This document shows positions 1 through 36,661 of a stretch of 36,661 nucleotides of DNA, in pieces; the stretch's first letter is position 1; every line of letters begins with the position of its first letter. Origin of the DNA: Pseudodesulfovibrio sp. Lineage in GTDB: Bacteria; Desulfobacterota; Desulfovibrionia; Desulfovibrionales; Desulfovibrionaceae. A program made the translations under genes and the position numbers. The notes beneath the pieces were generated by a model. It searched no databases, was not told the origin of the DNA, and worked only from the letters and a program-made list of their open reading frames with translations. Location: positions 1-36,661 of the forward strand of contig JAEINO010000039.1 of the NCBI GenBank assembly GCA_016342345.1, read 5' to 3'.

Positions 1-2943
1 AAGCCTGTTGGTGGCGTCACCGGAACCCGGAGTTGTCCAACCGAAGCAGAACGGCATACCTATTTCGTGAATGATTCTACCGTGAATCTTGAGGGGACGC
101 ATGCGAATCGTAACCATTGCAATGGCTTCAACACGACCACGAATGCTTTCGACAATGACGCCATCGCCGTTTTTGATTCCCTTTTCTTTTGCCAACTCAG
201 GACTCATCTCCACATACAACTGAGGCTCGGCCTCAAGCAAATTGGGGATGTTCCTTGTCTCGCCGCCTCCACACCAATGTTCTGTCAGACTGTATGTCGT
301 CAGAACAACGGGGTATTTTGGATCGGCAGGCTTGGCCAGCTTGTCCATGTCACTGGACACGAACTTGTAGCAAGGGCTGCTAAGTTGAGTGGAGAACACA
401 TTGATATCCACAGGCGTCTCGACCGGCTCGTAATGCTCGGAGAACGGTCCATCCTGGCGACCAGGACCGAATATTTGACCAACGCCGTTCGTGTGCATGA
501 TAAACGGGAGACGACCCTTGCCGGTGGACATGGGAGGCCATCCGCCATCAGGTATATCACCCACCCACTTGCTGTCCTTCCATTCGATGACGGCCTTTGC
601 CGGGTTGTACGGCTTGCCGTTCAAATCAACGGACGCACGGTTATACAAGATCCGGCGATTAACCGGCCAACACCAGGCCCAATTGGGGAACAGGCCTATC
701 TTCTTCTGCATTTCCGTTTGTTTTGTACTTCTGCGCTTGGCCTTGTTTCCATCCTTCTCGGTATAACTGCCAGCGTAGAGCCAGTTCAGGGAACTGGTCG
801 AGCCGTCATCACCGAGAGCGGTGAAGGAAGGCACTTGCTGGCCCTTCTTGTAGAGCTTGCCCTTGATCGTGGTGTCACGGGTAAAGTGACCATTGATACG
901 AGCGCACAGATCTTCGGGATCATACTTGTCCGGGTAATTGAGCAGGGTCACTGCTTCGGGAAGAGTGCCACCTTCCTTGTTGTACTTCTTCTGAAGGCTC
1001 TTCATGATACCGACAAACATGTCGCCAAACGGCTTTGCCTCAAAGGCTGGCTTGACGGCCTGATAATGCCAGAGCACCCAACGACCGGAGTTGGTCACGG
1101 TTCCTTCCTTCTCAAGCCTGTGGGCGGAAGGAAGCAGGAAGACCTCGGTCTTGACCTTCTTGGAATCAACACCAGGACGTTTCCAGTTGTCCGTGGTTTC
1201 CGTATGATGCAGTTCAGAGGTCACCAACCAGTCCAGATTGTCCAGAGACTTCCTGACCTTATTGGAATTGGGGATACTGTTCATGGGGTTCAAACCGATG
1301 ATGATACCGCCACGAATCTTATTCTGATACATGCGATCAAAAAGGAACATGTAGGAATAATCCTCGCCCTTCTCGATCTTTGGAAGCAGGTCGTAACGGA
1401 ACCCGTTTTCCTTGGTGGCATTTTCGCCGAACCATGCCTTGAGCAGACTGGCGAAGTACTTGGGTTTGTGCTGCCACCAGTTGGCCGACTGCGGATCATT
1501 GCTGACCGGTGTGTTGGCCTTGTTGTATTCATCAAAGGTCTGCCAACCGCTTTGCGGCATGGCCATGTAACCGGGAATGATGTGATACAAGAGCGTGTGG
1601 TCAGTCGATCCCTGTACGTTAGGTTCGCCGCGCAGGGCATTGATGCCGCCACCGGCTATACCTATGTTACCCAGCAGAAGCTGAATGATACCGGCGGAAC
1701 GAATATTCTGCACGCCAACGGTATGCTGAGTCCAGCCAAGGGCGTACATGACGGTTCCGGCCTTGTCCTTGCGACCTGTAGCCGCAAAGGTCTTGTAAAC
1801 CTTCAACAGGTTTTCCTCGGAAACACCTGTGGTGGCGGAAGCCTTGTCCAGAGTGTAACGCGAGTAATGTTCTTTCAGGAGCTGGAAAACACAGCGGGGA
1901 TTCTTCAAGCTCTTGTCGCGCTTGGGAACCCCATTGGAATCCAGTTCGAATTTCCACTTGCTCTTGTCGTATTTACGGGTTTTCGGATCATAGCCGGAAA
2001 ACAACCCGTCATTGAATCCGTAATCCTTGCCCACGACAAGCGACGCATTGGTATACTCGGCAACGTATTCCTTGAAATAGGCTTCATTGTCGAGGATGTA
2101 CTTGATCATGCCTCCGAGGAAGGCAATGTCTGTACCGGAACGAAGGGGGACATGGAAATCCGAACGAGCGGAAGTGCGCGAGAATTTCGGGTCCACATGC
2201 ATAACACTGGCGCCCTTGTCCTTGGCCTCCAAAACCCACTTGAATGATATCGGATGATGTTCGGCAGCGTTACTGCCCATTATAAGGATTGAATCGGCAT
2301 TCTTGATGTCGATCCAGTGGTTGGTCATCGCACCGCGTCCAAACGACTCTCCCAGAGCCGCTACTGTTGCGCTGTGTCAGATCCTTGCCTGGTGGTCCAT
2401 ATGGACGACACCGAGGCCGCGCATCGCCTGATGGGCGAGAGCACATTCTTCGTTGCCTGCATGGGAAGTACCCAGCAGGAACATGGATTCGAGTCTGTTG
2501 ACGGTCTCGCCCTTCTTGTTCTTGAGGATGAGATCCTTGTCGCGGGTGTCCTTGATGCGACGCGCAATGCGGTCGTACATCCAATCCCAGCTCTTTTCTT
2601 CCCATTTTTCGCTGTACGGTGCCCGATAAAGGGGCTTCTGAACACGATGGTGACAGTTGGTCATGCTCAGCATGGCCGCACCCTTTGCACACAGAGATCC
2701 CTCGTTGATCGGATAATCCGGGTCGCCTTCGGTACTGACGAGCTTGCCGCCCTTCACGTAACCGATGACATGACAACTGACTGAGCAGAACGGGCAGACA
2801 GTCACAACCTCTTTTGCGCCGGATATTTTCAGATCCTCCGCATATGCCTTAACCGGGGTGAGACTCACTCCGATCTGGCCAAGGGTGAGACACGCCGCTC
2901 CAGAGCCTGCGAGCTTCATAAAGCTTCGGCGGTCAAATTTCAT
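1..2943 (-). CDS. fdhA: Formate dehydrogenase alpha subunit, selenoprotein, Tat-exported (3' end beyond window)
   Basis: Catalytic subunit of a periplasmic Mo/W-bisPGD formate dehydrogenase, oxidising formate to CO2. The start ATG at 2943 has a strong AAGGAGG ribosome site 8 bases upstream. The N-terminus is a Tat signal (RRSFMK, residues 5-10) with a hydrophobic stretch. Cys50, 53, 57 and 85 form the [4Fe-4S] site. The frame meets an in-frame TGA at residue 189 in the context HQARI-TGA-HSATVAALGESFGRGAMTN, the known selenocysteine site of this family. It then stays open to base 1 with family motifs such as GRGAMTNHWID and GGGETRNIPN. 981 codons are visible; about 30 C-terminal residues are probably missing. 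A beta (iron-sulfur) subunit gene would be expected to follow outside the window. Automated callers may split it at the TGA into a 5' fragment and an open 3' part. Confidence 0.96.
2343..2361 (-). promoter_or_regulatory. Bacterial SECIS hairpin in fdhA mRNA
   Basis: Starting 15 bases after the UGA, the mRNA can form an 8-bp stem (GCGGCUCU with AGAGUCGU, two G-U pairs) closed by a GGG loop. Position and size match the SelB-recruiting hairpin expected just downstream of a bacterial Sec UGA. The pairing is read from the sequence; SelB recognition is inferred. Confidence 0.8.
2377..2379 (-). other. Selenocysteine codon (TGA, residue 189 of fdhA)
   Basis: In-frame TGA between HQARI and HSATVAALGE. 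Formate dehydrogenases of this family carry Sec (or Cys) exactly here as the Mo/W ligand, and the reading frame continues with strong homology for about 790 codons. It is therefore read as Sec rather than as a stop. Confidence 0.95.
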
Positions 2944-3022
2944 ACTAGTGGCCTCCTTAGTCTGTGCCGTGCTGCTCAAGGGCCGGCAATGGTTTCCTGA
3001 AACAAAAGATTTGAGCACCCCC

Positions 3023-3066
3023 ACAATACATTAAAATCCTTTTATTTCAACATGTTAAATATAACA
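3023..3066 (-). promoter_or_regulatory. Candidate fdhA promoter with adjacent inverted-repeat operator
   Basis: On the minus strand TTGAAA (3045-3050) and TATTGT (3023-3028) are spaced 16 bases and could be -35/-10 boxes. Immediately upstream lies a dyad, TGTTA-N4-TAACA (3053-3066). It sits in the 146-bp gap between the ModE-like regulator gene and fdhA. The position just upstream of the -35 box would suit an activator. Assignment to the neighbouring regulator is inferred. Confidence 0.45.
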
Positions 3067-3089
3067 CAATGGAACCCGCAAAAAAAGGA

Positions 3090-3488
3090 TCACTCATATT
3101 TTTCAAGAGAAAAAGGTAGTAATTCATGGCTTTTGACAAGAGCAAACGATTCGACTTCCCGGAACCATGTATCAAAGCTATTGGCAACGACACTTCCAAA
3201 TGGTGTCAATTGATATCCAGCACGTCTGCATCCGGCCTTTTCGATCAGTTTCCGACCGATCAACTCTTCGGTGGTTTTGATCTTTCCCCACGCTCCGCGG
3301 TATGACATTCCAAGCTTTTCCGCGGCTGCTTTCAGTGAACCGCAGTTCTCGATCTGGCGAAGCAGTTGCAGCCTGCCAAGACCGAAAAGAACGCCCTCCT
3401 CGGTCTCGAACCACAAATGCATTCTCATGGTCGGGCTGTCCGATGACAGACCTAAATCCTGACACTTGATCGTGATGTTTTTGTGCAT
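3090..3488 (-). CDS. ModE-like winged-helix DNA-binding protein, no TOBE domain
   Basis: 132 residues. Residues about 25-95 match the LysR-type winged helix of the ModE N-terminus (FGLGRLQLLRQIENCGSLKAA, then MSYRGAWGKIK and the wing RRAGYQLTPFG). Full ModE proteins add two TOBE (molybdate-binding) domains; this one ends after the DNA-binding part, so it probably cannot sense oxyanion alone. The start ATG at 3488 uses a GGGAG site lying inside the last codons of the upstream FmdE-fusion gene, 3 bases apart, so the two are co-translated. Likely role: control of formate dehydrogenase or Mo/W-cofactor genes. Family assignment is firm, target inferred. Confidence 0.85.
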   Translation of the reverse strand: MHKNITIKCQDLGLSSDSPTMRMHLWFETEEGVLFGLGRLQLLRQIENCGSLKAAAEKLGMSYRGAWGKIKTTEELIGRKLIEKAGCRRAGYQLTPFGSVVANSFDTWFREVESFALVKSHELLPFSLEKYE

Positions 3489-3491
3489 GGC

Positions 3492-5180
3492 TTATCTCCC
3501 GAATGGGCATTTGGGATATGTGCAGGTGGTACATTCCATGCACATTCCTCCGTTGCCGAACTTTGCAAGGTCCGCACGCTCTATGGGTAAATCAGCAAGA
3601 AGGCGTGGCAACAGCAAATCCAGGCTGGTCGTCTTATGGTACAAGGCACAGGCGGGTACTCCGAGCACTCGCACCGAACCGATTTTCCCGACAAGGGTCA
3701 TGGCCCCCGGCAAAACAGGTATGCCGTACTGCATATCCTGCAAGCCGGCATCCAGAAGCCCCTGCCGCGTCACATCGTCCGGGTCCACGGAAAGACCAGC
3801 AGTGGTAATCACGAGATCGCAACCCTTATCAACCAACTGCCTGATGGCCTCGGCTATTTTTGTTGCATTGTCAGGACGAACCAATGTTTCCACTATGGAA
3901 CAACCGTATTGCTTGACCTTGGCTTCAATGACCTCGGCAAACTTTTCTTCCACAAGCCCCTTGAAGACCTCATTTCCAGTGATAAGCAGACCTATTTTCG
4001 CTCTGCGTAAGGGGCGAACCGAAAAGAGAGGCTCGCTGGCGATCATACCGAATGCCAGTTCAAAAGTGGATTGATCGAGGAAAAGCGGGATAGCCCGTGT
4101 GGCTGCCACCCTGCGACCTTCCCGGACAAGACTGTATCCATGACGACTGGCAGCCATGACATTCGGCAAGGAGTTGAACGCCTCAAGAAGACGTTCATTG
4201 ACAACAACAATACCATCCGTATCGGCGACCATGTTCACACGGCCTTCGCGAGGCTTTGCCTCAGGCGTGACACCAATCCCCGCCATTGCTCCGGCAAAAG
4301 CCTCGGCCGCATCGTCTTCGTGGATGAATCCTTCCGGCGCGTCCTGCTCCACATAAAGATTGAAGCGCCCCATCTGTTGCAGACGACAGACATCACCAGC
4401 AGTAACCACATGGCCTCGTGTAAAAGCGACACCCTTTGATTTTCCCGGAACCACGCGGGTCATGTCGTGAAGCACAGGCTTGCCAACGCTCTCTTCAATG
4501 GGAGTGGATTTTGCCCCAACCGCCGGGACAACATCCCTGCGTTTCACGACTCGATCAAGATAGGGTGAATCACCGCTGCATCCGCGACAGATTCCGCCAT
4601 GAGCGACAGGATAGGCGTCGCCACAGATCGGACACAATCCAATGACACCCTTGTTCCGCTTGTTGAGAACTTCCGGCTTGATCTGAATCTTTTCAATTGT
4701 GAGCATTTCCGGGCCGTGTTCACGGATTTCCTGACGCAGGATCTCCGAGTTCTGATCCGGCTTGGTCTTGGTTTTCATCAACCAGATATGCGTATTTTCC
4801 CATTTGACGGTCTTGGCCGGGTCCAAACTGACACGGACGCCTTCGCCCGTGAACTTATCAAACAGACTGAGCGCGTATACGCCCATGCTGGTGACACGAA
4901 GCCAGCCATTGCCAATGGTGCAGGGAGTCAGCATCTGAATGGCATCAGGCAAACACCACGCGGTTTCGCTCACGGCATCATAGAGCACGCCCTCAGGCAT
5001 GTGGCTCTTGGCTATATCAACCATATATCCGCCGAGCAGCAGCCCCGGAGCCGGATAATTATGAAACCAGATGGCAAGTTCGATGAATTCGTCAAAAGAG
5101 AACGTCTGATCCTCAACGACCGTGGCTGTTTCTGAATTTTCAACTATATTTTGATGCATTGTACTTCCAGTAAGAGTCAT
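3492..5180 (-). CDS. FmdE-domain / MoeA-like molybdopterin-binding fusion protein
   Basis: 562 residues. Residues about 25-160 resemble FmdE, the protein encoded with archaeal formylmethanofuran dehydrogenase (WFHNYPAPGLLLGGYM, then CLPDAIQMLTPCTIGNG). The usual Cys of the HxxCPG-type motif is Ala here. A zinc-ribbon-like CPIC...CRGC (Cys183, 186, 198, 201) follows. Residues about 240-540 look like a MoeA/MoaB molybdopterin-binding region (LLITGNEVF, DLVITTAGLSVDPDDV). The C-terminus is a Cys cluster (CMECTTCTYPKCPFGR). Likely role: Mo/W cofactor maturation or metal selection for the neighbouring formate dehydrogenase. The start is uncertain: ATG 5180, ATG 5159 (weak GGAAG site) and TTG 5189 are all possible. 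First gene of the minus-strand cluster. Confidence 0.85.
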   Translation of the reverse strand: MTLTGSTMHQNIVENSETATVVEDQTFSFDEFIELAIWFHNYPAPGLLLGGYMVDIAKSHMPEGVLYDAVSETAWCLPDAIQMLTPCTIGNGWLRVTSMGVYALSLFDKFTGEGVRVSLDPAKTVKWENTHIWLMKTKTKPDQNSEILRQEIREHGPEMLTIEKIQIKPEVLNKRNKGVIGLCPICGDAYPVAHGGICRGCSGDSPYLDRVVKRRDVVPAVGAKSTPIEESVGKPVLHDMTRVVPGKSKGVAFTRGHVVTAGDVCRLQQMGRFNLYVEQDAPEGFIHEDDAAEAFAGAMAGIGVTPEAKPREGRVNMVADTDGIVVVNERLLEAFNSLPNVMAASRHGYSLVREGRRVAATRAIPLFLDQSTFELAFGMIASEPLFSVRPLRRAKIGLLITGNEVFKGLVEEKFAEVIEAKVKQYGCSIVETLVRPDNATKIAEAIRQLVDKGCDLVITTAGLSVDPDDVTRQGLLDAGLQDMQYGIPVLPGAMTLVGKIGSVRVLGVPACALYHKTTSLDLLLPRLLADLPIERADLAKFGNGGMCMECTTCTYPKCPFGR

Positions 5181-5189
5181 TATGTCCAA

Positions 5190-5675
5190 TCAGGCATAAT
5201 GAACCACTATGGGGAAGACGAAGACAACACAATAGGATTACACTTAGTCGAGGTTTGACACCAACTAACGCCTAACATGCTTTTTTTGAAAGAAAAAATA
5301 GAATTTAAATTGGAAATATGAATCCCGCAAATCACGATCTCATGGCATACATACGCTCACATATTGAACAAATGGTTAAAAAGCAGATGTTGTTCAAGTT
5401 TATTTGAAAACCGGAAACACACGCTGTCCGAGGCTCATTTCAGAGTTTGATTCACACGTTGACCGTTCGTCACACAACTCCACCAAGAAGGAGCAGCTTC
5501 CAATCAGGGAGACTGTATCAAAACCTTTTTTGCCCAGGCATCAATCATTTCCCCCTTGTCTACAGCCCGCTTTCGGCGTAGAAACGGCTATAGTCATGAG
5601 AAAATCTAGACTCTCGTGACATTTTCTGGTTTTCAAACTCAGGCAACAAGAAAGAAAGTGACTGGTGGAGGAACG
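5190..5675. other. Divergent intergenic region, no gene recognised
   Basis: About 480 bases between the divergent FmdE-fusion and cobD-cobQ genes. It is AT-rich near 5280-5400 and should hold both promoters. A TTGACA (about 5252) on the plus strand lacks a convincing -10 partner. I looked for a cobalamin riboswitch before the cob gene and saw no B12 box. Confidence 0.4.
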
Positions 5676-8354
5676 TTGAAGCAACGCATTCTTGCGGGAA
5701 TTCCCGACATTGCGGACGAGCAGAAATTCGCTCACGGCGGCAATCTGCGCCGCATGGCCGAACTGGCCGGATGTTCGACTGACGAAATCATTGATTTCTC
5801 AGCAAACGTCAATCCACTTGGTCCTCCGCCGTGGCTGGGACAGGAAGTCGGACAAACCCTGCAATCCATCGATTCCTATCCTGATCCAGACGCTCACGAT
5901 CTGCTCATGGCCGCAGCCGAAACCTACAAGATATGGCCCACCCAGGTCATAGCAGGCAATGGCGCATCCGAGCTGCTCTTTGCCATCGCCGCCATGGGCG
6001 GGTACCGACAGGCAATCATCCCCTCGCCCACGTATGTAGATTATGCCCGGGCCTGCAAAACCCATCGCCTCACGACTCTGGAAGTTCCCATGGACGAAAA
6101 TTTTCAGGTGAATTTCCCGGCCATGGGCTCCCTGCTGACCACACCGTCACTGGTATACCTGTGCAGCCCAAACAACCCCACCGGCACAACATTTTCCTCC
6201 GCCGACCTGCGCGAAGTAGCCAGCATGTTCCCCCAGTCGCGCTTTATCGTGGATGAATCCTTTGCCGAATTCCTGCCTGTTAATTCGGACCGTCTGATCC
6301 GCAACAGGCCATCGAACGTGATCACGGTACTGTCCATGACCAAATTTTATGCCATCCCCGGAATCCGCCTCGGATTGGCATTTGCCGACCCGGACATCAT
6401 CCTCAAGCTCAAACAGTGCATGCCAGCATGGTCGGTCAACACCATGGCCCAGAAAGTCGGCGCACGATGCCTTCGGGATCGCCAGTACGCCGCCCACACC
6501 CGCGAACAAACAGGACTGCTGCGCAAGAGTCTTGCCTCCGGCCTCAGACAGATTCCGGGCATCAAGGTCTATCCTGGCGAGGCAAACTACCTGCTATGCC
6601 GGATGGAACGCGTCGGCCAGGACGCCACACCGTTGCAGGAACGATTGCTCATGGAACACCGCATCGCCATTCGCCTGTGTGGCAACTACGAAGGACTGGA
6701 CAACAACTGGTTCCGCGTGGCCGTTCGCAATCAGGACGACAACGAACGACTTATCAAGGCCATGGAGATGATCACCGGAACTGCACGCAGTCCGATCATC
6801 AAACGCACCAGACACACACCGGCTCTCATGATTCAGGGCACCAGCTCCAACGCTGGAAAATCCGTACTGGCCGCCGCATTTTGCAGAATCTTTCTTCAGG
6901 ACGGTTATTCGGTCGCCCCGTTCAAGGCCCAGAACATGTCGCTCAATTCCTATGTCACCGACCAGGGCTGCGAAATGGGTCGCGCTCAGGTGACACAGGC
7001 CATGGCCTGCCGCCAAAAACCTGACGTGCGCATGAATCCGGTCCTTCTCAAGCCCGGCTCCGACATCGGTTCGCAGGTAATCGTCATGGGTCGCCCAGTG
7101 GGCAACATGGTTGTCAGCGAATATTTGCAGTACAAGCCCCGGGCATGGGAAGCCGTGAAAACCGCTTACGATTCGCTCGCAAACGAGCACGACATCATGG
7201 TGCTGGAAGGCGCAGGCAGTCCGGCGGAAGTCAATCTCAAGCATCATGACATCGTCAACATGGCCATGGCAAAATACGCCAATGCACGAGTGCTGCTTGC
7301 CGGAGACATCGACCGTGGCGGCGTGTTCGCATCCATGGTCGGCACCATGAGCCTGCTCACACCATCGGAACGAAGTCTGGTGGAAGGGTTCATAATCAAC
7401 CGGTTCAGAGGCGATGCCAGCCTGCTCGACCCTGCCTTCGGCCAGATGTTCGAACACACCGGCAAACCGGTCATGGGCACGATCCCGTATATTCATTCCC
7501 TTGGCCTGCCCGAAGAAGACTCGGTCTCCTTCAAAGAAGGATTCCGGCCAGACAACAAGAAATTCCCGGCAGACCAGTGCGTTGATATCGCGGTCATCGA
7601 CCTGCCACGCATCTCGAATTTCAACGACATCGACCCACTCTTTGCCGAACCCGATGTCCGCATCCGCATAGTCTCCGATGCCCACGAACTCGGCACACCC
7701 GATGCGGTCATCATACCCGGCTCCAAATCAACAGTACCGGACATGAAGGCCCTGCGCGGCGCAGGCATGGCTGCGGCCATCCGGGCTCTTGCCAACAACG
7801 GTCACAAGACCCGGATAATCGGCATCTGCGGCGGTTTCCAAATGCTTGGTCAACTGGTGGACGATCCCTATGGGCTGGAATCCGAATCCACCCGCGTGGA
7901 CGGTTTCGGCCTGCTGCCGGTACAGACTTCACTGGTACCCGAGAAAACCCTGACCCGCACATGGGGGACACATGCCGACTCAGGTCATGGAGTTCACGGA
8001 TATGAAATACATCACGGACAGACCCGGCCACTGGCCGAGAACCTGCATGTGGCCTTGCGTGACAACGCAGGGGAACCGCTCGGATTTTCGCGTGCCGACA
8101 AACGAGTATGGGGAACGTACCTCCACGGATTGTTCGACGCCGACGAATTCCGCCGCTGGTTCATCGATCAATTAAGAATGGACAAGGGACTCAAGCCCTT
8201 GGAAACAGTGCAGGTGACCTTTGATCTGGAAGACGCCCTTGATCATCTGGCAAGCGTTGTCCGCGAGGCAATCTGCATGGAAAAAGTCTACAAGGCCCTC
8301 GGCTTCAGCGGCTGCTGCACGCAGGCAAGCCTGTTTTTCAGAAACGGCGGATAA
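5676..8354 (+). CDS. cobQ: Threonine-phosphate decarboxylase / cobyric acid synthase fusion (CobD-CobQ)
   Basis: One 892-residue chain joins two cobalamin-pathway enzymes. Residues 1 to about 370 are a PLP aminotransferase-fold CobD/CobC, which makes (R)-1-amino-2-propanol phosphate ([30 protein letters not shown] Lys223 in [14 protein letters not shown]). After a short linker, residues about 382-870 are CobQ/CbiP, which amidates adenosylcobyrinic acid diamide: P-loop-like [20 protein letters not shown], then a class I glutaminase with nucleophile Cys718 ([12 protein letters not shown]) and His817 (YLHGLF). Both halves look complete. The start is chosen as TTG 5676 behind GGTGGAGG, where homology begins; upstream in-frame GTGs at 5616 and 5658 have no clear ribosome site. 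cobS lies about 3.5 kb downstream. Confidence 0.93.
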
Positions 8355-8416
8355 AAAGAACCACAAAAAACACTCTGAACATCATCCAGTCGGAATAAAT
8401 TCCTTCTACACTTTCA

Positions 8417-8450
8417 AAAAAAAACTCGCCTCTCCTTTGAGAGACGGGCA
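8417..8450 (-). terminator. Terminator hairpin, left copy (distal terminator of the RRM gene)
   Basis: Read on the minus strand, a hairpin (CCCG..CTCTC / GAGAG..CGAG) is followed by a run of nine T (A run at 8417-8425). It is nearly identical to the hairpin at 8607-8632. Together they bracket a dispersed repeat. Confidence 0.7.
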
Positions 8451-8478
8451 CAGCAAAGCACTGACGAAATCGACCTTG

Positions 8479-8602
8479 CAGTCTGTTGAGAAAGGTTCGA
8501 GTGCAAGGAGCAAAAAAAGTTCAAGACCGACTCGTACACCTTGTACGCTAGGATTTGAACTTTTTGCAGCAACGCCGCAATCGGGCCTTTATCAACAGAC
8601 TG
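8479..8602. repeat. Dispersed palindromic repeat, type B, copy 1
   Basis: 124-bp imperfect palindrome with perfect 11-base terminal inverted repeats (CAGTCTGTTGA and TCAACAGACTG). The core pairs AAGTTCAA with TTGAACTT and ends in the tip GTAC-acctt-GTAC. The same core occurs at 9181-9332, 15116-15238 and 23299-23451. No coding sequence. It is flanked on both sides by copies of one terminator hairpin. Confidence 0.85.
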
Positions 8603-8606
8603 AAGT

Positions 8607-8632
8607 GCCCGCCTCTGTTTTGAGAGACGGGC
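8607..8632. terminator. Terminator-like hairpin, right copy
   Basis: Stem GCCCG-c-CTCT / AGAG-a-CGGGC with a short T-rich loop, just past the RRM stop and without a T run on either strand. It matches the left hairpin at 8426-8454 as a direct repeat of about 29 bases with 3-4 differences, including 18 identical bases ending in ACGGGCACAG. Confidence 0.6.
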
Positions 8633-8665
8633 ACAGAAAACCGAATTAAAGCTTGAATACGAAAA

Positions 8666-8929
8666 CTACCAGCGGGGGCGTTCCGTGCGGGGTTTGGCTT
8701 CGTTGACCTTGATATTACGGCCACCGAAATCCTTGCCATCCAGGCTCTCGATGGCTTCAAGAGCACCAGAGTCTTCCATTTCAACGAAACCGAAACCACG
8801 GGGACGACCCGTCTCACGGTCCTCAATCAGTTTAACGGAGGTCACTTCGCCGAAAGCTTCGAAAGCAGCACGAACTTCGTCTTCAGTAACGGACCAGGGC
8901 AGATTGCCGACATAGATGTTTTTGGACAT
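8666..8929 (-). CDS. Small RNA-binding protein, single RRM
   Basis: 87 residues forming one RNA-recognition motif: RNP2 is IYVGNL (residues 5-10) and RNP1 is RGFGFVEM (about 44-51). A short basic tail ends in RTERPRW. Bacterial proteins of this size bind single-stranded RNA, often in cold or stress adaptation. The start ATG at 8929 has AGGAG about 8 bases upstream; in-frame sequence further upstream has no family similarity. It is monocistronic between dispersed repeats. Confidence 0.95.
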   Translation of the reverse strand: MSKNIYVGNLPWSVTEDEVRAAFEAFGEVTSVKLIEDRETGRPRGFGFVEMEDSGALEAIESLDGKDFGGRNIKVNEAKPRTERPRW

Positions 8930-9528
8930 TGAAAAGCTCTCCTGAAAAATAAAATGATGATACCATGACGCCCACGCGCCAACCAAAAAAAGAGAGACAC
9001 TGTACAAGATGCGTACGCTGCCTCTCGAAAAACCTGTTCGATTCCAACCAGCCCCGGCCAACATTCAGACCGCGCCTCTAACGGGTGCCACTGGCATATT
9101 TGATTAAACACTTTGTCAATATAGAAAAAATGTCAAGTGGTTTTCAAAAAAAGGCAGGTCAACCCACAGCGAATACTTAGGGAAGTACTGATTAATTCAA
9201 TTTTCAGGAAGTGCTGTAGAATTATTCGCTGGCAAGGCGCAAGAAAACCTCAAGGCCGACGCGTACTTCTTGTACGCTAGGATTTGAGGTTTTTAAAGCA
9301 ACGAAGCCAGCGGACAATTATGCAGTGCTTCCTTAGTATGCTGCAGCAGGAAGACCGAGGTGATCTTTTTTCTGCCACTCCGCTTCCGGCTACAGCAGAC
9401 TCCAAGTATCCGCGCCAGGAACAGGATCTTCAATACTTATCCAAACACCTGAAACAAAACCAGGAGGCCTGTCGCCCTGATGGAAAAACCTTTTTCTCAA
9501 CCCTTCACTTCTGCAACAAAAGATCCAT
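8930..9528. other. Long intergenic region between RRM and PocR-domain genes
   Basis: About 600 bases with no recognisable gene. 8930-9176 is the leader and promoter side of the RRM gene. 9177-9336 is the MITE-like element with its direct repeats. In 9337-9528 I see no coding sequence and no convincing terminator for the PocR-domain gene. Confidence 0.5.
9181..9332. mobile_element. MITE-like element, type A, copy 1 (IS5-group-like ends)
   Basis: 152 bp, no coding capacity, an imperfect palindrome over its whole length. The ends are inverted (GGAAGTACTG and CAGTGCTTCC) and flanked by 4-bp direct repeats TTAG at 9177-9180 and 9333-9336. A YTAR-type duplication with GGAA ends is what IS5-group transposases make. 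Internal hairpin: AACCTCAA / TTGAGGTT with tip GCGTAC-ttctt-GTACGC. It is nearly identical in plan to the copy at 23299-23451. Confidence 0.82.
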
Positions 9529-10020
9529 CTATCCAAGCGCTTCCGCCACTTTTCCGCCAATGAACTCCAGAATTTCTGCAACTTTTGCTTCATTGGCAAC
9601 CACAACGCCCTGAGCAAGTGCAGCAATCTTGCCCTCATCCAGATCAGTGGACATCTCGACCATGTACTCCTCGATTTCCCCATCACTGGGCATCAAGCCG
9701 CACCCGCCGACAGCACCGAGAAATTCACCATCCTTGAAAATCGGAACGCTCACCCTCAGCATCCCGGCATCACACTCTTCGGCAAGAGGCTTTTTCTCAG
9801 TCTGCATCATGTGAAGAAACATCTGTCCTGCCGGAGCGCAAATGGCTCCAAGCCCCTTGGCATCATTCCGAATGGCCTTGCACAACTTGTTGCCCCAGGT
9901 ATTACCGGCAATTCGCTTGCCTTCCCTATCCATGACATCAGCGTTGAGTCCGTACCGCTCGTGCAGTTCGTTCTGCAAGGATACCCACCACTCCAACGGT
10001 TTGTAATCAGTCAATTTCAT
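9529..10020 (-). CDS. PocR-type ligand-binding domain protein (single domain)
   Basis: 163 residues consisting only of a PocR sensory domain, the PAS-like domain first defined in the cobalamin/propanediol regulator PocR. Typical features are a Trp near the N-terminus (LEWWVSLQNEL), conserved Cys residues (Cys47, Cys61 in ICAPAGQ, Cys83 in ECDAG, Cys107) and VSVPIFKDGEFLGAVGGCG. There is no HTH or kinase domain, so it would have to act through a partner. The start ATG at 10020 lies behind GGAGGGG; the in-frame extension upstream looks non-coding. It is divergent from the YitT gene. Confidence 0.88.
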   Translation of the reverse strand: MKLTDYKPLEWWVSLQNELHERYGLNADVMDREGKRIAGNTWGNKLCKAIRNDAKGLGAICAPAGQMFLHMMQTEKKPLAEECDAGMLRVSVPIFKDGEFLGAVGGCGLMPSDGEIEEYMVEMSTDLDEGKIAALAQGVVVANEAKVAEILEFIGGKVAEALG

Positions 10021-10206
10021 AGCAACCCCTCCCTCAAATTTGATATAATCCCAAAACCTCACTGCGCTTTCCGCCAGGAACGCCAGAAGAAAATTCGAAT
10101 TACTCTCATTTAATTGGAAGCGCAAGAGTTCGCCAGAAGACAATGGACTGATTTTTTGGTTTTCTCTCCCCGCAAAACCGGCTAGGAAAGGGATTGGAGA
10201 ACACAT

Positions 10207-11085
10207 ATGGAAAGCATCGACTTCAAAGCACGATTCCGCACGCTGACTTTCGGCATACCGTGGAACCTGATGCTGTTAACCTTCGGGTCATTCCTCACCG
10301 CCTTTGCGGTCAAGAGCGTTGCAATGCCCCACGGGCTGCTGACCGGAGGCATGTCCGGCATTGCCCTGCTCTGCTATTATGCCTTCGGGGGACTGAGCAC
10401 CGGCCAATGGTACCTGCTGCTCAACCTTCCGGTTTTCGTGCTCGGATGGGTCTTTGTCAGCAAGCGGTTCTTTTTTTACAGCCTGTACGGAATGTTTGCA
10501 GTCGCTTTTTTCATCGATATCATCGACTACACCTTGCCCGTCACCGACATATGGCTGGCGGTCTTCACATGCGGCGGCATCCTTGGCGCAGGCGTGGGCG
10601 TGGCATTACGATCACTGGGTTCAACGGGCGGTGCGGACATCCTGGCCGTGATCTGCAAAGAGAAATTCAACATGTCCATGGGGAGCTTTGAATTCTGGTT
10701 CAACCTCATTGGTTTTGTGGGTGGCTTCATTTTCCTTGAACTGCATATAGTGCTCTATTCCCTTGCCATGACCTTCATCATCGCACTGGCCATTGAATAC
10801 GTCATAAGCATGTTCAGCGAGCGGAAAATGGTTCTGGTCATCACCAAAAATCCAGAGAAAGTCCGTGATGCCATCCTCACCAAGCTCGACCGCGGCGTCA
10901 CACTCCTCAAGGGGACGGGAGGCTGGACCGGAGACCCGAAAGAAGTCATTCTGACCATGGTTTCCTCCATCCAGCTCAAACGCCTTGAAGAACTGGTCTA
11001 CGGCATTGATCCCGAGGCGTTCACCATCATGGGGTCCGGTTTCCATGTGCTGGGCCAAGGCTTTTCATCACGGAAGATATACTGA
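10207..11085 (+). CDS. YitT family membrane protein (DUF2179 C-terminal domain)
   Basis: 292 residues. The N-terminal two thirds holds about five to six membrane segments with the family motif GLLTGGMSGIALL and GSTGGADILAVI. The C-terminal cytosolic DUF2179 domain runs from about 205 (SERKMVLVITKNPEKVRDAI to GSGFHVLGQGF). The molecular function of the family is not established. Ribosome site TTGGAG. Its stop codon overlaps the start of the SAM hydrolase gene by one base, so translation is coupled. Confidence 0.93.
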   Translation: MESIDFKARFRTLTFGIPWNLMLLTFGSFLTAFAVKSVAMPHGLLTGGMSGIALLCYYAFGGLSTGQWYLLLNLPVFVLGWVFVSKRFFFYSLYGMFAVAFFIDIIDYTLPVTDIWLAVFTCGGILGAGVGVALRSLGSTGGADILAVICKEKFNMSMGSFEFWFNLIGFVGGFIFLELHIVLYSLAMTFIIALAIEYVISMFSERKMVLVITKNPEKVRDAILTKLDRGVTLLKGTGGWTGDPKEVILTMVSSIQLKRLEELVYGIDPEAFTIMGSGFHVLGQGFSSRKIY

Positions 11086-11909
11086 TGCTTACGTCTCCGA
11101 AAAAAAAAGACACACCACCCAGAACAATAGCCCTGATCACGGACTTCGGCCTGTCCGACCCGTATGTCGGCCAAATCAAGGGTGTGCTGGCAAGAAAAGC
11201 ACCCAACTGTCGCGTGGTGGACATCTCCCATGACGTGACCCCATTCAACGTGGCACAGGCCGGTTTTTTCCTGGCCTCAAGCTACGAGCATTTCCCCAAG
11301 GATGCGGTTATTCTGTGCGTAGTCGATCCGGGCGTTGGGGCGGCACGCAAAATTGTCTGTCTCAAGCTTGATGAAAGGATTCTGATAGCACCGGACAACG
11401 GCTTGCTCGGTCTGGCCCTGAAAAATGCCTGGGCCGCCGAGGTTCAGGTTTTCGACCTGAGCGCAGCCATGGACGCCCCAAGAAAAATCTCGCATACCTT
11501 TCATGGTCGCGATGTGTTCGCGCCTCTTGCCGCATCACTGGCCCTTGGAGGCAAGCCCGACGAGTTTGGCAAAGAGATGCACCCCGACGATCTCGTCACT
11601 CATGAATGGAGTCAGCCAACAGTGACACCGGGGCGGGCAACAGGCCATGTCCTGCACATCGATCGTTTTGGCAATTGCGTTCTCAATCTGGAGGCAGGGA
11701 GTCTCGGCATCCCTTCGGAATTGCACATGACCTCGCCCTCCCGAGGCGAACTGGCCTATGTGCTGACATATGCAGCCATGCCCGAAGGCACACCCGGCTT
11801 GCTTGAAGGAAGCCAGGGCTTTCTGGAAATTGCCGTCAACCAACGCTCGGCAGCCAAGAAATTCGGTCTGTCTATGGGCGATGCAATCGAACTGAAATGG
11901 AAGGCGTGA
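11085..11909 (+). CDS. SAM hydrolase / SAM hydroxide adenosyltransferase (DUF62)
   Basis: 274 residues of the DUF62 family, which splits S-adenosylmethionine to adenosine and methionine using water and is related to SAM-dependent halogenases. Motifs: ALITDFGLSDPYVGQIKGVL (16-35), DISHDVTPFNV, VVDPGVGAARK, FHGRDVFAPLAA, and IDRFGNCVLN in the C-terminal beta-barrel. It sits between the YitT gene (1-base overlap) and cobS (start directly at its stop), so all three are one operon. I see no sign of a halogenase-specific loop. Confidence 0.92.
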   Translation: MLTSPKKKDTPPRTIALITDFGLSDPYVGQIKGVLARKAPNCRVVDISHDVTPFNVAQAGFFLASSYEHFPKDAVILCVVDPGVGAARKIVCLKLDERILIAPDNGLLGLALKNAWAAEVQVFDLSAAMDAPRKISHTFHGRDVFAPLAASLALGGKPDEFGKEMHPDDLVTHEWSQPTVTPGRATGHVLHIDRFGNCVLNLEAGSLGIPSELHMTSPSRGELAYVLTYAAMPEGTPGLLEGSQGFLEIAVNQRSAAKKFGLSMGDAIELKWKA

Positions 11910-12647
11910 ATGAAAATACTCCGCAGATTTCTCGACACCCTCGGATTCCTGACCAGACTGGCCCCGGCCCGTGTCATCCCGGAAGAGGAAATGAACCAGT
12001 GCATGAGATACATGATCGCCGTGGGCATAACTCTCGGCGCAATCATAGTCCTGCCCTTTGCGCTGGGCCTGTTCTCCTCCTCGCCCTGGGTCCAGGCATG
12101 GCTCATGGTCGTCCTGAACATCTATCTTACACGCGGTCTGCATTATGACGGGCTGGCAGATGTCTGCGATGCAGTCACCACACACACCGACCCGGATCGA
12201 TTCTGGGAAGTCATCAAGGACAGCCGCTCCGGCGCATTCGGCATCATAGGGCTGATCATGGCTCTGGGCGGCCAGATACTCCTTTTTCATGAGATACTCG
12301 CTGCAGGGGCATATATAGCCATCCTCTGGACCTTCATTCTCGGACGCGCCACCTGCGTCTGGCTCGGCTTTTATGTGCGCCATCTCACCAGACCAGGCCT
12401 GGGAAAACTCTACATCGACGGAGCCACCCTCGGCGTTGCCCTGGCCACGGCTGTGGCAACCTTTGCCATCGGGATACTCCTGATCGGTCCCATTGCCACC
12501 ATCACGACCATCGCCATCGCAACGGCCACGCTCATCCCGCTCTATCGACTGGCCGTTCACGTCAATGGAGCCAACGGAGATTTCCTTGGCTGCTCGGTTC
12601 TGCTGGGCGAATTGGCCGCCGGACTGGGGATCGTTCTTTTCCTGTAA
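11910..12647 (+). CDS. cobS: Adenosylcobinamide-GDP ribazoletransferase (cobalamin synthase)
   Basis: 245-residue membrane enzyme of the last steps of cobalamin synthesis, joining alpha-ribazole (phosphate) to adenosylcobinamide-GDP. Signature GLHYDGLADVCDA (76-88) with KDSRSGAFG (103-111), and several hydrophobic helices. The start ATG follows the TGA of the SAM hydrolase gene directly, with no independent ribosome site, so it depends on upstream translation. Length is normal for CobS. It complements the cobD-cobQ fusion nearby; the other nucleotide-loop genes (cobU, cobT) are not here. Confidence 0.95.
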   Translation: MKILRRFLDTLGFLTRLAPARVIPEEEMNQCMRYMIAVGITLGAIIVLPFALGLFSSSPWVQAWLMVVLNIYLTRGLHYDGLADVCDAVTTHTDPDRFWEVIKDSRSGAFGIIGLIMALGGQILLFHEILAAGAYIAILWTFILGRATCVWLGFYVRHLTRPGLGKLYIDGATLGVALATAVATFAIGILLIGPIATITTIAIATATLIPLYRLAVHVNGANGDFLGCSVLLGELAAGLGIVLFL

Positions 12648-12768
12648 TACCTTTGGGAATGGCATCCGCAGTTTGTTTTTGTCAGCAAGCCATCTCTTAT
12701 GATATGTAGATCAATCCCGAAACGCGAATGGGTGTTTGCAAACGCACCTCGAATCATACGGAGAGACC

Positions 12769-13746
12769 ATGAAACTAAAAACAATCGCTGCACTTCTGCT
12801 GTTCACACTGATCCTCACCGGCTGTGCTCCCAAAATAAAGATATTTGCCTCTCAGGCTACCGAACCACTCAAGGAATTTGTGGTTGAGGGTGATGGAGAT
12901 GGCAAGATCGCGCTTATTCACCTGAAAGGGTTTCTGGTTTCACAGCCGCGCCAGGGGTTGTTGCGGGCCAGACCAAGCCAGGTACAGGAACTCGTCAGCA
13001 ACCTGAGATTGGCCGAAACGGACGAGGAAGTCCGGGCAGTGGTCATCGCCATTGATTCACCAGGCGGCACCACAACGGCATCCGATATCCTGTATCACGA
13101 AATTTCCGACTTCAAGCGGCGCACCGGCAAAAAGGTCGTTGTTGCCATGTTCGACGTGGCCGCATCCGGCGGATATTACGCAGCCCTGCCAGCGGATTGG
13201 ATTCTGGCCCATCCCACCACCATCACCGGTTCGGTAGGCGTCATTTTCATGCGGCCCAAGCTCCACGGGCTGCTCAACAAGGTTGGCGTGGATGTCGAGA
13301 TAAGCAAATCCGGAACGGACAAAGACATGGGATCACCGTTCAGGGCCACCACCCCGGAAGAAGTTGCCCTGTTCCAGGCCATCATCGATGACTATGCCGC
13401 CCGCTTCCACATGCTGGTCGCCAAGCACCGCAATCTGTCCGAGGCCAACATGATAACAGTCAAGACTGCCCGCGTGTTCACAGCCAACCAGGCCAAGGCC
13501 ATCGGCCTGATAGATCAGGTCGGATACATTCAGGACGCCTTTGGCAAAGCCCGCACTCTGTCCGGTCTGGCGACAAACGCCAAGGTCGTGGCTTACCGGC
13601 GCGACACCTATCCCAACGACAATCCATACAACAGCATGAATTCCGTTGATCCGGCCAAATTCAACCTGCTCGGCATTGACGCAAGCTACATCATGCCGCC
13701 CAAGGCCGGTTTCTATTACGTCTGGTCGCCCGGCGTGGGAGAGTAG
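12769..13746 (+). CDS. sppA: S49 family signal peptide peptidase-like lipoprotein (SppA type)
   Basis: 325 residues. The N-terminus is a lipoprotein signal ending in the lipobox LTGC (Cys19), so the protein is probably anchored to a membrane on the periplasmic side. The SppA fold follows: VVIAIDSPGGTTTASDILYH (91-110), catalytic Ser133 in AASGGYYAAL, TGSVGVIF, and Lys185 in SGTDKDMGSPFR, giving the Ser-Lys dyad spacing of the short SppA form. A lipid anchor instead of a transmembrane helix is slightly unusual. The start ATG at 12769 follows GGAGAG; the in-frame codons before it are not family-like. Confidence 0.92.
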   Translation: MKLKTIAALLLFTLILTGCAPKIKIFASQATEPLKEFVVEGDGDGKIALIHLKGFLVSQPRQGLLRARPSQVQELVSNLRLAETDEEVRAVVIAIDSPGGTTTASDILYHEISDFKRRTGKKVVVAMFDVAASGGYYAALPADWILAHPTTITGSVGVIFMRPKLHGLLNKVGVDVEISKSGTDKDMGSPFRATTPEEVALFQAIIDDYAARFHMLVAKHRNLSEANMITVKTARVFTANQAKAIGLIDQVGYIQDAFGKARTLSGLATNAKVVAYRRDTYPNDNPYNSMNSVDPAKFNLLGIDASYIMPPKAGFYYVWSPGVGE

Positions 13747-13770
13747 AATTTCCGGCAGCAAAAACAATCA

Positions 13771-13800
13771 ATGCCCTGCAATCGTCTGGTTGCGGGGCAT
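13771..13800 (+). terminator. Rho-independent terminator after the sppA-like gene
   Basis: Stem ATGCCCTGCAA / TTGCGGGGCAT around an 8-base loop, followed by TTTCGGTTT. Confidence 0.8.
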
Positions 13801-13851
13801 TTCGGTTTGCCTTACAGTGGCAATTCCAATTCGCAATACAAGGAGTTTTAC

Positions 13852-15042
13852 ATGCAATTGATTTCGTCACAAATGACCGGATATATGGAACAAGGTTCAT
13901 GGATTCGCAAGATGTTCGAGGAAGGAATCAAGCTCAAGAAAGAGTTTGGAGAAGACGCTGTCTGCGACTTCAGCCTGGGCAATCCCGACCTTCCACCGCC
14001 GGCCATCATCAAGGAAACCCTCGCCGAGCTGGCCGATCAGGCTGACCAGCCTTTCTTTCTGGGATACATGCCCAACTTCGGCTATCCGGCTGTACGCGAA
14101 AGATTGGCCGAGGAAGTCTCCAAAGAACAGGGCGTGGACGTGCCTGCTGACTGTCTGGTCATCACCTGTGGTGCAGCCGGTGCACTGAACTCCTTTTTCC
14201 GCGCCGTACTCGGACCGGGTGATGAAGTTCTGTCCCCGGCCCCGTTCTTCGTGGAATACGGCTTCTATGCCGAGAATCACGGTGCCAAGCTGGTGACCGT
14301 GCCGTCCAAGCCACTGACTTTCGAGCTGGACCTCGACGCCATTGACGCGGCCATCACGGATAACACCCGCGTGGTGCTCATCAATTCGCCCAACAACCCC
14401 ACCGGTGCTGTCTACACCCGCAAGGAACTCGAAGGACTGGCCGCCATCCTGACCAAGCACAACGAGGGGCGCGACAAGCCCATCTACATCCTGTCCGACG
14501 AGCCGTACCGCTTCCTGGCTTTTGACGGAGTCGAAGTACCGAGCCTGCTCGACATCTACACGTACTCGGTGGTCTGCTCCTCGTTCTCGAAAAACCTGAG
14601 CATGGCAGGCGGACGGGTGGGCTACGCGCTCATCAACCCGGCCATTGAAGGCAAAGAGACTCTCATGGGCGCGGTGATCATGTCCAATCGCATCCTCGGA
14701 TTCGTCAACGCCCCGGCCCTGGCCCAAAAGCTGCTGGCCAAGGCCCTTGGCAGTTCGGTGGACATCTCCATCTATGACGATCGCCGCAAAGCCATGGCCA
14801 GTGTTCTTGACAACGCGGGCTTCGAATACACCATGCCCAAAGGCGCGTTCTACTTCTTCCCCAAGGCTCCGGGCGGCGATGACGTCAAATTCTGCGCCAC
14901 CCTGCAAAAAGAAAAAATCCTGGCCGTACCCGGCTCCGGCTTCGGCTGCCCCGGCTACTTCCGCCTCGCGTTCTGCGTAGGGGAAAATGTCATCATGCGG
15001 GCCAAGGACGGCTTTGTCCGGGCCATGAAAAACGCCAGTTAA
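13852..15042 (+). CDS. Class I/II pyridoxal-phosphate aminotransferase
   Basis: 396 residues, fold-type I aminotransferase close to the aspartate aminotransferase group. CDFSLGNPDLPPP (38-50), VLINSPNNPTGAVYTRKEL, ILSDEPYRFL (Asp/Tyr of the PLP site) and PLP Lys247 in SSFSKNLSMAGGRVGY; the C-terminal Arg lies in GYFRLAFCV. The donor/acceptor pair cannot be told from sequence. ATG 13852 is chosen because AAGGAG lies 7 bases upstream. An earlier in-frame ATG at 13771 is inside the preceding terminator stem. Confidence 0.92.
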   Translation: MQLISSQMTGYMEQGSWIRKMFEEGIKLKKEFGEDAVCDFSLGNPDLPPPAIIKETLAELADQADQPFFLGYMPNFGYPAVRERLAEEVSKEQGVDVPADCLVITCGAAGALNSFFRAVLGPGDEVLSPAPFFVEYGFYAENHGAKLVTVPSKPLTFELDLDAIDAAITDNTRVVLINSPNNPTGAVYTRKELEGLAAILTKHNEGRDKPIYILSDEPYRFLAFDGVEVPSLLDIYTYSVVCSSFSKNLSMAGGRVGYALINPAIEGKETLMGAVIMSNRILGFVNAPALAQKLLAKALGSSVDISIYDDRRKAMASVLDNAGFEYTMPKGAFYFFPKAPGGDDVKFCATLQKEKILAVPGSGFGCPGYFRLAFCVGENVIMRAKDGFVRAMKNAS

Positions 15043-15063
15043 CCGCCCGTATCAACAGACATC

Positions 15064-15089
15064 AAAAAGGGCTGCCATTTGGCAGCCCT
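15064..15089 (-). terminator. Terminator hairpin, left copy (distal terminator of the RTX gene)
   Basis: Perfect inverted repeat AGGGCTGCCA / TGGCAGCCCT preceded by AAAAA on the plus strand, so the T run serves minus-strand transcripts. It is the same hairpin as at 15239-15260. A second dyad (TCAGATTGA / TCAATCTGA) lies between it and the repeat element. Confidence 0.8.
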
Positions 15090-15115
15090 CAGATTGATTA
15101 CAACCTTCAATCTGA

Positions 15116-15238
15116 CAGGCTATTGAGAAAGGTTCAAGTGCAAGACGCAAAAAAAATCCAAGGCCGACGCGTATTCCTATACGCGAGGATTTGGATTTTT
15201 TGCAGCAACGCAGCAGTTGGTCCTTTGTCAACAGCCTG
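15116..15238. repeat. Dispersed palindromic repeat, type B, copy 2
   Basis: 123 bp with inverted ends CAGGCTATTGA and GTCAACAGCCTG. Core stem AATCCAA / TTGGATT and tip GCGTAT-tcct-ATACGC. Compared with the other copies the paired bases change together. It lies between two copies of one terminator hairpin, after the convergent aminotransferase and RTX genes. Confidence 0.85.
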
Positions 15239-15264
15239 AGGGCTGCCATGTGGCAGCCCTTTTT
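15239..15264 (+). terminator. Terminator hairpin, right copy (serves the aminotransferase gene)
   Basis: AGGGCTGCCA-tg-TGGCAGCCCT followed by TTTT on the plus strand. It differs from the left copy at one base. It touches the right end of the repeat element. Confidence 0.85.
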
Positions 15265-15306
15265 GGTCGGGTCATCCAGATATGCCCATACCCTGAAAGC
15301 ACCATG

Positions 15307-16056
15307 TTACTCAAAATCGCTGAGTGCCAGCACCTGTTCAAAGGTCAGTGAGACTCCCGGCATCGTGATTGTGGTATCGCCAAAAGAAATAAGCGTGTTC
15401 CCACTCTCGTCCGTGGTGACTGAAAGACTCGCTGAATCCTGGGTCTGGAACAAAAGACGATCCTGTCCCGGATTAAAATCACGGATAACGTCATTTCCAT
15501 GATCGTCACCAAACACGAACACATCGGCCCCGCCTCCGCCAGACAGGAGGTCGTCACCTTCGCCACCTATAATGACATCATCACCCTTACCGCCCCTGAC
15601 CGTATCATTCCCCTCGCCACCATCCAGCAAATCATCACCACTCTGTCCTATGTAACCAATTACATCATCACCCCCGCCTCCAAGCACAGTATCGTCACCC
15701 TTGTCTCCGTAAAGCGTATCGTTCCCTTCGCCTCCGTCAACCAGGTCGTTGCCTTGCCCGCCTCCCACAAAATCGTTTCCACTTCCGCCAAAGAGGGTGT
15801 CGTCACCAGCCTGACCCTCCAAACTGTCGTTGCCACTTCCGCCCAGAATAAGATCATCAGAACCCTGAGAAGAAGAATAGGAATCGGAGCTATCCCCATA
15901 GATGGTATCACCACCGGAAGTGCCAAAGAGTGTATCCTTCCCATCCGAGCCATGCACGGTGCCAGTTCCGGCAGCAGCCAAATCTTGCAATTCCTGCTCG
16001 GACATCTGTTCATCCGGGCCTTTCGTCAATGCATCAGTCTTTTTGCTTAAAGTCAT
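15307..16056 (-). CDS. Small RTX (hemolysin-type calcium-binding repeat) protein
   Basis: 249 residues. From about residue 35 to 180 it is built of roughly 14 glycine/aspartate nonapeptide repeats (GGxGxDxUx type, e.g. GGSGNDSLE, GGEGNDTLY, GGKGDDVII). These fold as a calcium-binding beta-roll. GGADVFVFGDDHGNDVIRDF and a C-terminal beta-rich tail resemble the type I secretion end of RTX proteins. No enzymatic domain is present. The N-terminus (MTLSKK to MSEQELQDLAAAGTG) is charged and helical and resembles a double-glycine-type leader, which is odd for an RTX protein. GGGGG ribosome site before ATG 16056. No type I secretion genes are nearby. Confidence 0.92.
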   Translation of the reverse strand: MTLSKKTDALTKGPDEQMSEQELQDLAAAGTGTVHGSDGKDTLFGTSGGDTIYGDSSDSYSSSQGSDDLILGGSGNDSLEGQAGDDTLFGGSGNDFVGGGQGNDLVDGGEGNDTLYGDKGDDTVLGGGGDDVIGYIGQSGDDLLDGGEGNDTVRGGKGDDVIIGGEGDDLLSGGGGADVFVFGDDHGNDVIRDFNPGQDRLLFQTQDSASLSVTTDESGNTLISFGDTTITMPGVSLTFEQVLALSDFE

Positions 16057-16517
16057 GACAAACCCCCTTCCATACGGTTTTCAAAATACCCTTCATATTT
16101 GACAAGATGCTTTCACATCAAAAAAAGTTTCACAAACCATGAAAATAATCAGCCTGTACGATGGAATCGAATCATACCATTTTTCCCAAAGAAATGTCTT
16201 GATGAAAAAAAGATTGCTTCACTCTGATTGGCCAGGGCTTGAATATTCTATGGTCATTGTCTGACCGAATCGTTCAGATTGAGTCCTTTTCTCAAGACAC
16301 AGAATTGCGGTTCAATTTTTTTGTCCCGAACCGGCTGGCTTCCGACAAAGTAAAATATTTTGTACCTTTGCCTAGCATGACACACCATAGGGATCTAAAC
16401 TCTTCAGTTCATAACATACCTGAATAAAACGGCTTTTATTTTTTACTCGCTTTTGAAAAAGTTTGGCACGGCATATGCTTTAAAAAAGTATCTTCCTTTT
16501 TGCACCGAGAAAAAAAC
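16057..16517. other. AT-rich intergenic region upstream of the RTX gene, with a dyad
   Basis: About 460 bases without a credible gene. An imperfect dyad at 16346-16370 (CAAAG, then TAAAATATTTTGTAC, then CTTTG) could be an operator for the RTX gene. GGTTC / GAACC arms occur near 16310-16332. A 62-codon open frame at 16239-16427 has no ribosome site or recognisable similarity. Confidence 0.35.
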
Positions 16518-16536
16518 AAGCCCCCGCAAGGGGCTT
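16518..16536 (-). terminator. Terminator of the solute-binding protein gene
   Basis: On the minus strand a stem AAGCCCC / GGGGCTT is followed by GTTTTTTTC. Confidence 0.85.
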
Positions 16537-16588
16537 TCTCGTTTTCGATCTCTGAAAAATCATCTCGCAAACCAATCCTGTCGATCAA

Positions 16589-17344
16589 TCATTCAAGCAT
16601 ATTGTAGTACCTTTCAACAATGGCATCCAATTTACCTTCGTTCTTGATCTGATAAAAACCGTTGCGAACCTTATCAACAACCTCGTCGGACGTCTTCAGG
16701 CCAAAGGCCATGTACAGATCTTGCTGAAAAAGAGGCACCTGCTCCACCCAATAGTCCGAAGCAATACCCCAAAGTTTGAGAGAACAGGCCAGCGAAAGCC
16801 TATCGCCCGTGGTCAGGTCAATACGCCCGGTATTCGGTTGTGACTTGAGGGCGTTCTGCTCTTCACAGTTGACCGGAAAGATATTGATTCCCTCGGTAAA
16901 CCCTCTGGAGAGCAGAAAATGATGGGTTGAAGTCTCACGAGTCACGCCGACTCGGTACTTTCTGGCGTCATCAAGTGAATTCAACTTGATATCATCACGA
17001 TGCTTGGGTTTGAAAAGAGACATGTTCACGGACAGACCTTCGATATTGATCCACTTGAACTTGTCAGCCCGAGCGGGCAATTTGAAAATGGAATAGATAA
17101 GGACGTTTTCCTCTGCCTGGGCCATTTCATAAGCCCTCGCCCATGGGTAAACTCCGATGGTATATTCCATACCAACACGATCAAGCGTGGCCCGCATGAT
17201 TTCGGTGACCAGGCCCTTGACCTCGCCACGCTGACTGAACGTATAGGGCGGCCAATCTTCAGTCACCACCCGAAGTTCAACGCCCTGTGCATTCACAGCC
17301 AAAAGCAGAATGAAAACAGACGCCAATAAAAACTTTCGAATCAC
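16589..17344 (-). CDS. Family 3 extracellular solute-binding protein
   Basis: 251 residues from the GTG start at 17344 (GGGGGA ribosome site; a TTG 15 bases upstream is an alternative). Signal peptide KFLLASVFILLLAVNAQG, then the SBP_bac_3 fold: LRVVTEDWPPYTF, GLVTEIMRATLDRVGMEY, YPWARAYEMAQ, DARKYRVGVTRET and a C-terminal IKNEGKLDAIVERYYNM. Such periplasmic proteins bind amino acids or similar compounds, but no ABC permease genes are adjacent. It may be one of the free-standing members common in these bacteria. Ligand unknown. Confidence 0.88.
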   Translation of the reverse strand: MIRKFLLASVFILLLAVNAQGVELRVVTEDWPPYTFSQRGEVKGLVTEIMRATLDRVGMEYTIGVYPWARAYEMAQAEENVLIYSIFKLPARADKFKWINIEGLSVNMSLFKPKHRDDIKLNSLDDARKYRVGVTRETSTHHFLLSRGFTEGINIFPVNCEEQNALKSQPNTGRIDLTTGDRLSLACSLKLWGIASDYWVEQVPLFQQDLYMAFGLKTSDEVVDKVRNGFYQIKNEGKLDAIVERYYNMLE

Positions 17345-17480
17345 CCTGTTTTCCCCCAAAAAAAGTTATCGTCAACTCGCACCTCCCCAAGCACGAACAA
17401 AACAACCTCATATAATAAATACCGTTTACCTGATTATGTCCAGCCATTTCATTAGATTGTCCCGCCAACAAGCAAAAGGA

Positions 17481-17514
17481 AACCGGATGGGACTCATGCA
17501 AGTCCCATCCGGTT
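17481..17514 (-). terminator. Terminator of ilvD
   Basis: Perfect 14-bp stem (AACCGGATGGGACT / AGTCCCATCCGGTT) with a 6-base loop. Minus-strand transcripts then reach TTTCCTTTTGC. Confidence 0.85.
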
Positions 17515-17538
17515 CCATAGTGAGATATGATTCAACGA

Positions 17539-19200
17539 CTACTTTTCCAGAACAGCTCCGGTGGATGCCGAAGTGACGAGTTTGGCATACCGACGCAAAA
17601 ATGGAGATTTGATTTCCTTTACCACGGGCTTGAAGACCTTGCGGCGAGCTTCCAATTCGGTGTCGTCCACCAACAGTTTGATGCTCCGAGCCGGGATATC
17701 TATCTCAATCCTGTCACCGTCCCTGATCAGACCACACGGCCCCCCGGCTGCCGCTTCGGGAGAGATATGGCCGATAGCCGCTCCGCGTGTACCTCCGGAA
17801 AAACGACCGTCGGTGATAAGAGCCACGGATTCGCCAAGTCCCATGCCCGCAATGGACGAGGTCGGTGTCAGCATCTCGCGCATGCCTGGACCACCCTTGG
17901 GGCCTTCATAGAGCACGACCACAACGTCACCATGTTCAATCTTTCCGCCAAGAATGGCAGCGACACAGTCCTCTTCCGAGTTATAAACCTTGGCCGTTCC
18001 GGTTTTTTTCATCATTTCCGGGGCCACGGCGGATTGCTTCACGCAACACCCTTCTGGTGCGATGTTACCGTACAGGATGGCAATGCCGCCTTCTTCGGAA
18101 TAGGGGTTATCAATGGGGCGAACAACGTCATGGTTGGTAACATGCGCGTCCAGATCCTTCAGATTTTCACCCAAGGTCTTGCCCGTGACAGTCATGACAT
18201 CGAGATGTAACAGATCGCGCTTGACCAGTTCACTCATGACACCAGGGATACCACCGGATTCATTCAGGTCCTCCATAAAATGCGGACCCGCAGGGGAAAG
18301 CTTGCACAAGTTCGGGGTCTTCGCGCTGATTTCATTGAACATTTCAAGAGTAAGATCCAAACCAGCCTCACCGAACAGGGCAGGCAAATGCAGAGTAGTA
18401 TTGGTCGAGCACCCCAAAGCCATGTCCATGGTCACAGCATTGTGTACGGATTTTTCGGTCACGATATCGCGTGGCCTGATATTCTTCGCGAGCATTTCCA
18501 TGACCTGCATACCCGCCTGTTTTGCAAGACGAATGCGGGCGGACATGACCGCCGGTATGGTACCATTGCCGGGCAGGGCCAGACCAATGGATTCGGACAG
18601 ACAGTTCATGGAATTGGCAGTGAACATGCCAGCACAGGAACCACAGGTCGGACAGGCAGACTGTTCGAGATCCGTCAGTTCGTCTTCGGTCATGGAGCCG
18701 GCCTTGACGCGCCCCACGCCCTCGAAAACATTAATCAGGTCAGCGGTCTTCTTGCGTCCGGCCAGCATGGGACCGCCAGACACGACCACGGCCGGGATGT
18801 TCAGGCGCAGGATGGCCATGAGCATGCCGGGCACGATCTTGTCGCAATTGGGAATGCAGACGATGGCATCAAAAGGATGGGCCGAAGCCATGATCTCCAC
18901 GGAATCGGCAATGATCTCACGACTGGGCAATGACATTTTCATGCCCTCATGACTCATGGCAAGACCATCGCACACGCCAATGGCCGGGAATTCCATGGGC
19001 ACGCCACCGGCAAGACGGATGCCGTCCTTAACCGCCTTGGCAATGGTATCCAGATGAACATGACCGGGGATGATTTCGTTGGCGGCGTTACATACGCCGA
19101 TCAGGGGCCGATCCATTTCTTCCTTGGTCATGCCCGTTGCATACAACAGCGAACGGTGCGGGGCCCTTTCCAAGCCACCAGTCATTTTCTTGCTTCGCAT
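17539..19200 (-). CDS. ilvD: Dihydroxy-acid dehydratase
   Basis: 553 residues, the normal length. It dehydrates 2,3-dihydroxy-isovalerate and -methylvalerate in valine and isoleucine synthesis, using an Fe-S cluster. Cluster cysteines lie in [25 protein letters not shown] and [21 protein letters not shown]; the C-terminal signature [19 protein letters not shown] is present. ATG 19200 follows AAGGAG by 8 bases, and the in-frame extension upstream is not conserved. It stands alone with its own terminator; other ilv genes are not in the window. Confidence 0.97.
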
Positions 19201-19477
19201 CGAGATACTCCTTGTGAACGAAATTCGGGGCACACAGTTCAAACCGGAATGGGGGTGGCTGTCAACTCATTTGGAGGAAGGGGTGAAGAAGGGCATCCAA
19301 ACCCAGGAAAAACAAATGACGATTCGAAAAGTTTTTCCCGCCATTCTTTTCATCAAAACATTCTAATACAAATTCTCTTCAAAACTGATATGCTCCCAGC
19401 AAATCATTCCGAAGGGCAACCGCTTGATTGTGCTCGCAACACCACCGGACACATCAATCATTCGCAGGAGAAAACGT

Positions 19478-20992
19478 ATGACCAATGACAAGAAAAAATT
19501 GACGACCGCCTTTGGCTGCCCTGTGGGCAATGACCTTGATTCCATCACCGCAGGGCCACGCGGCCCGGCTCTCATGCAGGATGTGCATCTTCTTGAAAAA
19601 CTCTCCCATTTTGATCGTGAACGCATCCCGGAACGGGTGGTCCATGCCAAGGGCGCAGGTGCCTACGGGTATTTCCAGGTCACGGCAGACGTGACCATGT
19701 ACACCAAAGCGGCCTTCCTCTCCAGCATTGGCAAGAAAACCGATGTATTTGCCCGTTTTTCGACGGTTGGCGGCGAAAAAGGCAGTGCCGATGCCGAACG
19801 CGATCCACGCGGATTTGCCCTCAAATTCTACACGGAAGAAGGCAATTACGACATGACCGGCAACAACACCCCGGTTTTCTTCATCCGTGATCCGCTCAAA
19901 TTCCCGGATTTCATCCACACCCAGAAACGCGACCCGGCCACCAACCTGAAAAGTGCCACCATGGCCTGGGATTTCTGGTCGCTCACACCGGAATCCATCC
20001 ATCAGGTGACCATACTCTTTTCGGATCGCGGCACCCCGGCCACCTATCGGAACATGAACGGCTATTCCAGCCACACCTATAAATGGTATAATGCCAAGGA
20101 TGACTATTTCTGGGTGCAGTATCACTTCAAGACCGATCAGGGCATCAAGAACCTGACCGGCCCGGAAGCCGCCAAAATGTGTGGCACCAACCCGGACCAT
20201 GCTACCAGCGACCTCCATGATGCCATCAAAAAAGACGATTACCCGTCATGGACACTTGAAATGCAGATTCTCAGCCCGGAACAGGCCCAGAGCTTCGGAT
20301 GGGACATCTTCGACATCACCAAGGTCTGGCCGCATTCAGAAGTGCCACCCATCACCGTGGGCAAGCTCGTGCTGAACAGGAACCCGGATAACTACTTTGC
20401 CGAGGTCGAGCAAGCCGCCTTCAACCCCAGCAATCTGGTGCCTGGAATCGGTGTTTCACCCGACAAGATGCTTCAGGGCCGACTGTTCTCATACCATGAC
20501 ACACATTTGCACCGTCTTGGACCGAACTACCACCTCATCCCGGTCAATCAGGCCAAACATGCACCGGAAAACAGCTATCAACGCGATGGAGCCATGCGTG
20601 TGGATGCCAATGGCGGCAATGGCCCGAACTACTGGCCCAACAGCGTGGGCGGCCCTCAGCCGGATGGCGTGTCCGTGGAACCGGAAATTCCACTCAAAGG
20701 CAAAGGCGGACCCCATCCTTACGGGCACAAGAACGATGATTTTGTACAACCAGGCAACCTGTACCGCCATGTCATGACCGAACAGGACCGGACCAATCTG
20801 ATCAGCAACATCGTCGGCCACATGCACGGCGTGCCCGAACCAATCCAGCTCCGGCAATGTGCCCTCTTCCATCTGGCTGACCAAGACTACGGCACCAGAG
20901 TTGCCCAAGGTCTCGGACTCGACATCAGAAAAGTCGCAAAACTCGCTGCAATGACTCAGGAAGAACGCGTGGCAGCGACACCGCTGAAATAA
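19478..20992 (+). CDS. katA: Monofunctional heme catalase (small-subunit type)
   Basis: 504 residues, complete small-subunit catalase converting hydrogen peroxide to water and oxygen. Catalytic His56 ([18 protein letters not shown]), distal Asn about 130 (TGNNTPVFF), and proximal heme-ligand Tyr339 in [18 protein letters not shown]. Start ATG 19478 behind AGGAG. An oxygen-defence enzyme in a strict anaerobe is common in Desulfovibrio but patchy. The flanking genes (ilvD, ribB) are unrelated, so this is a single-gene unit. I could not see a convincing PerR box in the 277-bp upstream gap. Confidence 0.97.
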
Positions 20993-21010
20993 TTCCACCG
21001 GCGAAAAAAA

Positions 21011-21038
21011 GCCCCTACCCGTTTATATGGGTAGGGGC
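21011..21038. terminator. Bidirectional terminator between katA and ribB
   Basis: Stem GCCCCTACCC / GGGTAGGGGC with an A7 run on the left (T run for the minus-strand ribB transcript). The genes are convergent; the right side (CTTGAAAAAG) is weaker for katA. Confidence 0.85.
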
Positions 21039-21085
21039 CTTGAAAAAGACATGTCAGTTCTGTCGATTGTCAGTTGTCACCAGAA

Positions 21086-21739
21086 CTAGGCAGCAACCTG
21101 CTCTTTCTCTTTTCTGTAGGCAATAATATCATCCACCGTACACACGGGCATACCATGCTTCTTGGCCAAGGCCACAATCTCGGGCAAGCGTGCCATTGTG
21201 CCATCGGAATTGGTCACCTCGCACAAGACTCCACACGGCTCAAAACCGGCCATGCGGGCCATGTCCACGGAGGCTTCGGTATGCCCACCGCGATCAAGAA
21301 CACCGCCGGAACAAGCACGCAACGGGAAGACATGACCAGGACTGGCGAGATCGGAAGGTTTGGCTCCCGTGGCAATCGCGGCCTTGACTGTGGCAACCCG
21401 ATCGGCAGCCGACACACCGGTGGTCACTCCCTCGGCAGCTTCAATGGTGATGGTAAAAGCCGTTTGATATTGGCTGGAATTTTCCTCGACCATCATGGGC
21501 AATCCGAGAGAACGAACCTTCTCTTCCGTCAAACACAGGCAGACAATGCCGCTGCACTCGCGAATAAGCATCGCCATCTGCTCGTCGGTGAGGGTTTCTG
21601 CAGCAAAGATGAGATCACCTTCGTTTTCACGGTCTTCGTTGTCAGTGACCAGGATGCCCTGGCCTTCACGAAGGGCCGCAAGTGCTTTCTCGACCCGCGA
21701 AATGGGATCTCCGAACTGATTGAGTAGAGACTGATTCAT
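21086..21739 (-). CDS. ribB: 3,4-dihydroxy-2-butanone 4-phosphate synthase
   Basis: 217 residues, exactly the length of the stand-alone gammaproteobacterial enzyme and without the RibA (GTP cyclohydrolase II) half. It converts ribulose 5-phosphate to the four-carbon riboflavin precursor. Motifs: [16 protein letters not shown] (Mg-binding acidic loop), [50 protein letters not shown] 21739 gives the family N-terminus [12 protein letters not shown]; the ATG directly before it (21742) is also possible behind AAGGAG. It is controlled by the FMN riboswitch in its leader. Confidence 0.96.
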
Positions 21740-21865
21740 CATGAATCTCCTTGAAGAGTATGAATGAATCAGGGCGCAAAGACAGACAGTCGCATGCAAA
21801 AAATACATGCTGTTGCACACGCTCACGAAGCACGAAAACGTGCAGTGACAAATGCAGACTGTCCT

Positions 21866-22006
21866 ATTCTCTTCCATCCGGACTATTACCGTCGGCCCCG
21901 GAATCACACCGGGTCTGCTGACCCTCTCCACATGGAGAAGCGCTCGCGGGCTTTCTGGAAAGACCAGATTTACCGCCGGTGGGGACTTCCACCCCGCCCT
22001 GAGAAC
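21866..22006 (-). ncRNA. FMN riboswitch (RFN element) controlling ribB
   Basis: Read on the minus strand it contains all RFN hallmark segments in order: AGGGCGGGGTGGAAGTCCCC, ACCGGCGGTAAAT, AGCCCGCGAGC, GGTCAGCAGACCCGGTG, ATTCCGGGGCCGACGGT and TAGTCCGGATGGAAGAGAA. It lies about 125 bases before the ribB start. FMN binding should turn off ribB; whether by termination or start-site blocking is not clear. Confidence 0.97.
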
Positions 22007-22017
22007 AAGTGAGCAAC

Positions 22018-22045
22018 TAGTTATGCATATTCAAACCGTTGTCAA
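22018..22045 (-). promoter_or_regulatory. Sigma70-type promoter of the ribB transcript
   Basis: Minus strand TTGACA (22040-22045), 16-base spacer, TAACTA (22018-22023). Transcription would begin just before the FMN riboswitch. Confidence 0.65.
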
Positions 22046-22245
22046 CTTTTTCCGTTCATTTTCCTGACATGTCCAACTGAATCCGCGTGTCATTTTCGAA
22101 TTTTTCAAAAAAATTTAAATAAAAATACAGCATCATAAACCTGATCAATACTGTTTTTCCCACGCAATGACGGGCTCGAATAGCAACCACCAAACACCAA
22201 GAGCTTTTTCAAGAGTCACCCATCCCACTTGCCCCACTGAAATTT

Positions 22246-22267
22246 ATGGGGTAAGCCAATTCCCCAT
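22246..22267 (+). promoter_or_regulatory. Hairpin covering the hypA start codon
   Basis: ATGGGG (22246-22251) can pair with CCCCAT (22262-22267) across a 10-base loop. This buries the first two bases of the hypA ATG and the only purine-rich stretch upstream. It may limit translation; inferred from base pairing only. Confidence 0.4.
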
Positions 22268-22622
22268 GCACGAAATGTCCATAGTACAATCTATCCTAGG
22301 CATCCTCAAAGAGGAAATGGTCAAACACGATGGCCATAAGCTCAAAAAAGTGGTTATCAAGAACGGCGCACTGGCCGGCCTTGTAACCGAATCCCTCACG
22401 TTCTCATGGGAAGCACTTATTCCCGGCGGTCCTTTTGAGGGGGCAGAGCTTGAAGTCATCGAAATCCCCATAAAAGTGGCCTGCGGCGAATGCGGCGAAG
22501 AATTTTGGCCGGAGCATACCAAGTGCATGCCCTGCCCAAAATGCGAAGCCCTGCTCGGCCACACCGTTCTTCAAGGAAAGGAAATGCTCATCGACTCCAT
22601 TGAGATTGATGACGCTGAGTAA
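22266..22622 (+). CDS. hypA: Hydrogenase nickel incorporation protein HypA
   Basis: 118 residues. The nickel-binding N-terminus MHEMSIV fixes the start at ATG 22266, because His2 is the nickel ligand. A zinc site of two CxxC pairs (Cys73/76 in ACGECG, Cys90/93 in MPCPKCE) follows. It delivers nickel with HypB to [NiFe] hydrogenase precursors. hypB follows after a 16-base gap, one operon. No hydrogenase structural genes or hypCDEF lie in the window. The ribosome site is poor and lies in a hairpin. Confidence 0.95.
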   Translation: MHEMSIVQSILGILKEEMVKHDGHKLKKVVIKNGALAGLVTESLTFSWEALIPGGPFEGAELEVIEIPIKVACGECGEEFWPEHTKCMPCPKCEALLGHTVLQGKEMLIDSIEIDDAE

Positions 22623-22638
22623 AATACAAGGAGTCAGT

Positions 22639-23298
22639 ATGTCCAAAGAAATCACTATTGTACGAAAGGTTCTTGAAGCGAATGACCGACTCGCCGAAGA
22701 ATTGAAAAACAAATTCAGAGTCAAGAAAATCCTGTGCCTGAACCTGATGAGCTCTCCGGGCGCGGGCAAGACGACCCTGCTTGAACGTACCCTGACCGAC
22801 CTCAAGGACGAGTTCAAGATGGCCGTCATTGAAGGCGACCTCCAGACCGACAACGATGCTCAGCGCGTGGCGGCAACCGGTGCACAGGCTGTACAAATCA
22901 ACACCGAGGGCGGCTGTCATCTCGATTCCGGCATGGTTCTCGATGCCCTCAAATCCATTGATACTGAAGGCCTGGACATTCTGTTCGTCGAAAACGTCGG
23001 CAATCTGGTCTGCCCGGCAGAATTTGATGTCGGCGAAGACTACAAGGTCACGTTGCTGTCCGTTGCCGAAGGTGACGACAAACCTGAAAAATATCCCTTC
23101 ATGTTCCATATCTCCTCGGTCATGCTGCTCAACAAGACAGACCTGCTGCCTTACGTGGACTTTGACATGAAAAAAGCCACCGGCCATGCCAAGAAGCTTA
23201 ATGCGGACATTGAGATATTCCCCATCTCCGCCCGCACTGGCGAAAACATGGAAGATTGGTACAAATGGTTGCGCGAAAAACGCGCTGCCAAACTCTAG
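22639..23298 (+). CDS. hypB: Hydrogenase nickel incorporation GTPase HypB
   Basis: 219 residues, SIMIBI-class GTPase. P-loop SSPGAGKTT (38-46), EGDLQTDNDAQR, metal-site GGCHLDSGM (Cys93/His94), ENVGNLVCPAEFD and NKTD. It lacks the N-terminal CxxCGC nickel site and the His-rich stretch of some HypBs, so it is the short form without metal storage. Start ATG 22639 behind AAGGAG. The stop TAG at 23296-23298 lies within a CTAG that forms one flank of the mobile element inserted directly after the gene. Confidence 0.96.
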   Translation: MSKEITIVRKVLEANDRLAEELKNKFRVKKILCLNLMSSPGAGKTTLLERTLTDLKDEFKMAVIEGDLQTDNDAQRVAATGAQAVQINTEGGCHLDSGMVLDALKSIDTEGLDILFVENVGNLVCPAEFDVGEDYKVTLLSVAEGDDKPEKYPFMFHISSVMLLNKTDLLPYVDFDMKKATGHAKKLNADIEIFPISARTGENMEDWYKWLREKRAAKL

Positions 23299-23451
23299 GG
23301 AAACGCTGATTAATTCAATCTTCAGGAGGTGCTGTAGAATTGTTCGCTGGCAAGGCACGCAAAAAAGTCAAGGCTGACGAGTGCTTCCTGCACGCTAGGG
23401 TTTGATTTTTTTTGCAGCAACGAAGCCAGAGGGCAAGTATGCAGTGATTCC
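23299..23451. mobile_element. MITE-like element, type A, copy 2 (inserted at the hypB stop codon)
   Basis: 153 bp, inverted ends GGAAACGCTG and CAGTGATTCC, flanked by direct repeats CTAG at 23295-23298 and 23452-23455. It shares the GCTGATTAATTCAAT left end and the core (GCAAGGC, GGCTGACGAGTGC, tip GTGC-ttcct-GCAC, GCAGCAACGAAGCCAG) with the copy at 9181-9332. No coding capacity. Confidence 0.82.
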
Positions 23452-23477
23452 CTAGGCATCACACCTCAAGAATTCGC

Positions 23478-23508
23478 AGCCCCCTCAAGCCACAGGCAAG
23501 AGGGGGCT
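23478..23508 (+). terminator. Terminator of the hypA-hypB operon
   Basis: 9-bp perfect stem AGCCCCCTC / GAGGGGGCT followed by TTTCATTAT. Because of the inserted element it lies about 180 bases past the hypB stop. Confidence 0.85.
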
Positions 23509-23589
23509 TTTCATTATCAAACAATCATTTTCAAAACAAAGGGACTTTATCCCATTGGCATGCACACACGTCCGGAGTAAGGTCGCTTC

Positions 23590-24927
23590 ATGTCATTTCC
23601 CAAGAACCTGCCACTTGAAGACGTATTCGCATCAATCGCTGATGGCCTGTTCACCGTGGATGCCAACTGGAACGTCACCTATTTCAACGAGGCCGCCCAA
23701 CGCATAACCGGAATCCCGGCTGACGAGGCACTTGGCTGCAAATGCTGGGATGTGTTCCGCTCCAGCCTGTGTGATGGTCATTGTGCCATCCGGCAGTGCG
23801 TTGAAAAAAGTGAACGAATTGTCAACAAGTCCATCTTCATCGTCCGTTCGGATGGCACCAAACTGCCCATTTCCATCTCAGCCTCGCCGCTCATGAACAG
23901 CAACGGCAAAGTGGTGGGAGGTGTCGAAACATTCCGGGACCTGAGCGAAATCCACATCATGCGCAAGAAAGTCGAAAATCTTTGTCGCTTCGAGGATATC
24001 GTTGGTCGCAGTCCGGCATTGGACAAAATCTTTCGGATACTGCCACAGATCAGCCAAAGCGAGGCGACCACCCTCCTGCTCGGCCAGACAGGAACTGGCA
24101 AGGAACTTTTTGCCCGCGCAATCCACAATCTGAGTCCGCGCAAAAACAAACCATTCATTGCTGTCAATTGCGGAGCACTCCCCGACAACCTGCTGGAATC
24201 AGAACTCTTCGGTTACAAGGCCGGAGCATTTACTGATGCCCGAACCGACAAACCGGGCCGGTTCCTATTGGCAGATGGCGGCACGGTCTTTCTCGACGAA
24301 ATCGGCGACCTGCCCACGAAACTCCAGGTCAAGCTTCTGCGCTTCCTTCAGGAAAAGACATACGAACCTCTCGGCGGGGTGGAAGAAATCCAAGCGGATG
24401 TTCGCATCGTGGCCGCCACAAATCGAGACCTTAAACAACACGTGGCAGATGGATTCTTCCGACAGGACCTCTTCTACCGCCTCAACGTGGTTACCCTCCT
24501 ACTGCCATCCCTGACCGAACGACGCGAAGACATCCCGCTCCTGATCGATCATTTCGTAAAAGAGTTCAACGCAATCCAGGGCAAGACAATCGAAGGCGTC
24601 AGTGAAGACGTCCTTCACATCCTCATGCACCATGAATTTCCGGGCAATATCCGAGAGCTGGAAAACATTCTTGAATATGCCTTCATTCTCTGCCCGTCCG
24701 GCTTCATCCAGGCCGAGAATCTTCCAGAGTATCTCCACCCCTCGGGCGGCTACAAACGAACCGGGACTGACGCCCTGCGTGGCACCATGGAGCAAATCAA
24801 ATGCCGCGCTGCCCATCATGCCCTCCAGCGCAACAACGGCAAAAAAATGGCCACGTGCCGCGAGCTTGGAATTTCCAAGGACACTCTTCGCAAAATGCTT
24901 AATCGAGGCTCGGGGGAGGGCGATTAA
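23590..24927 (+). CDS. Sigma54-dependent transcriptional activator (PAS-AAA-HTH)
   Basis: 445 residues. The N-terminal PAS domain (about 8-120) carries five Cys in a short span (Cys50, 52, 61, 65, 70), possibly a redox or metal site. The AAA+ domain (about 135-360) has Walker A GQTGTGKE (165-172), the sigma54-contact loop as GAFTDA (212-217; GAFTGA is the consensus) and Walker B GTVFLDEIGD. A C-terminal Fis-like HTH (CRELGISKDTLRKML) follows. Directly downstream lie a palindrome and a sigma54 promoter in front of NifX-like and Mrp genes. This matches the ORP (orange protein) gene cluster of Desulfovibrio, where a regulator of this type (DVU2106 in D. vulgaris) controls the operon. Confidence 0.93.
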   Translation: MSFPKNLPLEDVFASIADGLFTVDANWNVTYFNEAAQRITGIPADEALGCKCWDVFRSSLCDGHCAIRQCVEKSERIVNKSIFIVRSDGTKLPISISASPLMNSNGKVVGGVETFRDLSEIHIMRKKVENLCRFEDIVGRSPALDKIFRILPQISQSEATTLLLGQTGTGKELFARAIHNLSPRKNKPFIAVNCGALPDNLLESELFGYKAGAFTDARTDKPGRFLLADGGTVFLDEIGDLPTKLQVKLLRFLQEKTYEPLGGVEEIQADVRIVAATNRDLKQHVADGFFRQDLFYRLNVVTLLLPSLTERREDIPLLIDHFVKEFNAIQGKTIEGVSEDVLHILMHHEFPGNIRELENILEYAFILCPSGFIQAENLPEYLHPSGGYKRTGTDALRGTMEQIKCRAAHHALQRNNGKKMATCRELGISKDTLRKMLNRGSGEGD

Positions 24928-24949
24928 TTAGCCTTCCAACAATTTTTTT

Positions 24950-24966
24950 GGGCTAATAATTAGCCC
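24950..24966. promoter_or_regulatory. Perfect palindrome, candidate activator binding site
   Basis: GGGCTAAT-A-ATTAGCCC, with a related half site AATTAGCC at about 24926-24933. It lies 52 bases upstream of the sigma54 promoter, where an enhancer-binding protein site is expected. Read from sequence; the link to the upstream regulator is inferred from position. Confidence 0.7.
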
Positions 24967-25017
24967 ATCATGCCTGGACTGATACCGTAAACACCTGCAC
25001 ATAAAGGGTTATTTTTT

Positions 25018-25034
25018 TGGCACGTTCCATGCTT
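25018..25034 (+). promoter_or_regulatory. Sigma54 (-24/-12) promoter
   Basis: TGGCACGTTCCATGCTT matches the consensus TGGCACG-N4-TTGCW closely, with GG and GC exactly 12 bases apart. The transcript would start near 25044, before the NifX-like gene at 25079. Confidence 0.88.
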
Positions 25035-25078
25035 AATCATTGTAACCGGTTGAGGTTCTGCCGGACTGGAGCTGAAGA

Positions 25079-25525
25079 ATGAACTCTGATCCCACCACGC
25101 TTGTATGTTTGGCGTGTTACAAGGACCGACTGGCGTCTGTCTGTGAAAACGCAGACGAATATAAGCTTTTTGAAATACGTGATGAAAAAATTTACCCCGC
25201 AGGCCTCCTATCCCTTCCCTCAAAGGACCCTATGGACAGGACATCCGCCATATTGGCCTGCGGGGTACCTTTTTTACTCTGCGGCGCAATCTGCGCCCAC
25301 ACGCAAATCCTACTCGAAACAGGTGGCATAAACGTCATCCCCTGGCTGACCGGCTCCACCGAAGAAATTCTGAAGGCATTTACCACCAACTCCTTTGAGT
25401 CCTTGCGTATGCCCGGATGTCGCGCCCACGGAAACAAGCAACACAGAGCCGGCAAAGGACAAAACAGGTGCCGTAAAAACAACCAGCATCCTGACAAAAC
25501 CCTACCACCAGACTCTGCAATTTGA
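25079..25525 (+). CDS. NifX/NifB C-domain-like protein of an ORP-type operon
   Basis: 148 residues. Residues about 5-110 follow the dinitrogenase iron-molybdenum cofactor domain pattern (VCLACYKDRLASVCENADEY, AILACGVPFLLCGAICAHTQ, ETGGINVIPWLTGSTEEIL). The basic tail begins MPGCRAHG. Proteins of this fold carry metal-sulfur clusters; the Desulfovibrio orange protein holds a Mo-Cu-sulfide cluster. Which member of the D. vulgaris orp operons it matches cannot be fixed by eye. It is rich in Cys. ATG 25079 follows GGAG. First gene behind the sigma54 promoter and co-directional with the Mrp gene. Confidence 0.75.
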   Translation: MNSDPTTLVCLACYKDRLASVCENADEYKLFEIRDEKIYPAGLLSLPSKDPMDRTSAILACGVPFLLCGAICAHTQILLETGGINVIPWLTGSTEEILKAFTTNSFESLRMPGCRAHGNKQHRAGKGQNRCRKNNQHPDKTLPPDSAI

Positions 25526-25556
25526 CTTTTTCAAGACCATGATTATTTGTGATTGA

Positions 25557-25581
25557 CCGTCCGCAATTCGGATTCGGACGG
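25557..25581 (+). promoter_or_regulatory. Intercistronic hairpin between the NifX-like and Mrp genes
   Basis: CCGTCCG / CGGACGG stem with an 11-base loop and no T run. It could be a processing or stability element that sets unequal expression of the two genes. Confidence 0.4.
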
Positions 25582-25637
25582 AGTCCATGTAACACCGATA
25601 AAAGCGGTCTCAGGCCGCCATTTTTTTGGAGAATACC

Positions 25638-26504
25638 ATGACCGATTGTACAGGCTGCGACTCTGCAACACCCGACGGCGGCTGTTCCAGTACCACTGGC
25701 TGCGACAAAGCCGCTGACGACAAAATGAACAAGACCCTGAACCGCATCAAACACAAAATTGTAGTCATGTCCGGCAAGGGCGGCGTGGGCAAATCCACCG
25801 TTGCCACCAACGTTGCCGTGGCACTATCCCTGGCCGGGAAAAAAGTCGGCCTGCTCGATGTGGATGTGCATGGTCCCAGCGTGCCGCGTCTTCTCTCCCT
25901 CAAGGGCAAAAAGCCCCACATGGGTGACCAGATCATGGAACCAGTATCCTGGAGCAAGAACCTCTCGGTCATGTCCATCGGCTTTCTCCTTGAGAACGAC
26001 CGCCAGGCCGTTATCTGGCGCGGCCCCATCAAGGTCACGCTCATCAAACAATTTGTCGAGGATGTCATGTGGGGCGATCTCGATTATCTTATCGTCGACT
26101 GCCCTCCAGGAACCGGAGATGAGCCCCTGTCCACCCTTCAAATGCTCGGACCAACAGCCATTGCCGTCATTGTCACCACCCCCCAGGGCGTGGCCATTGA
26201 CGATGTCCGCCGGTCCGTATCCTTTGTCGGCGATGTCGGCAATCGCGTGCTCGGCATCATCGAAAACATGTCCGGCTTTGTCTGCCCGGACTGCGGTTCC
26301 GTTCATAACATCTTCAGTACCGGCGGCGGCGAAGATCTCGCCAAGGAAGCAGGTGTCCAATTCCTTGGTCGTATTCCCCTCGACCCCGAAGTGGCCCATT
26401 CCGGCGACGAAGGCTTTCCCTTCATGAAAGTCCATCGCGACACCCCCACCGGGAATGCAATGAAAGAAATCATCGCTCCCATGCTCGCCCTGGACAACGC
26501 CTAG
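25638..26504 (+). CDS. Mrp/ApbC family P-loop ATPase (Fe-S carrier type)
   Basis: 288 residues. A Cys-rich N-terminal tail (Cys4, 7, 16, 22) precedes the deviant Walker A SGKGGVGKST (45-54). LLDVDVHGPSVPRLL, the DxxxG-type VDCPPGTGDE and the bridging-cluster motif CPDC (Cys216/219), typical of Mrp scaffold/carrier proteins, follow. ATG 25638 behind GGAG. With the NifX-like protein it fits an ORP complex subunit (a MinD/Mrp-type ATPase) as well as a general Fe-S carrier; the operon context favours the former. Confidence 0.92.
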   Translation: MTDCTGCDSATPDGGCSSTTGCDKAADDKMNKTLNRIKHKIVVMSGKGGVGKSTVATNVAVALSLAGKKVGLLDVDVHGPSVPRLLSLKGKKPHMGDQIMEPVSWSKNLSVMSIGFLLENDRQAVIWRGPIKVTLIKQFVEDVMWGDLDYLIVDCPPGTGDEPLSTLQMLGPTAIAVIVTTPQGVAIDDVRRSVSFVGDVGNRVLGIIENMSGFVCPDCGSVHNIFSTGGGEDLAKEAGVQFLGRIPLDPEVAHSGDEGFPFMKVHRDTPTGNAMKEIIAPMLALDNA

Positions 26505-26530
26505 AAAGCGTAACCACACCATAAAAAACA

Positions 26531-26554
26531 AAGGCCGGACTGATGTCCGGCCTT
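26531..26554 (+). terminator. Terminator of the ORP-like operon
   Basis: Stem AAGGCCGGAC / GTCCGGCCTT with a 4-base loop, then TTCTTTATT. Confidence 0.9.
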
Positions 26555-26661
26555 TTCTTTATTGCCTATCTTTTCATTATTCTCATTTTTTTATGACGTC
26601 ATCCGTACATGTACCAAATCACGACAACGTATTCTAAATAAAAAATAAAAACCTCGTTATC

Positions 26662-27354
26662 TCAAGCCTCGGTTCCGGGACCGGACAGGGTCGCGATAAT
26701 CATTTCGATAGTCGCGGAAGATTTCCTGAAGGCCTCAACCACACGCGGATCAAATTGTGTCCCGGAACAACGAATGATCTCCGCATGAGCTGATTCAAAA
26801 GTTCGAGCCTTTCTATACGGACGATTCTGCAACATGGCCGAGAGGCTGTCCGCAAGGGCTATGATCCGTGCGCCCACGGGAATCTGCACTCCTGCGAGCT
26901 TGGAGGGATATCCCTTGCCGTCGTACCGCTCATGATGATGAAGGACCATATCCACAACCCCAAGGCTCTTGAGAGCCTTCACAGGTCGGATAATATCGGC
27001 TCCAGCCTCGGGGTGTTTCCGAATGGCCTGCCACTCCACCGTATTCAACGGTTCCTGTTTTCGCAGGACCATATCCGGCACCCCGATCTTGCCTATATCA
27101 TGCAGATGACCGGCGACATGTATAATATCCGCCTCGCGAGGAGCCATACCCATTGTGAGAGCAAGGGCATGGGATATCTGAGCCACCTCGTCGGAATGCA
27201 TGCTTGTATGAGCGTCCTTGGCATCAATGGCATTTCCCAGGGATTCGGCAAATTGATGCAAAATCGTGGTGACAAAACGTGCGGAATCAGGACATTGAAT
27301 TTTATTCTCCGACAACGGAATAACCGCTGCCGAAGTCTGGTGTACACAATTCAT
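26662..27354 (-). CDS. HD-GYP domain protein (predicted cyclic-di-GMP phosphodiesterase)
   Basis: 230 residues, a nearly stand-alone HD-GYP domain. AGHLHDIGKIGVPD gives the HD metal pair (His85/Asp86). HHHERYDGKGYP gives the GYP motif (148-150), and IIALADSLSAML with RPYRKA closes the site. These residues support an active enzyme hydrolysing cyclic-di-GMP or related dinucleotides. There is no receiver or other sensory domain; the first 25 residues are short and unrecognised. ATG 27354 lies one base after the stop of the TPR gene, so the two are translated together. An in-frame upstream start would overlap that gene. Confidence 0.92.
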   Translation of the reverse strand: MNCVHQTSAAVIPLSENKIQCPDSARFVTTILHQFAESLGNAIDAKDAHTSMHSDEVAQISHALALTMGMAPREADIIHVAGHLHDIGKIGVPDMVLRKQEPLNTVEWQAIRKHPEAGADIIRPVKALKSLGVVDMVLHHHERYDGKGYPSKLAGVQIPVGARIIALADSLSAMLQNRPYRKARTFESAHAEIIRCSGTQFDPRVVEAFRKSSATIEMIIATLSGPGTEA

Positions 27355-27355
27355 G

Positions 27356-27679
27356 CTAGGCTGCCCGATCCCTTGCGGCATTCTTCAGCCTTGACAGATT
27401 ACGGACAATGGTCGCGTGCAGACTGGTACCGGTTCCGGCCCCTTCAACAGCAGATTTTTCAGCCAGACGAAAACAAATCAGAGCCTCGTCCATATTGCCG
27501 GATATCTGATGCACCAAACCAATATTATTGCGGACCTTGGCCTCGTGCAGCGGTGATTTCATACTACTGGCCAACTGCCCTGCCTGGGTCAATTGAAACA
27601 GTGCGTCATCATTCCTGCCTGCATTGCAAGCCTTCATTCCTTCACGATTCAACAGCCCGAGTTTTTTCAAAAGACTCAT
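27356..27679 (-). CDS. Small TPR-like helical-repeat protein
   Basis: 107 residues with about two tetratricopeptide-like repeats (NDDALFQLTQAGQLA, then HEAKVRNNIGLVHQISGNMDEALICFRLAEKSA). ATG 27679 has AAAGGAG 6 bases upstream. It is cotranslated with the HD-GYP gene and is probably a protein-interaction partner of it, or of a shared signalling complex. Specific function unknown. Confidence 0.85.
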   Translation of the reverse strand: MSLLKKLGLLNREGMKACNAGRNDDALFQLTQAGQLASSMKSPLHEAKVRNNIGLVHQISGNMDEALICFRLAEKSAVEGAGTGTSLHATIVRNLSRLKNAARDRAA

Positions 27680-27994
27680 GGGTTACTCCTTTTCTGGTAC
27701 TGTTCAGTCCGGCCCATCGCCCCTGCGAGGACCGGCCACTACATCGCCCTTCCAGAAAAAAAATATCCGTACACAAATCCCAATAAATTCGAGCCGCTTC
27801 CCACGAGATCGACTTTTGTTCCATATTCATCATGATATCCTTGTCCCTCTTTTGTTCATATGCATCAGTCATCATCAGCACGACATGCACTATATTGATA
27901 TTGAAAATCAATATCAAGAACTTTCTTGCTTTTCTACACTCAGAGGAGAAAACCGGTCACACTTCCTGCCTGAAACAGACTGTGCTCAACAAAA
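27680..27994. other. Intergenic region upstream of the TPR/HD-GYP operon
   Basis: 315 bases. It holds the long palindrome at 27895-27917 and presumably the operon promoter. A minus-strand open frame (27642-27917) with an AAGGA site inside overlaps the TPR start and shows no recognisable similarity, so I do not call it. Confidence 0.4.
27895..27917. promoter_or_regulatory. 23-bp perfect palindrome, Fur-box-like
   Basis: Arms TTGATATTGA and TCAATATCAA separated by AAA, perfectly complementary. It can be read as two overlapping 7-1-7 sites (TGATATT-g-AAAATCA and TGAAAAT-c-AATATCA), the classical Fur arrangement. It lies 216 bases upstream of the TPR start. Fur is a best guess; another dyad-binding regulator is possible. 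Confidence 0.55.
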
Positions 27995-28026
27995 AGTGCG
28001 TTGCCCGAAATGTCGGGCAACGCACT
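27995..28026 (-). terminator. Terminator of the phoR-pit-DUF47 operon
   Basis: Perfect 14-bp stem AGTGCGTTGCCCGA / TCGGGCAACGCACT with loop AATG. Minus-strand transcripts then reach TTTTTGTTG. Confidence 0.9.
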
Positions 28027-28050
28027 GTGTGTCATGTTTTTTCAAATGGA

Positions 28051-28725
28051 TTAACGCGCTATCATTGAGCGCAGTATATCAGCACAATTCTCGGTGTTGT
28101 GACCCATGTCATCAAGGCAGTCGATAAAATGAAGAAGCTGGTAGATATCCTTAAAATCGACATCTTTCTCATACACTTTCTTGTGCAGATTATTCTTGAG
28201 CTTGCGAACATTGTCCCGTTCCTGACGAACCTTGCGAAAGCACTCCTTTGTGCCATCGCGGTCAAGGGAATGACCATGCACCAGGGCAATGGTTGCCTTG
28301 AGTGCCGGGCCAAGCAGCACGGTGACACGGGCAACGGCATCAAGCAAATAAATGAGGTCCTTCTGAATATCCTCTGGGATCACGACTTTGCGCATGGCAA
28401 GCCAATGCAAGGCGTCCTGAGCAGCGTCAAGAATATTATCCTGACTCCGTGTGTAATTCAGAAACAGCGGCTTCTCCACCGACATGAAAAGGCCCTTGGG
28501 CAAATGATTGCGAAGGTTCCGCTTGATCACATCCGCATGGTTTTCAATGTCGTCTATGGTCCGAGTCAAATCATCAAATTCACGACACACACCACCGGAA
28601 ACATAGCATTCCAGAGAGTCGTCGATAGTGGCGACGCACTCGGCTATCTTGTCATAATGTTCAACAAGACCTTCCATGGGGCAATGGCTTGCAATCAAGC
28701 CGAAAAAAGGAATTCTCAAAGACAT
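28051..28725 (-). CDS. DUF47 (PhoU-like) Pit accessory protein
   Basis: 224 residues, all-helical DUF47/TIGR00153 family: FFGLIASHCPMEGLVEHYDKI, DDIENHADVIKRNLRNHLPKGLFM and a C-terminal DIYQLLHFIDCLDDMGHNTEN. Members are encoded next to Pit transporters and are thought to modulate phosphate uptake. It follows pit with a 43-base gap and an AGAGG ribosome site. Last gene of the operon, with a strong terminator behind it. Confidence 0.93.
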   Translation of the reverse strand: MSLRIPFFGLIASHCPMEGLVEHYDKIAECVATIDDSLECYVSGGVCREFDDLTRTIDDIENHADVIKRNLRNHLPKGLFMSVEKPLFLNYTRSQDNILDAAQDALHWLAMRKVVIPEDIQKDLIYLLDAVARVTVLLGPALKATIALVHGHSLDRDGTKECFRKVRQERDNVRKLKNNLHKKVYEKDVDFKDIYQLLHFIDCLDDMGHNTENCADILRSMIAR

Positions 28726-28768
28726 ATTAAAACCTCTTGCACATAAGGGTTGCTGTAATATTAATGAC

Positions 28769-30007
28769 CTAACTATAACATAACCATTTCAACAGCACAA
28801 AGAAAATGATGCTGGTCAATGCCGAAATGGGAACTGTGGCCACCCAATAGGCAACAATGCGAAACAGAACTCTAAAATCCACAGCCGAGAAACCTCGAGC
28901 CAAACCGACTCCCACAACTCCACCGACAGCAGCATGTGTGGTGGAAACCGGCAAACCGAGATTGGAAGCGACAAGCACAGTGGAAGCCGCTCCTATATCA
29001 ACAGCGAATCCACGCGTGTTGGTCAATGTGGTAATTTTCCCGCCCACGGTCGCCATGACCTTGTGCCCAAGAAGACCGATGCCCAAAGCAATGCCGAAAC
29101 CGCCCATGACCAGCATGAAAAGCGGCACATCGGCCTTTTCCAGAAGAGCATGTTCCTTGGCGATCAAATAGATGGCGGCAACAGGACCGATGGCATTGGC
29201 AACATCGTTTGCACCCTGGGAAAGGGCAACGTAACAGGATGTGCCAACCTGCATCTTGCGAAAAATCTTCTCCACACCTTCTGCGCCCTCTTCCTCGTTG
29301 ATGACGATACGATTGACAAAAACCTTACCTATCATCCAGGCTAGGACAGAAAGAACACCGGCAATGCCCAGAGACAGGGACCAATGCAGGTTCATCGATT
29401 TTCCAACCGGTGTCTTGTAGAGAAACGACAGGGCAATCATGAAAATCGTGACAGCAACCCAGATGGGAGCCCATCGCTTGGCCTGTCGTATAAATTGTCG
29501 TTTATAGAGTATATGCTTGCGAATATGAGTAAAAATGAAAAACGCGATACCGGCAGCAAGAAACGGCGATATGACCCAGGACATGACAATGCCGCCCATC
29601 TTGAGCCAGTTGACCACATCCGGGCCGCCTGCCACCAGACCGAAGCCGGTTATCGCGCCAACTATCGAGTGTGTCGACGAGACCGGTAGCGATGTTAGCG
29701 TGGCAACAAGGACCCATACTCCAGCAGCCAGCAAAGATCCGAACATGCCTATCATGATCAGCTTGGGATCATTGATGGCCGCCGGGTTGATAATACCCTT
29801 GCTGATGGTTGCAGTGACGTGCGAGCCCAGAACGACCGCACCAACAAAATTCAGGATACTGGCTATGAACACCGCCTGACGCACGGTAATGGCCCGCGCC
29901 CCGACAGCCGAAGCCATGGAATTGGCAACATCATTGGCTCCGAGGTTGAAGGCCATGAGAAAGCCTGCACCCAGAGACATATAAAAGAATAGATCGTATA
30001 TATCCAT
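28769..30007 (-). CDS. pit: PiT family low-affinity inorganic phosphate transporter
   Basis: 412-residue integral membrane protein with about ten helices and the two inverted PiT signature repeats: GANDVANSMASAVGARAI with LPVSSTHSIVGAI in the first half, and QGANDVANAIGPVAAI with LPVSTTHAAVGGV in the second. It imports metal-phosphate using the ion gradient. GAGGGG precedes ATG 30007. It lies between phoR (50-base gap) and the DUF47 gene. Confidence 0.96.
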   Translation of the reverse strand: MDIYDLFFYMSLGAGFLMAFNLGANDVANSMASAVGARAITVRQAVFIASILNFVGAVVLGSHVTATISKGIINPAAINDPKLIMIGMFGSLLAAGVWVLVATLTSLPVSSTHSIVGAITGFGLVAGGPDVVNWLKMGGIVMSWVISPFLAAGIAFFIFTHIRKHILYKRQFIRQAKRWAPIWVAVTIFMIALSFLYKTPVGKSMNLHWSLSLGIAGVLSVLAWMIGKVFVNRIVINEEEGAEGVEKIFRKMQVGTSCYVALSQGANDVANAIGPVAAIYLIAKEHALLEKADVPLFMLVMGGFGIALGIGLLGHKVMATVGGKITTLTNTRGFAVDIGAASTVLVASNLGLPVSTTHAAVGGVVGVGLARGFSAVDFRVLFRIVAYWVATVPISALTSIIFFVLLKWLCYS

Positions 30008-30057
30008 TTCATTACCCCTCTTTCGAGGGCGTTGGTTAGATGTTCGTCACGATTAGG

Positions 30058-31839
30058 TCAAGCCGGTTTATTCAAACGGAAACAGAAACGAGCTCCGCGA
30101 GTGTCCTCACCGTAGCCGTCGTGCCATATTTCCCCATCAAAATTTTTCACTATGCGACGACATATGGCAAGGCCAAGTCCTGCGCTGCCAGAGCCCTCGA
30201 TTGTATTTTCATCCACACGGTAGAACCGCTCAAAAACCTTGGTACTGTATTCTCTCGAGATACCCGTTCCCTGGTCCTCAATACAAAAGACAATGGATTC
30301 GCCATCGTCCTCCGCACTCACGGTAATAGTACCACTGTCCGGGCTATATTTCACTGCGTTATTGAGCAAATTATGAAATACATGCAGCAATCCATCCGGT
30401 TCGGCCATGATCGGCATGTCATCGTCCGGCGTCCTGGTCTGCAGGTTGATCTGACGCGCTGCAGCCCAAGGGATAACATCATTGACGGCTCGAACAAGTA
30501 TTTCACGACCAGAGACAACGACCAGATCCAGTTCCTTGCCCAACTGCTCAGACTTGGCAAGGGCGAGCATGCTGGAAATGACCTTGTCCATATGGTCGGC
30601 ATTCTTGAGAATTGTCTCAAGAAAGAATTGCGCATCTTCGGCTTTGACCGGCGGGTTGTCCAGCAAGGTTTCAGAATATCCCTTGATGCTGGTAAGCGGT
30701 GTTCGCAATTGATGCGACACATTGGCCACAAAATCCTTGAGCCCCTTTTCGCTACGCTTCATGGAGGTTATATCGTGAAAAACCAGAATGACTTTGCGCA
30801 CGCCTTTCTGATCAAAGAATGGCACACCACTGACTTCAACGGTCCGGGAATCCATGAGATCAAATTGAGTCGTGTCATTGCCCAGATCCGGGTCCTTGCG
30901 AAGTCTGTCCACCAGCTCCTGAAGCTCGAACCGACGGACAGCCTCGATGGGAGAAAGCCCCACCGTGGATTCAGGCAAATTGAACATATCATCCAAGGCG
31001 GAATTGAAGGATTCAATGCGGCCATTGGAATCAAGAGTCATGACACCTTCGTGCATACCCTCGAAAATGGCCTGAAGCTGCCCCTTCTGGTCTTCCATGG
31101 TTTGCACGGTCCGTTCGATTTTTTTAGCCATGGTGTTGACAGATTCGGCCAGGGGCTTGAATTCGCCTCCAGGGAGCACCCGAAGCCGCTGCGTGTAGTT
31201 GCCTTCTCCGATGGTACTGGCCAGGTCTGAAAAAGCACGTATGGACTGACTCATGTTCCGGGACATGAGCGCACTGACAATGGCGGCAAAGGCCAGGGTG
31301 ACCAGGAAAACCCATATGAAATTTTGACGAAGAGCATCAAGACGTCCGCTGACTCTGGAAAAAGGCACGGCCAAACGCAGAACTCCGGCAGGAAGACGGT
31401 TGACGCCCTCCATGCGACAGGCCACATAGATCATCTCTGTCTTGAGGGTGGCACTGTATCGCTGATTGACGCCCCTGCCTTTCGCCAGAGCATCCAGAAT
31501 CTCGGGGCGACCACTATGATCATCGAGAGAGGACAGGCTTGAATAGGCAACTGCGGAATCAGCGAGAACACGACCTTCTGAAATGTAACTGATGCGCTGG
31601 CCGAGCTTGAGACCCAAACCTTCAAGCCATGTGTCCAATTCCTGCTCACCTGCAAAGGGAGAATGGTCATCAACCAGCCATTGGATGGAATCCAACACAC
31701 GCCAGGAACGAGCCTCGGTATCCGCAACAAGTTCCTCGCCAACAATGTCCGTGGAATAAAAAAAGATCACGCCAAGAGCCACAAGCAGGAGTGCCCATGT
31801 CCATAAAAGGATACGCATCTGAAAAGAACGCAGTCTCAT
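30058..31839 (-). CDS. phoR: PhoR-type membrane sensor histidine kinase
   Basis: 593 residues. Transmembrane helix about 8-28, extracytoplasmic sensor 30-172, second helix about 174-193, HAMP 194-246, PAS 250-360, HisKA with phospho-acceptor His376 (DFVANVSHQLRTPLTS), then HATPase (HNLLNNAVKYSPDSG, EDQGTGIS, GSGSAGLGLAICRRIV). The architecture and the operon with pit and DUF47 point to phosphate sensing. No response regulator (phoB) is in the window. ATG 31839 follows GGGGTGGGG; the in-frame extension upstream is unlikely. A Pho-box-like site lies 115 bases upstream. Confidence 0.9.
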   Translation of the reverse strand: MRLRSFQMRILLWTWALLLVALGVIFFYSTDIVGEELVADTEARSWRVLDSIQWLVDDHSPFAGEQELDTWLEGLGLKLGQRISYISEGRVLADSAVAYSSLSSLDDHSGRPEILDALAKGRGVNQRYSATLKTEMIYVACRMEGVNRLPAGVLRLAVPFSRVSGRLDALRQNFIWVFLVTLAFAAIVSALMSRNMSQSIRAFSDLASTIGEGNYTQRLRVLPGGEFKPLAESVNTMAKKIERTVQTMEDQKGQLQAIFEGMHEGVMTLDSNGRIESFNSALDDMFNLPESTVGLSPIEAVRRFELQELVDRLRKDPDLGNDTTQFDLMDSRTVEVSGVPFFDQKGVRKVILVFHDITSMKRSEKGLKDFVANVSHQLRTPLTSIKGYSETLLDNPPVKAEDAQFFLETILKNADHMDKVISSMLALAKSEQLGKELDLVVVSGREILVRAVNDVIPWAAARQINLQTRTPDDDMPIMAEPDGLLHVFHNLLNNAVKYSPDSGTITVSAEDDGESIVFCIEDQGTGISREYSTKVFERFYRVDENTIEGSGSAGLGLAICRRIVKNFDGEIWHDGYGEDTRGARFCFRLNKPA

Positions 31840-32220
31840 TTCCCCACCCCTGTTTGTGTGGCAGCAATTGGAGTTGAACACCAATCAGGAAAACATGTTT
31901 TGCCAAGTGCGTGCGCTCTGTAACACAATCGGCATCTGAATGTAATATCACCAATTGTTACGGTTTTGTGACAATAAAATTATATTAATAATATCAGCAT
32001 ACTACAGCCATGACTCTTTTGTCGAACTTCAAAAAAAGACCGACTGCAAAACCGCCTTTAATCTGGATCATTCAAGAAGCCCTATTCAATAATCCGAGAC
32101 CATAATGAAATCAGCATCCGTCATTTCCCGGGTTCATTCTCAATTACAATCTCCATTATCCCTGAGTTACATGAATTCTACCCGTCCTGAACAATCTCGC
32201 CCTGAAACCCGTCAGGCGTA
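31840..32220. other. AT-rich intergenic region upstream of phoR
   Basis: Holds the phoR leader and Pho-box-like site (31955-31974). The remaining 31975-32220 shows no open frame with a ribosome site and nothing recognisable. Confidence 0.4.
31955..31974 (-). promoter_or_regulatory. Pho-box-like PhoB binding site
   Basis: On the minus strand TTGTCACAAAA followed by CCGTAACAA, two near-direct 11-base repeats close to the PhoB consensus CTGTCATAAA-type. A TATTAC -10-like element follows about 13 bases later. It would make phoR-pit-DUF47 phosphate-starvation controlled. Confidence 0.65.
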
Positions 32221-32273
32221 AAAAAAGACCAGACCCCGTGAGCACATTCCGTACACACAGGGTTGATCTTTTT
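32221..32273 (-). terminator. Terminator of the lptD-mutL-alr operon
   Basis: Imperfect long stem (AAAAAGACCAGACCCCGTG against CACAGGGTTGATCTTTTT), with A and T runs forming its outer part on either side. It lies about 90 bases past the last gene. Confidence 0.65.
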
Positions 32274-32359
32274 GAACTACACAGGAAGCAAATCAGTGCA
32301 GACCTGAAAACCTGGCGGCCATTCACATGGCGCGGTCATCAAACCTTTTCAAAAATCCG

Positions 32360-32581
32360 TTAAAATCCGCGCATGCACTCCATGAGATACACCGAGACTT
32401 CAATACGAACAACGCCGTCCTCTTCCACGACACGGACATTGTTCTCCGGGATAAGAGCCATGTCCTCGGCAACGTTCATCCATTTGGACTCAAGCCACTT
32501 GGAGGACACTCCCTCTTTTTCGAGATCGAAAACGGAACAACTTTCGGCAACGACCCATTCATTATCCTCTACTATAGGCAT
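32360..32581 (-). CDS. Small acidic protein of unknown function
   Basis: 73 residues, acidic, rich in Val and Glu, with no membrane segment: MPIVEDNEWVVAESCSVF, then SSKWLESKWMNVAEDMALI, then a predicted beta hairpin VRVVEEDGVVRIEVSVYL. A strong AAGGAG site lies 8 bases before ATG 32581, and the gene follows alr by 19 bases, so it is a real last gene of the operon. I do not recognise a family. Confidence 0.75.
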   Translation of the reverse strand: MPIVEDNEWVVAESCSVFDLEKEGVSSKWLESKWMNVAEDMALIPENNVRVVEEDGVVRIEVSVYLMECMRGF

Positions 32582-32600
32582 ATCAAAACTCCTTGAATTC

Positions 32601-33731
32601 TTATCGTATGTATTCTCGCCGGTTCATGCCGAGCAGACAGAAGACCTCATAGGTTATCGTATCCCACCACCCGGCCAAATCCTCAGGTGAAATTGCTCCC
32701 GGTCCGGGGCCTCCCAGCAGGAATGCCTCATCTCCGGCAACAACGCCCAATCCTTCGCTCATAAGTTCGGTGACGTCAACCGCAGTCATCTGCATGCAGA
32801 CGCGCCCACGAATGGGAACCCGATACCCCTTGATATTCATGAAACCGGAATTGGACAAAGATCGGCTGTACCCGTCAGCATACCCGGTCCCGATAATGGC
32901 AACCACGGAATCGCGCTCAGCCGTGTAGGTCCAGCCGTAACTGATCCCCTCACCCTTTGCCAATGAATGAACCTGCATAACAGGAGCCGAAACATCCATG
33001 GCAGGCTTCAGCTCGCGGCCGACATCCTCCCATTTGGTTCCGTGGAAGGGATTGCCTCCGTACAGGGCAATGCCCAGTCGCAGGCTGTCCATGTGGCAGA
33101 GTTCATGAGCCAGAGATCCGGCTGAATTGGCGAGATTTGCCTCCACATCATAACCGGCCTCCCTGAGTCCCGCGATCATGCCGCGAAATTTTGCAGCCTG
33201 CGCTTCCACATTCATCTTGCTGTCCGGTTCGTCTGCCGAAACAAGGTGCGAAGTGGCCATGACAGGAGTGAGCTTTGACTCCTTCAGGAATGCAATCAGT
33301 TCAGGCAGGGATTCGAGTCGAAATCCGAGCCGCCGCATCCCGGTATCGAACTTGAGGCAGATATCGAGCGGTCCGTTGTCTTGGGCAGCTCGGGCCACCT
33401 TGCTCAACTGATCCTTGTGAGAAATGGCCGTCAGGATACGGTGCTGCCAAAGGGCCTGAACATCACTCTCGTCCACCGGTCCCAACAGGGCAAGAATGCG
33501 CTTGTCACAGCCGGACTGACGGAGATGAACCGCTTCGGACACGAATCCCACGGCAAAGGTATCCACGCCCTCACCATTGAGTGCACGACTGACTTCGGCC
33601 AGGCCATGTCCATAGGCGTCCGACTTGATGACCGGAATCACCCGATCAAACCGCTTCCTGAAAACCTGAAAATTATGACACAGGTTCGGCAAATTAATGA
33701 GAACCTTCAATTTATTGTAATCAATAGTCAT
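32601..33731 (-). CDS. alr: Alanine racemase
   Basis: 376 residues. PLP-dependent interconversion of L- and D-alanine for peptidoglycan. PLP Lys36 in VIPVIKSDAYGHG, LKFDTGMRRLGF, SHLVSADEPDS, ANSAGS, second-base Tyr in GISYGWTY, GYADGYSRSLSN and RVCMQMTAVDV. The C-terminus departs from the usual pattern (GMNRREYIR). ATG 33731 lies 5 bases after the mutL stop with a GGAAG site. Confidence 0.97.
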   Translation of the reverse strand: MTIDYNKLKVLINLPNLCHNFQVFRKRFDRVIPVIKSDAYGHGLAEVSRALNGEGVDTFAVGFVSEAVHLRQSGCDKRILALLGPVDESDVQALWQHRILTAISHKDQLSKVARAAQDNGPLDICLKFDTGMRRLGFRLESLPELIAFLKESKLTPVMATSHLVSADEPDSKMNVEAQAAKFRGMIAGLREAGYDVEANLANSAGSLAHELCHMDSLRLGIALYGGNPFHGTKWEDVGRELKPAMDVSAPVMQVHSLAKGEGISYGWTYTAERDSVVAIIGTGYADGYSRSLSNSGFMNIKGYRVPIRGRVCMQMTAVDVTELMSEGLGVVAGDEAFLLGGPGPGAISPEDLAGWWDTITYEVFCLLGMNRREYIR

Positions 33732-33736
33732 TCAAA

Positions 33737-35563
33737 TTACTTCCGTTTAAACAGCTTTTCCAGATCAGACGGATTCCATCGCATGGCAATGGGTCTTCCG
33801 TGCGGGCAATAGTCGCGCTCCGGGGTCTGGAGCCAAACCTCCAGAAGCGCAAGGGCCTCATCCACTGCCAAAGGCTGGTTTGCCTTGATAGCAGTCTTGC
33901 AGGCCATCATGGTCCACAAATCGTCCAGGTTTTTCGCTTTTTCCGCCAAAGCGTCTCCGAGATATTCCTTTGCCTTTCCCGTGTCCAGGGTCGGGGGAAT
34001 GCCGCGCAGCAGAACTTTTGCCGGACCATCCATTTCAAGCATGAATCCCATGCCCCGAAGGTCAACCCAGAGATTCTCCAAGACTTCGGCTTCGCTTGGA
34101 TGAACCGCCATTTCCAGGGGCAGAGCCAAAGGCTGGGAATCTCCCTTGGTCCGTTGCTCCCGCATGGCAGCGAGCAACACCCGCTCATGAGCCGCATGCT
34201 GATCGATAAGCACCAGTGACTGGCCCTGTCTGAGCACCAGATAGGTGTCCGCAACCTGACCCATATACGTAAAATCAGTCCCCGCCAGAGGAGTGGCACT
34301 GGTTGCACCCGGACCGGGAGCCGACATGGTCGAACCACTGTCTCCCATGGTGGGAGGCATGGACAAATCCAAACTCCGAGGCCGGTTGTAGTCGGCCTTG
34401 AACTCGCGATAGGATGAAAATTTCGGTTCTTCAAAATCCATGGAAGCAGACCTGTGCCCGGACCTGGAATGATGATCGACATGACCACCACCGGGAAACC
34501 CGGTGTTCTCGACAGGTTCGCAGGACGAGCCAAACGCTTCCGCACCAGAAAAATTGTCGCTCTCCTGCATCTGTGTCACGGCCTGCATGATGCCACTGCG
34601 AATGACCGAAAAGACACGGCTTTCATCTATGAACCGGACTTCCAGTTTGGCAGGATGGACATTCACGTCCACATCTTCGGTGGGGACTTCCAGAAACAGG
34701 ACTATTTGCGGATATTCACGGGAAATAAGCATACCCTTGTATGCCTGTCGCACCGCCCCCATCATAAGCTTATCCTGCACGGGACGACCATTGACGAAGA
34801 GCAGAATACGCCCAGCCCGCCCCTGCGCCGTGGCAGGCGATCCAGCCGCCCCATGAACACGATACCCGTCACGCTCAAAATCAAAAGGACTCAACCCGTC
34901 GCACACGGTCGGGGGCCAAAAACCACGAAGTCGGGCTGGCAAATCCTGATTGGCTGGCAGCCTAAATGTCTCGCGCCCGCCCATGGTCAGGGAAAAACCG
35001 GACTTGAGGTGGGCCAGACTGATACGCATGAGCGTGTCCTGGCATCGTCGGTTCTCTGTGGATTCGGCCTTGAGAAACTTGAGCCGAGCAGGAGTGTTGG
35101 AAAAAAGATCACGAATTTCAACACGGGTTCCAGAAGCAAGGGCTGCCGGTCCCTGATCCACCACTTCGCCGGCTCGAATCTCGATAAAGGAAGCATCGCC
35201 CGTATCTTGGGCACAGGATGTCATGGTAAACCGCGAAACCGAAGCAATACTGGGAAGAGCTTCACCACGAAAGCCAAAAGAACTGATGGCGGACAAGTCC
35301 GCGAAACTCTGAATCTTGCTGGTTGCATGTCGCGTAACAGCCAGTTCAAGTTGATCGGCGGCTATTCCGCTCCCATTATCCTGAACCACTATGAGCGAAC
35401 GTCCTCCCTTCTCTATGGTGACATCCACGCGGGAACCGCCAGCATCCAGACTGTTTTCCACCAGTTCCTTGACCACACTGGCCGGACGCTCAACCACCTC
35501 ACCCGCAGCGATCTGGTTCTTGAGGCCCGAAGGCAGGATGCGTATGACAGAAGTTACTGGCAT
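33737..35563 (-). CDS. mutL: DNA mismatch repair protein MutL
   Basis: 608 residues. The N-terminal GHKL ATPase carries IAAGEVVERPASVVKELVEN, DNGSGI, HATSKI and GFRGEALPSIASV; DVNVHPAKLEVRF closes the transducer domain. A disordered linker (about 335-415) precedes the C-terminal dimerisation/endonuclease domain with DQHAAHERVLL, ACKTAIKANQPL and CPHGRPIAM. In the metal site DQHA-x2-E-x4-E the last Glu appears to be Ala, while the other nuclease motifs are present. It starts 2 bases after the lptD stop and sits 5 bases before alr. Confidence 0.96.
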   Translation of the reverse strand: MPVTSVIRILPSGLKNQIAAGEVVERPASVVKELVENSLDAGGSRVDVTIEKGGRSLIVVQDNGSGIAADQLELAVTRHATSKIQSFADLSAISSFGFRGEALPSIASVSRFTMTSCAQDTGDASFIEIRAGEVVDQGPAALASGTRVEIRDLFSNTPARLKFLKAESTENRRCQDTLMRISLAHLKSGFSLTMGGRETFRLPANQDLPARLRGFWPPTVCDGLSPFDFERDGYRVHGAAGSPATAQGRAGRILLFVNGRPVQDKLMMGAVRQAYKGMLISREYPQIVLFLEVPTEDVDVNVHPAKLEVRFIDESRVFSVIRSGIMQAVTQMQESDNFSGAEAFGSSCEPVENTGFPGGGHVDHHSRSGHRSASMDFEEPKFSSYREFKADYNRPRSLDLSMPPTMGDSGSTMSAPGPGATSATPLAGTDFTYMGQVADTYLVLRQGQSLVLIDQHAAHERVLLAAMREQRTKGDSQPLALPLEMAVHPSEAEVLENLWVDLRGMGFMLEMDGPAKVLLRGIPPTLDTGKAKEYLGDALAEKAKNLDDLWTMMACKTAIKANQPLAVDEALALLEVWLQTPERDYCPHGRPIAMRWNPSDLEKLFKRK

Positions 35564-35565
35564 GA

Positions 35566-36661
35566 CTAGAAATTGAACAGGTCGAAACCGACCTCAAAGC
35601 GACTGTCGTTGGTCTTCTGAGTAAATGCAAAGTGCAAGGTGTAGCACTCCCCGGCCCAATCCAGTTTTACAGTACGCTCCAAGTCTTTCTCCTTGTTGAA
35701 ATCATGGCGGAACTTGGCCCCAATCGTGAACTCATCGTTCAGTTCCCACTTGCCACCCAGGCTAACGATGGACAAACGTTCAGTGCGCGACCGCTTGTAT
35801 TCATTTATTTTTTCCTGGAAGTCATAGCCTACGGAAATCTCACCCAACCCATCCTTGTACAAACGGATCGTGTTTTCGCTCTGGGTCATGTCACCCAGAT
35901 AGGGAGAAAACCAGGTTCGTGTCAGGATATCGATGAACGTTTCCGGCTTGATGCGCAATTCGGCCATGACATCCGAAAACGGACGACGCTTGAATGTGAC
36001 CAACTCATCCTTCCGGTCAGCCTCATTCTGGTCATAGGACTGTTCCAGTCTGAATATGAGAAAATCAAGATAATCCGAAGCAACAGAAGCCTGTGGCTCC
36101 CCACCGCTGCCAGGTGAAAGAATCACACTATCCCGCCGTCTGTCGAGTACGTTAGTCAATGAATATGTAACACGATTTTGACCAGTTATCCGGTCATATT
36201 TGTCAAAATACGGTAACTCGTCCTGTCCGGTTATAGTCGGAGTGTACGAATATTTCACACGAGGTATGATGGAATGCTTGAGCCGTGTCCACTCGGAAGT
36301 CCCGGCCAGACTTGGCTCAGCCTTGACCTCCTCAGACAGGGTAAACACGCGGGTCATTTCCGAAAAGGCCGTAAAACCTGCGGTCCAGGTGGTTCGAGCC
36401 TGAAACCCGTTCTTGGTGGCATTGGTATCAAGAGTATCACTACGACCGTCATAATCAACAAAAGTGGAATTACCTGTCCCCTCATGTCGGGTAAGATCAT
36501 AGGAAGTATGGTCCACGCCCAATGAAGGTATGAACGAGAAAAAGTCGTTTTTCATGGGGAGCTTGACCGTTGGCTGCACGCGGAAGCGATGGCCGGTATG
36601 CCCGTAGTTCCTGTAAAAATAATCGTACTTGGCGTCAGCAGAAACTTCCAGGGGTGTCCCC
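35566..36661 (-). CDS. lptD: LPS-assembly protein LptD, C-terminal part (5' end beyond window)
   Basis: 365 residues are visible, open to the window edge (first full codons GTPLEVSADAKYDYFYRNYG). The pattern is alternating beta strands of an outer-membrane barrel: LPYFDKYDRITGQNRVTYSLTN (the LptD 'D-x-I-x-G-x-NR-x-xY' signature), ISVGYDFQEKINEYKRS, and a C-terminal strand ending in Phe (FEVGFDLFNF), as expected for BAM-inserted proteins. LptD places LPS in the outer leaflet together with LptE. The N-terminal OstA domain would lie outside the window. mutL follows 2 bases after its stop. Confidence 0.88.
   Translation of the reverse strand, partial: GTPLEVSADAKYDYFYRNYGHTGHRFRVQPTVKLPMKNDFFSFIPSLGVDHTSYDLTRHEGTGNSTFVDYDGRSDTLDTNATKNGFQARTTWTAGFTAFSEMTRVFTLSEEVKAEPSLAGTSEWTRLKHSIIPRVKYSYTPTITGQDELPYFDKYDRITGQNRVTYSLTNVLDRRRDSVILSPGSGGEPQASVASDYLDFLIFRLEQSYDQNEADRKDELVTFKRRPFSDVMAELRIKPETFIDILTRTWFSPYLGDMTQSENTIRLYKDGLGEISVGYDFQEKINEYKRSRTERLSIVSLGGKWELNDEFTIGAKFRHDFNKEKDLERTVKLDWAGECYTLHFAFTQKTNDSRFEVGFDLFNF

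Follow-up and report, generated by a model that had tools for sequence, protein, structure and literature searches.

A 149-bp element in a duplicated bidirectional terminator hairpin of Pseudodesulfovibrio, very probably an IS1182-type MITE

We analysed a stretch of 36,661 nucleotides (the window), contig C143 of a Pseudodesulfovibrio sp. assembly of 4.15 Mb in 149 contigs. A 149-bp non-coding element in this window (15090-15238, + strand) is in all likelihood an IS1182-type MITE that inserted in a bidirectional Rho-independent terminator between convergent genes, with duplication of the terminator hairpin by structure-led insertion. On the + strand the terminator serves a class I/II aminotransferase gene (13771-15042), and the convergent ORF on the - strand (15307-16056) carries RTX calcium-binding nonapeptide repeats. 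The hairpin, AGGGCTGCC..GGCAGCCCT, was found twice, as AGGGCTGCCATTTGGCAGCCCT at 15068-15089 and as AGGGCTGCCATGTGGCAGCCCT at 15239-15260, with 21 of 22 bases equal. The run AAAAA (15064-15068) lies solely to the left of the first copy and TTTTT (15260-15264) solely to the right of the second. The two hairpin copies with their one difference and the placing of the two runs had been described in the initial annotation and were confirmed. The match between the two flanks of the element scored 19. When left and right flanks of different copies of the same family were paired as a control (n = 1722), the maximum score was 16 and the 99th percentile 5, so the duplication in the window is beyond chance. 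Exactly one element fills the gap between the hairpin copies, with no spare base on either side.

The element is short and non-coding, has terminal inverted repeats and holds no transposase, as is characteristic of a MITE. The initial annotation had delimited a 123-bp repeat; this repeat is real (15116-15238), but the mobile unit is 149 bp and a left extension of 26 bases, CAGATTGATTACAACCTTCAATCTGA at 15090-15115 (+ strand), had been missed. The assignment of these bases to the element rests on other copies, in which a homologous extension of the form CA(A/G)AGTGCTGACAAA.TCAATCTGG occupies the same place. The extension carries the true outer left end (CAGATTGATTACAA..), which agrees with that of an IS1182-family insertion sequence (IS) at locus L274 in 13 of the initial 14 bases. 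What had been taken for the left end is an inner direct repeat of the element end, CAGGCTATTGA, which lies about 25 bp in (15116-15131, + strand, CAGGCTATTGAGAAAG). The terminal repeats are formed by the outer left end and the right end (15223-15238, - strand, reverse complement CAGGCTGTTGACAAAG), with the consensus sequences CAGAGTGTTGACAAAGTC (32 copies) and CAGGCTGCTGACAAAGGC (42 copies). The centre is occupied by an imperfect hairpin with A- and T-runs (15150-15205), a core that is common to the type A elements described below. Overall, the element comes close to a complete palindrome. For the RNA of 15062-15266 (205 bases) one long hairpin was predicted on both strands, with -117.9 kcal/mol (z -14.7) on the + strand and -110.3 kcal/mol (z -11.6) on the - strand.

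The flanks of 42 full-length copies were compared. Copies were counted when a hit of the profile of the 149-bp element extended from model position 6 or lower to position 146 or higher and at least 40 bases of flank were present on both sides; shorter copies and copies at contig ends were excluded beforehand. The 42 are not a random sample, with 53 of the surveyed loci picked by end pattern and the 36 genus genomes sampled non-exhaustively, and they take in one tandem-array unit without the conserved extension (L016). Duplicated flanks were detected in 25 of the 42 copies (score of at least 8, in every case above the 99.9th percentile of the control). The duplication measured 18-34 bp in 23 of these 25 and was mostly a clear hairpin, each with its own sequence, as at L103 (29/29 bases), L106 (23/23) and L194 (18/18). 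Set against 200 shuffles, the right-hand copy gave the best fold in 16 of the 25. Nine did not; they include L002 and L032, where the arms of the right copy are mutated, as well as L228 and L231, whose duplications (12 and 14 bp) are not hairpins. The initial annotation had suggested a target duplication of about 22-29 bp; a large, hairpin-long duplication was indeed found, with a wider range (MITE 18-34 bp, related ISs 22-40 bp).

No duplication was found in 17 of the 42 full-length copies. Several carry a single flanking hairpin, on the left at L197, L183, L213, L178, L215 and L085 and on the right at L127, which could reflect decay or another insertion mode. At L168 and L225 the two hairpins stand in opposite orientation, the right being the reverse complement of the left; an inversion at the palindrome after the insertion may account for this. 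Left-end fragments, five in G105 and one in G025, were seen by eye to adjoin a hairpin too. Nine stretches came out of a scan of wider genome contigs for the left end; L127 (Pseudodesulfovibrio MC-06) alone is clearly the same element, and six look like chance. The end CAGGCTGTTGAAAAAG was also observed in distant phyla, at L122 (Sedimentibacter) and L121 (Thiohalobacter), possibly in far relatives of the core family.

A second full-length copy in the window, at 8454-8602 (+ strand), had been reported to show the same arrangement, which holds in a decayed form: its left hairpin copy (8420-8453) is decayed and is matched by the right one (8603-8636) in 28 of 34 bases. In the window's own genome 60 matches to the 123-bp core were reported. 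Many of them are something other than the mobile unit: copies without the left end, tandem-array units, or type A elements, which have only the core in common. Copies with both ends showed a hairpin duplication in five of ten cases. Matching flanks were found at 4 of the 17 copies without the left extension, and those four are tandem-array units and not hairpins. The initial annotation had regarded a lack of duplicated hairpins at most genomic copies as evidence against its reading. Taken literally, this is the case if all 60 core matches are counted (five clear duplications), as against half of the copies with both ends. By eye, among 79 pattern matches in this genome, no element end had a partner end 1-3 kb away.

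Tandem arrays were observed in the same genome at L031 (C10), L011 (C24), L016 (C48), L009 (C15) and L007 (C53). Their units are mostly about 152-156 bp long and consist of the core and a spacer of about 30 bp, and several arrays lie near contig ends. Additionally, a similar stretch of about 80 bp (..CCTTCGGGGC..TCCGCTGTCCTGCGGATTTG..) is nested in element copies of two species, L195 in G072 and L019/L100 in the own genome.

The type A elements of the window (9181-9332 and 23299-23452) have the ends GGAAG..CTTCC and have a core of 76-90 bp in common with the window's type B copies, as the two elements described above are termed, at 72-80% identity. Their flanks are 4-bp YTAR sequences and not hairpins. 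In 15 type A copies, collected by a pattern requiring YTAR on the left, YTAR was present on the right in all 15 and the same four bases stood on both sides in ten. Whereas the core is like that of type B, the ends and flanks differ, which points to another transposition system. Two transposition systems seem to have adopted a single palindromic core. As a target, YTAR resembles that of the IS5 group. The CTAG that adjoins the second type A element on its left (23295-23298) holds the stop codon of an ORF ending at 23298, and other element ends in the own genome were seen by eye to adjoin TAG triplets, possibly stop codons. The window also contains an FMN riboswitch (RF00050) at 21862-22010 on the - strand (119 bits).

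Some IS1182-family members are reported to have long direct repeats. IS1182 transposases were searched with NCBIfam NF033551 in the 36 genus genomes. G116 yielded an IS of about 1573 bp in three copies, encoding a 485-aa transposase that scored 457.7 bits (cut-off 270) and also matched PF05598 and PF13751 above cut-off. The ends of this IS are CAGACTGCTGACAAACCC and CAGATCGCTGACAAACCCC, and two of its three copies lie between perfect copies of a terminator palindrome, of 31 and 25 bp. With this transposase as query, matches at E 1e-40 were found in 6 of 288 family genomes, G116 included. The IS in G278 has 24 of 26 bp duplicated, and in G008 four of five IS copies have identical flanking duplications (40, 32, 29 and 22 bp). 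Altogether, whole palindromes of 22-40 bp flank seven of nine IS copies of related genomes, and in six of these seven both sides are identical. The two that do not fit are L256, with an unequal hairpin on each side, and L280, which has lost its left end. Another IS matching NF033551, with at least 30 copies listed in G128, was rejected as unrelated; at nine loci (L252-L272) its ends are GAGACCTCTGCACGG and its duplications are mostly of about 5 bp.

The ends of the IS at L274 (CAGATTGATGACAAAGTCC), of the MITE at L127 (CAGATTGATGACAAACCCC) and of the window element (CAGATTGATTACAACC) were compared. The IS end CAGATTGATGACAAA (L274, L278) equals the left end of the L127 MITE over 15 bases, and the window element agrees in 13 of 14, a match that is short and not significant alone (E 0.5 for the window element). 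Based on the ends and the footprint together, the partner family of the MITE is most likely IS1182; the initial annotation had left the family unassigned. No significant likeness to the three ISs compared was found in the MITE beyond the ends. The MITE thus has ends and habit in common with these ISs and is not plainly a shortened IS. ISs with similar ends, of the autonomous kind for which a search had been proposed, were found in G116, G278 and G008, but the MITE-bearing genomes yielded no intact transposase of the IS1182 family. G000 and G072 are absent among the six genomes matched by the G116 transposase, the NF033551 search returned only fragments in G000, G072 and G163 and nothing in G164, and PF13751 had no match in the own genome. 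The seven MITE copies in G072 are 92-99% alike and this genome has IS1182 fragments only; the enzyme would therefore be lost, diverged, or another one. Hairpin-targeted insertion by a different DDE transposase, with a similar CAG..TGACAAA end, is in our view unlikely. The missing intact gene and the lack of interior similarity between MITE and IS speak for it, whereas IS1182 ISs of the same genus and family have similar ends and leave the same unusual footprint.

Relatives of the window's genome were examined for the site as it was before insertion. Orthologues of the aminotransferase gene are present in all 36 genus genomes, and 30 loci were read, 29 besides the window's own. The element was absent behind the gene in all 29 (200 bases read, plus profile search). 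A single, recognisably same A-run/hairpin/T-run terminator was kept in seven of them (L134, L137, L138, L139, L140, L144 and L145), for example AAAAAGGGCTGCCATCGGGCAGCCCTTTTTTT at L144. A comparable pair was found for the G072 copy at L193, which has a 31-bp duplication (28/31 equal): behind the same gene at L328 stands a single hairpin with a nearly identical stem. Here 30 loci of 33 genomes were read, 29 besides G072. As these relatives have a single hairpin and no element, the site most likely had just one hairpin prior to the insertion. Profile checking of the orthologue loci returned the three filled sites, a type A neighbour in L290 and two weak partial core matches, one upstream of the aminotransferase gene in L157 (26.5 bits) and one behind the L193 orthologue in L338 (20.5 bits). 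The 29 orthologues of the gene beside the second window copy (30 loci of 34 genomes) have kept no recognisable terminator, and the flank of the IS copy L251, used as an empty-site query, had no match outside G116 itself.

The same loci bear on the order of events. A terminator doubled by ordinary tandem duplication, with the element arriving later between the copies, is very improbable, even though tandem arrays of related units exist in the own genome. The hairpin is not doubled in the 29 orthologous loci, and about 20 independent events would be needed, each ending exactly at an element. Doubling of terminators in places without the element had been named as a point that could overturn the insertion reading, and this was not borne out: among 206 hairpins in 58 element-free loci only two similar pairs were found, both in L158 and by eye of a different repeat kind. 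The original proposal, in which an A-run/hairpin/T-run terminator received the element and its hairpin was duplicated, is supported by the empty sites, by many independent copies and by ISs of a known family with the same habit.

We give hardly any credence to a REP/REPIN-like origin with movement by a RAYT (Y1) transposase. The nearly complete palindrome and the Y1_Tnp matches in the own genome (three of four above cut-off) speak for it. Against it, the duplications here are 18-34 bp long and the ends resemble those of an IS1182 IS, whereas REP/REPIN elements are not known to make target duplications and carry a GTAG-type tetranucleotide. The IS1202 family, which makes long duplications (16-28 bp), was ruled out because its ends are 5'-TGT..ACA-3' (PMC10132070) as against CAG..CTG here.

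Hairpin targets without preference for base sequence have been described for IS1272/TnSha1, members of the IS1182 family in Staphylococcus (PMC4923244, PMC5678879). In the 2016 report the hairpin was deleted without duplication, and several targets were mapped as real terminators (PMC4923244). The window element and its kin resemble IS1272/TnSha1 in transposase family and in the targeting of hairpins. That system deletes part of the hairpin or replaces it and makes no target duplication, whereas here the whole hairpin is kept and duplicated; replacement of the IS1272 type is at odds with the window site, which has both copies, and with the relatives, which have a single one. For IS1272, Wan et al. 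2017 proposed a pathway a, in which the 3' feet are attacked and the hairpin is lost, and their discussion and the legend of Fig. 13 outline a hypothetical pathway b with hairpin duplication, for which those sections give no examples (PMC5678879). The window element and its kin most likely follow this branch. Siguier et al. 2015 is cited in both papers for palindromic targets of some IS1182 members (PMC4923244, PMC5678879), according to Wan et al. with no detailed data on this point (PMC5678879). MITEs of ISMac2 (IS1182) in Methanosarcina acetivorans are 160-169 bp long and have a proposed IS1182 partner; their inverted repeats are given as 25-26 bp and their direct repeats as 4 or 0 bp in the table columns of that source (PMC3852290). 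The element described here is likewise non-autonomous with a proposed IS1182 partner, and differs from them in its hairpin-long duplications. IS1182 is also among the families listed as over-represented between convergent genes in one survey (PMC9208149). In the open-access literature, with few subscription journals covered, we found no description of this MITE, nor of an IS1182 element that duplicates hairpins.

The lengths of the duplications indicate how the insertion may proceed. With DDE transposases the stagger of the cut is normally of almost constant width, which gives a duplication of fixed length. The duplication here tracks the palindrome over 18-40 bp, and a fixed stagger would not give such lengths. 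The transposase would recognise the extruded hairpin, as a cruciform or single-stranded, and not the base sequence. The two 3' ends of the element would be joined to the 5' feet of the hairpins on both strands, and gap repair would copy everything between the feet, resulting in a duplication as long as the palindrome. We infer from this footprint that the enzyme recognises a cruciform. A duplication length that follows the palindrome fits structure-dependent strand transfer.

A scan with a consensus terminator detected the left hairpin copy on the - strand only and the right copy on the + strand only, as well as a third, weaker site at 15318-15332 on the - strand; shuffled sequences averaged 0.9 sites. 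Each convergent transcript would run through the element and then stop at the far hairpin copy. Judged from the sequence, the insertion would be nearly harmless to termination, because the left copy keeps the T-run of the leftward gene and the right copy that of the rightward gene. On balance we favour the view that a DDE transposase gauges its target by shape and not by length, cutting at the two feet of the extruded terminator hairpin so that the duplication equals the palindrome (18-40 bp), and that the duplication acts as damage control: each convergent gene would be left with one working terminator, and bidirectional terminators would be safe harbours for the spread of a non-coding passenger. 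The copies, the empty sites and the ISs together offer natural test cases for the reading of cruciforms by transposases in living cells, and they suggest how an insertion may leave termination intact in both directions.
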